Position numbers and translations under genes: made by a program
Source: Candidatus Colinaster equi
GTDB taxonomy: Bacteria > Bacillota > Clostridia > Lachnospirales > Lachnospiraceae
Assembly: GCA_018064425.1 (NCBI GenBank)
Contig: JAGHVF010000043.1
Location: forward strand, 1-52,879
Direction of reading: 5' to 3'
DNA: 52,879 bases
The notes under the pieces: model-generated
What the model was told of the DNA's origin: nothing
Databases searched by the model: none
Seen by the model: only the letters and a program-made list of their open reading frames with translations
Shown here: in pieces, positions 1-52,879 of the stretch
Layout: every line of letters starts with the position of its first letter
Numbering within the stretch: position 1 is the first letter of the stretch

Positions 1-25
1 AAATCCGATTAATTCCATTAGCTAG

Positions 26-40
26 CTGCACTTCGTGCAG
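26..40 (+). other. Small hairpin upstream of the surface-protein gene
   Basis: CTGCAC (26-31) and GTGCAG (35-40) form a 6-bp stem closed by a TTC loop. It lies just before the terminator-like hairpin at 51-89, in what may be the leader of the surface-protein mRNA or the end of a gene outside the window. No function can be assigned. Confidence 0.4.
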
Positions 41-50
41 TTTGAAGCGG

Positions 51-89
51 AACGGCATGCAGTTCTACTGGAATCAGCATGCCGTTTTT
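51..89 (+). terminator. Intrinsic terminator or attenuator before the surface-protein gene
   Basis: AACGGCATGC (51-60) and GCATGCCGTT (77-86) form a perfect 10-bp stem with a 16-nt loop, followed by a short T run (85-89). It ends 13 bp before the ribosome-binding site of the surface-protein gene. It is either the terminator of a + strand gene to the left of the window or an attenuator in the leader of the next gene. Confidence 0.7.
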
Positions 90-115
90 CCGGAATTTGC
101 ACAAGGGAGCAAATT

Positions 116-2866
116 ATGAGAAAGAAAGTATCAGCGCTTTTATCAACTGCTATTTTGTTCGTAACACTTATGCCGATGACTGTATCGGCAGGTGGAAGTC
201 CCGTAAGAATCGTTGAAACAGGGACATCATACGCGAACGTGCAGGTTGCTGTTGATAACGCGGAGAACGGACAGACAATTCAGTTATATACTACATGTAC
301 CGAGGATGTTACCATTCCGGATGGCAAGACAGTTGCGATCAATCTGAACGGAAACGTTCTCAAAGGTACAGGTGATAATAGTGTAATCACCATTGGAAGT
401 GGCGCAACGCTGACGCTGGATGACACCTCTACGGAAAAGACCGGAAAGGTTACCGGTGGTAGCGCGAATACAGGTGGCGGTGTGTATTGCGCAGGCACTT
501 TCATCATGAGTGGTGGAACGATTACCGGCAACGCAGCGACGACCTACGGAGGTGGCGTGTATGTGCTCGACGGAAGCATATTCACGATGGGCGGTGGCAC
601 GATCAGTGATAATTCAGCTAGTACCAGTGGCGGCGGCGTGTACGGTGCTTCCTCCAGCACCCTTAATGTAAAAGGTGGAACCATAAGCAAAAACAGTGCA
701 AAATCCGGCGGCGGTCTGTACACATACGACGGTTCAATCAATATCACCGGCGGCACGATTTGTAGCAACAATGCAACGAACGGTGGCGGTGTATATGACA
801 ATGGCACATTTACAATGTCCGGCGGCACGATAACCCAAAACAGTGCTGTATCAGGCGGTGGTGTGCTGATTAACGCCATAAGCACCTTTAAAATGCAAGA
901 CGGCATCATCAGCGAAAACAGCGCAAGCCAGAGCGGCGGCGGGGTGCTTGTAAACGATTTGGGCATTTTTGAAATGAACGGCGGTAGCATTGAGACGAAC
1001 CGTGTAACAGAAAATCAATCCGGTCGTCTTGGCGGCGGTGTCTATAACGACGGTGATTTTACGATGACTGCCGGCAAGATCTGCAACAATTCTTCCCGGG
1101 GAGCAGGTGGAATTTTCAACAAGTCCAAATCAATGATGAAACTACTTGCCGCAGAAGGCAAAACCATCGAAATCACTGGCAACGAAGCAGCGAGATGGGA
1201 AGGCGGCATTGCCAACTGGGGTGAGATGCACCTTTCCGGCAAGGTCATCATCAAGGATAATACATGCAAAGAAAGCGCTTATCCGATCAACCTGGCGACC
1301 AACAACGCAATCATTATTGACGGCGCGCTCGCGGGTTCGGAAATCTACATCACCCATGCGAACAGTTCCTCCGATAGTCAGGATATCGGCCTTCTGACGA
1401 GTGGTTATTCATCAAAGAGTGGCGGTACAGATCTGAATGATTTTTTCAACTATGATGGTCCTGTCAGCTTCGCAATGATACTCAACAACAGTAAAGAGTT
1501 GGAAGTTATGAATGTCTACGCCATTATCAATGGCTCGACGGCAGTCAACAAGGAGAAAAATCACGGCTATCTCACCCTTGATAAGGAATTAGCTGTTGCA
1601 GGCGGAACCGTTACCGTTACGGTCGAGCCGAACAGTGGCTATCGTCTCAAGAGCCTGACTGTCAAACAGCCAGACAAGGCGGAACCGGATGGCTCGTCCA
1701 TCACACCGATACAGAACCCGCAAGACAAGACGAAGTATACCTTTACGATGCCTGCCTATGCGGTCGCAGTTACGGCAGTATTTGAGGAAATCCCGCATAT
1801 CCATGATCTTGTAAAAGTAGACGGTCAAGCGGCAACCGAAACAACAGCTGGTTGGGAGAGTTATTACAAGTGTGCTTGTGGTGCTTTGTTTGAAGATGCA
1901 GACGAAACTACTCCGATCACGGATCTGGAAGCATGGAAAGCAGAAGGTGGCAACGGCTATATTCCTCCCATACCAAAATATACTGTTACCGTAACGAACG
2001 ACGGCAACGGTTCTGCCACTGCTGATACTACAAGCGGCATTGCTGGAACGGTTATCAAGCTGACTGCTACCCCTGCTGATGGTTATGAATTCGATTGTTG
2101 GAAAGTGGTTAGCGGTGGCGCGACTGTAACAAATAGTCAGTTTACCATCGGTACAGCTAACGTCGAGATCCGGGCTTGCTTCAAAGCAATCGTTCCACCA
2201 GAACCTATTCCACCGACACCGGTTCTTTCCGGAATCATCATCTCAGAGGCACCGGACAAATTAACTTATACCGAAGGTGAAACCTTTGACGCTACGGGAT
2301 TGATTGTTACAGCGATCTATAACGATGGTAGCCGAAAGTCCGTAAAAGACTATACATTCACACCTTCAGGAGTTCTTTCCGTAACGGATACCGCCATAGT
2401 AATCAGCTATGTCGAGAACGGAGAAACAAAGACCGCAAGTCTTGATATTAAAGTGAATCCCAAAGAACCTGTTGATTACAAAATAATCACTGGTGCAAAT
2501 CAGGCTATCTATACGACAGCGAATTCAGCAACCTTTGCCTCAAATGCTGATTACAGTAAGTTTCGCTTTGTAGAATTTGATGGTAAGAGATTACCTAGAA
2601 AGTACTATGTTGCCAAATCTGGATCAACAATCGTTACGCTTAACCGCGATTTCATCCGAACATTGAGTATTGGAAACCATACTTTGACGATTGTCTCTAC
2701 AGACGGAAAAGCTTCAACGACATTTAAAGTTGTCAGTCCTATACCTGCAACCGGTGAGCACATTCGCACAACGACACTCGTAGCAATACTCATGCTGGGT
2801 AGCGGAGGCTTGATCATACTTGATCAAGCAAACAAACGAAAGAAGAATCATACAGCCAACCAATAA
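116..2866 (+). CDS. Sortase-anchored beta-helix surface protein (adhesin-like)
   Basis: Predicted 916-residue secreted wall protein. The start at 116 is chosen because AAGGGAG (103-109) precedes it and a signal peptide follows directly (MRKK, hydrophobic stretch, cleavage near VSA at about residue 24); an upstream in-frame start at 35 would run through the terminator hairpin. Residues about 60-380 carry many irregular repeats with GGG-V-Y, T-M-S-GGTI and N-S-A cores, typical of right-handed parallel beta-helix proteins. Next come a short Cys-containing module (YKCACG) seen in many Firmicute surface proteins, an InlB-like B repeat near 650-710 and a bacterial Ig-like domain near 720-790. The C terminus has IPATG at about 876-880, a hydrophobic segment and a KRKK tail, a variant LPXTG sorting signal. 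Role in adhesion or glycan binding is inferred. Base composition is more G/C-rich than the following genes, suggesting separate acquisition. Confidence 0.85.
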   Translation: MRKKVSALLSTAILFVTLMPMTVSAGGSPVRIVETGTSYANVQVAVDNAENGQTIQLYTTCTEDVTIPDGKTVAINLNGNVLKGTGDNSVITIGSGATLTLDDTSTEKTGKVTGGSANTGGGVYCAGTFIMSGGTITGNAATTYGGGVYVLDGSIFTMGGGTISDNSASTSGGGVYGASSSTLNVKGGTISKNSAKSGGGLYTYDGSINITGGTICSNNATNGGGVYDNGTFTMSGGTITQNSAVSGGGVLINAISTFKMQDGIISENSASQSGGGVLVNDLGIFEMNGGSIETNRVTENQSGRLGGGVYNDGDFTMTAGKICNNSSRGAGGIFNKSKSMMKLLAAEGKTIEITGNEAARWEGGIANWGEMHLSGKVIIKDNTCKESAYPINLATNNAIIIDGALAGSEIYITHANSSSDSQDIGLLTSGYSSKSGGTDLNDFFNYDGPVSFAMILNNSKELEVMNVYAIINGSTAVNKEKNHGYLTLDKELAVAGGTVTVTVEPNSGYRLKSLTVKQPDKAEPDGSSITPIQNPQDKTKYTFTMPAYAVAVTAVFEEIPHIHDLVKVDGQAATETTAGWESYYKCACGALFEDADETTPITDLEAWKAEGGNGYIPPIPKYTVTVTNDGNGSATADTTSGIAGTVIKLTATPADGYEFDCWKVVSGGATVTNSQFTIGTANVEIRACFKAIVPPEPIPPTPVLSGIIISEAPDKLTYTEGETFDATGLIVTAIYNDGSRKSVKDYTFTPSGVLSVTDTAIVISYVENGETKTASLDIKVNPKEPVDYKIITGANQAIYTTANSATFASNADYSKFRFVEFDGKRLPRKYYVAKSGSTIVTLNRDFIRTLSIGNHTLTIVSTDGKASTTFKVVSPIPATGEHIRTTTLVAILMLGSGGLIILDQANKRKKNHTANQ

Positions 2867-2869
2867 CGC

Positions 2870-2905
2870 AAAGGGCATCTTCCGATAACGGTCGATGCCC
2901 TTTTT
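2870..2905 (+). terminator. Terminator of the surface-protein gene
   Basis: AAAGGGCATC (2870-2879) and GATGCCCTTT (2894-2903) pair over 10 bp around a 14-nt loop, ending in five T (2901-2905), four bases after the stop codon. Symmetric A and T runs mean it could also act on the minus strand. Confidence 0.9.
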
Positions 2906-3020
2906 ACTATTCTAAACCTCATTACACTGAGATATTACAAATCCCCCTGGCTATTCATCCATATTACGATTTCCTTCATTATCCCCAGCGGTAAACACTC
3001 TTTGGTTTCTGCATATTTAG

Positions 3021-3053
3021 CTCGATATCATTCCGATAATTCTGTCTATCGAG
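3021..3053. repeat. Inverted repeat CTCGATA/TATCGAG downstream of the XRE gene
   Basis: CTCGATA (3021-3027) and TATCGAG (3047-3053) are perfect 7-bp arms around 19 nt. They lie downstream of the minus-strand regulator gene that ends at 3094. There is no T run, so a terminator call is weak. Nothing else was recognised between 2906 and 3093. Confidence 0.35.
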
Positions 3054-3093
3054 AATCGGAAAATTTCAATTTTATAATCTTAAGTATGTAATA

Positions 3094-3765
3094 TTATTTC
3101 ATTATTCCACCATGAAAATAGCACTCATACACCTTCTCGTTCTCACAATATATCTCCTCGTAGCCTTGGAACCACGTGAAGTCTCCTGCCACATTACATC
3201 TATAGGTATATTGTCCTGATTGATAATACTCCGGTCCCCTATATGGCATATTTATATCAGCCATACGTAATGCTTCTTTTAAAAAATCACCACTGAATCT
3301 TTGACTCAATGCACGTCCTACATAGTTCATTGCATACTGAGATTTTCCATCATACCAAACTGCTTCCTCACCAGCAAACTGCTCTCCACCAACATAAGTG
3401 TCATGATATGTATATAAACCATTGCTATATGTAAAATCGTGTGAATCCAGCCTGGTCGATTCTGTTTCATTCATGTATGCTGCATAAGTATTTACATTTG
3501 CTTCCAAACGAAATTCGATGAGTTTTGCGATGTCTGGTTCTACATTTTCTACACAGGAAACAATGCATGCCTGGTCTTTCACCAAATAATCAACAGTAAC
3601 ATTAAACAGATTGCTAATTTGAATAAGATTATTGATATCTGGATACACTTGTCCAGATTCACATTTTGCAACGGCCTGCCTTGACACTTCTAATTCTTCT
3701 GCAAGTTCCTCCTGCGTTAATCCTTTGCTTTTACGAATCAATTGTAGTTTTTCTGAAAAAATCAT
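3094..3765 (-). CDS. XRE-family regulator with C-terminal DUF5680-like domain
   Basis: 223-residue predicted cytoplasmic DNA-binding protein. Residues 5-58 form a Cro/C1-type helix-turn-helix (LTQEELAEELEVSRQAVAKCESG, cited here only as the recognisable core around SRQAVAKCESG). Residues about 75-220 are rich in aromatic residues (VNTYAAYMNE, SHDFTY, GGEQFAGEEAVWYDG, AMNYVGR), the pattern I associate with the DUF5680 domain, probably a ligand or stress sensor; the ligand is unknown. A strong GGAGGTGA site lies just ahead of the start. It stands alone, downstream of the AAA ATPase gene on the same strand, separated by about 150 bp. Target genes cannot be deduced. Confidence 0.85.
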   Translation of the reverse strand: MIFSEKLQLIRKSKGLTQEELAEELEVSRQAVAKCESGQVYPDINNLIQISNLFNVTVDYLVKDQACIVSCVENVEPDIAKLIEFRLEANVNTYAAYMNETESTRLDSHDFTYSNGLYTYHDTYVGGEQFAGEEAVWYDGKSQYAMNYVGRALSQRFSGDFLKEALRMADINMPYRGPEYYQSGQYTYRCNVAGDFTWFQGYEEIYCENEKVYECYFHGGIMK

Positions 3766-3917
3766 TTCTTATCACCTCCACAATCATCGTACTTCATCCA
3801 TTCAAAATAAGACATAAACCATTAATTGCTTTTTTGCTACTTATGTTATACATGACAGATAAATAGGATTTTCGTACTCATACTTTTATTCTCACAATCT
3901 CACAAGTGATTATAATC

Positions 3918-5207
3918 TTATCTTTTAAGGCTATTAGCATCTAGCAGAAAATCGATCATATTGATTCGTAATATTCCTTCTTCATCCGCCCAGCTCTTTC
4001 CATAACTTTTGGAAATTACAATCTTTTTAAATGAATCTTTCACTGCTCTCAAAGACTTTAATTCTGCTTCCTGTTTTTCTGGATCATCCATACTTAAAGC
4101 TGACTGTATATAGTATTTTTCAGTCCCTTTTCTAGCTATGAAATCAACTTCTAATAATTTCTTTTCACGCTTTCCTTCCTCATTTTTTTCTACAACTTCA
4201 ACGACACCTACATCGACTGAATACCCTCTATATAGAAGTTCGTTATATAGTATGTTTTCTAAAATATGAGTTTCTTCTTGCTGCCTCAATCCTAAACGAA
4301 CATTTCTAAGACCAACGTCTGTACAATAATATTTCGATGGATAATCAAAGTATCTTTTACCCTTTACGTCGTATCTTTCAGCCTTTGAGAATAAAAAACT
4401 ATCCTGGAGATATTCCAAATATGCGCTAATAGTCTCAGAATCTACGCTTTTTCTTTTAGCAGATGACACTGTTCGTGCTATTTTACTTGCATTGGTAAGA
4501 GAACCTATCGAAGAACATATGCTACTCGTAAGCTTTCTCAAAACCTCCGGCAATAGAATTGTGTAGCGTTCCTCAATATCCTTGAAATATATCTCTTCAA
4601 ACAAAGATTCTAAATACTCATACTTGTCCTGATCTGAATTAAGTTGCAAAAGATACGGCATTCCTCCATACATTACATACTCATTGTATGCATCCACTTT
4701 ATCCAATCCAGATGCAACATAAAATTCTGAGAACGATAATGGATAAACGTGAATAACATCGCCTCTTCCTCTAAACTCCGTCATGACATCTTTTGATAGG
4801 AGTTTTGAATTACTACCAGTCACATATACATCTATGTTTTTGAGTTTCAAAAGACCATTTAGTACACTATATAACCTTATCGGTTTATCTTTGTCACGGA
4901 TTTCTTCTTTGCTAATAGCGAACTGGATTTCATCTAGAAATACATAGTATTTCTTCTCCTTATCTGCACACTTTTCCCTCACATATTTTGATATTTCTGA
5001 AGGATCCCTATATATCTCGTTTATGTCATCATCTAATGCTATGGCAATAATCTCAGACTCTGATACTCCCGAATTCAAAAGATATTCTTTATAAATTTCA
5101 AAGAGAAGTGTACTTTTCCCACTTCTTCTTATACCTGTGATAATCTTTATCCTTCCATTCCACTTCTTATCAATAAGCTTTTCTAGATATATCGGCCTTG
5201 CTATCAT
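3918..5207 (-). CDS. AAA_14/DUF4143-type ATPase
   Basis: 429 residues. The N-terminal P-loop domain has Walker A GIRRSGKS (25-32) and Walker B VFLDE (89-93); the C-terminal half fits the DUF4143 region (ending with a nuclease-like fold in related proteins, e.g. the DFIARKGTEKYYIQ stretch). These ATPases are widespread, often in accessory regions and in many paralogous copies, and their function is unknown. The protein has no signal peptide or membrane segment, so it is cytoplasmic. It is a single-gene unit with its own promoter (5255-5283) flanked by paired 20-bp repeats, which suggests tight regulation. Its neighbours, an XRE regulator and a decayed group II intron, fit an accessory locus. 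Confidence 0.88.
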   Translation of the reverse strand: MIARPIYLEKLIDKKWNGRIKIITGIRRSGKSTLLFEIYKEYLLNSGVSESEIIAIALDDDINEIYRDPSEISKYVREKCADKEKKYYVFLDEIQFAISKEEIRDKDKPIRLYSVLNGLLKLKNIDVYVTGSNSKLLSKDVMTEFRGRGDVIHVYPLSFSEFYVASGLDKVDAYNEYVMYGGMPYLLQLNSDQDKYEYLESLFEEIYFKDIEERYTILLPEVLRKLTSSICSSIGSLTNASKIARTVSSAKRKSVDSETISAYLEYLQDSFLFSKAERYDVKGKRYFDYPSKYYCTDVGLRNVRLGLRQQEETHILENILYNELLYRGYSVDVGVVEVVEKNEEGKREKKLLEVDFIARKGTEKYYIQSALSMDDPEKQEAELKSLRAVKDSFKKIVISKSYGKSWADEEGILRINMIDFLLDANSLKR

Positions 5208-5232
5208 ATCATCCCTCCGAAACTTGAGTGAG

Positions 5233-5252
5233 TTTACACCTTAATTCCGATT
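5233..5252 (-). promoter_or_regulatory. Operator-like repeat copy A, over the transcription start of the AAA gene
   Basis: On the minus strand it reads AATCGGAATTAAGGTGTAAA. It matches copy B (5289-5308) at 17 of 20 positions in the same orientation, 56 bp apart. It overlaps the expected transcription start of the promoter at 5255-5283, where a bound protein would block initiation. Confidence 0.6.
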
Positions 5253-5254
5253 TT

Positions 5255-5283
5255 ATTATATCGTTGCATCTATCGGAATTCAA
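5255..5283 (-). promoter_or_regulatory. Sigma-A type promoter of the AAA ATPase gene
   Basis: Minus strand: -35 TTGAAT (5283-5278), 17-bp spacer, -10 TATAAT (5260-5255), 48 bp upstream of the start codon. An inverted pair AATTCCGAT (5243-5251) and ATCGGAATT (5272-5280) also brackets the -10, and a palindrome TTCACAG-G-CTGTGAA lies further upstream at 5334-5348. Confidence 0.75.
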
Positions 5284-5288
5284 TCGCA

Positions 5289-5308
5289 TTTGCACCCTAC
5301 TTCCGATT
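5289..5308 (-). promoter_or_regulatory. Operator-like repeat copy B, upstream of the -35 of the AAA gene
   Basis: Minus strand AATCGGAAGTAGGGTGCAAA, the second copy of the 20-bp repeat. It ends 6 bp upstream of the -35. Two direct copies on either side of one promoter suggest cooperative binding or looping by a regulator, possibly the neighbouring XRE protein (inference). Confidence 0.6.
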
Positions 5309-5376
5309 GCAAGTTCCATCGTAATCGAATTCTTTCACAGGCTGTGAATATTTTCGATTAAGCCAATCATTGTACT

Positions 5377-5443
5377 ATCGAGCAGGTGGGAATTTAATCT
5401 CTCTCGCACACCACCGTACGTGCCGTTCGGCCTACGGCGGTTC
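5377..5443 (-). mobile_element. Group II intron 3' remnant (domains V and VI)
   Basis: The minus strand at 5443-5410 gives a 34-nt domain V. ACCGCCGTA and TACGGTGGT pair over 9 bp, a GCC/GGC distal stem carries a GAAC loop, and there is a bulge before the TACGG arm. This is the form I know from clostridial group II introns whose 3' end reads GGTGGTGTGAGAGG...CTCGAT. A degenerate domain VI follows and ends in CTGCTCGAT at 5385-5377, the usual intron 3' end. Upstream (5444-5524) there is no recognisable domain I-IV sequence and no maturase, so it is a 5'-truncated relic, not a functional intron. Confidence 0.8.
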
Positions 5444-5524
5444 AATAAAATTTCAAACTAGTCAAAAACACTATCGTTAGATTGATATTATTACTACTGC
5501 TTTTGTAGCACTAAAAATCAGAAT
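5444..5524. other. A/T-rich spacer between the intron remnant and the GNAT gene
   Basis: No gene, strong hairpin or promoter was recognised here. The whole 5208-5524 gap is explained by the AAA promoter region, the intron remnant and this spacer. Confidence 0.5.
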
Positions 5525-5917
5525 TTACTCACTCTCATACGTCTCAAGCTGACCACTGAGCATCGTATAAAAGCCAAACCTTTCATAAAATGATTTTAAG
5601 CTTTCATCAAATATAACCGAAATCATGTAGATATGGCTTTCTTTAAGATATTCAATCATCTTATTCATCAATTCAGAGCCTATACCCTTTCCCTGATATC
5701 CCGGCTTTACCATAAGATCCTGAATATATGCATCCGTAACCCCATTAGAAATACAATCTACATATCCTATCAGTTCATTATCTTCAAATGCAGCAATATG
5801 ATAGTAAGATGTCATCTTTGGATTAGAAAGTTCTTTTTCCATTCTATTCCAACCTACAGATTCTCTAAGCGAAGATAGCTGCTCTGCAGATACTTGCTCA
5901 TTTATTTCGAATGTCAT
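5525..5917 (-). CDS. GNAT-family N-acetyltransferase
   Basis: 130 residues, a single GNAT fold. The acetyl-CoA site is visible as VKPGYQGKGIGSELM (Q/G-x-x-G-x-G motif A) at about residues 70-84, and the C-terminal FYERFGFY element near 110-118 is typical of the family. The substrate cannot be predicted. An excellent site (AAGGAGGTC) precedes the start. It follows the carbamoyltransferase gene, but a likely terminator (5949-5969) separates the two, so co-transcription is doubtful. Confidence 0.9.
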   Translation of the reverse strand: MTFEINEQVSAEQLSSLRESVGWNRMEKELSNPKMTSYYHIAAFEDNELIGYVDCISNGVTDAYIQDLMVKPGYQGKGIGSELMNKMIEYLKESHIYMISVIFDESLKSFYERFGFYTMLSGQLETYESE

Positions 5918-5948
5918 TTATACGACCTCCTTGGGAAAATAAAATAAG

Positions 5949-5969
5949 AATCTAGCAATTCACTAGATT
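5949..5969 (-). terminator. Probable terminator after the carbamoyltransferase gene
   Basis: AATCTAG (5949-5955) and CTAGATT (5963-5969) pair over 7 bp with a 7-nt loop. On the minus strand a T-rich tract (CTTATTTTATTTT) follows, 8 bp downstream of the stop codon. Confidence 0.6.
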
Positions 5970-5976
5970 AACAATT

Positions 5977-6801
5977 TTATTGTGTTAAGCAATATACAAC
6001 AATTGCCTGTTGAACTTCTAATAAAGCCTTTTTGAATTCATATCCAACAAAGTATTCTGAATCAATAACATCCGCTGAAACTTCTTCTCCACGATAAAAT
6101 GGCGGACAAGGATTTAATAGTGCTCCTTTATTGGCTTTATCCATTATTGCTTTAGTTACTTGACACTTATTAAATGCTGCAAGTGCATTAGAAGGCAACG
6201 AATCTGTACAAACAATATCTTTTCCTACTACTGCTTCATCAATATCTTCATATGTATTTATGCCCTCTATCTCGTAGCCTTTTCCACAACACTGTTCCAG
6301 TCTAAATCCAAAGACATCTGATGCCTCTTTCCAAGCATTACCAATATTTCCATTCATTCCACAGAACAGAAAACTATCAGTCTTGAAATCTGGTCGAATT
6401 TTTGATAAAGAATATAAATCAGTCAATATTTCACAAGGGTGATTAATATCTGTCATCGCATTAATTACCGGAACTTTTGCATACTTAGAAATTGTTTCTA
6501 AGACTGCTATATTTTTATGTCTAACAATAACTAAATCAGCCCAATTATTAAGATATCCTATTACATCTTGTAATTCTTCTTTTTTATCTAATGTTTCTGT
6601 CGGAAACAATATCGTTTGTCCACCTAACAAATGAATTCCTTTTTCAAAAGACACTCTTGTTCTAATGCTATTATTAGGAAAAAACATTACAACTGTTTTT
6701 CCTTCAAGAATACCTTTGTATTTATCTATTTCATCGGCTATAGAAAATATTTCTCGTATTTCATCAACCGAATAATCAGTAAGCCTAATCAAGTCTTTCA
6801 T
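5977..6801 (-). CDS. Ornithine/aspartate carbamoyltransferase-family protein, atypical active site
   Basis: 274 residues from the ATG at 6801, which has GGAG 9 nt upstream; a 7-residue longer start exists. The carbamoyl-phosphate motif is intact as SIRTR (45-49), and the N-terminal half closely follows ornithine carbamoyltransferases (VSFEKGIHLLGG). The HPxQ motif is HPCE (121-124). The ornithine loop D-x3-SMG is replaced by DSLPS (200-204), and the HCLP loop by NPCPP (230-234) followed by FYRGEEVSADVIDS. It is also shorter than the usual 310-335 residues. It probably still carbamoylates an amino group, but on a different acceptor. No other arginine or pyrimidine gene is adjacent; it lies 113 bp downstream of a sensor kinase gene. 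Confidence 0.8.
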   Translation of the reverse strand: MKDLIRLTDYSVDEIREIFSIADEIDKYKGILEGKTVVMFFPNNSIRTRVSFEKGIHLLGGQTILFPTETLDKKEELQDVIGYLNNWADLVIVRHKNIAVLETISKYAKVPVINAMTDINHPCEILTDLYSLSKIRPDFKTDSFLFCGMNGNIGNAWKEASDVFGFRLEQCCGKGYEIEGINTYEDIDEAVVGKDIVCTDSLPSNALAAFNKCQVTKAIMDKANKGALLNPCPPFYRGEEVSADVIDSEYFVGYEFKKALLEVQQAIVVYCLTQ

Positions 6802-6914
6802 ATACAAAATCTCCATTAACAATTTTTCCTTGATATATTGCTGTTTTCATAACATATATTCCTTTGCGCCTTAAATAAGATTTACGATAGCCCGTATTCT
6901 CAAAATTTTCTCCA

Positions 6915-8183
6915 TCAAGCAAAAAACACCTTAAAAACAACGAATCCATCTTTGCATTCCACAGTAATTTTTGCATCATTTGCATCTGCTATAGATTTTG
7001 CAATAGCAAGTCCCAATCCATAATGCCCTGAGAATTCATGCGAACTGTCTGCTCTATAAAATCTCTCAAATAGTTTATTTCTCTCATTTATAGGTATTTC
7101 TTCGCCAGGGTTTGATACGCTAAAAACTATTTTACCCTTGGTTTCATATAACTTCACAAAGATTCTATTCAAATCTCCCTTTACGGATGTTGTATGCGAA
7201 ATAGCATTATCTACCAAGATCGTCACTAGCTGGCTTATCCCCTTTTCGTCAACATTTGCAGTGATTTCATCTTCTATTTCGGATTCTATTAAAATATTCT
7301 TTTCAAAAGCAGCTGACTCCATTGAGACAACTGTACCATTTACAAGGTAAGATATATCTGTAGAAGTCTTTTGCACTGTCCTGTTTTCATTTCTGGCAAG
7401 TTCAAGTAATTCTGTGACCAATTCCCTCATACGTTCATTTTCATACGAAATATTATCAAGCCACTTATTTTCTCCTATCTCTCTCTTAAGAATATCAATA
7501 TTGGCAGCCATGGCAGCTATAGGTGTCTTTAATTCATGGCTTGCATCAGCAGTAAATTGCTTTTGCTTAAGGTAACTTTCCTCCATAGGTGCAACAATAC
7601 GACCTGCAATTCTTATAGAAATGAATGTAATAATGGCAAGCGCAATAGCTCCAAACAATAAAGTGTACAGTAACACACGCATAAAGCTATCTGTTAAAAC
7701 TATATTGTCCATAAAACATACTAGTATATCACCATCTTTTTCACCGACAATATACAAAAATTCACTTGTTCTACCTCTGGTTTTTGAAGCAAACTTCCTA
7801 GCATATTCAATAAGCTCTTCGTTTGAAAACAGAGCATCTGCACCATTCTCAAGCACCTCAGCCCTTCCGTCAGCAGCTATCTTAACAGTATAAAAAGTAT
7901 TTAATTTTAAATGTCTCTGAATCTTCTTTTCCCCAGTCATATTGGGCCCAAATGGCACTGGTCTGCCCTCTTTATGACCTGGATCTTTCGGCCCTTTTGT
8001 CTGATTTCTATTAGGATTAGACTCATCAGCCAACATCACCAGATGTGTTTCGAGCACTTCATAATTCTGACCAATAGTAGAATAATAGCTTGATACAAAC
8101 ACTAGTGTTAAAGTTCCAGTTAAAACCGTAGTAAGGATTGCAAGAATTGTAATTACAATTTTTCGTTTTGCCTTTTTAAACAT
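6915..8183 (-). CDS. Membrane sensor histidine kinase
   Basis: 422 residues. Two membrane segments (about 9-31 and 168-191) enclose an extracytoplasmic sensor of about 135 residues that is rich in Pro, Gly, Lys and Asn at 55-85. The phosphoacceptor is H216 in FTADASHELKTP, followed by the N box (LVDNAISHT) and G boxes (YGLGLAIAKS). No clear HAMP domain is seen. Its start overlaps the end of the response regulator gene by 8 bp, so the pair is translationally coupled. It is the last gene of the lipoprotein-VTC-DUF4956-regulator-kinase operon and presumably senses an envelope or ion signal tied to those products (inference). Confidence 0.95.
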   Translation of the reverse strand: MFKKAKRKIVITILAILTTVLTGTLTLVFVSSYYSTIGQNYEVLETHLVMLADESNPNRNQTKGPKDPGHKEGRPVPFGPNMTGEKKIQRHLKLNTFYTVKIAADGRAEVLENGADALFSNEELIEYARKFASKTRGRTSEFLYIVGEKDGDILVCFMDNIVLTDSFMRVLLYTLLFGAIALAIITFISIRIAGRIVAPMEESYLKQKQFTADASHELKTPIAAMAANIDILKREIGENKWLDNISYENERMRELVTELLELARNENRTVQKTSTDISYLVNGTVVSMESAAFEKNILIESEIEDEITANVDEKGISQLVTILVDNAISHTTSVKGDLNRIFVKLYETKGKIVFSVSNPGEEIPINERNKLFERFYRADSSHEFSGHYGLGLAIAKSIADANDAKITVECKDGFVVFKVFFA

Positions 8184-8859
8184 TCTCGTACCTCATCTCA
8201 TATCCAACACCACGTACAGCTTTAATTTCTGTCTTTGACTCTAAAAATTTAAGTTTTTTTCTTACAAAAGTCATGTACACCTCGACATTATTATATTCCG
8301 CCTCGCTTTCATAACCCCATATCTTAAGTGCAAGCTGCTCTCTGGTCATTATATGCCCTTTATTTGCAATTAGGATTTCCATAGTTCTGAATTCCTTATC
8401 CGAAAGACGCACCTCTGCACCTGTTTCTTTATTCCGAAGATTCATTGTACCAGTCTCAAGAATAATATCGCCAAAAAGTAGTTTCCCTTCATCAACGTTG
8501 TACTGTCTCCTAGAAAGGGCTCTCAGCCTAGCAAGAAGCTCCTTGGTCACAAAAGGCTTTGTCAAGTAGTCATCTGCACCACAGTCAAGCCCATTAACCT
8601 TATCGTCTACATCACTTTTGGCTGTCAGCATTAAAATTGGTGTTTTTACGCCTTTTTGTCTGGCTTCCCTGGCAATTTCGAATCCATTTTTATGTGGAAG
8701 CATGACATCAAGTATGACAATATCATATTCGTCACTAGCCAAGGCATCAGCTCCATCCTGACCATCAACGAACCAGTCCACCTCATAATTCTCCTGCCTT
8801 AATAACTCTTGCAATGCCTGTCCCATTCTTTTTTCATCTTCTACAAGAAGAAGTTTCAT
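8176..8859 (-). CDS. OmpR/PhoB-family response regulator
   Basis: 227 residues: receiver domain 1-115 with acidic pocket E7/D8, phosphoacceptor D51 (VILDVMLP) and the conserved Lys in LTKPF near 100; winged-helix DNA-binding domain from about 130 to 225 (LSDKEFRTMEILIANKG, VYMTFVRKKL, VRGVGYEMRY pieces). It is partner to the overlapping kinase. It lies 50 bp downstream of the DUF4956 gene in the same operon. The 11-bp-spaced direct repeats at 11455-11471, in the promoter of the first gene of the operon, fit the binding pattern of this regulator class, suggesting autoregulation. Confidence 0.95.
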   Translation of the reverse strand: MKLLLVEDEKRMGQALQELLRQENYEVDWFVDGQDGADALASDEYDIVILDVMLPHKNGFEIAREARQKGVKTPILMLTAKSDVDDKVNGLDCGADDYLTKPFVTKELLARLRALSRRQYNVDEGKLLFGDIILETGTMNLRNKETGAEVRLSDKEFRTMEILIANKGHIMTREQLALKIWGYESEAEYNNVEVYMTFVRKKLKFLESKTEIKAVRGVGYEMRYENV

Positions 8860-8909
8860 CTACCCATATCTCCTATTTATTTCCCAAAACTTCTCGACTA
8901 TTCTTATAT

Positions 8910-9569
8910 TTATAATGCATCTTTTGTCCTTACTCGTCCACATACAATATTTAAATTTCCATTTCTTATTCTAAGTTCATCAAGAAATGCTTTTGGTACT
9001 AAATCATGTTTGAGAGTTATTGTATATCTGATTTCATATAAGGTTCCAAGGTTGGTAGTTTTTACGCTTTCTAATTCCACCGATTTTGTAAACTTTTCAA
9101 AGATATCGTCAAAAATCCCTTCGTAATCTAAATCCTCAGGTATAGTAATTCTTAAATCTCTTACACATTCTTCTGTTCCAAAATCTACCACACACAAAAC
9201 AAGCTGAAATAATGCCATTATTACAAAGAAAATAACTGCAATAACAATATATCCCATACCGGTTGCCAATCCAAGTGCCATTGTCATAAATATAGCTGTT
9301 ATCTCTTTTGCTGTTCCTGGAGCGGAACGAAATCTTACTAGGCTGAATGCTCCGGCTACTGCTACTCCTGCACCTATGTTTCCATTTACCAGCATAATAA
9401 CAAGCTGAATAATTGCAGGCAGCATCGCGATTGTAATTAAAAAGCTTTGAGTTGTTTGGTTTTTGTATTTGAACAATAATGCACTAAGCACTCCTAAAAT
9501 AATTGATACTACTGTACAGATTAAAAATGTTTCTAAAGTTAATGATGTCTGTATAATTGAATTAAACAC
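8910..9569 (-). CDS. DUF4956 polytopic membrane protein
   Basis: 219 residues with about four membrane segments in the first 135 residues and a soluble C-terminal domain. The segment GAGVAVAGAFSLVRFRSAP with the following GTAKEI is the DUF4956 hallmark. Such genes usually sit beside VTC-domain polyphosphate polymerase genes, as here, and a role in polyphosphate or phosphate handling at the membrane has been suggested by association only. The reading frame opens at a GTG (9569) inside the truncated VTC gene with no good ribosome-binding site, so its own N terminus was probably replaced when the VTC 3' half was lost. Confidence 0.85.
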   Translation of the reverse strand: MFNSIIQTSLTLETFLICTVVSIILGVLSALLFKYKNQTTQSFLITIAMLPAIIQLVIMLVNGNIGAGVAVAGAFSLVRFRSAPGTAKEITAIFMTMALGLATGMGYIVIAVIFFVIMALFQLVLCVVDFGTEECVRDLRITIPEDLDYEGIFDDIFEKFTKSVELESVKTTNLGTLYEIRYTITLKHDLVPKAFLDELRIRNGNLNIVCGRVRTKDAL

Positions 9570-9934
9570 TCTAACGACTGTTTACATCCAGCCAGATACT
9601 TCTCAGCTGTTTTGGCTTCCATCGTAATTCTTCTTTTATACACTATGCCATCATATTTCTTCTTAAGTTCTATAAAAATCTCATCATCTGATTTAGGAAC
9701 ACCATAACTTCTTACTCTGAGTTTTTCCTTATAAACGGGCTTTTCGATTGATTTTCTGATCAGGTCCCAACTATCTGTATCGTAATAAATGTTGCAATTT
9801 GTTGTCTGACCATATATATCCGGCTTAGTATATTCTCTCATACCCTCTAGAAAATCCTCATATTGCTTATATGAAAGCATATATTTTTTTTCGTAGCGCT
9901 TAAAACAAACCTGAATGGCTTTCTTTTTTTTCAT
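9539..9934 (-). pseudogene. Truncated VTC-domain (polyphosphate polymerase-like) gene
   Basis: 131 codons, clearly the N-terminal half of a VTC domain: FKRYEKKYMLSYKQYEDFL, CNIYYDT, KPVYKEKLRVRSYG, IFIELKKKYDGIVYKRR. VTC proteins of bacteria are typically about 230-250 residues. The C-terminal half, with the remaining catalytic Arg/Glu residues of the tunnel, is absent, and after YLAGCKQ the frame runs into the start of the DUF4956 gene with a non-homologous tail. A deletion joining the middle of VTC to the beginning of DUF4956 explains both. It is probably inactive. It lies 30 bp downstream of the lipoprotein gene in the same operon. Confidence 0.75.
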
Positions 9935-9964
9935 GAAATATCCTTTCCAAACTATAACGCCAGT

Positions 9965-11383
9965 TTATATGTCCTTGTTATTTCCGAGACCCTTGCCTTC
10001 TTCTTGTCCGTTTATCTCATCTTTTGGTCTTCTCATGCCATCCTTATGTTCTCTCATACCAGTGTTTGGCTCCTCCATTCCATCAAATGGCTTCTTCATA
10101 TCGCCTTCTTTTCCATCCATACCATCTTTCTGCATTTTCATGCCTTCACGGCCACCCATCATCTGATTTGGCAGAGTTGTAATTTCTTCTCCATTTGAAA
10201 TGACAGTTCCACCATTGATTATTCCTTCGCCGTCGTAATCAAAAGTTGAACCACCAGTTACATTTATGGTTCCTCCATTAATAATGATATCTCCATTTGC
10301 ATCAACCCCATCTGTGTCCCCGGCTCCCATAACAATAGTGATATTTCCTCCGTTTATTTCAACCTTTGGACTATAAAGTGATGATTTTTTTGCAGCATTA
10401 ATACCATCGTCAGAAGCTTCTATAGATATTTTTCCATCATTTATTGTTACTACTGTTGATTCCAATCCTTCAGCTGCTGTTATATCATAAGTTCCTCCAT
10501 CAATTACTAATGTTGTAGTTCCATGTATACCATCGTCCTTAGCCTTAATAATAAAAGAACCTCCTGATATATATATTTCACCGAGACTGTCATCATCACT
10601 CTTCTCAGCATGAATACCATCATTGTCTGTTATGATGGTAAATGTTCCATCAGCTATTGCCACACTGTCATTTGCTCGTATTGCTGTATCAGAAGACATA
10701 ATCTCGTATGTTCCATCTGTAATAGTTACTTCATCTTTTCCTGTAATGCCCTTTCCTGCAGGAGAAGATATGTTAAGTTTTCCAGTTCCATTTAATGTAA
10801 TATCATCTTTGGAATAGATAACTGCATCAACATTGTTATCATCAATCTGAGTAAATGAGCCACCATTTGTAAGTGTACTGGTTGTTCCTTCCTTTAACGT
10901 TACAAAAACCTTATCTGCCTGAACTACATATATTGGAGCAAATGTTTTTGATGTAATTGATACACCATCAAGCACAAGTTGAACTTTATCTTCTTTACTA
11001 GTATTTACAATAATATTTCCGTCACTAAGCGTTCCCGAAATGATATATGTCCCTTCTTTTGTTATTGTTACAGTAGACCCTTCAACCGTAACTCCATCCG
11101 AGTTTGCTGATATACTTTGTTCATCAAATGTAATCTCTACAGCATTATGGGAATCGATTTCCCCAGAAATGTCTCTATCCGAGAAATAGTCGTCATATGT
11201 TTTTTCAGCATTATCCTCACTCCTTTTTTCATCCGTAGTACTGTCTGCCATTAAACCATTTGCCACTAAAGAAGATTCATCAAAAGCTGAAAAACTTTCT
11301 ATTGCATTTAGAGTTGCACACCCTGAAAGAAGTGCTCCCCCTATAATTGCTATTGGCAAGATTCTTATAAATTTATTTTTCAT
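9965..11383 (-). CDS. Beta-helix surface lipoprotein (Cthe_2159-like carbohydrate-binding domain)
   Basis: 472 residues. It has a lipoprotein signal with LLSGC (C22 lipidated). Residues about 80-400 form a repetitive beta-helix with recurring N-G-G-T/N-I and D-D-G-I-x-A/G motifs (for example TDNDGIHAEKSDDD, KAKDDGIHG, ASDDGINAAKK), the pattern of the Cthe_2159 family, which binds acidic polysaccharide and calcium. The last 70 residues are a low-complexity Met/Gly/Lys/Glu tail with repeated DGM and GM units, possibly metal-binding (inference). It is the first gene of an operon with VTC, DUF4956 and a two-component system, a common grouping in Clostridia. A promoter with regulator-type repeats lies at 11439-11471. 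Confidence 0.85.
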   Translation of the reverse strand: MKNKFIRILPIAIIGGALLSGCATLNAIESFSAFDESSLVANGLMADSTTDEKRSEDNAEKTYDDYFSDRDISGEIDSHNAVEITFDEQSISANSDGVTVEGSTVTITKEGTYIISGTLSDGNIIVNTSKEDKVQLVLDGVSITSKTFAPIYVVQADKVFVTLKEGTTSTLTNGGSFTQIDDNNVDAVIYSKDDITLNGTGKLNISSPAGKGITGKDEVTITDGTYEIMSSDTAIRANDSVAIADGTFTIITDNDGIHAEKSDDDSLGEIYISGGSFIIKAKDDGIHGTTTLVIDGGTYDITAAEGLESTVVTINDGKISIEASDDGINAAKKSSLYSPKVEINGGNITIVMGAGDTDGVDANGDIIINGGTINVTGGSTFDYDGEGIINGGTVISNGEEITTLPNQMMGGREGMKMQKDGMDGKEGDMKKPFDGMEEPNTGMREHKDGMRRPKDEINGQEEGKGLGNNKDI

Positions 11384-11438
11384 AAATCATTCAATCCTTT
11401 CTTTTTTACATCTATGCGTGCTCATTCATCTTGACTGC

Positions 11439-11471
11439 ATTATATAATTCGAAAATTGAATGAATATTGAA
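11439..11471 (-). promoter_or_regulatory. Promoter of the lipoprotein operon with OmpR/PhoB-type box
   Basis: Minus strand: -10 TATAAT (11444-11439) with no canonical -35. In its place are two direct copies of TTCAAT (11471-11466 and 11460-11455), 11 bp apart, ending 10 bp upstream of the -10. This spacing is typical of promoters activated by PhoB/OmpR-class regulators. Confidence 0.55.
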
Positions 11472-11493
11472 AATTCACCTGGTTTTAACAAAT

Positions 11494-11532
11494 AAAAAAC
11501 ACTGACTCAAAATCATTTCAAAGTCAGTGTTT
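11494..11532 (-). terminator. Minus-strand intrinsic terminator upstream of the lipoprotein operon
   Basis: AAACACTGACT (11497-11507) and AGTCAGTGTTT (11522-11532) give an 11-bp stem with a 14-nt loop. On the minus strand it ends in six T. It isolates the lipoprotein operon from the island and tRNA. Confidence 0.85.
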
Positions 11533-11597
11533 CATAACCGAACTAAACGGGAAATTAAACGAGTTAGAAATGAGTGATTTTTCACACCTGAAAGACA

Positions 11598-11633
11598 GCA
11601 AAAATGCCGTAAAACGGGCGTTTTACGGCATTT
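11598..11633 (-). terminator. Former tRNA-Trp terminator, now beyond the island
   Basis: AAATGCCGTAAAAC (11602-11615) and GTTTTACGGCATTT (11620-11633) form a perfect 14-bp stem with a 4-nt loop, then five T on the minus strand. It lies 18 bp beyond the displaced tRNA-Trp 3' end, and by position would be the original terminator of that tRNA before integration. The terminator now next to the tRNA (13456-13489) has a related sequence. Confidence 0.85.
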
Positions 11634-11651
11634 ATCTTTGCTATTAATTTC

Positions 11652-11698
11652 TAGCAGGGGATGAGAGAATCGAACTCCCACCAAAGGTTTTGGAGACC
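11652..11698 (-). repeat. attL-type repeat: displaced 3' fragment of tRNA-Trp
   Basis: 47 bp identical to 13496-13542. It contains the TPsiC arm, acceptor 3' strand and part of the anticodon arm, but lacks the D arm and 5' half, so it is not a functional tRNA. The sequence diverges immediately after GGAGACC. Confidence 0.9.
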
Positions 11699-11759
11699 TC
11701 AAATAACATCCCTTGCAGCCCGCTATTTATGGGCATCTTGAGCCAATCGTTACACTTTT

Positions 11760-11784
11760 TCACCACTTCTGTCACCACTTCTCA
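11760..11784. repeat. Left arm-type repeat of the island
   Basis: Contains two tandem units of TCACCACTTCT(G). The 25-nt block is identical to 13352-13376 at the right end, in the same orientation, and lies 62 bp inside the left tRNA repeat. The pattern fits integrase arm-binding sites. Apart from the tRNA fragment and this repeat, nothing was recognised between 11634 and 11836. Confidence 0.65.
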
Positions 11785-11836
11785 AAAATGGCAAACACCT
11801 TAATAAACATTATGATAATATGTCTGCTATTACAAT

Positions 11837-12364
11837 TTACTTATTAGCAATATACTCCATATCTTTATCCTTATCAATCCTCTTAAGATATCTCCATACT
11901 CGTTCCACATCAGATTTCGATAAGCGATTACAATCACAGTTTTTAATAAATGCATTGCAATTACTAACATCCAATTCTAGATCCTTGGAGACTCTATATG
12001 TAGAAATCCTGCTATTATTTAATAGAATATGGATTTGTTTATACATTAATCTTTTCGTATCATCTTCCCTAGACTTCTTAGTTGATGCATATATATACGA
12101 TTTATATAACTTTCGATAATTTCCAGGCAATTCACTATATGAATCTCCGTATTCCTTTATCATTGAGCATTCAGACATCAAATCTTTATTCTTACTCATA
12201 ATACTGTATGAAGCATTTGTCATTACTGCATATAAGGCTAACGGCTCAAGTATTCTTGGATTGTCTGGAAGTACTTTTAAAGTCTTACTTACACTACAGG
12301 TATTTAATCCTGACAATTCGCATATATATTTTTCTAGAAATCCTTCATATGTTAATCTTCTCAT
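11837..12364 (-). CDS. HTH protein paired with a nucleotidyltransferase (putative antitoxin/regulator)
   Basis: 175 residues with no family I can name confidently. The N-terminal 110 residues are mainly helical; residues about 119-160 (SRISTYRVSKDLELDVS, then NAFIKNCDCNRLS) have the shape of a small helix-turn-helix that I have seen in regulators of the type YR-x-x-K-D-L. Its start overlaps the stop of the upstream nucleotidyltransferase gene by 4 bp (ATGA), so the two are translationally coupled. That arrangement, plus a long inverted repeat over the shared promoter, suggests it is the DNA-binding antitoxin or repressor of a two-gene module. It is A/T-rich with many rare-type codons, like a horizontally acquired gene. 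Confidence 0.7.
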   Translation of the reverse strand: MRRLTYEGFLEKYICELSGLNTCSVSKTLKVLPDNPRILEPLALYAVMTNASYSIMSKNKDLMSECSMIKEYGDSYSELPGNYRKLYKSYIYASTKKSREDDTKRLMYKQIHILLNNSRISTYRVSKDLELDVSNCNAFIKNCDCNRLSKSDVERVWRYLKRIDKDKDMEYIANK

Positions 12365-12873
12365 AGTCTATGTTTATTTTTATATTCTTTGTAATTGTAG
12401 TCAAAATTCTCCATACCAGATATTTTACTGTTTCTGAGCAAATTAGCCAAAGATTCCAATCGTTCCCAATCAATATCTTTTATTACACTTTCTGAATCTA
12501 TATCAACAATATCTTGTTTACCCCTGGTTGTGCACAGTTTCGCTATAACCAAATCTTCCAAAGATAGTGTAAAAAATTTAACCTTTTCAGTTGGTATATC
12601 TATAAGACATGCTCTTTCTTCATATCCTGATGGAAAAGAATCAAAGTAGGCTACTACATCCATATTCATATCATGCTTACTAAAAAGAGATGATATTTCT
12701 TTAGGATATCTTTCCAAAATATCAATATCATGAGTGGATCTTATGGTATATCCCATAATAGCTAATGCCGAGCCACCCACTATATAGCACTTGAATGTTG
12801 TATCATCCACAAATGTTAATTGAGCATCTAAATCTAAATCTATTAGTCTTTGAATCAGTTCATCTTTTTTCAT
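12361..12873 (-). CDS. Nucleotidyltransferase-fold protein (DUF6036/AbiEii-like), putative toxin
   Basis: 170 residues. The polymerase-beta-type nucleotidyltransferase signature is visible: GGS (33-35) in YIVGGSALAIMGY, then T-x-DID (D49, D51) in RSTHDIDIL, and a third carboxylate likely in the strand after VVAYFDS. The later segment SLEDLVIAKLCTTRGKQDIVDI matches the helix after the catalytic core in DUF6036 and AbiEii-type proteins, where enzymes of this fold modify tRNA or other targets and act in toxin-antitoxin or phage-defence roles. It is first gene of the pair, 14 bp downstream of a 14-bp-arm inverted repeat that overlaps its promoter. Assignment as toxin is inference. Confidence 0.8.
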   Translation of the reverse strand: MKKDELIQRLIDLDLDAQLTFVDDTTFKCYIVGGSALAIMGYTIRSTHDIDILERYPKEISSLFSKHDMNMDVVAYFDSFPSGYEERACLIDIPTEKVKFFTLSLEDLVIAKLCTTRGKQDIVDIDSESVIKDIDWERLESLANLLRNSKISGMENFDYNYKEYKNKHRL

Positions 12874-12887
12874 TTCTCATTTTCGCC

Positions 12888-12929
12888 TTTCATTACCAAT
12901 AGTGTATGGTATTGGTAATGAAAAGTCAA
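12888..12929 (-). promoter_or_regulatory. Promoter and operator of the nucleotidyltransferase/HTH pair
   Basis: Minus strand: -35 TTGACT (12929-12924), 17-bp spacer, -10 TACACT (12906-12901). A perfect inverted repeat TTTCATTACCAATA (12888-12901) / TATTGGTAATGAAA (12910-12923), spacer 8 bp, covers the -35/-10 spacer and the start region. It is a textbook layout for autorepression. Confidence 0.75.
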
Positions 12930-12952
12930 TATTTGCATAATGTCAAGTATAC

Positions 12953-12982
12953 AAAAGAACTCCACACATTGTGTAGAGTTCT
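12953..12982 (-). terminator. Terminator after the excisionase-like gene
   Basis: AGAACTC (12956-12962) and GAGTTCT (12976-12982) pair, with an additional ACAC/GTGT inner stem. On the minus strand four T follow. It lies 20 bp downstream of the stop codon and separates the two island operons. Confidence 0.7.
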
Positions 12983-13001
12983 AAATCATTACTTATGTCA
13001 T

Positions 13002-13184
13002 TTATATTTCAAACTCTTTTCCAGCATACCTGTCGAGCCAAGCCTTGAATTTTTCAGGCGTAACAAAGTACGTATGACCAAGTTTGGTTGCTGGAAATCC
13101 GCTTGACTGCATCAATTCGTACGCTCTGTTTCTACCAATCTTGAGTATTCTCATTATATCCTTAACATTATATACTTCATCCAT
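13002..13184 (-). CDS. Excisionase-family (HTH_17) DNA-binding protein
   Basis: 60 residues, a MerR-like winged helix-turn-helix of the excisionase type: YNVKDIMRILKIGRNRAYELM recognition region (residues 5-25), then a beta hairpin ending YFVTPEKFKAWLDRY. Such proteins are normally encoded beside the integrase of tRNA-targeting elements and direct excision. Here no integrase follows, and a terminator lies directly downstream. It begins one base after the stop of the tiny ORF at 13186-13287, with GGAGG upstream. Confidence 0.85.
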   Translation of the reverse strand: MDEVYNVKDIMRILKIGRNRAYELMQSSGFPATKLGHTYFVTPEKFKAWLDRYAGKEFEI

Positions 13185-13185
13185 T

Positions 13186-13287
13186 TTATTTTTCCTCCAA
13201 TCTATTTAAGTAGCTCTCAGTGTCCTTTTTACTCATTTTGAACACGAAACCTCTGCCTTTTTTACCATTTATTTTGACAGTACTCAT
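13186..13287 (-). CDS. Small basic protein of the island, 33 residues
   Basis: ATG at 13287 with GGAGAG just upstream, stop TAA one base before the excisionase-like start. The product begins MSTVKINGKKGRGFVFKM and ends KDTESYLNRLEEK; about a quarter of it is Lys or Arg. An open frame extends 15 codons further upstream without a better start. No family is recognised. Its tight coupling to the excisionase gene suggests a role in element maintenance or expression. Confidence 0.5.
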   Translation of the reverse strand: MSTVKINGKKGRGFVFKMSKKDTESYLNRLEEK

Positions 13288-13351
13288 TTCTCTCCATTCC
13301 GGATACTGCCTAACTACATCGTTTGGGTCATTTCAACAAAATATGGTTTTG

Positions 13352-13392
13352 TCACCACTTCTGTCACCACTTCTCATGATTTGTCACCACTT
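13352..13392. repeat. Right arm-type repeats of the island
   Basis: Three units of GTCACCACTT at 13351, 13363 and 13383, the first two forming the 25-nt block identical to 11760-11784. Together with the left copy they flank the cargo in direct orientation, as expected for integrase arm sites. Confidence 0.65.
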
Positions 13393-13455
13393 TTTTTAAC
13401 ATTTATTAAGTTTTATAGGTAGTAAACGGGAATACATTTAGATGTGTTAAAGTAC

Positions 13456-13489
13456 GAAAAAGCCGTAAAATCAACGATTTTACGGCTTT
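13456..13489 (-). terminator. Terminator downstream of tRNA-Trp
   Basis: AAAGCCGTAAAATC (13459-13472) and GATTTTACGGCTTT (13476-13489) give a 14-bp stem with a 3-nt loop, followed by five T on the minus strand, 10 bp past the tRNA 3' end. It lies inside the island, so the element supplies the terminator for the host tRNA. Confidence 0.9.
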
Positions 13490-13495
13490 CTCATT

Positions 13496-13542
13496 TAGCA
13501 GGGGATGAGAGAATCGAACTCCCACCAAAGGTTTTGGAGACC
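13496..13542 (-). repeat. attR-type repeat inside tRNA-Trp
   Basis: 47 bp identical to 11652-11698, spanning from 3 bp past the tRNA 3' end to the anticodon region. Confidence 0.9.
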
Positions 13543-13569
13543 CCTATCATACCATTTGACCAATCCCCT
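13499..13569 (-). tRNA. tRNA-Trp (CCA)
   Basis: 71 nt on the minus strand. Acceptor AGGGGAT pairs with ATCCCCT before discriminator G. The D arm contains AATGGTA, the anticodon arm is GGGGT-CTCCAAA-ACCTT with anticodon CCA, and the T arm contains GTTCGATTC. CCA is not encoded. Promoter at 13599-13627, terminator at 13456-13489. The 3' half is the right-hand copy of the island's duplicated attachment sequence. Confidence 0.96.
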
Positions 13570-13598
13570 ATCATATTGGCACGTCGCCAACGAAGAAA

Positions 13599-13627
13599 AT
13601 TATATCAGAATAGGATAACTATGGCAA
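13599..13627 (-). promoter_or_regulatory. Promoter of tRNA-Trp
   Basis: Minus strand: -35 TTGCCA (13627-13622), 17-bp spacer, -10 TATAAT (13604-13599), 30 bp upstream of the mature tRNA 5' end. Confidence 0.75.
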
Positions 13628-13770
13628 GCACTTTTTCAACTTTTACCAAAGATTTTTACTTCCGTTATTTCACCAACACAACTACATTACCACAACACAG
13701 TCCTATTACCGTAATCACTTCATCAACAATCGCACTTATTACACTTGAATCCATTAACCTCTTCTCACAC

Positions 13771-13798
13771 AAAAAAGCACCCAATTGCTAGGATGCTC
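13771..13798 (-). terminator. Terminator downstream of radA
   Basis: Minus strand AGCATCC (13797-13791) and GGGTGCT (13782-13776) pair with one wobble around an 8-nt loop, followed by a T run ending at 13771. It is about 130 bp downstream of the radA stop codon. Confidence 0.75.
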
Positions 13799-13925
13799 TT
13801 ACATACCTATCCCTCCCATTCAATTCCTTATTATATTAAAAGTATATAAGCGGAGTAGAAATCTCGTTACAAGCCTGTGTCAATTCTTTCATTCCGGCTT
13901 TCTATTCCTTGCCTCTCAGGTGCAA

Positions 13926-15302
13926 TCACACATAATCCATAGCATCCTGCAGGCTCTTTATTCCGATAAGTTCTATTCCCTTTATATCTTTTATGGCCTC
14001 GTAGTTGGAATATGGCAATATACATCTCTTAAAGCCGAGCTTCTTGGCTTCGTTAACTCGACTGTCGGCTGCATTTACCGCCCTGACTTCGCCGCTTAGT
14101 CCGACTTCACCAAAAGCGACCGTATTTACCTCTATCTCTTTATTACGGAAACTACTTATCAATGCGAGCACAATACCCAGATCAACTGCGGGCTCTGTGA
14201 CTTTCAAACCTCCCGTTATATTTACATAAGCATCATAATCTGATATCTTGAGTCCAAGTCTCTTCTCAAGCACAGCAATCAAGAGATTAAGTCTGCCAGT
14301 GTCGCTGCCCGTACTTTGACGTCTTGGAAATCCGAAATTGCTATGGCTGACCAATGCCTGAATTTCAAGTAAAATTGGTCTGGTACCTTCCATTGCACAA
14401 CTTACAACAGAACCCGATGCAGAAGTCGGTCGTCCGGCCAACATATATTCAGACGGATTCGGTACTTCAACAAGTCCTTCACTTTTCATCTCGAATACAC
14501 CTATTTCATTGGTGGAACCGAAACGATTCTTTACACCACGCAATACTCTATATGACGCATGTCTGTCTCCTTCAAAATATAACACGGTATCTACCATATG
14601 CTCTAACACACGTGGTCCCGCCACCGTGCCTTCCTTAGTCACATGACCTACAATAAATGTGGAGACATTATTCTCTTTAGCCATGCGCATCAACATGCCT
14701 GTCGCTTCTCTTACCTGTGACACACTTCCCGGTGTTGAATCTATAATCTCACTGTACATAGTCTGAATCGAATCAATAATCACAACCTCCGGCTTACTAC
14801 GTTTAACCGTCTGAACAATTGATTCAAGATTAGTTTCGCACAACAATTTGATATGCTCATTCATATCTCCGATTCTCATTGCACGCAATTTTATCTGCTT
14901 AAGGCTTTCCTCTCCTGAAATATACAGCACTTCCAAGCCTGCATCCGACAAGTACTTACACACCTGCAATAACAATGTTGACTTTCCGATTCCCGGATCA
15001 CCGCCCACTAACGTAAGTGAACCGCGCACAATTCCACCACCTAAAACACGATCAAGCTCCGGCATCCCGATTATCATACGTTCCTCATTGTCCAAAGATA
15101 TCTCACTAAGCGTAACCGGCTTGCCTTCACTTTCACCAAGTGCATACTGCTTTGTTCCGGTTTTTGCGACAATTTTCCTGTCAGCTTTTTCCTCTACAAA
15201 TGTATTCCATTGTTTGCAGGCAGGACATTGTCCCATCCATTTTGATGATTCATATCCGCATTCATTGCAAAAGTATACAAAACCGGTTTTTCCTTTAGCC
15301 AT
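13926..15302 (-). CDS. radA: DNA repair protein RadA
   Basis: 458 residues, the normal RadA/Sms length. The N-terminal zinc finger has C12, C15, C26 and C29. The RecA-like ATPase has Walker A GGDPGIGKST near residue 100, the RadA-specific KNRFG motif follows near 258, and the C terminus is a Lon-protease-like domain (VNAADSRVNEAKKLGFKRC). RadA is a cytoplasmic hexameric helicase that processes branched recombination intermediates. GGAGG precedes the start. It is at the end of a clpC-hypothetical-radA series, a known Firmicute arrangement, with a stem-loop between it and the upstream gene. Confidence 0.97.
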   Translation of the reverse strand: MAKGKTGFVYFCNECGYESSKWMGQCPACKQWNTFVEEKADRKIVAKTGTKQYALGESEGKPVTLSEISLDNEERMIIGMPELDRVLGGGIVRGSLTLVGGDPGIGKSTLLLQVCKYLSDAGLEVLYISGEESLKQIKLRAMRIGDMNEHIKLLCETNLESIVQTVKRSKPEVVIIDSIQTMYSEIIDSTPGSVSQVREATGMLMRMAKENNVSTFIVGHVTKEGTVAGPRVLEHMVDTVLYFEGDRHASYRVLRGVKNRFGSTNEIGVFEMKSEGLVEVPNPSEYMLAGRPTSASGSVVSCAMEGTRPILLEIQALVSHSNFGFPRRQSTGSDTGRLNLLIAVLEKRLGLKISDYDAYVNITGGLKVTEPAVDLGIVLALISSFRNKEIEVNTVAFGEVGLSGEVRAVNAADSRVNEAKKLGFKRCILPYSNYEAIKDIKGIELIGIKSLQDAMDYV

Positions 15303-15319
15303 TTTTCCTCCAAAATATA

Positions 15320-15345
15320 ATGAGGACTCACAATAGAGTCCTCAT
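15320..15345 (-). terminator. Stem-loop between the conserved hypothetical gene and radA
   Basis: ATGAGGACTC (15320-15329) and GAGTCCTCAT (15336-15345) form a 10-bp stem with a 6-nt loop. On the minus strand the tail is TATATTTTGG, a weak U tract, so termination is probably partial and radA may be partly co-transcribed. Confidence 0.5.
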
Positions 15346-15369
15346 CATCATACTACTATTAAGCTAGCC

Positions 15370-15777
15370 TTATGCCTTCTTGATTACTACATCAACAAGA
15401 CCGCTTCCGAGTTCAACGTTGAAACTAAGCTTACCGCCCATATTTGTCTTCATCTTACCTGTATTGGTACCGCCGACTATCACTTCATAGTCTGCGTCTT
15501 CTTCCAATCCCACAGTAACCTGGGCATCCTCACTTCCTTCAACCTTGAATGTAACTCCTGACTCGTTCTCAACAAAATTATGTACGCTTGTTCCCGGTAC
15601 TGATTCATATGCAAACATACCGTTCTTCTCAAGCTTCGTCATCGGAACATATGTCTTCACCTTCAACAGATCACCATTATACTTGAAATCCTCAAGTTTA
15701 GCTTTCTCTGAAAGGGTATGATTGCCGAAGCTCAAAGTGCCATCAGCCTCAACGCGTATCAACTGTTCTACTGCCAT
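15370..15777 (-). CDS. Conserved hypothetical protein (135 residues)
   Basis: The start at 15777 (MAVEQLIRVEADG) is preferred to the one 11 codons upstream because GGAGG lies 8-12 nt before it. The protein is beta-rich and acidic, with no signal peptide, membrane segment or catalytic motif that I can identify. It contains KNGMFAYESVPGTSVHNF and a Gly-rich end (GGKLSFNVELGSG). Close relatives seem common in Lachnospiraceae; some carry an automatic endosialidase label, which nothing in this sequence supports. It is placed between clpC and radA on the same strand, so a stress-linked role is possible but unproven. Confidence 0.8.
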   Translation of the reverse strand: MAVEQLIRVEADGTLSFGNHTLSEKAKLEDFKYNGDLLKVKTYVPMTKLEKNGMFAYESVPGTSVHNFVENESGVTFKVEGSEDAQVTVGLEEDADYEVIVGGTNTGKMKTNMGGKLSFNVELGSGLVDVVIKKA

Positions 15778-15863
15778 TTTCGGTCCCTCCGAGTTATTTA
15801 ACAAGTTCATTAATAGTATATCTTATTATTTGACAATTTGCCACCAAAAAGATACATGTTTCA

Positions 15864-18305
15864 CTATTTCTTTTTGAATACCGCTTTACCATCCTTAAAC
15901 GACACGCTAACAGTATCGCCCGGTACAATTTTCTTGTCCAGTATTTCCATTGCCAATGCATCCTCAATCTCCGTCTGGATGGCACGTTTAAGAGGTCTTG
16001 CACCCATTTTCAGATTGGAGAATTTGTCAACAATATATGTTTTTGCCGCCGGTGTCAAAGTCAGTTTGATATCCATCTGTTTACTGCATCTGTCACTCAA
16101 ATTTGCAGCCAGCATCGTAACAATGTCTTTCATATTTTGCTTATTCAACTGGTGGAATACCATTATCTCATCAATACGATTAATGAATTCAGGTTTGAAC
16201 ATCTTTTTAACCTCATCCATTACACCGCTTTTCATCTTCTCATAGTCTTTATTATCATCTTTGACCGTCTCGAAGCCAAGATTCTTCGGCTCTACAATGC
16301 GCATTGCTCCGGCATTGGATGTCATTATGATAACTGTATTCTTAAAACTTACTTTACGGCCCTTTGCGTCTGTTATATGGCCGTCATCAAGAACCTGCAA
16401 AAGTATATTGAATACATCAGGATGCGCTTTTTCTATTTCATCAAAAAGCACAACACTGTAAGGATTACGTCTTACCTTCTCGGAAAGTTGTCCTCCGTCA
16501 TCAAAACCGACATATCCCGGAGGTGAACCAATCATTTTGGATACAGCATGACCTTCCATATACTCAGACATATCTACTCTGATTAAGGCATCTTCCGAAC
16601 CAAACATCGCTTCAGCCAATGCCTTGGACAGCTCAGTCTTACCCACGCCTGTCGGTCCTAGGAACAAGAATGAACCAATCGGTCTTTTGGGATCCTGCAA
16701 GCCTACACGGCCTCTGCGCATCGCCTTGGCAACCGCATCAACTGCCTCCTCCTGGCCAATAACACGCTTGTGCAAAATCTGCTCGAGTTTAAGTAATCTG
16801 CTGCTTTCCTTTTCATTAAGCTTAGCCACGGGAATCTTGGTCCACATTGCTACAACTGCCGCTATCTCATCTTCGCCAACCACATATTGCTTTCTGGATT
16901 TGGCAGTCTTTTGACGTTTAAGCAGAGAATTCTTCTTTTTAATCAGTTCATCTTCCATTCTTTTCAACTCGCCTGCTTTTGCAAAAGCATCGAGTCTCAT
17001 GGATTGCTCAATCTGCAAATCAATGGCCTTAATCTGCTCATCAATTTCCGCCAGTTTGATACTTGTATTATCTATAGACAAACGTACCGCTGCAGCCGCT
17101 TCATCAATCAAATCAATAGCCTTATCCGGCAAATTTCTGTCATTAATATATCTGGCAGAGAGTCTTACCGCAGCTTCTATGGCAGAGCCTAGAATAGTAA
17201 CTTTATGATGTTCTTCATACTGTCCTACCACGCCCTTTAATATACGAATGGCCTCTTCCTGTGTCGGTTCCTCCACCGTAACAGGTTGAAATCTTCTTTC
17301 CAATGCGGCGTCTTTTTCGATATATTTTCTATATTCCGTAAGTGTCGTAGCGCCAATCAATTGAATCTCGCCGCGAGCAAGGCTTGGTTTTAGAATATTG
17401 GATGCATCAATTGCACCTTCCGCACCACCTGCACCTATTAGTGTATGCAACTCATCTAAGAAAAGAAGTACATTTCCCGCTTCCATTACTTCTTTCATAA
17501 CCTTCTTGATGCGTTCCTCAAATTCGCCTCTGTATTTACTGCCTGCTACCATACCGGACAAATCCAACATAAGAAGTCTCTTGCCCTTAACAGTATCCGG
17601 CACATCCCCCGATACTATTCTCTGTGCAAGTCCTTCCACGATAGCTGTTTTTCCGACTCCGGGTTCACCTACAAGGCACGGATTGTTCTTTGTTCTTCTG
17701 CTGAGAATCTGGATTACTCTTCGTATCTCATCGTCTCGGCCTACAACCGGGTCAAGCTTACCTTGTTTTGCCATTTTTGTAAGATCACGGCTATACTGTT
17801 CCAACATATTATGGCCATTTTTCTTCTTACTGTTCTTCTTGCTTAAGTCATCCGTATGCAGACTTCCGTCTTCTCCCATTGCTACGAGAATATCAATATA
17901 TATTTTCTGCAAGCTGATACCCATTGTGCTCAACAATCTTGCAGCAACATTTTCGCCTTCTTTTACGATAGCCAAAAGGATATGCTCGGTTCCAACCTTA
18001 GCACTGTTATACTTAACGGCCTGTTTCTTCGCCTCTTCAAGTATTTTAAGTGCTCTCGGAGAATAACCGCCGCGTTCCTCCACAACTACTCCCACATCAG
18101 GCGCCACAAAATCCTTAATAAGCTCAATTATATCGCTCTCGAGCGCAGAATTATCCTGCAATACTTTTGCTGCAACACCGGTACCTTCTTTTAGCAATCC
18201 CACAAGAATATGCTCGGTTCCGATATAACTTTGATGAAGTCTTCCTGCACACAATTTTGCAAGATGCAATGCTGTTTTTGCTTTATCCGTATAATCAAGT
18301 TGCAT
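15864..18305 (-). CDS. clpC: ATP-dependent Clp protease ATPase subunit ClpC
   Basis: 813 residues. Clp N-terminal repeats occupy 1-145 (SYIGTEHILVGLLKEGTGVA and VGTEHILLAIVKEG, matching repeats). The first AAA+ module has [13 protein letters not shown], a short UVR-like coiled middle follows near 420-470, and the second AAA+ module has [20 protein letters not shown], the pore loop GYVGFDDGGQLSE and Walker B VVLFDEIEKAHPDV. The middle region is shorter than in ClpB, which separates the two. ClpC unfolds substrates for ClpP. Usually ctsR, mcsA and mcsB precede clpC; here an SH3-domain gene lies upstream and no CtsR gene is in the window. Confidence 0.95.
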   Translation of the reverse strand: MQLDYTDKAKTALHLAKLCAGRLHQSYIGTEHILVGLLKEGTGVAAKVLQDNSALESDIIELIKDFVAPDVGVVVEERGGYSPRALKILEEAKKQAVKYNSAKVGTEHILLAIVKEGENVAARLLSTMGISLQKIYIDILVAMGEDGSLHTDDLSKKNSKKKNGHNMLEQYSRDLTKMAKQGKLDPVVGRDDEIRRVIQILSRRTKNNPCLVGEPGVGKTAIVEGLAQRIVSGDVPDTVKGKRLLMLDLSGMVAGSKYRGEFEERIKKVMKEVMEAGNVLLFLDELHTLIGAGGAEGAIDASNILKPSLARGEIQLIGATTLTEYRKYIEKDAALERRFQPVTVEEPTQEEAIRILKGVVGQYEEHHKVTILGSAIEAAVRLSARYINDRNLPDKAIDLIDEAAAAVRLSIDNTSIKLAEIDEQIKAIDLQIEQSMRLDAFAKAGELKRMEDELIKKKNSLLKRQKTAKSRKQYVVGEDEIAAVVAMWTKIPVAKLNEKESSRLLKLEQILHKRVIGQEEAVDAVAKAMRRGRVGLQDPKRPIGSFLFLGPTGVGKTELSKALAEAMFGSEDALIRVDMSEYMEGHAVSKMIGSPPGYVGFDDGGQLSEKVRRNPYSVVLFDEIEKAHPDVFNILLQVLDDGHITDAKGRKVSFKNTVIIMTSNAGAMRIVEPKNLGFETVKDDNKDYEKMKSGVMDEVKKMFKPEFINRIDEIMVFHQLNKQNMKDIVTMLAANLSDRCSKQMDIKLTLTPAAKTYIVDKFSNLKMGARPLKRAIQTEIEDALAMEILDKKIVPGDTVSVSFKDGKAVFKKK

Positions 18306-18400
18306 ATTTTCCTCATTTCCGATTCAAGTATCAAAAAATTTCCACGTTGCCATTTCACGTCTTACTGCTACTCACATCATCAATTGCACTAATAAAACGC

Positions 18401-18428
18401 AAACAAGACTCTATGCAGAGTCTTGCTT
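18401..18428 (-). terminator. Terminator after the SH3-domain gene
   Basis: CAAGACTCT (18404-18412) and AGAGTCTTG (18417-18425) form a 9-bp stem with a 4-nt loop. The minus-strand tail TTTGCGTTTTATT is moderately T-rich. It lies 22 bp downstream of the stop, separating clpC from the purine run. Confidence 0.65.
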
Positions 18429-18446
18429 GTCACCAATAAATGTACC

Positions 18447-19727
18447 TTAATCTTCCAAATCCAGGAATTCAAATTCCATATCATCATCTACATCAAGCAT
18501 ACCTCTTGTAGGCCACGCCTCATGCTTTGTACTCTGCTTTGCACTTTCTTTCTTACGACGTGCCGGACGAACATATTCTTCTTCATCCTCTTCGTCCTCA
18601 TCATCCTCTTCTTCGTCGTCATCCTCTTCATCTTCATAATCATCATAACGACGTCTTCTTGACGCGCCACGTCGACCTCTTGCCGAACGCTTTGCCGGAA
18701 TGTACTCTTCTTCCTCTTCTTCCTCTTCGTCTTCGTCATCTTCATAATCTCTGTCGAAGTCGTCCATTTCTTCATATGAATCTCTAACTTTGAAAAGAAG
18801 AATAGTTACACCAATTATAAGACCCAGAATAACTACAGCCATAGCAATAACAACTATCTTGAGTGTCTTAAGTGAGCTGCTGTCACTGTCTGCCATATCC
18901 TGATTCTGCTGCATTACAGCGTAAATATTGTTAATACTCTGCTTGGTTCCTCTGATATGATCATATAAGAACCACTCATCCACGCCTTCATTGTTTGTCT
19001 CAAATTTAACTTCATAATCCTGACTTACAACAGGTTCCTCCGGCTCTTCAGAAGTCTCAACTTCTTCTTCGGTAGGCTGTTCATCTTCAGCTGTTGTTAA
19101 AACTTCAAGGAAATCCGATCTGATAAATCCGTTCACATCCCCAAAGCTTACCTGATACCAAGTTTTACCATCGCTATCGGTTGCTTCGCCGCTTACGCTT
19201 ACTTCAATGCCACCTTCGGCTGTACCCACTTTATCAGTCTTGGTAGATGCACCCTTTCTGACCGTAACAGCATCACCTGTCACTTTTGCAGTAAGCACGC
19301 TTGATTCAACAACATTGGTCTCAACTGTCTCAACTTTGGTTTCATTGCTTGAGGTATCTTCCTTCTTGGCAGCATCTGTGCTGTTTGATGTATCGGAAGC
19401 ACTTTCCTTGCTAATAGAGCCTTCAACATCGCCAACAAGGTCTGCTCTTACATAGCCTCTGTCCGAACCGTTTACTCTGATTTTGTACCATGTATAGCCA
19501 TCATCAGATGTCGTCTGAGACAAAATCTCAAGTTTCTCGCCCTTTCCTACGCTTGCCACAACATCAGCTGATGTGCTGGCATTGCTTCGTATTTTTGCGC
19601 CATCTGCCGTAACCTTTGCAGTACCGTCCGCATGTACATACATTGCACTGCTAAGCATTACAGTTGCAGCACACATAGTAACTGCCATCATTATTGCCTT
19701 AATGTTATTAACACTCTTTCGCATCAT
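18447..19727 (-). CDS. Membrane-anchored SH3-domain protein with highly charged cytoplasmic tail
   Basis: 426 residues. A signal-like N terminus (11-33) is followed by two bacterial SH3 domains (about 35-100 and 145-210: AKIRSNASTSADVV and VTVRKGASTKTDKV are the start strands), an acidic linker, one membrane segment (289-312) and a cytoplasmic tail of about 110 residues. The tail alternates long Asp/Glu runs with Arg/Lys clusters and ends DMEFEFLDLED. SH3b domains bind cell-wall peptides, so this probably links wall state to something inside the cell. The tail partner is unknown. AGGAGAG precedes the start, 20 bp after purD, so it may be in the purine operon. The acidic runs produce long GAA/GAT-rich DNA. 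Confidence 0.85.
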   Translation of the reverse strand: MMRKSVNNIKAIMMAVTMCAATVMLSSAMYVHADGTAKVTADGAKIRSNASTSADVVASVGKGEKLEILSQTTSDDGYTWYKIRVNGSDRGYVRADLVGDVEGSISKESASDTSNSTDAAKKEDTSSNETKVETVETNVVESSVLTAKVTGDAVTVRKGASTKTDKVGTAEGGIEVSVSGEATDSDGKTWYQVSFGDVNGFIRSDFLEVLTTAEDEQPTEEEVETSEEPEEPVVSQDYEVKFETNNEGVDEWFLYDHIRGTKQSINNIYAVMQQNQDMADSDSSSLKTLKIVVIAMAVVILGLIIGVTILLFKVRDSYEEMDDFDRDYEDDEDEEEEEEEEYIPAKRSARGRRGASRRRRYDDYEDEEDDDEEEDDEDEEDEEEYVRPARRKKESAKQSTKHEAWPTRGMLDVDDDMEFEFLDLED

Positions 19728-19747
19728 GTCTCTCCTTTATGATAGAA

Positions 19748-21019
19748 CTATGCTTCATCTATCGCTTTACCGATATCATGTCTCATATATTTGTTATCAA
19801 AAGTAACCCATTCGGTTGCTTTATATGCATTTGCTCTCGCTTCTTTTAGATTGGAACCCTTAGCCGTTATTCCTAGTACTCTACCACCGTTTGTTACAAT
19901 TCCTTCAGATGATAATTTCGTACCTGCATGGAAACAAAAATAATCGCTCTGTCCCTCAAAATGTTCAAGTCCGCCGATAAGCTTACCCTTCTCATAAGCT
20001 ACAGGATAGCCGTCGCTTGCAAGTACAACACATACAGCGGCATTATCCTCAAATTCAAGATCAATCTTATCAAGAGTACCATCTACGCATGCCTCAAACA
20101 CGTCAATTATATCATTTTTTAATCTAACAAGCACAACCTGTGCTTCAGGATCACCAAATCTGGCATTATACTCAAGCACCTTAGGGCCGTCCTGTGTAAG
20201 CATAAGTCCAAAGAATATAACACCCTTGAATTCTCGTCCCTCTGCTTTCATTGCATCAACCGTTGCCTGATATATATATTTCTTACAGAATGCATCCACT
20301 TCTTCGGTATAAAACGGACTCGGAGAAAATGTTCCCATTCCGCCTGTATTCAAACCGGTATCTCCGTCTCCCGCTCTCTTATGATCCTGAGCAGATGTCA
20401 TAATCTTAATGGTATTACCATCAACAAATGACAATACGGATACCTCGCGACCTGTCATAAATTCTTCCACAACCATACGACTTCCGGCTGCGCCGAACTT
20501 TTTATCCAACATTATCTCTTTGGCTCCGGCCAGGGCTTCCTCATATGTATTACAGATAAGTACACCTTTACCCAATGCCAAACCGTCAGCCTTTAGTACG
20601 ATAGGCATCTTTGATGCCTTTATATATTCTACAGCTTCATCATAAGAATCAAAATTCTCATAAGCGGCTGTCGGAATATTATACTTTTTCATTAAATCCT
20701 TAGAAAAAGCTTTGCTTCCTTCCAAAATAGCAGCATTGGCTCTCGGTCCGAATGTCTTAATGCCTGCCTCTTCCATACGGTCAACCAAGCCACCCACAAG
20801 CGGATCATCCATGCCTACAACACACAAATCAATTGATTCCTTCTTTGCAAAATCAACAAGCTTATCAAATTCCATTGCCCCAATATCTACACACTCGGCA
20901 ATTGATGCAATTCCGGCATTACCCGGAGCACAATACAATTTGGTAAGTCTCTTACTTTTCTTTATAACAGTACATATAGCATGTTCACGGCCGCCGCCGC
21001 CTACAACCAAAACTTTCAT
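19748..21019 (-). CDS. purD: Phosphoribosylamine-glycine ligase (GARS)
   Basis: 423 residues from the ATG at 21019 (MKVLVVGGGGREHAI), which GAGG precedes; the longer frame would overlap purN. The ATP-grasp enzyme adds glycine to phosphoribosylamine in purine synthesis. The Rossmann-like N-terminal GGGGREHA loop, GVFP-like ATP-grasp core (ADGLALGKGVLIC) and EYNARFGDPEAQVVL metal and ATP site are all present. It is the last of the purE-purM-purN-purD run. Confidence 0.97.
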   Translation of the reverse strand: MKVLVVGGGGREHAICTVIKKSKRLTKLYCAPGNAGIASIAECVDIGAMEFDKLVDFAKKESIDLCVVGMDDPLVGGLVDRMEEAGIKTFGPRANAAILEGSKAFSKDLMKKYNIPTAAYENFDSYDEAVEYIKASKMPIVLKADGLALGKGVLICNTYEEALAGAKEIMLDKKFGAAGSRMVVEEFMTGREVSVLSFVDGNTIKIMTSAQDHKRAGDGDTGLNTGGMGTFSPSPFYTEEVDAFCKKYIYQATVDAMKAEGREFKGVIFFGLMLTQDGPKVLEYNARFGDPEAQVVLVRLKNDIIDVFEACVDGTLDKIDLEFEDNAAVCVVLASDGYPVAYEKGKLIGGLEHFEGQSDYFCFHAGTKLSSEGIVTNGGRVLGITAKGSNLKEARANAYKATEWVTFDNKYMRHDIGKAIDEA

Positions 21020-21026
21020 TTTATCC

Positions 21027-21644
21027 TCATTTCTGCACAATACCATCGGTTACAGTTATCTGTCCTGAAGCAATCATATCAATTGCTTGTGGCAAAATTA
21101 TCCATTCAGCCTGTTCCATAACTCTCTGCTGAAGAATCTTCGGCGTATCACCCGGTAATACTTCAACAGCCTTCTGCGCTATTATCGGTCCGGTATCAGT
21201 TCCTTCATCCACAAAATGAACTGTTGCACCTGTCACCTTTACACCACGTGCAAGTGCAGCTTCATGAACTTTAAGCCCGTAATATCCTACACCGCAAAAC
21301 GATGGGATAAGTGACGGATGGATGTTAATTATTCTATTCCTAAATGTTTCAACCATTTCTCTCGGAATTGTAACCAAGAAGCCGGCAAGAACTATTAAAT
21401 CGGGATTTAATTCTTTCATCTTGTCTAAAAACGCGCGATTAAATTCGTCACGGTCAGAATAGTCCTTAGGACTTATACATATACCATCAATCCCTGCTTC
21501 TTTAGCCCTTGTGAGTGCATATGCACCGGCATTATTGCAAATAACACCTGTAATCTTAGTATTGGATATTTTTCCGTTCCTAATTCCATCAATTATAGCC
21601 TGGAGATTGGTACCTCCACCCGATACGCACACTACAATATTCAT
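21027..21644 (-). CDS. purN: Phosphoribosylglycinamide formyltransferase (GART)
   Basis: 205 residues, full length. The folate-dependent enzyme transfers a formyl group to GAR in purine synthesis. Visible: VSGGGTNLQAIIDGI phosphate loop, ICNNAGAYALTRAKEAGI, LAGFLVTIP, the catalytic N-x-HPSLIPSF motif (IHPSLIPSFCGVGYYG) and D in FVDEGTDTGPIIAQ. It lies 23 bp downstream of purM and 7 bp upstream of purD. Confidence 0.97.
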   Translation of the reverse strand: MNIVVCVSGGGTNLQAIIDGIRNGKISNTKITGVICNNAGAYALTRAKEAGIDGICISPKDYSDRDEFNRAFLDKMKELNPDLIVLAGFLVTIPREMVETFRNRIINIHPSLIPSFCGVGYYGLKVHEAALARGVKVTGATVHFVDEGTDTGPIIAQKAVEVLPGDTPKILQQRVMEQAEWIILPQAIDMIASGQITVTDGIVQK

Positions 21645-21667
21645 TGTCTTGTTTCCTTTTATCAGTA

Positions 21668-22699
21668 TTATACTAATTCAACTTCCTTTGTACCCGATAC
21701 AATCTCACCGACTACATAAGCCTTCTCACCTGCAGATTCAATTGCGGCGATAACCGCATCTTTATCCTTAGGCTCAATTGCGAGTACCATACCAAGTCCC
21801 ATATTGTATGTATTATACATCATCTTCTCTTCGATGCCGCCTGTCTTAGCCAATAATCCAAAGATAGGAGGTATCGGATAGCTTCCCTTATTTACTCTGG
21901 CATTTACACCATCAGGAAGCATACGCGGAATATTCTCAAAGAAACCTCCACCTGTTATATGGCTGCATCCCTTTACTGTTACACCGGCATTCTTAATTGC
22001 CTTCATTGCTTTAACATATATTCTTGTCGGTGCAATAAGTGCTTCTCCAAGTGTTGTGCCAAGTTCATCATAATATGTATCTAAGCTCTCCTTGGTCATC
22101 TCAAACACTTTTCTTACAAGAGAGAAACCGTTACTATGTACACCGGAAGATGCTATACCGATAAGCATATCGCCCGGTTTAATATTCTGACCCGTAATAA
22201 GATCTTTCTTATCTACAACACCTACAGAGAAGCCTGCAAGATCATACTCATCTTCTTCCATAAGTCCCGGATGCTCTGCTGTCTCTCCGCCGATAAGTGC
22301 ACATTCGCTCATCTTACATCCTTCGGCAACACCCTTTACAATTGCTGCTATTTTTTCGGGATAATTCTTGCCGCATGCAATATAATCCAGGAAAAATAAC
22401 GGTTCGCCACCTGCACATGCAACATCGTTTACGCACATTGCTACCGCATCAATACCAATTGTGTCATGCTTATCCATAATAAAAGCAAGCTTAACTTTAG
22501 TACCGCATCCGTCTGTTCCGGACAAAAGTACCGGGTCATCCATCTTCTTAATCTCAGCAAGTGAGAAAGCTCCGGAAAATCCTCCCAGACCTCCTAACAC
22601 TTCCTTACGCATCGTTTCTTTAACAGATGCTTTCATAAGCTCTACTGATTTGTATCCTGCTTCAATGTCAACACCGGCTGACTTATAATCTAATGCCAT
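21668..22699 (-). CDS. purM: Phosphoribosylformylglycinamidine cyclo-ligase (AIRS)
   Basis: 343 residues. PurM-type ATP-dependent ring closure forming AIR. Diagnostic stretches: [18 protein letters not shown] at the N terminus, [33 protein letters not shown] and [22 protein letters not shown] precedes the start. It is 32 bp downstream of purE; the run is compact and probably one transcript. Confidence 0.97.
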
Positions 22700-22731
22700 A
22701 ATTTTCTCCTCTGTAAAAAATCTATATACAA

Positions 22732-23232
22732 TTAATAATTCTTATATCCAACTTCCTGTAAACGCTTATCTTTATTGACAACCTGTTCCTTAAGTCCTTC
22801 TTTATAATCCTTAAGTTTCTGCAACAACTCTGCGTCACTTGTTGCCAATATCTTAGCTGCTAACAATCCTGCGTTGGCACCACCGTTTATTGCTACTGTT
22901 GCAACCGGTATACCCGAAGGCATCTGAAGAATGGAATACAATGCATCTGTTCCGTTAAGTGCTCCTCCACCCATTGGAATTCCGATAACCGGCATCGGAA
23001 AGATTGCAGCGCACATTCCCGGAAGATGTGCCGCCATACCTGCTCCGGCAATAATCACCTTGTAACCGCGCTCTTCAGCACTGTTTGCATAATCAAAGAA
23101 CTCTTGTGGCTCTCTGTGTGCAGATATGATATTCATATCATAGCTTACTCCAAGTTTATCCAGAATATCTGCCGCTTTTGACATAATCGGCATATCTGAA
23201 TCACTACCCATAACAATTCCAACCTGTGGCAT
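22732..23232 (-). CDS. purE: N5-carboxyaminoimidazole ribonucleotide mutase
   Basis: 166 residues, class I PurE. The N-terminal [12 protein letters not shown] loop with SAHREP (residues 39-44) and the later [17 protein letters not shown] region match the octameric mutase. Class I PurE normally works with PurK, which is not in the window. GAGGAGG precedes the start. No purine riboswitch is seen in the 70 bp upstream. Confidence 0.96.
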
Positions 23233-23302
23233 CTTTCATCCTCCTCATCACTGTTGCATTACTATTACAAAGTCATACTCGAATATAATAACCTACATAA
23301 TG

Positions 23303-25354
23303 CTATTCGTCAAAGGGCTCATTCAATTCTTCCGTTCCCGGAAGTACAAATCTTCCGTCCGAAATAATATCAATATTCTCACCCTCTTTTGTCACAACAT
23401 ACACTTCCTTCAATTCATCGTAAGGAATTGTTATATCCGTATGACAATTAAAATACGCTTTAAGCATATCGGTATGTCTAAGTTTTGATATACTGTTCTC
23501 CCTTGCAACTATAGCTTTTTTATCGGGATTATATGTCATTATGTCCTCTTCATGTGAATAACAGGTATCTCCTACTGCAAAATGAGGTCCCGTCTTCTCG
23601 GCAATCAATATCGGCATAATGCTCTCCAACCCATATTTGCGTGTTGTTACGTATGCCGTGGTATTGGTACCGATTGCAAATTCACCGAGCGGAAGCGTTT
23701 CATGTTGGAACAACAGATGTTCTTTTATATATCTGTTATTTTCTTCTTCCTTATCATAATTGTCACAGCTGTATTCCTTTATCATTCCGTCTTCAAATCT
23801 TAATTTAAGATTTTCGTACGGCATACCTTCAAGATATACATGTGTAGCATGCAACAAACCATACGTACCTTCCAGCTTTGGTGAAGTAAATACTTCCCCG
23901 ACCGGTATATTCACATCTGCCACACAATTTTCGAATATTGTCTCCTTCTGCGGATCTGACAATTCATACAATGCCACCGTCATATCTGTGAGATTGCCGT
24001 TGCCGCCGACGATCCTTACGCATTCGCCTTTATCAAGAGTATCAATAATTGTCTGCTGAATATTCCGATACTTCATATAGTCAAGAGTGTTAATCCTGAT
24101 TGTCTCATCAAATATCTCTTCGAATTTGTCTCCTATAGCAGGTGTCGGAAAAGCAATAATCGTAAAGCTTCTCTCTTCGCCCTTCACGTACTCATTCAAC
24201 ATCCTTCCGGCTCTGCTCATATATTCGGTCGACAATTTATTCACTTCATCATTGGTTTTGATCACACTAGCCTTTGTAATAGGTGCAAACGGCTGCTCTC
24301 CAAAACACTCAATTACCGCAGGGCCACCGTAATATGCACACTCCGCTTTATGTCTTTCCAATGCATTATGATATGCTTCAAGCTTTCGCTCAATATACTT
24401 CTTATCATAATACAATGTATAATCATGTTCATGATCACTGTCGAACTGTTTGCACGGATTAGTTGAAAAATAACCTCTTTTATTTAGTTTTCTACCGCAT
24501 ACAAAGCTCGGTTCAGCTCTGAAAATCACAGCCTTTAAGCCGATTTTTTCAAACATTTCAATGCTTTTACGCACAACCTTTTCAAAACCAATAAAATATT
24601 CCACACCTACGGCTTCTTTAATAGAAATATCCTTACCAGTCATCTCAAAGCCGATATAATATCCTTGCGTATATGTTCGTGCCATACTTTCGATTGTCTC
24701 TTCATCCAAAGTATTCATATATTTACATAAACGCAATTCATTATCCGATATATATTCACCATACATATACAGATAATCTTCTGTATCCAGATTCGCTTCT
24801 CTGACAATCTTCTCAGCCACATTATCACATACCGTAAAACGCGACGTAACAGAGTCTTCCATATTGTCTTCCAAATAGTCATATGCGAAAGAACGGTATA
24901 TTCCCAACACTTCACCATACTTTGGTAAGCCTTCTTTTGATTCCTTCGATATTTCAAAAGCACTGTATATTTCAAGAAACAGCTCAATGCGAATAAGTAT
25001 TTTATCTATACAGCCTTCATATGCATATGCTGTAATGGCACGACATTCGGCATATACCGCCGACATAAGTGCACCGTATTCTTTGCCAAGCTTTTCTACC
25101 GCATATTCCGGATTAAGATAGCTTTTCTCATAATGCGCCGGTAAAAACTCATCATAAAATGTGTCATTACATTTTTTCAAAAATGATATGTCAGATGTAT
25201 CAAGAGCTCCTTTTATACCATTAAGCGCCCCCGTTACATCTTTAATATATTGAGCCACAGCATGAAAATAATCATCGAACGCTTCATCATGTTTTGCGGC
25301 TGTCAGTATTTCATCAATTTTCTCTGTTGCCAGAATAAATCTTTCCTCTGTCAT
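23303..25354 (-). CDS. M29-type aminopeptidase with long N-terminal extension
   Basis: 683 residues. The C-terminal 320 residues resemble M29 (AmpS/PepS) metallo-aminopeptidases: NIPVGEVFTSPKLEGTYG carries the first Glu ligand, LGEFAIGTNT a second Glu, and GPHFAVGDTCYSHEEDI the His, Tyr and His/Asp end of the dinuclear metal site. The first roughly 350 residues are an acidic helical extension not found in the classical enzymes of about 410 residues. It is cytoplasmic. The start overlaps the DUF6142 stop by 4 bp, so it is coupled to pyrE and the small membrane protein. Substrate and reason for placement among nucleotide genes are unclear. Confidence 0.75.
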   Translation of the reverse strand: MTEERFILATEKIDEILTAAKHDEAFDDYFHAVAQYIKDVTGALNGIKGALDTSDISFLKKCNDTFYDEFLPAHYEKSYLNPEYAVEKLGKEYGALMSAVYAECRAITAYAYEGCIDKILIRIELFLEIYSAFEISKESKEGLPKYGEVLGIYRSFAYDYLEDNMEDSVTSRFTVCDNVAEKIVREANLDTEDYLYMYGEYISDNELRLCKYMNTLDEETIESMARTYTQGYYIGFEMTGKDISIKEAVGVEYFIGFEKVVRKSIEMFEKIGLKAVIFRAEPSFVCGRKLNKRGYFSTNPCKQFDSDHEHDYTLYYDKKYIERKLEAYHNALERHKAECAYYGGPAVIECFGEQPFAPITKASVIKTNDEVNKLSTEYMSRAGRMLNEYVKGEERSFTIIAFPTPAIGDKFEEIFDETIRINTLDYMKYRNIQQTIIDTLDKGECVRIVGGNGNLTDMTVALYELSDPQKETIFENCVADVNIPVGEVFTSPKLEGTYGLLHATHVYLEGMPYENLKLRFEDGMIKEYSCDNYDKEEENNRYIKEHLLFQHETLPLGEFAIGTNTTAYVTTRKYGLESIMPILIAEKTGPHFAVGDTCYSHEEDIMTYNPDKKAIVARENSISKLRHTDMLKAYFNCHTDITIPYDELKEVYVVTKEGENIDIISDGRFVLPGTEELNEPFDE

Positions 25355-25668
25355 AAACCATAAGCTCCCGCATACAAAATTGCACTTATTCCAATGATTG
25401 CAAGTGCATTAAGTACTATTCCGACATAAGCAAACAAATAGAATCTGTCCACTTCATTTTTGCCGGTTATTCCAAGCACGATACCTACCAGGGACAGAAC
25501 TGCTGTAAGGCACATAGCCGCTGCCTGTCGTAAATTGGCATTTCCTCCGACAAGATATGCCGAATATATCGCATACCATATGGCAACAATATTGATTACG
25601 CCCAATATTGAAGCCATTATACCTTTATATGATTGTTTCTTGTTGGTATAAATATATTTACGATTCAT
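25351..25668 (-). CDS. Small membrane protein, DUF6142-like
   Basis: 105 residues with three predicted membrane segments (about 18-40, 48-67 and 78-100). The sequence KKQSYKGIMASILGVI and the terminal YAGAYGL resemble the DUF6142 family, which I recall from Lachnospiraceae. No known function. Both ends overlap their neighbours by 4 bp (pyrE upstream, M29 peptidase downstream; ATGA in each case), so translation of all three is coupled. Confidence 0.75.
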   Translation of the reverse strand: MNRKYIYTNKKQSYKGIMASILGVINIVAIWYAIYSAYLVGGNANLRQAAAMCLTAVLSLVGIVLGITGKNEVDRFYLFAYVGIVLNALAIIGISAILYAGAYGL

Positions 25669-26339
25669 CTGACTCCATACTCTGCATAATATGCATCAAT
25701 TCGTGATTTGATTTCATCATCAATAACAACTTTGCCATTGCACTCTTTGTTATACAAGCACTCAACCACTTCATCCATTGATACAATGGCATGAGTATCA
25801 AAACCATAAAGGTCTTTTATCTCATCAAGCGCACACTTATCACCCTTGCCACGCTCCATTCTGTTAAGAGACACCATAAGTCCGACAATTGTAACATCAC
25901 CCTGTGCTCTTACAATCGGAATAGTCTCCTCCATAGACTTACCTGATGTTGTTACGTCCTCAATAACAACAACGCGGTCTCCATCCTTTATCTTGCTGCC
26001 AAGTAAGATTCCCGCATCGCCATGGTCCTTCTCTTCCTTACGGTTGGAACAATATCTAATTTCCTTTCCATACAACTTGCTATATGCAATTGTTGTAGCA
26101 ACGCTAAGCGGAATTCCTTTATATGCCGGTCCGAATAACACATCAAAATCATCACCGTATGTCTCATGAATGGCTGTTGCATAATACTCACCAAGACGCA
26201 TGAGCTGCGAACCTGTTACATATGCACCCGCATTCATAAAAAATGGTGACTTACGGCCGCTCTTTAATGTAAAATCTCCGAACTTAAGCACATCCGAATC
26301 AATCATAAATTGTATAAATTCTTTCTTATATCCTTCCAT
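25665..26339 (-). CDS. pyrE: Orotate phosphoribosyltransferase
   Basis: 224 residues from ATG 26339 (MEGYKKEFIQFMID), which has GAGG 6 nt upstream. It converts orotate and PRPP to OMP in pyrimidine synthesis. The PRPP-binding loop VVIEDVTTSGKS is intact, with KSGRKSPFFMN at the N terminus and YCSNRKEEKDHGDAG as the flexible loop. It is 71 bp downstream of pyrF, consistent with co-transcription. Confidence 0.97.
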   Translation of the reverse strand: MEGYKKEFIQFMIDSDVLKFGDFTLKSGRKSPFFMNAGAYVTGSQLMRLGEYYATAIHETYGDDFDVLFGPAYKGIPLSVATTIAYSKLYGKEIRYCSNRKEEKDHGDAGILLGSKIKDGDRVVVIEDVTTSGKSMEETIPIVRAQGDVTIVGLMVSLNRMERGKGDKCALDEIKDLYGFDTHAIVSMDEVVECLYNKECNGKVVIDDEIKSRIDAYYAEYGVR

Positions 26340-26410
26340 AATATCCTCACATTTCCAGAAAACCATCTAATAAATTATCAATATCGGCAATATCAGCAAT
26401 TCTAATATTC

Positions 26411-27331
26411 TTACCCTAAAGCAGATGCAATATCCTCTTTCATATCTTTAACTGCCATAACAGCAGCATCGGCATATCCTTCATCTCCAAAGGAAGCATA
26501 CTTCTCATTCTGATATGCACCTATAATACCACGCGATGAATTTACGATTGCGCCAAGTCCGTCTTCGTTAAAGAAATGTACCAAATCCTTGCCTTTTCCA
26601 CCTTGTGCACCATATCCCGGTACCAATATATAACTCTTAGGCATTACTTTTCTCATTGCCATTCCTACTTCCGGATATGTAGCTCCTACAACAGCTCCTA
26701 CGTAGCTATAATCATCGCCCATAAGAGTCTCGCCCCACTTAGCCACTTGTTTAGCCACCATACTGTATAGTGTCTCACCTTCAAATTCCTTATCCTGGAA
26801 TTCGCCACTGCTCGGATTAGAAGTCTTTACAAGTACAAATATTCCTTTCTTTTCCTCTCTGCATACATCAATAAAAGGATTAATGCCATCCGAACCCAAG
26901 TATGGATTAACTGTCGCAAAATCTTCATCGAATGCTCTGCATACCTTATCGCCAATCTGTACACTGCCCAGGTGACCGATTGCATATGCCGTAGATGTAG
27001 AACCGATATCGCCTCTCTTAACATCGCCGATAACAACAAGTCCCTTTTGCTTTGCATACTTTACCGTCTTGTCAAAAGCAACAAGTCCCGGAATACCGAA
27101 CTGTTCATACATTGCTATCTGTGGCTTAACGGCCGGTACAAGTTCACATATTGCATCAATCAGCCCTTTGTTGTATTCCCATATAGCAGCGCCCGCTGCA
27201 TCAAGGCTCGGACCATACTCACGTATTGCCTTCTCCATAATATGCTTAGGTATCAGCTTCATCGTCGGATCAAGTCCCACAACGATTGGCGCACCTGTTT
27301 TCTTGATTCCTGCAACCAATTTGTTAATCAT
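26411..27331 (-). CDS. pyrF: Orotidine 5'-phosphate decarboxylase (long form)
   Basis: 306 residues from ATG 27331; AGAGG sits 9 nt upstream, whereas the ATG three codons earlier is too close to it. It is the longer, PyrF type-2 form (about 300 residues) rather than the 240-residue form. The catalytic Lys lies in VIGDVKRGDIGSTS, and the phosphate site near VPGYGAQGG is visible. It forms UMP from OMP. Three hairpins lie in the 115-bp leader upstream. Confidence 0.96.
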   Translation of the reverse strand: MINKLVAGIKKTGAPIVVGLDPTMKLIPKHIMEKAIREYGPSLDAAGAAIWEYNKGLIDAICELVPAVKPQIAMYEQFGIPGLVAFDKTVKYAKQKGLVVIGDVKRGDIGSTSTAYAIGHLGSVQIGDKVCRAFDEDFATVNPYLGSDGINPFIDVCREEKKGIFVLVKTSNPSSGEFQDKEFEGETLYSMVAKQVAKWGETLMGDDYSYVGAVVGATYPEVGMAMRKVMPKSYILVPGYGAQGGKGKDLVHFFNEDGLGAIVNSSRGIIGAYQNEKYASFGDEGYADAAVMAVKDMKEDIASALG

Positions 27332-27354
27332 AATTTCCATCCTCTTTAATTAAA

Positions 27355-27438
27355 TTTTGTTTTAACAAAATATATGGGTTGAAGGAAAACAACCCTCAGC
27401 CCTTATCTTAATGTAAGCAGGCAAAACTGCCTGCTTAC
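27355..27438 (-). promoter_or_regulatory. Hairpin series in the pyrF leader, after nrdD
   Basis: In transcription order: GTAAGCAGGCA/TGCCTGCTTAC (27438-27413, 11-bp stem, AT-rich tail, likely a partial nrdD terminator), then GGGTTG/CAACCC (27395-27376, 8-nt loop), then the A/T palindrome ATTTTGTT/AACAAAAT about 15 bp before the pyrF site. A shared terminator/attenuator role is possible. I could not recognise a PyrR-binding loop. Confidence 0.45.
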
Positions 27439-27446
27439 AAAAATAC

Positions 27447-29837
27447 CTATTTAACCATCATTTTTCTTTCTGTCGCAAACTTCTTAATGTTGCTTGCATT
27501 CACATACTTGTTATATGCATCACCGTTAACTACTACAAGAGTAGGTGCCTGCATTACACCGTATTTGCTTGTCAGCTCCATATTCTCTTCTGCGTCAATC
27601 AGAATATATTGTTCATTCTTCATATATTCTTTTGCAAGCTTACAGTTTGGACAAGTCTTGGTGGTGAAAAGATACATCACATCCTTTGGCTCTTCCACAT
27701 CAACTGTAACTTCCTTATCATAATCAGATAATGTAACAACTGTATTAACAGGTCTCTTCAAAACAGAATTATCAATATCATACTCGGTTCTGTTGGTGTA
27801 TTCCTGCAACTTTCCATCGTTCCAATTCTGTACAGGTCTGTAATATCCGGTAATACGGCTGTAAACTTCCGTAACAGCGCCACATACAGGACAAACCTTC
27901 TGTTCACCGCTTAAATATCCATGTTCCTTACATATTGAATATGTAGGTGACAATGTGAAATACGGCAATCTGTAATTCTCGGCTATTGTACGAACCAAAT
28001 CAGCCGCAGCCTTCCAATCAGGCATCTTCTCACCTAAAAATGCATGGAATACCGTACCGGACGTATATAATGTCTGAAGCTCATCCTGAATATCCAGTGC
28101 ATCAAATATATCAGCCGTATAATCAACCGGCAAATGTGACGAATTAGTATAATACGGTGTATCACCGGCATGACCTGCTGTCTTAATCGCCGGCCACTGC
28201 TTACGATCATGTTTTGCAAGTCTGTATGTAGTACTCTCGGCCGGAGTTGCTTCGAGATTGTACAAATCACCATACTGCTCCTGGTAATCCGAAAGTCTGT
28301 TACGCATATGATTGAGCACTTCTTTTGTAAATTCCTGTGTTCTCTCATCTGTCATATCGGCACGTAACCAATTGGCATTGAGTCCCACCTCATTCATACC
28401 GATAAGGCCGATAGTTGAAAAGTGATTATCAAAGCTACCGAGATATCTCTTGGTGTATGGATATAATCCTTCATTAAGAAGCTTAGTAATAACGCCTCTC
28501 TTTATCTTAAGCGATCTTGCCGCTATATCCATCATCTTGTTAAGTCTCTTATAGAAATCATCCTTGTCTGATGATAAATATGCAATTCTCGGCATATTAA
28601 TTGTAACAACACCGATACTTCCTGTGCTCTCGCCCGAACCAAAGAATCCGCCTGATTTCTTACGCAATTCACGAAGATCAAGACGCAATCTGCAGCACAT
28701 TGAACGAACATCTGAAGGTTCCATATCAGAATTAATATAATTTGAAAAATATGGTGTACCATACTTTGATGTCATCTCAAAGAGCAATCTGTTATTCTCT
28801 GTATCAGACCAGTCAAAATCTCTTGTAATTGAATATGTAGGAATCGGATACTGGAATCCACGACCGTTAGCATCACCTTCAATCATGGTCTCAATAAATG
28901 CCTTATTGACCATATCCATCTCTTTCTTACAATCCTTATAGCAGAAATTCTGCTCTACGCCACCGACGATAGCCGGAAGCTCTGCCAAATCGGCAGGTAC
29001 TGTCCAATCCAATGTAATATTGGAGAAAGGAGCCTGTGTACCCCAACGGCTTGGTGTGTTAACACCGTATATAAACGCTTCTATGCATTTCTTTACTTCT
29101 TTATAGCTTAAATTATCTACTTTTACAAAAGGCGCAAGGTATGTATCAAATGATGAGAATGCCTGAGCTCCTGCCCATTCATTCTGCATTATGCCGAGGA
29201 AATTAACCATCTGATTACATAATACCGACAAATGAGCTGCCGGTGCCGATGTAATCTTACCTGTGATTCCACCCAAACCTTCTTTGATAAGCTGCTTAAG
29301 TGACCATCCTGCGCAATAACCTGTAAGCATTGACAAATCATGAATATGAATATCTGCATTACGATGTGCCTTGGCAATCTCTTCATCATATATCTCAGAC
29401 AACCAGTAATTAGCTGTAACTGCACCCGAATTACTGAGAATAAGTCCTCCTACAGAATATGTTACCGTAGAATTCTCTTTAACTCTCCAATCTTCAACTT
29501 TAACATAATTATTAACAACATCTTTATAATCCAGGATTGTAGACTTCATTGTACGAAGCTTCTCTCTCTGCTTACGATACAGAATAAACGCCTTGGCTGA
29601 CTCTGTATATCCGGCCTGCTCGAGCACCTTCTCGACACTGTCCTGAATATCCTCTACCTGAATCTTGTCATCCTTGACTTTGTCCTGAAAATCAGCCGTT
29701 ACACGAAGTGCAAGCATATCAACCACATCGTTGGTATACTTTACATCTGTAGCGTGAAATGCCTTAATAATCGCATCACTGATTTTGGCAAGTGTAAAAT
29801 CCGCTTCTACCCCATCTCTTTTGATAACCTGAAACAT
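27447..29837 (-). CDS. nrdD: Anaerobic ribonucleoside-triphosphate reductase with fused glutaredoxin-like domain
   Basis: 796 residues. It has an N-terminal ATP cone (KRDGVEADFTLAKISDAI), a catalytic barrel, a Cys/His zinc site (C636, H639, C649, C652), the glycyl-radical loop SRITGYYRP (G664) followed by QNWNDGK, then a C-terminal thioredoxin/glutaredoxin-fold domain (about 715-796) with CPNC (729-732) and a cis-Pro (APT). It makes deoxynucleotides anaerobically, and the fused redoxin probably supplies electrons. The activase gene nrdG is not in the window. Its promoter is at 29901-29929, with paired NrdR boxes upstream. Confidence 0.95.
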   Translation of the reverse strand: MFQVIKRDGVEADFTLAKISDAIIKAFHATDVKYTNDVVDMLALRVTADFQDKVKDDKIQVEDIQDSVEKVLEQAGYTESAKAFILYRKQREKLRTMKSTILDYKDVVNNYVKVEDWRVKENSTVTYSVGGLILSNSGAVTANYWLSEIYDEEIAKAHRNADIHIHDLSMLTGYCAGWSLKQLIKEGLGGITGKITSAPAAHLSVLCNQMVNFLGIMQNEWAGAQAFSSFDTYLAPFVKVDNLSYKEVKKCIEAFIYGVNTPSRWGTQAPFSNITLDWTVPADLAELPAIVGGVEQNFCYKDCKKEMDMVNKAFIETMIEGDANGRGFQYPIPTYSITRDFDWSDTENNRLLFEMTSKYGTPYFSNYINSDMEPSDVRSMCCRLRLDLRELRKKSGGFFGSGESTGSIGVVTINMPRIAYLSSDKDDFYKRLNKMMDIAARSLKIKRGVITKLLNEGLYPYTKRYLGSFDNHFSTIGLIGMNEVGLNANWLRADMTDERTQEFTKEVLNHMRNRLSDYQEQYGDLYNLEATPAESTTYRLAKHDRKQWPAIKTAGHAGDTPYYTNSSHLPVDYTADIFDALDIQDELQTLYTSGTVFHAFLGEKMPDWKAAADLVRTIAENYRLPYFTLSPTYSICKEHGYLSGEQKVCPVCGAVTEVYSRITGYYRPVQNWNDGKLQEYTNRTEYDIDNSVLKRPVNTVVTLSDYDKEVTVDVEEPKDVMYLFTTKTCPNCKLAKEYMKNEQYILIDAEENMELTSKYGVMQAPTLVVVNGDAYNKYVNASNIKKFATERKMMVK

Positions 29838-29900
29838 AAATCTCCCCAGCTTTCTTTTGTAATTGTGTATGTTGCCTCGCTCAACATGCCCACCAGATAT

Positions 29901-29929
29901 ATCTTAACATTCACATTTTTATAAGTCAA
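29901..29929 (-). promoter_or_regulatory. Promoter of nrdD
   Basis: Minus strand: -35 TTGACT (29929-29924), 17-bp spacer, -10 TAAGAT (29906-29901), 64 bp upstream of the start codon. Confidence 0.75.
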
Positions 29930-29930
29930 C

Positions 29931-29985
29931 ATAAAAACACAAGATATTGTGTCCGCATTGCGCTCATAACATAATATCTTGTGTT
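29931..29985 (-). terminator. Probable terminator of the GGDEF-TPR operon
   Basis: AACACAAGATATT (29936-29948) and AATATCTTGTGTT (29973-29985) are complementary over 13 bp with a 24-nt loop. On the minus strand it ends in TTTTTAT. It lies 46 bp downstream of the TPR stop codon. It overlaps both NrdR boxes. Confidence 0.6.
29937..29984 (-). promoter_or_regulatory. Paired NrdR boxes upstream of nrdD
   Basis: ACACAAGATATTGTGT (29937-29952) agrees with my recollection of the NrdR consensus ACACWATATATWGTGT at 15 of 16 positions, and ACATAATATCTTGTGT (29969-29984) at 14 of 16. They are 32 bp apart start to start, the three-turn spacing usual for NrdR, and begin 8 bp upstream of the -35. Expected effect: repression of nrdD by NrdR when dATP or ATP signals are high. 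The same sequence doubles as the inverted repeat of the next terminator. Confidence 0.85.
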
Positions 29986-30030
29986 ATTGAATTCAAAAAT
30001 ATAGTACCTTTTTCTTACAATTGTATATAA

Positions 30031-31092
30031 TTATCTGCTACTTAAGAAAACATATTCCCTTTGGGCAGCTTCATCATCCGGATATTTCTTCAGATATGTT
30101 TCCATATCAACAGATGCCTGCTTAAAATTACCTGTATATTCGTTTGCAACAATCTCATTGTAAGCAAGCGTCTGCTCAATACCGGTATTACCGATGTTTT
30201 TTGCTGTACTGAACGCGTCCAGCGCACCTGCATAGTCACCCGACTGCAATCTGCTAAGGCCCAATTGGTTATATATTACCGCAGCCTCCGGGTGCTTGGA
30301 TAAATAATTCTGGTACGTACTTGTTGCATAATTGTAATCGCCCAACATCTCATATGTCTTACCCAAGAACAAAATAGTATTCTGATTGTCATCATCTCTG
30401 GCTTCTTCCAGGCAAAGCTTCGCATTATCATAATCCTTCATATAGAAGTATATTCTGCCTTTATCAAAAGCGCTGAGTTTCTTCTCATTATCCGAAAGGA
30501 AACTACTAAGGAACTGCACTCCTTCCTCTTCATAGCCATAATCCGACAATCTGCCCGCTATCTCAATACGCAAATCATAATCATCTTTTCTAAGCTCAAG
30601 TGCTCTGTTAAAATCACTGAGTGCATCATCATGTTGACCTGTTCTTAAGTAATTAACGCCACGTCTGTAATATGACAATACATCTTTGCCGCGTAATCCT
30701 ATGATAGCGGAATATATATCCGCAGCCTGTGAAAAATCACCCATTGCCTCATATGCATCCGCCATATAGTAATTCACATCAAAATCAAAATCATCCACGT
30801 AATTGTCACTATAAGACAAAGCTTCGGTATACGCCGTAATAGCCTCATCATATCTGGTCAATCCGTACAATGCTATTCCTTTGGCTCTTGCTATATGCGC
30901 AGGATTCTCACCTGCTGCCGTGGCAGCATCCAGTGTCTGCAATGCAGTCTCATAATCCAATTCTTCAATCTGATCAACCGCTGCCAGTGTATTATCTCCC
31001 GCTTTGCTGCCGCATCCGCACATAAGCATCTGACACAGTGCCATACTAAACAAACACAATATTAACTTGCGACAAGATACATTCTTATTCAT
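30031..31092 (-). CDS. TPR-repeat lipoprotein
   Basis: 353 residues. A basic, hydrophobic signal ends at a Cys-rich site (MLMCGCGSKAGD, C27 the likely lipid attachment). Residues about 40-350 are tandem tetratricopeptide repeats of 34 residues, visible as A-x-A-Y-x-x-A repeats (YDEAITAYTEAL, FSQAADIYSAII, HDDALSDFNRAL, YATSTYQNYL, YAGALDAFSTA). TPR lipoproteins act as protein-binding scaffolds on the outer face of the membrane. Its ATG overlaps the end of the GGDEF gene, so both are coupled; a signalling or envelope complex is possible. Confidence 0.88.
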   Translation of the reverse strand: MNKNVSCRKLILCLFSMALCQMLMCGCGSKAGDNTLAAVDQIEELDYETALQTLDAATAAGENPAHIARAKGIALYGLTRYDEAITAYTEALSYSDNYVDDFDFDVNYYMADAYEAMGDFSQAADIYSAIIGLRGKDVLSYYRRGVNYLRTGQHDDALSDFNRALELRKDDYDLRIEIAGRLSDYGYEEEGVQFLSSFLSDNEKKLSAFDKGRIYFYMKDYDNAKLCLEEARDDDNQNTILFLGKTYEMLGDYNYATSTYQNYLSKHPEAAVIYNQLGLSRLQSGDYAGALDAFSTAKNIGNTGIEQTLAYNEIVANEYTGNFKQASVDMETYLKKYPDDEAAQREYVFLSSR

Positions 31093-33049
31093 CAATCCTC
31101 TTAATTGTCTTTTTTCTGTATTTTTTTGCCTGATATAATATCACATCGGCCTGTCTCATCAAATCCGTAAGTTCCACATCATCCGAACATACAAATTCAT
31201 AATATCCGACCGACAAATCAACATAGTACGGTTTGCCTGTTGTCTCGTTAAACGAATTGGCAACATCCTTTATCTTATTGCGAATATCCTCACCGTTCTC
31301 TTCATCCGTAGGCAAATACACCGCAACAAATTCATCTCCGCCCATTCTGGCAATAATAACGCCGTCTCCCAAGGCATTTCGCAAAATATCTGCACTTGAT
31401 CTAATGGCAAAATCACCTTCGGGATGACCGAAGGAATCATTTATCTCCTTAAGATGATCCAAATCGCTTTCAAAAAGAATAGCCTTTTCGCCGATATGTT
31501 CATGCATAAAGCTCATCGTCTGCTCGAGATATCCTCTTCTGTTCAGACATCCCGTAAGCTGATCGTACTCGGAAATAAAACCTAAAACTCTGTTCTTCTC
31601 TTCAACTTCCTTAACAAGATTCTCAAGCTTATTCTTAAGCTTCTGCTGTTTTACATACATTCTTCTGAAATCAATGGCATTGCTTATCTGCATACTTGCA
31701 AGATTAAGCAAAAGCATATCCTCCGGTTCAACCTCGGTCATAAGAATGCCATATTGCATCTCACCTAAGAACAATGCAAAGGTACTGATTGAATATCGCT
31801 CTTCTCTGTCATGCAATCCGTAAACACCGCTGCTTGCTGTAATAACAGGTCTCTCTTCAGGTTTGAATGATACAATATGCTTGCCCTCATGATATGACGC
31901 AAGATACATCTTCTTAGGTTGCGTCCAGCCTTCACCCGACTTATGTGACACCGGCTTATCAAGCAAAAACAGATATGAGCTTTTTGCTCTCATACCGGAA
32001 AGCAATTTCATGGGTGCATAATAAAACGCCGTCTCATCAGCAATATGTACAATCATATCTCGTGAAATATATGGCATAAGCATCGTATCATTCTGGAATG
32101 ATGACAATACATCTCTGCTGTTTTTAAGTTCCGCTATATCCATCACCTGTCTGCGATGGTATTCACAACCGCATGAACCTCTTACAATCATTTTTGCCGA
32201 CTGTACGCTTCCAAAAGGTTTGCCGCCATGTACAAGCTCCACCGCTTTAATCAATGACAAGCTTCCCATCTCTCTTTCATCCTGCAAAACAGTCGTAATA
32301 GGCGGAGTCATATTCTCAGCCATATTCCAATCATCATATCCCGTTATAGCTATGTCCTGGCCGACCTTAAGTCCCCTTTGCTTGCATACCTTATATGCCG
32401 TATCAGCCATAACGTCATTGGCACACACAAGAGCCTGAAGTCCCGGATTGTTATCAAGCAGCTTGACAATCTGAGGCTCTACGCACGCTGAATAATCACC
32501 TATTTCAATCATTGTGTCTTTTATCTCAATATCATGCTCTTTAAGAACATTGCAAAATGCTTCTTTTCTCTCACATGCATCCGTATTATTAGCAGGTCCC
32601 GACAACAAAGCCAGCTTGGTATAGCCGTGATCTATTACCAGATGCTCCATCAGCATACGCATACCGCTGTAATTGTCCGAAATAATATACGAACCGTTAC
32701 CTGTATCATCAACATCTTCAAGAATAACATACGGAAGTCCGTCAAAACGCTTCACAAAGCGCTCTTTGTTGGGATTCTCCAAAAAAATGCACAATGAACC
32801 ATACGACATAATAACAGCATCAACATCGCTAAGCATCGCATAATCATACACGACATTGTACTGATAATCGTAGTTATAATCCATTCTGTCACCGAAATAT
32901 GCCTGATAATTGTAGGCCATGTGAACACCAAGAAAAAAGATGACATTGACATCCATCTCCTTAGCTGATTTGACGACACCATCCATTATTGAACGAGTGT
33001 GCGGTGAATTGGCATTGCCTATTACTACGCCAATTGTTATTTTCTTCAT
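31085..33049 (-). CDS. LacI/PurR-type sensor fused to a GGDEF diguanylate cyclase
   Basis: 654 residues from ATG 33049, preceded by GGGGG. Residues 1 to about 290 are a periplasmic-binding-protein/LacI-type ligand domain (ITIGVVIGNANSPHTRSIM, VDAVIMSYG, ALVCANDVMADTAYKV, GYDDWNMAENMTPPITTV) without the usual N-terminal HTH. A middle module to about 450 is followed by a helical linker (KQQKLKNKLENLVKEVEEKN) and a GGDEF domain with an intact ARMGGDEFVAVY site. No signal peptide, so ligand sensing is cytoplasmic. It should make cyclic di-GMP in response to a small molecule, probably a sugar or nucleoside. Confidence 0.9.
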   Translation of the reverse strand: MKKITIGVVIGNANSPHTRSIMDGVVKSAKEMDVNVIFFLGVHMAYNYQAYFGDRMDYNYDYQYNVVYDYAMLSDVDAVIMSYGSLCIFLENPNKERFVKRFDGLPYVILEDVDDTGNGSYIISDNYSGMRMLMEHLVIDHGYTKLALLSGPANNTDACERKEAFCNVLKEHDIEIKDTMIEIGDYSACVEPQIVKLLDNNPGLQALVCANDVMADTAYKVCKQRGLKVGQDIAITGYDDWNMAENMTPPITTVLQDEREMGSLSLIKAVELVHGGKPFGSVQSAKMIVRGSCGCEYHRRQVMDIAELKNSRDVLSSFQNDTMLMPYISRDMIVHIADETAFYYAPMKLLSGMRAKSSYLFLLDKPVSHKSGEGWTQPKKMYLASYHEGKHIVSFKPEERPVITASSGVYGLHDREERYSISTFALFLGEMQYGILMTEVEPEDMLLLNLASMQISNAIDFRRMYVKQQKLKNKLENLVKEVEEKNRVLGFISEYDQLTGCLNRRGYLEQTMSFMHEHIGEKAILFESDLDHLKEINDSFGHPEGDFAIRSSADILRNALGDGVIIARMGGDEFVAVYLPTDEENGEDIRNKIKDVANSFNETTGKPYYVDLSVGYYEFVCSDDVELTDLMRQADVILYQAKKYRKKTIKRIDE

Positions 33050-33100
33050 AAATATACCCCCACGGCACATACGAGTACCGCCTTTTACCGATTTTCACTC

Positions 33101-33142
33101 ATTATAGCACAATGACGTGTCGGCTTCTACACCAACACGTCA
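33101..33142 (-). promoter_or_regulatory. Promoter region of the GGDEF gene with inverted repeat
   Basis: A -10 TATAAT lies at 33106-33101 on the minus strand, without a good -35 at the expected place. Upstream is TGACGTGT (33113-33120) / ACACGTCA (33135-33142), a perfect 8-bp inverted repeat with 14-nt spacer, placed where an activator or repressor could act. It could also terminate the acyl-CoA synthetase transcript weakly. Confidence 0.45.
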
Positions 33143-33189
33143 CAATTTTAGCAATTTTTACATGTTTATTATTCAAAAAATGAATGCGT

Positions 33190-34824
33190 TTATCCTCTGT
33201 TTTGTTTTGCGACAACACTTTCACCGCAATACTTCTCTCTAAGCTTCGGCTTCTCGATTTTTCCCGTAGGGTTACGAGGTATATCTTCAAATACAATATG
33301 ATGAGGTCTCTTATATCTCGGAAGTTTGAGTGCAAACTCATTTATCTCATCTTCCGTGCACTCCATGCCGTCTTTAATCTCAATAATAGCCATTGTAGCT
33401 TCTCCGAGTCTACTGTCGGGTACACCGATTACAGCAACGTCCTTAATCTTTGGATAAGCTCGTAAGAAGTTCTCTATCTGAACAGGATAAATATTTTCAC
33501 CGCCCGATATAACGACATCCTTCTTACGATCAACCAGGAAAATAAATCCGTCTTCATCTTCCATAGCCATATCGCCTGTGAAAAGCCAGCCATCCTTTAA
33601 CACTTCATCTGTGGCTTTCTGATCGTTATAGTAGCAGGTCATCACGCCGGGACCTTTAAGGCACAATTCTCCGACTTCGCCACGGTTTATTGTCTCACCG
33701 TTCTCATCCACAATCTTTGTCTGCCATCCGTATCCGGCCTTACCGATTGCACCTACTTTGTGAATATTCTCTACTCCCAAATGTACAGCGCCGGGACCGA
33801 TAGATTCACTGAGACCGTAATTCGTATCATATTGATGATTTGGGAATTTCTCTTTCCATCTGGCAATCAAACTCGGCGGAACCGGCTGAGCACCTATATG
33901 CATAAGTCTCCAGTTACTTAAATCGTAATCTTTAAGATTGATATCGCCTCTGTCAATCGCATCCAAAATATCCTGTGCCCACGGAACAAGCAGCCATACA
34001 ATAGAACACTTCTCCGCGCATGCTGCTTCAATAATTGTCTTAGGTTTTGTTCCCTTAAGAAGTACAGCCTTTCCACCTGTTAAAAAGCTACCGAACCAGT
34101 GCATCTTTGCACCTGTATGATATAACGGCGGAATACACAAGAACACGTCTTCCTTAGCCTGTCCGTGATGATTCTGCTCAACCTTGCAGGAATGCATAAG
34201 GCTCTCATGATTGTGAAGGATTGCCTTAGGAAAACCTGTTGTACCCGAAGAAAAATAGATAGCAGCATCATCCGCATCCGTAAGCTTAACATCCGGAGAC
34301 TGACTTGAGCTGTTAGCTGCAAGCTCATCGTAACTTTCTGCAAAAGAAGGACAATTATCACCCACATAGAAGAGCAATCTGTTCTTGCTGATAGACGGAG
34401 CAATCTCCTCAATACGTCCGATAAATGCAGGGCCGAATACCAAAACATCAACCTCTGCCAAATTGAGACAATATTCAATCTCATCTGATGCATATCTGAA
34501 ATTGAGCGGAACAGCAAGTGCTCCTATTTTAAGAATTCCAAAATATATCGGAAGCCATTCGAGACAGTTCATAAGCAAAATAGCTACTTTATCGCCTTTT
34601 TTAACGCCCTTGTTAAGCAACAAATTGGCAAATCTGTTAGCTTTCTCGTTAAATACGTTCCATGTTATTTCTCTTCTGTAATGTGATGTAGGCGCCGGCT
34701 CTGTAAGCTCATATTCCTTCCATGTCACGCGTCTTACTTCCTGTATCTCCGGATTAATCTCCACAAGGCAAATGTCATTGCCGTATTTTTTACAATTCTC
34801 TTCCAAAATTTCCGTAATTGGCAT
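33190..34824 (-). CDS. AMP-forming acyl-CoA synthetase/ligase
   Basis: 544 residues from ATG 34824 (MPITEILEENCKKYG), with GGGAGG 9 nt upstream; the longer frame lacks one. Adenylate-forming family: P-loop YFSSGTTGFPKAI, YGLSESIGPG, the GWLFTGDMAMEDEDGF and DRKKDVVISGGENI hinge motifs, and the C-terminal Lys in PRNPTGKIEKPK. It activates a carboxylic acid with ATP and joins it to CoA. Long- or medium-chain fatty acids or aromatic acids are all possible. It stands alone between argC and the GGDEF gene. Confidence 0.9.
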   Translation of the reverse strand: MPITEILEENCKKYGNDICLVEINPEIQEVRRVTWKEYELTEPAPTSHYRREITWNVFNEKANRFANLLLNKGVKKGDKVAILLMNCLEWLPIYFGILKIGALAVPLNFRYASDEIEYCLNLAEVDVLVFGPAFIGRIEEIAPSISKNRLLFYVGDNCPSFAESYDELAANSSSQSPDVKLTDADDAAIYFSSGTTGFPKAILHNHESLMHSCKVEQNHHGQAKEDVFLCIPPLYHTGAKMHWFGSFLTGGKAVLLKGTKPKTIIEAACAEKCSIVWLLVPWAQDILDAIDRGDINLKDYDLSNWRLMHIGAQPVPPSLIARWKEKFPNHQYDTNYGLSESIGPGAVHLGVENIHKVGAIGKAGYGWQTKIVDENGETINRGEVGELCLKGPGVMTCYYNDQKATDEVLKDGWLFTGDMAMEDEDGFIFLVDRKKDVVISGGENIYPVQIENFLRAYPKIKDVAVIGVPDSRLGEATMAIIEIKDGMECTEDEINEFALKLPRYKRPHHIVFEDIPRNPTGKIEKPKLREKYCGESVVAKQNRG

Positions 34825-34945
34825 ATCTATATCCTCCCATGCCCAATGTGTTACCGGTAAAGCAACCATTGCATATTCTATCACTTTAACGCTTAAAAGT
34901 AAAGAAGTGTATTTGGATTTTCTCTCTTTGAATGCTATTTTTGCA

Positions 34946-34974
34946 ATAAAAAAGGCAATACCGCATAGGTATTG
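34946..34974 (-). terminator. Terminator of the yqhQ-prmC-prfA-argC run
   Basis: GGCAATACC (34952-34960) and GGTATTGCC (34966-34974) form a 9-bp stem with a 5-nt loop; on the minus strand six T follow. It is 22 bp downstream of the argC stop codon. Confidence 0.9.
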
Positions 34975-34996
34975 CCCAATTAATCTGCTAACGTGA

Positions 34997-35947
34997 CTAT
35001 AGATTCAATCCTGTAGCCTCATCTACGCCAAGTTTGATATTCATACACTGAATAGCCGCGCCCGACGCACCCTTGCCCAGGTTATCGAATCTTGCGGATA
35101 CAAGGATTCGCTCATCATTACCCGTAACATAAATCTGTACATCATCACGTCCGGAATATGCATTTGCGGCAAAGAAATTATTATCCTCTGCTTCCGCGCC
35201 AAACGGCATAACCTTAATGAATTGCTCACCTTCATAATACTCAGCAAACATATCTCTTAACATAGCAGGTGTTACTTTTTTATTCATTCTGCTTACATAA
35301 AGCGGCAGTGAAACAATCATTCCGCTATAGTAGTCATCTACAACAGGTGTAAAAAGCGGCATCTCTTCAAGTCCGCAGATTGCCTTCATCTCTTTAAGAT
35401 GCTTATGGTTCTGTGAAAGTGCATACTCTCTGGGTGCATACAAATCATTGGTTTTATCCTCTGACTCATATAAGGCTATAGCCTTCTTGCCTGCTCCGCT
35501 ATATCCGGACAAAGCTGTTGCAAAAAGCGGATAATCAGGTGTGATTACGCCCATCTTAAGCATTGGATATGCACACATCTGAAAACCTGACGCATAACAG
35601 CCCGGAACGGCAATTCTATTACTGTTTCTGATTTTATCCCTAAAATCACTTCCAAGTTCCGGAAGACCGTATGCCCAATCGGGAAGTGTTCTGTGTGCCG
35701 TAGACGCATCAATAATAACAGTATGGTCATTATCTTTATCAATAAGGCTTACTGCTTCGATTGCGGCAACATCCGGCAAGCAAAGAAATGTAATATCCGA
35801 CATATTTATCATCTTTGCACGTTCATTCAAATCTTTTCTAAGCTCAGGATTAATTTTCAACAATTCAACATCATTACGTACTTCAAATCTTTCCAGTATA
35901 CGAAGTCCTGTTGTTCCTTCACCACCATCAATAAATACCTTTACCAT
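34997..35947 (-). CDS. argC: N-acetyl-gamma-glutamyl-phosphate reductase, type 2
   Basis: 316 residues, the shorter type-2 form. The N-terminal NADP-binding domain begins VKVFIDGGEGTTGLRI, and the catalytic Cys is in AVPGCYASGFQM. SGYSGAGKKAI and the His-containing QNHKHLKEM stretch also match. It acts in arginine biosynthesis, third step. No other arginine gene is in the window; it lies 16 bp downstream of prfA and is probably carried in that operon. Confidence 0.93.
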   Translation of the reverse strand: MVKVFIDGGEGTTGLRILERFEVRNDVELLKINPELRKDLNERAKMINMSDITFLCLPDVAAIEAVSLIDKDNDHTVIIDASTAHRTLPDWAYGLPELGSDFRDKIRNSNRIAVPGCYASGFQMCAYPMLKMGVITPDYPLFATALSGYSGAGKKAIALYESEDKTNDLYAPREYALSQNHKHLKEMKAICGLEEMPLFTPVVDDYYSGMIVSLPLYVSRMNKKVTPAMLRDMFAEYYEGEQFIKVMPFGAEAEDNNFFAANAYSGRDDVQIYVTGNDERILVSARFDNLGKGASGAAIQCMNIKLGVDEATGLNL

Positions 35948-35962
35948 TTTTATCCCTCTACT

Positions 35963-37036
35963 CTACGCATTCTGCATCTTTAACAATTTTGCTGCCTGAT
36001 CTGCAGCAATACATGCATCAAGAATCTCTTGAATATCACCGTTCATAATCTTATCAAGTTTGTACAAAGTAAGATTAATTCTATGGTCTGTCACTCTTCC
36101 CTGTGGGAAGTTATATGTACGTATTTTCTCGGATCTGTCACCCGTACCAACCTGGCTTCTTCTCGCTTCCGCCTCGGCATCATGAGCCTTCTGCTGTTCC
36201 AAATCATACAATTTGGCTCTGAGCAATGCAAAAGCCTTGGCCTTATTCTGATGCTGATCCTTCTCTGTCTGAGAATAGATAACAATACCTGTCGGATAAT
36301 GTGTAAGTCTTACGGCCGAATCCGTTGTATTAACGCACTGTCCGCCACAACCTGACGCTCTCATAACATCTATTCTTATATCTTTTTCATCAATAACAAC
36401 ATCTACTTCCTCAGCCTCAGGTAATACAGCTACCGATATTGTGGAAGTATGAATACGTCCACCTGATTCTGTCTCAGGTACACGCTGTACACGATGCACT
36501 CCCGATTCGTATTTCATCACGGAATATGCACCCGCACCGGTTATCATGAAGGTAACACTCTTCATACCGCCGATGCCTATTTCTTCCATTTCCATAGTCT
36601 CGACTCTCCATCTGCGACCTTCGGCATAATGGATATACATACGATATATCTCTGCGGCAAAAAGTGCTGCCTCATCACCACCCGCTCCGGCTCTTATCTC
36701 TACGATAACATTCTTGTCATCATTAGGGTCCTTGGGTAAAAGCAAAATCTTCAGTTCTGTCTCCAATTCTTCGATTCGCTTCTTTGCGGCATTCAGCTCT
36801 TCTTTCAGCATCTCACGCATATCATCGTCGCTCTCGCTCTCAAGCATAGCCACACTGTCTTCTTCATCCTGCTTGCATTGCTTATATTCTTTATAAGCTT
36901 CAACAATCGGATTAAGCTCGGCCTGTTCCTTCATAAGAGCTGTAAATCTCTTTTGATCGTTTGCAACGCCGGGCTCGCTGAGCTCATTCATTATTTCTTC
37001 AAATCTTCTCAACAAATCGTCAAGTTTATCGAACAT
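35963..37036 (-). CDS. prfA: Peptide chain release factor 1
   Basis: 357 residues, full length. The GGQ peptidyl-hydrolysis loop is present in the form [18 protein letters not shown], in which the bases around GGQ carry Cys in place of the Ala and His of E. coli RF1. The codon-recognition domain (residues 100-220) contains [25 protein letters not shown] precedes the start. It lies 12 bp downstream of prmC, the gene for its methylase. Confidence 0.97.
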
Positions 37037-37048
37037 ACTCTCTCCAAT

Positions 37049-37891
37049 CTACCTCTTTAAAAGGTAAGTACCGCTTACTACTCTGTCAAGGCCTGCCAGG
37101 TCTTTAATCACCCGCACATCAGCATATCCCTCAGTCTTCATCATCTGCGATACATCATCACCTTCATCATATCCTATCTCAAACAGCAACATGCCCCCGT
37201 CACGCAGGTATTCATGCGCTTTATCTACTATTTTTCTGTAAAAGGAAAGTCCATCCGCATCCCCATCCAATGCAAGCATCGGCTCATGTTCACGAACCTC
37301 CGGCATAAGTGATGCAATAACATCGCTTTTTATATACGGCGGATTGGACACAATAATATCATATTCTTCCTTTTTGACACTTTCAAACAGATTACTTTTG
37401 ACAAACTTTGCATCTATGTTCAAATTGGCTGCATTTGCCGTCGCAACGCGCAATGCGCCTTCGCTTATATCAACACCTGTTCCGTCACATTCATTGGAAT
37501 ATTTCAGTATACTGAGCAAAATACAGCCACTGCCCGTACACATATCCATTATTCTGTCGCCGTCCTTTATCACCTTTAATACTTCTTCAACAAGTACTTC
37601 GGTATCAAAACGCGGTATCAGCGTATCTTCATTTACGGCAAATTCAATTCCCATAAAATTCTGAACGCCTGTAATATATTGAACGGGAATATGCTTTAAT
37701 CTTTTTGCTATTGCTTCTAAAAAAGCATGTTCCTTATCATCAGCTACTTCACAGTCACCATCTAATATAAGCTTCTGTCTGTCTATATTCGCAAAATGCT
37801 CCAAAAGGATTCGGGCATCGGACTCAGCTTCATCTATGCCTGCACTGTTAAGTTCATCTATTCCCCATCGTAACAGTTCTTTAGATGTCAT
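37049..37891 (-). CDS. prmC: Release factor glutamine methyltransferase
   Basis: 280 residues. SAM-dependent N5-glutamine methyltransferase that modifies the GGQ glutamine of release factors. The motif I region is IMDMCTGSGCILLSI, and NPPY is present as VSNPPYIKSD. The helical N-terminal domain (LLRWGIDELNSAGI) is typical. Its ATG overlaps the yqhQ stop by 4 bp. Confidence 0.96.
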   Translation of the reverse strand: MTSKELLRWGIDELNSAGIDEAESDARILLEHFANIDRQKLILDGDCEVADDKEHAFLEAIAKRLKHIPVQYITGVQNFMGIEFAVNEDTLIPRFDTEVLVEEVLKVIKDGDRIMDMCTGSGCILLSILKYSNECDGTGVDISEGALRVATANAANLNIDAKFVKSNLFESVKKEEYDIIVSNPPYIKSDVIASLMPEVREHEPMLALDGDADGLSFYRKIVDKAHEYLRDGGMLLFEIGYDEGDDVSQMMKTEGYADVRVIKDLAGLDRVVSGTYLLKR

Positions 37892-38868
37892 TCTTCTTCC
37901 TTACCATCGTCTGTTTTTACAACATAATCGAACTTCTCTTCAAGGAAAGCTCTCCAGTCAAACACAGCCTCAACCGACTTTATTGCCACCTCAATCATAT
38001 CATCATCGGGCTCTTTTGTAGTAAGTTTCTGCAAACCTGTACCCGGAGCCGAAATAATTCTTATAAAAATGTTGTCACTTTTACCTGCAAGATGAATTAT
38101 CTCATATGATATTCCCGCAATAACAGGTAACAAAGCAATTCTAAGTACCACCTTAAGTACTTGATTGTCAACCGTAATAAACAAGAACACAATAATGCTG
38201 ACTATCATAACAAAAAGCAAAAAGCTGGTACCGCATCTTTTATGAAAACGCGAAGCTCGCTTAACATTACGTACAGTAAGCGGGTGTCCGTGTTCAATAC
38301 AATTAATACACTTATGCTCGGCACCATGATACATATACAGACGTTTTATATCATTCATTGCCGTAATTGCAACAATGTACAGCAGGAAAATAATAAGTCT
38401 GATTATGCCTTCAAATATAATAATTAATGAAGTATTCTGTATGACCTTCGAAAGAAGTGTCGACAGAAAATACGGTAACAGCATAAAGAGCGCAAGAGCA
38501 ATAACAAAAGACAGCGCAACAACCAATCCGGTCTCCACTTTCTCTGCTTTTTCGCCGAATATCTTACCCATTGCCTTATCAGCCTTAGTCTCTGTAGCAG
38601 TATCATCCTCATAAAAGCTCGCCGAATGATTAAGCGATCTAAGTCCCAAACTTAACGAATCAATGAAAGCAAACACACCTCTTAAGAATGGAACCTTACT
38701 GAGTTTTGAACCGGCAGCCACACCATGGAACACTTCTACCTCCACATCAATCTCACCATCCGGTTTACGCACGGCTACGGCATAGGCATCCTTATTTTTC
38801 ATCATAACGCCTTCAAGTACGGCCTGTCCGCCTATACCTGACATGCAGATTTTTCTCTTCTTAGCCAC
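37888..38868 (-). CDS. yqhQ: DUF1385 membrane protein (YqhQ-like)
   Basis: 326 residues from a GTG at 38868, chosen because GGAGG lies 10 nt upstream; the long frame extends into the rpmE terminator. The DUF1385 core is evident: GIGGQAVLEGVMMKN at the start, then four to five membrane segments (about 105-130, 150-175, 190-215, 240-270). The middle carries the conserved YMYHGAEHKCINCIEHG with HPLTVRNVKRASRFHKRCGT. Function is unknown; it may be a membrane metal-binding protein. It heads the yqhQ-prmC-prfA-argC group. Confidence 0.9.
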   Translation of the reverse strand: MAKKRKICMSGIGGQAVLEGVMMKNKDAYAVAVRKPDGEIDVEVEVFHGVAAGSKLSKVPFLRGVFAFIDSLSLGLRSLNHSASFYEDDTATETKADKAMGKIFGEKAEKVETGLVVALSFVIALALFMLLPYFLSTLLSKVIQNTSLIIIFEGIIRLIIFLLYIVAITAMNDIKRLYMYHGAEHKCINCIEHGHPLTVRNVKRASRFHKRCGTSFLLFVMIVSIIVFLFITVDNQVLKVVLRIALLPVIAGISYEIIHLAGKSDNIFIRIISAPGTGLQKLTTKEPDDDMIEVAIKSVEAVFDWRAFLEEKFDYVVKTDDGKEEE

Positions 38869-38899
38869 TTTAACATTCCTCCATGACAAAGTATTAAAA

Positions 38900-38932
38900 G
38901 AAAAAGGTTGAGATCGCGTCGACCTCAACCTT
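38900..38932 (-). terminator. Terminator of rpmE
   Basis: AAGGTTGAG (38904-38912) and CTCAACCTT (38924-38932) pair over 9 bp with an 11-nt loop, then five T on the minus strand. It lies between rpmE and the yqhQ start. Confidence 0.88.
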
Positions 38933-38945
38933 ACTAGTGTACGTC

Positions 38946-39152
38946 TTACTTGCTTGTAACGCCATACTTCTTGTTGAACTTATCAATACGTCCATCGGTT
39001 CTAGCTGACTTCTGCTGACCGGTGTAGAATGAATGGCACTTAGAACATACTTCTACGTGAATCTCAGGTTTGGTAGATCCTGTCACAAATTTGTTACCGC
39101 AGTTGCATGTAACTGTTGCCTGATAATACTCAGGATGTATTCCTTCTCTCAT
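38946..39152 (-). CDS. rpmE: 50S ribosomal protein L31, zinc-binding type
   Basis: 68 residues. All four zinc ligands of the C+ type are present (C16, C18, C36, C39). The sequence [18 protein letters not shown] is characteristic. AGAGAGGTG precedes the start. It lies downstream of rho as in many Clostridia. Confidence 0.97.
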
Positions 39153-39261
39153 GTTCTCACCTCTCTATGATAATCTTAAAGTTTATTGTTCTCATCCGCT
39201 ACTGTCCTCACAGACAGCTTTTATAGTGTATCACAGCCAAGGATTATGTGCAAGCACTTTT

Positions 39262-40686
39262 TTATATCATCTTCATCTTGGTAATCATCTGACAGAATTC
39301 TCTGTTATTCTTGGTTCTTGCAAACAAATCGATTACCTTATCGGCTGCTTCTTCAGCCTTTAAGCCGCTAAATGCTCTACGAACACTTGCCACCGCTTCC
39401 TGCTCTTCTTTTGTAAGTAAGAGGTCATCACGTCTTGTTCCCGATTTAAGAATATCAATTGCCGGGAATACTCTCTTCTCTGAAAGTTTTCTGTCAAGAA
39501 CCATTTCCATATTACCGGTTCCCTTGAATTCCTCGTATACAACATCATCCATCTTACTGCCCGTATCGACAAGTGCCGTTGCAAGTATTGTAAGGCTTCC
39601 TCCCTCACGCATATTACGTGCGGCGCCGAAGAATTTCTTAGGCATATGTAAAGCTGCAGGATCAAGACCACCTGATAATGTACGACCTGACGGCGGTACT
39701 GTAAGGTTATATGCACGTGTAAGTCTTGTAATGCTGTCTGTAAGAATCATTACATCTTCGCCATGCTCAACCAATCTTTTAGCCCTCTCCATAACCATTT
39801 CGGTAACTCTCTTATGATGCTCCGGAAGCTCATCAAAGGTTGAATAGATAACCTCTGCATTAGGTCCTTCTATTGCTTCTCTGATATCTGTTACTTCTTC
39901 GGGACGCTCATCAATTAAAAGAACTATCAAATGTATCTCCGGATTATTATACTTAACCGATTTTGCAACTTCCTTAAGCAATGTTGTCTTACCTGCTTTC
40001 GGCGGAGATACAATCATACCTCTCTGTCCCTTACCGACAGGACTCATAATATCCATAATTCGCATTGCAACCGATGCTCCGGGTGCTTCAAGCTTAAGCT
40101 TCTTATCCGGAAAAATCGGTGTCATGTCTTCAAAGTTGGCTCTCTTTACCGCTTCTTGTGTCGGATATCCGTTAATTGTCTTTACATATAGCAAAGCCGA
40201 ATATTTCTCGCTGGATGACTTTATCTTTGTGTTACCGCATAAAATATCACCTGTTTTTAAGCCAAATTTTCTTATCTGACTCGGAGCAACATAAACATCC
40301 GATTCACCCGGCAGATAATTGGCCGAACGAATAAATCCGAAGCCATCCGAAATAATCTCAAGTATTCCTTCAACAGTCACGCCGCTGTCTAAGTTCTTCA
40401 TAGTCTCATTACGTTCTGTAGCAACCGTATTCTCTGTTGCAGTTTCTGCAGAAACACTCTTATCCTCTTCCGCCTCTGCCTGCTCTTCACCGATTACCTT
40501 TTCAGGCGCTTTCTGTGCAGCTGCTTTAGCCGCAACCTTCTCCATAGTCACATTCTGTGAATCAAGCATAAGCATTGCATTAATTACATCTGCCTTTGCC
40601 ATTCTTGAGATACCTTTAATACCTCTTGATTTTGCAATTTCCTTAAGATCCGAAATTGCCAAAGTTTCATACTGTTCTTTTGTCAT
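39262..40686 (-). CDS. rho: Transcription termination factor Rho
   Basis: 474 residues. The Rho N-terminal helical domain (AISDLKEIAKSRGIKGISRMAKADVI) is followed by an Ala/Glu-rich linker of about 60 residues (AAAKAAAQKAPEKV and beyond), an S1-type RNA-binding domain (GILEIISDGFGFIRS) and a RecA-like ATPase with Walker A SPPKAGKTTLLK, plus the R-loop DSITRLTRAYN. The linker makes it longer than the 420-residue E. coli form. Its leader holds four 10-bp repeats (40751-40790). GAGG precedes the start. Confidence 0.96.
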   Translation of the reverse strand: MTKEQYETLAISDLKEIAKSRGIKGISRMAKADVINAMLMLDSQNVTMEKVAAKAAAQKAPEKVIGEEQAEAEEDKSVSAETATENTVATERNETMKNLDSGVTVEGILEIISDGFGFIRSANYLPGESDVYVAPSQIRKFGLKTGDILCGNTKIKSSSEKYSALLYVKTINGYPTQEAVKRANFEDMTPIFPDKKLKLEAPGASVAMRIMDIMSPVGKGQRGMIVSPPKAGKTTLLKEVAKSVKYNNPEIHLIVLLIDERPEEVTDIREAIEGPNAEVIYSTFDELPEHHKRVTEMVMERAKRLVEHGEDVMILTDSITRLTRAYNLTVPPSGRTLSGGLDPAALHMPKKFFGAARNMREGGSLTILATALVDTGSKMDDVVYEEFKGTGNMEMVLDRKLSEKRVFPAIDILKSGTRRDDLLLTKEEQEAVASVRRAFSGLKAEEAADKVIDLFARTKNNREFCQMITKMKMI

Positions 40687-40750
40687 ACTGTTTTACACCT
40701 CAAAAGTTCTTAAAAATAAAAATTAATACATACAATTTTGGAAAATGTAT

Positions 40751-40790
40751 CGACACGATACGTTATGATACGCTACGAAACGCTAAAAAT
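40751..40790 (-). repeat. Four tandem 10-bp repeats in the rho leader
   Basis: On the + strand: CGACACGATA, CGTTATGATA, CGCTACGAAA, CGCTAAAAAT, a degenerate 10-bp period at 65-105 bp upstream of the rho start codon. The spacing of one DNA turn suggests a protein site or an RNA element. Confidence 0.5.
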
Positions 40791-40809
40791 GTTTAACTAC
40801 ATTATACAT

Positions 40810-40847
40810 ATAATCTTGGAAAAGGGAATACCCTTTTTCAAGATTAT
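40810..40847. terminator. Long hairpin between malic enzyme gene and rho
   Basis: 40810-40826 and 40831-40847 pair over 17 bp (one G-T) with a 4-nt loop. A T-rich tract follows only on the + strand (TGTATTTTTATTTT); the minus strand tail is ATATGTATA. It is the only terminator candidate for the malic enzyme gene. Confidence 0.6.
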
Positions 40848-40887
40848 TGTATTTTTATTTTAGTGAAATGAATTATTAATCGGTTAC

Positions 40888-42039
40888 TTACTTAATTAAT
40901 GCTTTAACCGCTGCTGCCACCTTATCAGCCACACGTGGATCAAAGGCTTCCGGCATAATCATATCCTCGCAGAGCTCATCATCCGATACAAGGCTTGCAA
41001 TAGCCTCAGCTGCTGCCAGTTTCATCTCTTCTGTTATCTGCTTTGCTCTGCCTTCAAGTGCACCTTTGAATATTCCCGGAAAAGCAACTACGTTGTTAAT
41101 CTGATTAGGAAAATCCGAACGACCTGTTCCTACTATACGTGCACCTGCCGCCTTTGCTACATCCGGCATAATTTCAGGTACAGGATTACTCATTGCAAAA
41201 ATAATCGGGTCGGTATTCATTGTCTTAACCATATCGGCAGTAAGCGTATTGGGAGCCGATACACCGACAAAAATATCCGCATTCTTCATTACATCCGCAA
41301 GACTTCCTTTCTCATCATTCGGATTGGTAAGCTCAAGCATCTCTTTCTTAGACCAATTCAAATCAGTTCTGTCAGAAGCTATGGCACCTGTTCTGTCTAC
41401 CATAACAACATTCTTGAACCCGTAGTTTAAAAGCAACTTTGTTATTGCAACGCCTGCACTTCCCGCACCGTTAACAACAATCTTGCAATCTGCCTTTTCC
41501 TTTTTAACAATCTTAAGCGCGTTAATGGTGGCAGCCAACACTACAATCGCTGTACCGTGCTGGTCATCATGGAAAACAGGAATATCCAATGTCTCCTTCA
41601 AACGCTGCTCTATCTCAAAACATCTTGGAGCAGAAATATCTTCAAGGTTGATACCGCCAAAAGTCGGTGCCAAAAACTGTACAGTCTTAATAATCTCTTC
41701 TGTATCCTGTGTATCAAGACAAATCGGAACTGCATTCACACCACCGAATTCCTTAAAGAGTACTGCTTTACCTTCCATAACAGGCATAGCTGCTTCAGGG
41801 CCTATATTTCCAAGTCCGAGTACTGCACTACCATCAGATACAACTGCAATTGTATTGGCTTTCATTGTATATTTGTATGCGAGTTCCTTATCCTTGGCAA
41901 TTACTTTACACGGCTCCGCAACACCCGGTGTATATGCAAGTGCAAGGTCTTCCCTTGATTTCACCTTCGACTTAGCCACTGTTTCAATTTTACCCTGCCA
42001 CTGTTCATGAAGCTCCATAGCCAACTTAGCTGTAACCAT
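40888..42039 (-). CDS. NAD(P)-dependent malic enzyme
   Basis: 383 residues from ATG 42039, which has GGAGG 7 nt upstream. The short bacterial malic enzyme converts malate to pyruvate and CO2. Visible: LALAYTPGVAEPCKVIAKDK, the divalent-metal and substrate region FHDDQHGTAIV, and a Rossmann fold VVNGAGSAGVAITKLLL. The cofactor preference cannot be told. It is a monocistronic gene bounded by hairpins. Confidence 0.95.
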   Translation of the reverse strand: MVTAKLAMELHEQWQGKIETVAKSKVKSREDLALAYTPGVAEPCKVIAKDKELAYKYTMKANTIAVVSDGSAVLGLGNIGPEAAMPVMEGKAVLFKEFGGVNAVPICLDTQDTEEIIKTVQFLAPTFGGINLEDISAPRCFEIEQRLKETLDIPVFHDDQHGTAIVVLAATINALKIVKKEKADCKIVVNGAGSAGVAITKLLLNYGFKNVVMVDRTGAIASDRTDLNWSKKEMLELTNPNDEKGSLADVMKNADIFVGVSAPNTLTADMVKTMNTDPIIFAMSNPVPEIMPDVAKAAGARIVGTGRSDFPNQINNVVAFPGIFKGALEGRAKQITEEMKLAAAEAIASLVSDDELCEDMIMPEAFDPRVADKVAAAVKALIK

Positions 42040-42090
42040 AATATTCCTCCTACAAACGTATATTTTACACCAAAACATCTATAATAATAT

Positions 42091-42120
42091 AATAAGCCTC
42101 GCTCAACCGCAAGGCTTATT
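42091..42120 (-). terminator. Probable terminator of rarA
   Basis: AATAAGCCT (42091-42099) and AGGCTTATT (42112-42120) form a 9-bp stem with a 12-nt loop; the minus-strand tail is ATATTATTAT, only partly T-rich. Confidence 0.55.
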
Positions 42121-42146
42121 TCACTTAACACACCTATATTCTATGT

Positions 42147-43481
42147 CTACATATCCGCGTCTTTCGCTTCTTTTTTTATTCTTGCCATATGTTCTTTTAT
42201 CTTGGCCTCATAACCGTTACCCTTTGGCTTGTAGAATTCTTTGCCGTCAAGTTCATACGGCAAATACTGCTGTTTAACATAATCATTAGGGTAATCATGT
42301 GCATATTTATATCCAACTCCGTGTCCCAATTTTGCCGCTCCTTTATAATGTGCATCCTGCAAATGTGTCGGAATCGGCAACGAACCCGTAGCCTTTACTG
42401 TATCAAGCGCATCAAATATTCCGCATGCTGCATTGGATTTGGGTGCCGTCGCAACATAGGTTACCGCCTGTGCCAAAATAAGATTGGATTCCGGCATACC
42501 TATACGCTCAACAGCCTGTGCTGCCGCTACTGCCACAACAAGTGCCTGAGGATCTGCGTTTCCAACATCTTCCGATGCACAAATCATTATACGACGAGCT
42601 ATGAATTTGACATCTTCACCTGCATACAACATCTTTGCCAAATAATACAATGCTGCATCCGGATCCGATCCGCGCATACTTTTAATAAATGCGGATATTG
42701 TATCATAATGATTGTCACCCGTCTTATCAAATCTTACAACTCTTTTCTGTATGCACTCTTCAATAATCGGTAGCGTAATATGTATCTTGCCGTCCGACGA
42801 CTTATCTGTAGTCATTACCGCCAATTCGATAGCATTTAATGCATGTCGGGCATCGCCTCCGCTTATATCCGCAAGTCCTTCCAGTGCCTCATCCGTTATA
42901 TCAGCTTCATATGCACCGAGCCCTCTGTCTGTATCTTTCAATGCACGCGATATCAATTCCTTGATATCATCAATAGATAACGGCCGTAATTCAAATATCA
43001 TTGAACGCGAAATCAAAGCGCCGTTTACCTCAAAATACGGATTTTCCGTTGTTGCACCTATAAGAATAATGGTTCCGTCTTCCACAAACGGCAACAGATA
43101 ATCCTGCTGTCCTTTATTGAATCTATGTATCTCATCGATAAAAAGTATTGTTCGTTTACCGTACATACCGGCCAATTCCTTGGCCTTATCAGTAACCGCT
43201 TCCATCTCCTTTTTACCGGCAACAGTTGCATTGATTTGCATAAACTCACTGCTTGTAGCCCCGGCTATCACTTTTGCAAGTGTTGTTTTACCGGTTCCCG
43301 GCGGTCCGTAAAGAATAAGTGAACTGAGCTTGTCCGCTTTTATGGCACGATACAGCAATTTATCTTTACCTACGATATGCTGTTGACCCACAATTTCATC
43401 AAGCGTACGAGGTCTCATTCTGGCAGCAAGCGGTGATTCCTTTTCGCTGTTTGCATTTCTCATATATTCAAACAAATCCAT
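42147..43481 (-). CDS. rarA: Replication-associated recombination protein RarA (MgsA)
   Basis: 444 residues. AAA+ ATPase of the clamp-loader type: PLAARMRPRTLDEIVGQQHIVGKD, Walker A GPPGTGKTTLAK, Walker B ILFIDEIHRFNK, sensor and lid (GGDARHALNAIE), and the tetramerisation region with PESNLILAQAVTYVATAPKSNAA. It acts on stalled forks. It lies 18 bp downstream of the small DUF4250 gene and may share its transcript. Confidence 0.96.
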   Translation of the reverse strand: MDLFEYMRNANSEKESPLAARMRPRTLDEIVGQQHIVGKDKLLYRAIKADKLSSLILYGPPGTGKTTLAKVIAGATSSEFMQINATVAGKKEMEAVTDKAKELAGMYGKRTILFIDEIHRFNKGQQDYLLPFVEDGTIILIGATTENPYFEVNGALISRSMIFELRPLSIDDIKELISRALKDTDRGLGAYEADITDEALEGLADISGGDARHALNAIELAVMTTDKSSDGKIHITLPIIEECIQKRVVRFDKTGDNHYDTISAFIKSMRGSDPDAALYYLAKMLYAGEDVKFIARRIMICASEDVGNADPQALVVAVAAAQAVERIGMPESNLILAQAVTYVATAPKSNAACGIFDALDTVKATGSLPIPTHLQDAHYKGAAKLGHGVGYKYAHDYPNDYVKQQYLPYELDGKEFYKPKGNGYEAKIKEHMARIKKEAKDADM

Positions 43482-43499
43482 AACATATTTACCCCGAAA

Positions 43500-43718
43500 C
43501 TATTTGAATTGATTCTGCGCGGCATTATATACATATCCCACGCTTTTTAACTTATTAACAATTTCCTGCTTATCAACATCAAGTGCATCGCACATAGCTT
43601 CAAGACTGTCGAATTCATCGCGCAATTTGAGATTAACATAGCTAAGCAACATTATCGGATCACTCGGTATCATCTTTGTACTCGTATAATTCAATATTCC
43701 CTGAGGATATTGAACCAA
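43500..43718 (-). CDS. DUF4250-type small protein
   Basis: Up to 72 residues. The DUF4250 core PSDPIMLLSYVNLKLRDEFDSLEAMCDAL is clear, a helical protein of unknown function. Start is uncertain: a TTG at 43718 has AGGAAAGGAAAAG upstream, whereas the ATG at 43673 (MIPSDP, 57 residues, the length usual for the family) has no good site but lies just past a hairpin that could bring the upstream site near. It precedes rarA. Confidence 0.75.
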   Translation of the reverse strand: MVQYPQGILNYTSTKMIPSDPIMLLSYVNLKLRDEFDSLEAMCDALDVDKQEIVNKLKSVGYVYNAAQNQFK

Positions 43719-43779
43719 CTTTTCCTTTCCTGCATTTTACATATAGCGGTTACATTAAATAATGGTAACACTCGAAACA

Positions 43780-46371
43780 TCAACTGACAAGTTTCTTGCA
43801 AGCGGCAAGTTCACCATCTTTAACATATATTTCTATGACATCTCCCATACTCACACCGTCTGCAAGTATAAGCTTTGCTGCCAATGTCTCTACATATTTC
43901 TGCATATAACGCTTTATAGGTCTTGCGCCGTATACAGGATCGTATGCATTGTCAATGATATATGTCATTGCTTCGTCTGTCAGTTCAATCTTCAATTCCC
44001 TGTCAGCCATACGCTTATTCAAATCAGCAAGTATCAGTCCTACAATACCGCCGATATTATCCTTTGATAACGGTTTGAACATAATTGTCTCGTCCAGTCT
44101 GTTAAGAAATTCCGGTCTGAACGAAGCTCTAAGCTCATTCATAACATTATCATAGGCATCTTTCATAATATTTCCGTCAGCGTCTATTCCGTCAAGAAGA
44201 TATGCGGCTCCAATATTGGAAGTCATAATCAAAATTGTATTTTTGAAATCAACCGTTCTGCCCTGACTGTCTGTTATTCTTCCGTCATCCAATACCTGCA
44301 ACAGAACATTAAACACATCCGGATGCGCTTTTTCCACTTCATCAAACAATACTACGCTATACGGTTTTCTTCTGACAGCTTCCGTAAGTTGACCGCCTTC
44401 TTCGTATCCTACATATCCGGGAGGTGCACCGATTAGTCTTGATACGGAATATTTCTCCATATATTCCGACATATCAATACGTATCATATTATTCTCATCG
44501 TCAAACAAAGCCTCTGCCAATGTCTTGGCAAGCTCGGTTTTACCTACACCGGTAGGACCCAAGAATAAGAACGAACCAATCGGTTTGCTCGGATCCTTAA
44601 TACCTGCCTTTGATCTGATGATTGCTTCTGTTACTTTGGTAACGCCTTCATCCTGTCCTACGACTCTCTTATGCAACTCTTCGTCCAGATGAAGAGTCTT
44701 GTTACGCTCGGACTCATTAAGCTTGCTAACCGGAATACCGGTCCATCTTGACACAATTTTGGAAATCTCCTCATCCGTCACGGCCTCGTGTACCAAAGTC
44801 ATATTGCGTTCTCTAATATTACCTTCTTCAGACTCGAGTTCCTTGATAATTTCCGGCAGTCTGCCATATTCAAGTTCGCCTGCTTTCTCGTAATTACCTT
44901 CACGTTTTGCAAGCTCTATTTCATTTTTGATGTTTTCTCTTTGCTGTCTCAATTCTGACAACTTGTTAACAAGCGCTTTTTCATTACCAAGCTCGGCACT
45001 TTTTACATCATATTCACTCTTTAGTTCCGCAATTTCATCCTGAATCTGTTGTAAACGATCCTTGGACAAATTGTCATCTTCTTTCTTAAGTGCGGCCTCT
45101 TCCATCTGCAACTGTGTCAGTTTTCTGCGCATCTCATCCATATCGGCCGGCTCAGAATCCATTTCGGTCTTTATGAGGGCACAAGCTTCATCCACCAGGT
45201 CAATTGCCTTATCCGGGAGAAAACGATCCGAAATGTATCTGTCCGACAGAGTCGCTGCACTGACTAATGCACCGTCCATAATCTTAACATGATGAAAATT
45301 CTCATAACGTTCCTTAAGTCCGCGCAATATTGAGATAGTATCCTCAACAGTCGGCTCATCAACCATAACGGGCTGAAAACGTCTTTCGAGTGCCGGGTCT
45401 TTTTCAATATACATTCTGTATTCATCCAAAGTAGTGGCACCTATACAATGCAACTCGCCTCTGGCAAGCAGCGGTTTTAACATATTGCCGGCATCCAGCG
45501 CACCATCTGTTTTACCCGCTCCGACAATGGTATGCAATTCATCAATAAACAGAATTATCTCGCCATCGCTGTTTTTCACATCATCAAGTACAGCCTTAAG
45601 TCTTTCTTCGAACTCGCCTCTGTATTTTGCTCCGGCCACCAATGCTCCCATATCAAGTGCAAATATCTTCTTGTTCTTAAGATTCTGCGGAACATCCTCT
45701 ACGGCTATTCGTCTGGCCAGTCCTTCTGCCACCGCCGTCTTTCCGACACCCGGTTCACCGATTAGAACAGGATTGTTTTTCTGCTTCCTTGACAAAATAC
45801 GAATAATATTACGTATCTCCTCATCTCGACCTATTACCGGATCAAGCTTCATCTTACGAGCCTTTTCTACCAGCTCCTCACCGTATTTTTCGAGAGTATC
45901 ATATGTAGCTTCAGGATTGTCCGTCGTCACCGTTCTGTTACCTCGTATTTCCTGTAACGGAACCAGAAAACGATCAACAGTAATTCCATATTCATTAAAT
46001 ATAGATTTAACTTCTTTATTTGGGGCCTTGATCATTGTAATGAATATACTTTCCACAGTCACATATTCATCCCCAAGTCTCTTAGCCTCATCTTCCGCAG
46101 TAATGAGTACCTTATTAAGAGACTCACTCATATATGGTTTTCCGCCACTGACTTTAACCTTCTTACCGATTCCCTGCTCCACTCTTCGGGTAAATTCACG
46201 TAAGTTAATATCCATTCTCTCAATTAATTTGGCAATCAAGCTATCATCAATAGTAATCAACGAATACAAAAGGTGCTCTTCATCATATTCCTGATTGCCG
46301 TATTCCAACGCAATCTTTTCTATTCTATTGATTGCTTCGGTTGCCGATTGTGTGTACTTAGTCATTTGCAT
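43780..46371 (-). CDS. clpB: Chaperone ClpB (disaggregase)
   Basis: 863 residues from ATG 46371, chosen because GGAGG is 8 nt upstream. N-terminal Clp domain (1-140), first AAA+ with [17 protein letters not shown], the long coiled middle domain (about 400-525, from [16 protein letters not shown] to [10 protein letters not shown]), and second AAA+ with [19 protein letters not shown] and [17 protein letters not shown]. The coiled middle and VGYEEGG loop identify ClpB rather than ClpC. It rescues aggregated proteins with DnaK. Controlled by CIRCE at 46417-46443. Confidence 0.97.
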
Positions 46372-46402
46372 ATACGACACCTCCAATCTAAAATCTGATA
46401 TT

Positions 46403-46443
46403 ATTATAACGCAAAATTAGCACTCGTCAACGCCGAGTGCTAA
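46403..46443 (-). promoter_or_regulatory. clpB promoter with CIRCE operator
   Basis: A perfect CIRCE, TTAGCACTC-N9-GAGTGCTAA, lies at 46417-46443. Minus strand -35 TTGACG (46430-46425) sits in its loop and arm, the spacer is 16 bp, and -10 TATAAT is at 46408-46403. HrcA bound here would block RNA polymerase, so clpB belongs to the HrcA heat-shock regulon. Confidence 0.93.
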
Positions 46444-46486
46444 TGCTTAATAATCTTTATATATTTTTAATATTCATCACACCGAA

Positions 46487-46717
46487 TCACTTTATTGATT
46501 TGAGTAAATCAACAAGTTCAAGATCCGAAGCCGATATCTTGATATTGGTATTCATAACCGTTCCGTCCGGATCGGTTATTCCTATCTCAATAATTGTACC
46601 TTCTTTTATTCCTTTTTTGCTAACAGCAGATATAAACATTGGGAACTTAGGATGATTTGCCGCAAATCTCTCCCATGCTCCTTTTATTTTCATAATTGCA
46701 CCGATATCCATTCCCAT
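46487..46717 (-). CDS. Conserved hypothetical protein (76 residues)
   Basis: Small soluble protein, GAWERFAANHPKFPMFISAVSKKGIKEG then a beta-rich second half ending SDLELVDLLKSIK. No membrane segment or catalytic motif. I think homologues are common in Lachnospiraceae, but know no function. An alternative start two codons downstream (MDIGAIMK) exists. AGAGAG lies 8 nt before the first ATG. It is between clpB and the Na/Pi transporter on the same strand. Confidence 0.8.
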   Translation of the reverse strand: MGMDIGAIMKIKGAWERFAANHPKFPMFISAVSKKGIKEGTIIEIGITDPDGTVMNTNIKISASDLELVDLLKSIK

Positions 46718-46771
46718 TCCAGCATCTCTCTTTCATAATGCACTCTTTAGATAATATAAATCAAAAGAATG

Positions 46772-48703
46772 CTACTCTTTTTTCTTTTTTGATTTATCCT
46801 TGTTTTTGCTCTTATCCTTGCTCTTTTCTACCGACTTCTTGTCGCCCTTAGCTTTCTTATCAGCTTTTTCCTTCTTGGTCTTATCCTTAGAGCACTCGTC
46901 TTCCTTAATCTGTTCCAGCATCTTGAAATACGCAACGTGTGCCTTACCGTAAGCTTCATTGAACTCCTCATCATTTCCCTGATGAAGCGAAGTTATATAA
47001 TTGTGTGCAAGATTGGCTGTCGTAGGATTAACACGTGCAATCGTTGCTACACCGACATTGGAACAGCTGTCTGACATTCTCTCAAGATTGGTAAGTATGT
47101 CAAGGAAGCTGATTCCTCCTCGAATAGTACATTTACCGTCTCTCAGTCTCTTAAGGTGATTGTCATGCAAAGTATTAATCATATCATCCATAACTTCTTC
47201 AAGCGGTTCGATATGTCTTGCCGCATCCACATCACGCTTAACAAAAGTTAACTTTGTATAATCAAGTATTGTATCCTGAAGATCTCTTACTACCTTGATT
47301 TCCTCAAGAGCATTCTCACTGAATTCCACATTTTCTTCATGCATCGCCGTCATTGTTTTTGCGATATTATCCGCATAGTCACCCAAATGTTCAAATTCCG
47401 TAACCATCTTGTGATACTGATCAAAAATCCTGATATGCAAATCCTCACTGATATGCGGCGACAACTGTACCAGATAATTATCAACTCTGTCTGCCAGCAT
47501 ATCAATATTTTCCTCTTCTTCCGCTATCTGCCTGACAATCTCTTCATCGTAGCACTCTACTACATCAAGAGCTTTATTAATATTTACAATGGCAGCATCA
47601 AGCATTGCTCTGAGTGCATTATAGCAACCCCTGAATGCCAACGCCGGAGTTGGAAAAAATATAGGATTTAATGCTTCGACAATGTCTGCATATTTACCGG
47701 AGCCCGCCTCTTCATCTTTAACCATTCGTCGACTGAACTTGCCAAAAAATCCAACAAGCGGAAGTAACAAAATCGCACATCCCAAATTGAATATCGTATT
47801 TGTATTGGCAATAGTACCGGATGTCATAGACATATTCCACAGCGAATCCAACACGCCCATTGCTTTAAGTACATTAACTGCAATAAGCACAATCACTGTC
47901 TCGCTCAAATTGAACATAATATTGACAATACCGACTCGTTTGGCATCTGCTTTTGCACCGATAGAGCAAACAATTGCCGTAGTAACACAATCGCCAAGAT
48001 ATATACCCGTAAGTACAATATAAATAGCTTTGAAAGGTATCTGACCTCCCAAAGAAAATGCCTGAAGTATTCCAATGGTCGCCGAAGAACTCTGAAGTAC
48101 AAATGCAACACCCGCACCGGTCAGATATCCCAGCAAAGGATTATTGCCAAGATGTGCAAACAAAGTATCGATAATTCCGCTTTCCGAGAAAGAGCTTACA
48201 GCTTCGGTCATGTTTAGAAGTCCCGAAAACAGAATACCAAAGCCGATAGCAATATTGCCTATATTGTCGGATTTCTTGAATTTAAAGCCCATAATCAGAA
48301 TAATACCGACAATCAATGCTATCGGAGCTAACGTTGAGGGTTGAAATATCCTCAATATATTGCTGGCTCCCGAATCTGCTTTGATATCAAGCAATCTGAT
48401 AATCTGGCCTGTTACGGTAGTACCGACATTTGCACCCACAATAATACCGATAGACTGATCAAGTGAGATAATGCCTGCCGCAACAAGTCCCGATGTAATA
48501 ACGATGGTCGCCGTTGATGACTGAATAATGGCAGTAACCGCAAGTCCCAAAAAGAAAGCCTTAATAGGATTGTTTGTTACCTTCTCCATTACAACCTTCA
48601 ATGTTCCTGACGAGCCTTCTTTAAGGCTGTCGCCCATAAGTCTCATACCATATAAAAACATGGCGAGACCGCCAAGTAACGAAATCAAATTAAAAATATA
48701 CAT
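46772..48703 (-). CDS. Na/Pi cotransporter family protein with PhoU-like domain
   Basis: 643 residues. Two inverted halves of the NptA type, each with a QSS motif (IIQSSTATIVITSG near 60 and FVLQSSSATIGILQAF near 205), give about nine membrane segments in 1-310. A PhoU-like helical domain covers about 345-560. The last 60 residues are mostly Lys, Asp and Ser (for example KDKSKNKDKSKKKKE), a low-complexity basic tail. It probably moves phosphate with sodium, although several relatives have no demonstrated transport. It has its own promoter at 48749-48777. Confidence 0.88.
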   Translation of the reverse strand: MYIFNLISLLGGLAMFLYGMRLMGDSLKEGSSGTLKVVMEKVTNNPIKAFFLGLAVTAIIQSSTATIVITSGLVAAGIISLDQSIGIIVGANVGTTVTGQIIRLLDIKADSGASNILRIFQPSTLAPIALIVGIILIMGFKFKKSDNIGNIAIGFGILFSGLLNMTEAVSSFSESGIIDTLFAHLGNNPLLGYLTGAGVAFVLQSSSATIGILQAFSLGGQIPFKAIYIVLTGIYLGDCVTTAIVCSIGAKADAKRVGIVNIMFNLSETVIVLIAVNVLKAMGVLDSLWNMSMTSGTIANTNTIFNLGCAILLLPLVGFFGKFSRRMVKDEEAGSGKYADIVEALNPIFFPTPALAFRGCYNALRAMLDAAIVNINKALDVVECYDEEIVRQIAEEEENIDMLADRVDNYLVQLSPHISEDLHIRIFDQYHKMVTEFEHLGDYADNIAKTMTAMHEENVEFSENALEEIKVVRDLQDTILDYTKLTFVKRDVDAARHIEPLEEVMDDMINTLHDNHLKRLRDGKCTIRGGISFLDILTNLERMSDSCSNVGVATIARVNPTTANLAHNYITSLHQGNDEEFNEAYGKAHVAYFKMLEQIKEDECSKDKTKKEKADKKAKGDKKSVEKSKDKSKNKDKSKKKKE

Positions 48704-48748
48704 TTTTGTCCTACCTTATACACACAATTTGTGTTTTACCCAAATAGT

Positions 48749-48777
48749 ATTCTACATTTTCAGACAAAAGATTGCAA
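48749..48777 (-). promoter_or_regulatory. Promoter of the Na/Pi cotransporter gene
   Basis: Minus strand: -35 TTGCAA (48777-48772), 17-bp spacer, -10 TAGAAT (48754-48749), 46 bp upstream of the start codon. Confidence 0.6.
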
Positions 48778-48825
48778 TATTACAATAATATTTCGAAGAG
48801 AGCTTTACAAATCCAAGCTTTACTC

Positions 48826-52241
<3,416 letters not shown>

Positions 52242-52258
52242 TTCTCTACCTGTTTCTT

Positions 52259-52483
52259 CTACTTGGCCACAACTGTTACATCAGGCTCAAGTTTTGCTAC
52301 AATATCCTTTATTGATTTGGTAATTGCATTAATATCGGCTGTATCATCAATCTCAATATTTAACTTCTGTGTTAAGAATGTGCACTTGCTGCTTTGCACT
52401 CCGTCAAGCTTACCTACTGCTTCCTCAATCTTTGCTGCACAATGTGCACAATCCAAATCTTCCAAAATATATATCTTCTTCAT
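52259..52483 (-). CDS. Free-standing heavy-metal-associated (HMA) domain protein
   Basis: 74 residues with the ferredoxin-like HMA fold. The metal site is DCAHC (C12 and C15) in LEDLDCAHCAAKIEE. It is a small cytoplasmic metal chaperone, presumably handing metal to the ATPase encoded next. The second half carries ITKSIKDIVAKLEPDV. The short spacing to both neighbours places it in the same transcript. Confidence 0.9.
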   Translation of the reverse strand: MKKIYILEDLDCAHCAAKIEEAVGKLDGVQSSKCTFLTQKLNIEIDDTADINAITKSIKDIVAKLEPDVTVVAK

Positions 52484-52500
52484 CTTCTTTATCCTTTCTG

Positions 52501-52788
52501 TTACTCATTAATATGTTCCAATCCCATGTCAATTATCCCGGCTATATGATCATCCGCCAGGGAATAATAGACCGTCTTACCTTCTCTGCGGTTCACCACT
52601 AACGCCATCTGTTTAAGTATGCGCAATTGATGCGATATCGCAGACTGTTGCAATCCCACCATATCCGACAATTCCTGCACACATAATTCTCCGCGCCTAA
52701 GCAAACACAACATCTTTATTCTGGTAGAATCACCGAATACCTTATAGAATTCAGCCAATCTAACCAATGTTTCATCTTCGGGAATCAT
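52501..52788 (-). CDS. ArsR/SmtB-family metal-responsive repressor
   Basis: 95 residues. Winged helix with recognition helix QQSAISHQLRILK and a wing REGKTVYYSL. The alpha-5 metal site is complete: D79-x-H81-x10-H92-x2-E95, the zinc-sensing pattern of SmtB and CzrA. ELCVQEL holds only one of the two cysteines of the CadC site. It should repress the downstream ATPase operon until zinc or cadmium binds. AAAGGAG precedes the start. Confidence 0.93.
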   Translation of the reverse strand: MIPEDETLVRLAEFYKVFGDSTRIKMLCLLRRGELCVQELSDMVGLQQSAISHQLRILKQMALVVNRREGKTVYYSLADDHIAGIIDMGLEHINE

Positions 52789-52801
52789 TCTTTGCTCCTT
52801 T

Positions 52802-52854
52802 CATATGAATATTTGTTCATATGTTCATATTATCACACATGTATGATATGTCAA
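52802..52854 (-). promoter_or_regulatory. Promoter and operator of the metal-efflux operon
   Basis: Minus strand: -35 TTGACA (52854-52849), 16-bp spacer, -10 TAATAT (52832-52827). The inverted repeat CATATGAA (52802-52809) / TTCATATG (52816-52823), spacer 6 bp, lies across the transcription start, with a further TTCATAT at 52824-52830. This matches the ATATGAA-type operators of ArsR/SmtB repressors. Confidence 0.8.
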
Positions 52855-52879
52855 GTAAAAAAGAATGATATTAATACTC

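What the first reader, a model, noticed from the sequence alone, without database searches (positions are those of the whole stretch)
11652..13542. Integrase-less 1.9-kb mini-island in tRNA-Trp carrying only a two-gene defence-like module
The 47-bp duplication of the tRNA-Trp 3' end, an excisionase-like gene and repeats at both ends show site-specific integration, yet no integrase is present and the sole cargo is a nucleotidyltransferase/HTH pair. It could be a satellite mobilised by a related element's integrase in trans, or a deletion relic kept for its cargo.
Basis: partly seen in the sequence, partly recalled or inferred. Interest (0 to 1): 0.75.

Follow-up and report, generated by a model that had tools for sequence, protein, structure and literature searches.

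The report
Integrase-less mini-island in tRNA-Trp
A 1.8-kb stretch of mobile DNA sits in a tRNA gene of a gut bacterium; it seems to have lost the enzyme it needs to move by itself but keeps the landing sites, an excision helper gene and a two-gene module that looks like a toxin-antitoxin pair, which makes it a neat but ordinary case of a decayed mobile island.

Summary
A 47-bp exact copy of the tRNA-Trp 3' half, arm-type repeats at both ends, a 60-aa excisionase-like gene and a DUF6036 nucleotidyltransferase/HTH pair lie at the stated coordinates; no integrase lies on the window contig.

The segment is variable: 2 of 20 genus genomes, the window's own and Candidatus Colinaster scatohippi, carry its HTH gene, both in tRNA-Trp. 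The two islands share ends and cargo but differ inside, and neither has an integrase. The operon is far less diverged than core genes (4-fold sites 19/72 against 195/290), so it crossed between species. The left repeat is unchanged where the operon's divergence predicts 7.6 changes, which suggests a young insertion; the right end's own low divergence predicts only 0.9, so this is not firm.

A 48-codon open stretch of no known family lies upstream of the excisionase gene, where homology to the relative stops. I read this as a deletion scar: a CIME-like decayed island with an autoregulated, toxin-antitoxin-like operon. Movement helped by a foreign integrase is possible but unproven. No integrase-bearing parent or circular form was found; an empty site within the species could not be sought.

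The parts
11652..11698 (-). left 47-bp copy of the tRNA-Trp 3' half (outer attachment repeat)
   Evidence: exact repeat
13496..13542 (-). right 47-bp copy, inside the intact tRNA gene apart from its first two bases
13498..13569 (-). intact tRNA-Trp(CCA), the integration target
   Evidence: ARAGORN
11654..11724 (-). chimeric tRNA-Trp-like call: left repeat plus island sequence; not taken as a second gene
   Evidence: ARAGORN; the 5' part is island sequence
11758..11780 (+). left pair of arm-type sites (TTTCACCACTT, TGTCACCACTT)
13350..13392 (+). right arm-type sites, three copies of TGTCACCACTT
11837..12364 (-). 175-aa HTH protein, second gene of the operon; probable antitoxin/autorepressor
   Evidence: relatives
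12361..12873 (-). 170-aa DUF6036 nucleotidyltransferase, first gene of the operon; probable toxin
   Evidence: PF19502 E 4.1e-38; VGGSAL and DIDILE motifs
12888..12923 (-). perfect 14-bp inverted repeat with an 8-bp loop, likely operator; arms identical in G001
12901..12929 (-). promoter-like TTGACT-17-TACACT overlapping the inverted repeat
   Evidence: consensus scan: 23 such sites found in the stretch against 11.1 expected, so weak by itself
12956..12982 (-). terminator-like hairpin between xis and the operon
13002..13184 (-). 60-aa excisionase-like HTH_17 gene (xis)
   Evidence: PF12728; phrog_66 excisionase E 5e-6; relatives beside integrases
13189..13332 (-). 48-codon open stretch ending just before xis; possible C-terminal stump of a deleted gene
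   Evidence: no confident family
13337..13495 (+). right end of the island, 96% identical to G001 over 158 aligned nt
13456..13492 (.). inverted repeat inside the island next to the tRNA, similar to the stem at 11602-11633
11602..11633 (.). terminator-like hairpin outside the left repeat, probably the original tRNA terminator

Best explanation
This is a decayed integrative element in tRNA-Trp that works like a CIME (cis-mobilizable element). Shown: it has both attachment repeats, arm-type sites at both ends, an excisionase-like gene and an operon of a DUF6036 nucleotidyltransferase and an HTH protein, and no integrase; the operon is much less diverged from that of another Candidatus Colinaster species than core genes are. 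Inferred: the ancestor carried a tyrosine integrase next to the right arm sites; a deletion from just inside those sites into the gene before xis removed it, together with any transfer genes. The nucleotidyltransferase is probably a toxin held in check by the HTH protein, which also represses the operon through the inverted repeat over its promoter, so loss of the island would be penalised. The island now moves only if another tRNA-Trp element supplies an integrase in trans or inserts next to it, or else is swapped by homologous recombination.
For: Repeats, tRNA and arm sites. No integrase on the window contig; the six Phage_integrase matches elsewhere in the bin are two complete frames of 295 and 385 aa, one interrupted by a stop, and three shorter frames of 61, 99 and 195 aa. 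48-codon stretch that begins about where the homology with G001 stops (13336). G001 carries the same left end, HTH gene, nucleotidyltransferase, xis and right end in the same tRNA, with about 3.7 kb of other genes in between and no integrase there; its nucleotidyltransferase matches only residues 57-169 and its xis has a stop. Operon 4-fold sites differ at 19 of 72 against 195 of 290 in radA, a 146-aa neighbour and clpC. xis relatives have an integrase directly downstream in 5 of 11 loci, all the non-own matches. Other integrase loss at this tRNA: G003 has only an N-terminal integrase piece in its island; G014 and G008 share the end that lies beside G006's integrase, without an integrase there.
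Against: On the operon's clock the left repeat should show about 7.6 changes had it stayed in place since the two islands split, and shows none (P 5e-4); that would leave little time for a deletion after insertion and fits movement without an own integrase. xis differs from G001 mostly by silent changes (28 of 132 nt, 4 of 44 residues), so it was under selection for much of that time. The parent with an integrase was not found, so the ancestor is inferred. The 48-codon stretch has no family and could be a chance open frame. No ICE or IME gene is present to prove that kind of ancestor. Toxicity is untested. xis 4-fold sites (9/15) differ more than the operon's (P 0.016), so one simple history does not fit the whole island.
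Confidence: 0.6

Rival explanations
1. A living satellite: a minimal element that keeps only ends and xis and is excised and inserted in trans by integrases of other tRNA-Trp elements of the genus, and so spreads between species without an integrase of its own.
For: Unchanged left repeat, which suggests a young insertion on the operon's clock; xis kept; two integrase-free relatives in two species; an intact integrase sits beside tRNA-Trp in G006.
Against: Calibrated on the right end's low divergence the left repeat says nothing (0.9 expected, P 0.40). Arm sites of the G006 end (GTGGAACAT type) and the G003 end (GTCACAGGTTT type) differ from those here (by eye). The arm pair, with up to 3 mismatches, occurs only in G000 and G001 of 20 genus genomes. 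No exact match of the circular junction or of a right-end 26-mer in viral contigs. The G001 xis is broken.
Confidence: 0.2
2. An inert relic that no longer moves at all, carried along by descent and occasionally swapped between species by ordinary homologous recombination through the shared tRNA and flanking ends.
For: No integrase; mosaic identity along the island: right end 0.96, HTH 0.87, left end 0.81; the low divergence of the right end could come from such an exchange.
Against: Homologous exchange needs shared flanks: identity just beyond the tRNA is only 0.76 (63 aligned nt), and of the 250 bp tested left of the left repeat only the terminator-like stem is shared. The left repeat is unchanged.
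Confidence: 0.15
3. Assembly or binning artefact: an integrase-bearing interior was collapsed or lost between the short repeats.
For: Both genomes are incomplete assemblies in many contigs, 84% and 74% complete; G001 is titled a MAG.
Against: Two separate assemblies show integrase-free islands with different interiors on contigs of 52.9 and 39.9 kb; in the window the operon and xis frames are intact.
Confidence: 0.05

Closest known systems
CIME (cis-mobilizable element), e.g. in Streptococcus salivarius and S. agalactiae (PMC7563491, PMC5704250; passages seen)
   Same: att repeats kept, integrase and transfer genes absent, within the 1.2-13 kb class with cargo, 3' end of a conserved gene or tRNA
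   Different: xis kept; stands alone rather than in tandem; ICE or IME ancestry not shown
tyrosine-integrase elements with an xis-int pair (PF00589; here G003:C47 and G008:C34)
   Same: xis family
   Different: no integrase; the gene downstream of xis is the nucleotidyltransferase; tRNA-Trp not found in those two loci
MenAT and AbiE nucleotidyltransferase toxin-antitoxin systems (PMC11375011, passages seen)
   Same: small nucleotidyltransferase with a DxD motif next to a DNA-binding partner
   Different: family is DUF6036, not DUF1814; enzyme gene comes first; no activity data
Composite island CGI48 of Shewanella putrefaciens in tRNA-Trp, stabilised by HipAB (PMC8978831, passages seen)
   Same: island in tRNA-Trp with a toxin-antitoxin pair
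   Different: 48 kb, with its own integrase and excisionase; integrated at the 5' end of the tRNA gene; different toxin

Membership tests
CIME | attL and attR repeats kept at both ends | tested here: met
   47/47 identical repeats
CIME | no integrase and no relaxase, coupling protein or VirB4 gene | tested here: met
   I find only three genes and one 48-codon stretch between the repeats; none matches such families
CIME | no recombination gene left at all (strict wording in PMC7563491) | tested here: not met
   xis at 13002-13184 is an intact frame, so it is called CIME-like, not filed as a CIME
CIME | derives by deletion from an ICE or IME | tested here: inconclusive
   possible stump of 48 codons; no parent found
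CIME | can be mobilised by accretion with another element | not testable with these tools
   needs mating or excision assays
AbiEii/MenT (DUF1814) toxins | match to the DUF1814/AbiEii family | tested here: not met
   at E up to 1 Pfam returned only DUF6036 (E 4.1e-38) and a weak Aminoglyc_resit match (E 0.095); PADLOC none
AbiEii/MenT (DUF1814) toxins | nucleotidyltransferase motifs (GG[SG] and DxD) | tested here: met
   VGG(S/G)AL and DIDILE shared with G203; weak NCBIfam match to CCA nucleotidyltransferase (E 7.5e-4, far below its cut-off)
toxin-antitoxin operon | two overlapping genes with an autoregulatory operator | tested here: inconclusive
   4-nt overlap at 12361-12364 and an inverted repeat over the promoter-like site, arms unchanged in G001; no such repeat was found before the pair in G203; repression itself untested
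toxin-antitoxin operon | one gene toxic, the other protective | not testable with these tools
   only indirect: G001 lost the start of the enzyme and kept the HTH gene; HTH without the enzyme in G359 and MT835727 (near-identical loci) and in L119
phage satellite | phage or capsid-hijacking genes, or mobilisation in trans | tested here: inconclusive
   no confident phage family besides xis; no circle junction or right-end 26-mer in viral contigs

The most novel reading that the evidence does not exclude
A minimal helper-dependent mobile element, nothing but two tRNA-Trp ends, an excisionase and an autoregulated nucleotidyltransferase toxin-antitoxin pair, that spreads between Lachnospiraceae species by borrowing integrases in trans while choosing the direction of recombination with its own xis.
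Probability: 0.2. Interest if true: 0.65.

Novelty: new member of a known kind. Interest (0 to 1): 0.36.

Why it matters
Decayed att-flanked islands are described as very common, but the one survey I saw could detect them only next to a full element (PMC7563491, passages). This one stands alone, is under 2 kb and has a sister copy in another species, so one can ask directly whether an island with ends and xis but no integrase still moves. The DUF6036-HTH pair is an easily tested toxin-antitoxin candidate; the word DUF6036 is in no paper of the library searched.

Tried and rejected
Missed integrase: rejected; no PF00589 match on the window contig. Core segment: rejected; 2 of 20 genus genomes carry the HTH gene, the window's own counted. 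Parent element: not found by arm pattern (1 of 299 family genomes, the window's own; 2 of 20 genus genomes, G000 and G001); by right-end DNA (12 of 397 family genomes matched, one being the window's own; of the 11 others I read five loci, L133, L134, L135, L137 and L138, where I saw only short matches, no integrase among the frames listed and no tRNA-Trp; six were not read); or by viral contigs. The alignment search of viral contigs gave one HTH relative, L119. One viral contig (L106) has the arm pair twice, but between phage-like genes with no tRNA, and I saw no integrase in its listed frames.

The 48-codon stretch: no confident family; in 299 family genomes one other hit (G075, E 0.008) lies among recR- and ybaB-like genes (names recalled) and was dropped as chance.

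Age of the insertion: besides the operon's clock (7.6 changes expected, P 5e-4) the same call gives 5.1 expected on the left end's divergence (P 0.006) and 0.9 on the right end's (P 0.40, no evidence). A guess that the G001 xis is a mosaic of two alleles: tested, not significant (P 0.21). Right end more similar than the operon: constraint and later exchange cannot be told apart.

xis has a weak match to the MADS defence protein MAD1 (NCBIfam E 2e-4, 21.5 bits against a cut-off of 80; PADLOC E 0.033); I took it as shared HTH_17 likeness. Structures: HTH model of low confidence (pLDDT 66.5, best at the C-terminal HTH), PDB matches only weak (best E 1.1: Aca1; then XRE-type regulators and HipB). 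Nucleotidyltransferase model too poor to search (pLDDT 48.6). Sequence searches of PDB gave nothing useful (best E 0.74 and 0.13). Papers: DUF6036 gave 0 papers, 'Colinaster' 1 (listing only); searches on integrase-less or non-autonomous islands gave 0, 1 and 1, of which I saw passages of PMC11389934 and PMC5704250; three more searches gave listings.

Full report
What is there. The window is contig C1 of a genome of 2.33 Mb in 79 contigs, 83.7% complete. Between 11652 and 13542 lie two exact 47-bp copies of the 3' half of tRNA-Trp; the intact gene is at 13498-13569 on the - strand. Just inside each end are direct TGTCACCACTT sites, two on the left (one with a mismatch) and three on the right. 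This is the usual anatomy of a tyrosine-integrase insertion (general knowledge). The GC content of 32.3% is lower than in each of 158 overlapping windows of equal length from the rest of the contig.

Genes. All point left. A 60-aa HTH_17 protein at 13002-13184 matches excisionase families. A terminator-like hairpin follows it. Then a promoter-like TTGACT-17-TACACT is overlapped by a perfect 14-bp inverted repeat, followed by a 170-aa DUF6036 nucleotidyltransferase and, overlapping it by 4 nt, a 175-aa HTH protein. The promoter scan alone is weak evidence (23 sites found, 11.1 expected). PADLOC returns nothing for the last two proteins. Upstream of xis, a 48-codon open stretch runs up to the inner edge of the right end.

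Integrase. The genome has six Phage_integrase matches, none on this contig: two complete frames of 295 and 385 aa, one interrupted by a stop codon, and three shorter frames of 61, 99 and 195 aa. I read the two complete ones as chromosomal XerC/XerD-type enzymes (label recalled), because strong matches in frames of about 290-400 aa are listed for most genus genomes. With 16% of the genome missing, an intact helper cannot be excluded.

The sister island. Of 20 genus genomes, only G000 and G001 have the HTH gene. In G001 (L037) it lies in tRNA-Trp, between copies of the 47-bp repeat that are 45/47 alike. The two islands share the left end, HTH gene, nucleotidyltransferase, xis and right end. In G001, however, the nucleotidyltransferase matches only residues 57-169, xis is broken near its start, and genes for a chemotaxis-type receptor and a LuxR-type regulator (labels from the sequence and memory) lie between xis and the right end. 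The only PF00589 match in G001 is on another contig. The homology at the right end stops at window position 13336, next to the 48-codon stretch. I read this as a deletion endpoint in the window's island.

It moved between species. At 4-fold degenerate sites the operon differs at 19 of 72 positions, the core genes radA, a 146-aa neighbour and clpC at 195 of 290 (Fisher P 5e-10). Identity is 0.96 at the right end, 0.87 in the HTH gene, 0.81 at the left end, and 0.76 just outside the tRNA. Of the 250 bp tested left of the left repeat, only the terminator-like stem is shared with other genus genomes, and the two proteins of the left flank are in none of the 16 tRNA-Trp loci fetched. The different levels suggest a mosaic history, and xis (9 of 15 4-fold sites) does not fit the operon's level (P 0.016).

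The insertion may be young. If the left repeat had stayed in place since the two operons separated, about 7.6 changes would be expected in 47 bases; the window shows none (P 5e-4). On the left end's divergence 5.1 are expected (P 0.006), on the right end's only 0.9 (P 0.40), so the answer hangs on which clock applies. G001's left repeat has two changes against the common genus form, one of them shared with its own tRNA. Gene conversion from the tRNA, or constraint on the repeat, could also keep it unchanged.

The tRNA is a hot spot with decay. I fetched the tRNA-Trp surroundings of 16 other genus genomes. A second copy of the 3' half (up to 7 mismatches) is present in G001 and G003 and absent from the 14 others within the sequence held; eight of those have at least 5 kb on the relevant side, and one (L054) only 13 bp, so absence is informative for about half. 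G004 has only short pieces of the site, and G012 and G019 gave no match. G003 has an 8.4-kb island with a 68% identical xis at the left and an integrase N-terminal piece of 156 aa at the right. G006 has an intact 426-aa integrase beside the tRNA; G014 (206 bp, 99.5%) and G008 (162 bp, 94.4%, tRNA included) share that end with no integrase beside it. G008 does have an integrase-like match in a 240-aa frame about 8 kb away on that contig, and G017 a 445-aa integrase about 4 kb from its tRNA-Trp with other genes in between. Integrase loss at this tRNA thus looks recurrent. Relatives of xis have an integrase directly downstream in 5 of 11 loci.

Function of the cargo. In 397 family genomes the HTH protein occurs in 3, the window's own counted. 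Of 12 DUF6036 places found in 10 of 200 family genomes, only the window's and one of G203 have this HTH partner. The pair recurs in G203 (56% and 34% identical) and, cut by the record's end, in MT839758; the HTH protein occurs without the enzyme in G359 and MT835727, which are nearly the same locus, and in L119. Loss of the enzyme with retention of the HTH gene, also seen in G001, is what is expected if the enzyme is the toxic partner. The window has VGGSAL and DIDILE motifs, G203 VGGGAL and DIDILE. Nucleotidyltransferase toxins that modify tRNA have a DxD motif (PMC11375011, passages), but the family differs (DUF6036, not DUF1814). The inverted repeat is kept in G001 but not seen in G203. Toxicity, target and repression are inferred, not shown.

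Known kinds. CIMEs are decayed elements with att sites but without recombination and transfer genes, 1.2-13 kb when they carry cargo, moved by accretion with another element (PMC7563491 and PMC5704250, passages). This island works like one. I do not file it as one, since xis is intact and ICE or IME ancestry is not shown. Verdict: a real, well-delimited, decayed mobile island; new member of a known kind. The open point that would raise its interest is movement without its own integrase, which read data could settle.

Noticed in passing
L040 (G003:C46) 46-8565: Another tRNA-Trp island of 8.4 kb with xis at one end, an integrase N-terminal piece at the other, and GTCACAGGTTT-type arm repeats (by eye).
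   Followed up: partly
L041, L042, L051 (G014, G008, G006), next to tRNA-Trp: The end beside G006's intact integrase is nearly identical in G014 (99.5% over 206 bp, tRNA included) and G008 (94.4% over 162 bp), which lack the integrase there: traces of exchange and integrase loss.
   Followed up: partly
L106 4855-5064 (IMG/VR contig): The same 23-bp double arm site occurs twice in inverted orientation around an AT-rich gap between phage-like genes, with no tRNA in the contig.
   Followed up: partly
window 11654-11724: ARAGORN calls a second tRNA-Trp that is a chimera of the repeat and island sequence; automatic annotation would count it as a gene.
   Followed up: partly
L119 2885-4558 (IMG/VR contig): A relative of the 175-aa HTH protein sits just downstream of a 344-aa tyrosine recombinase, without the nucleotidyltransferase.
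   Followed up: no
L111 and L115 (G171, G119): More distant DUF6036 proteins are paired with a different upstream XRE-type HTH gene (label by eye), in the opposite gene order.
   Followed up: no
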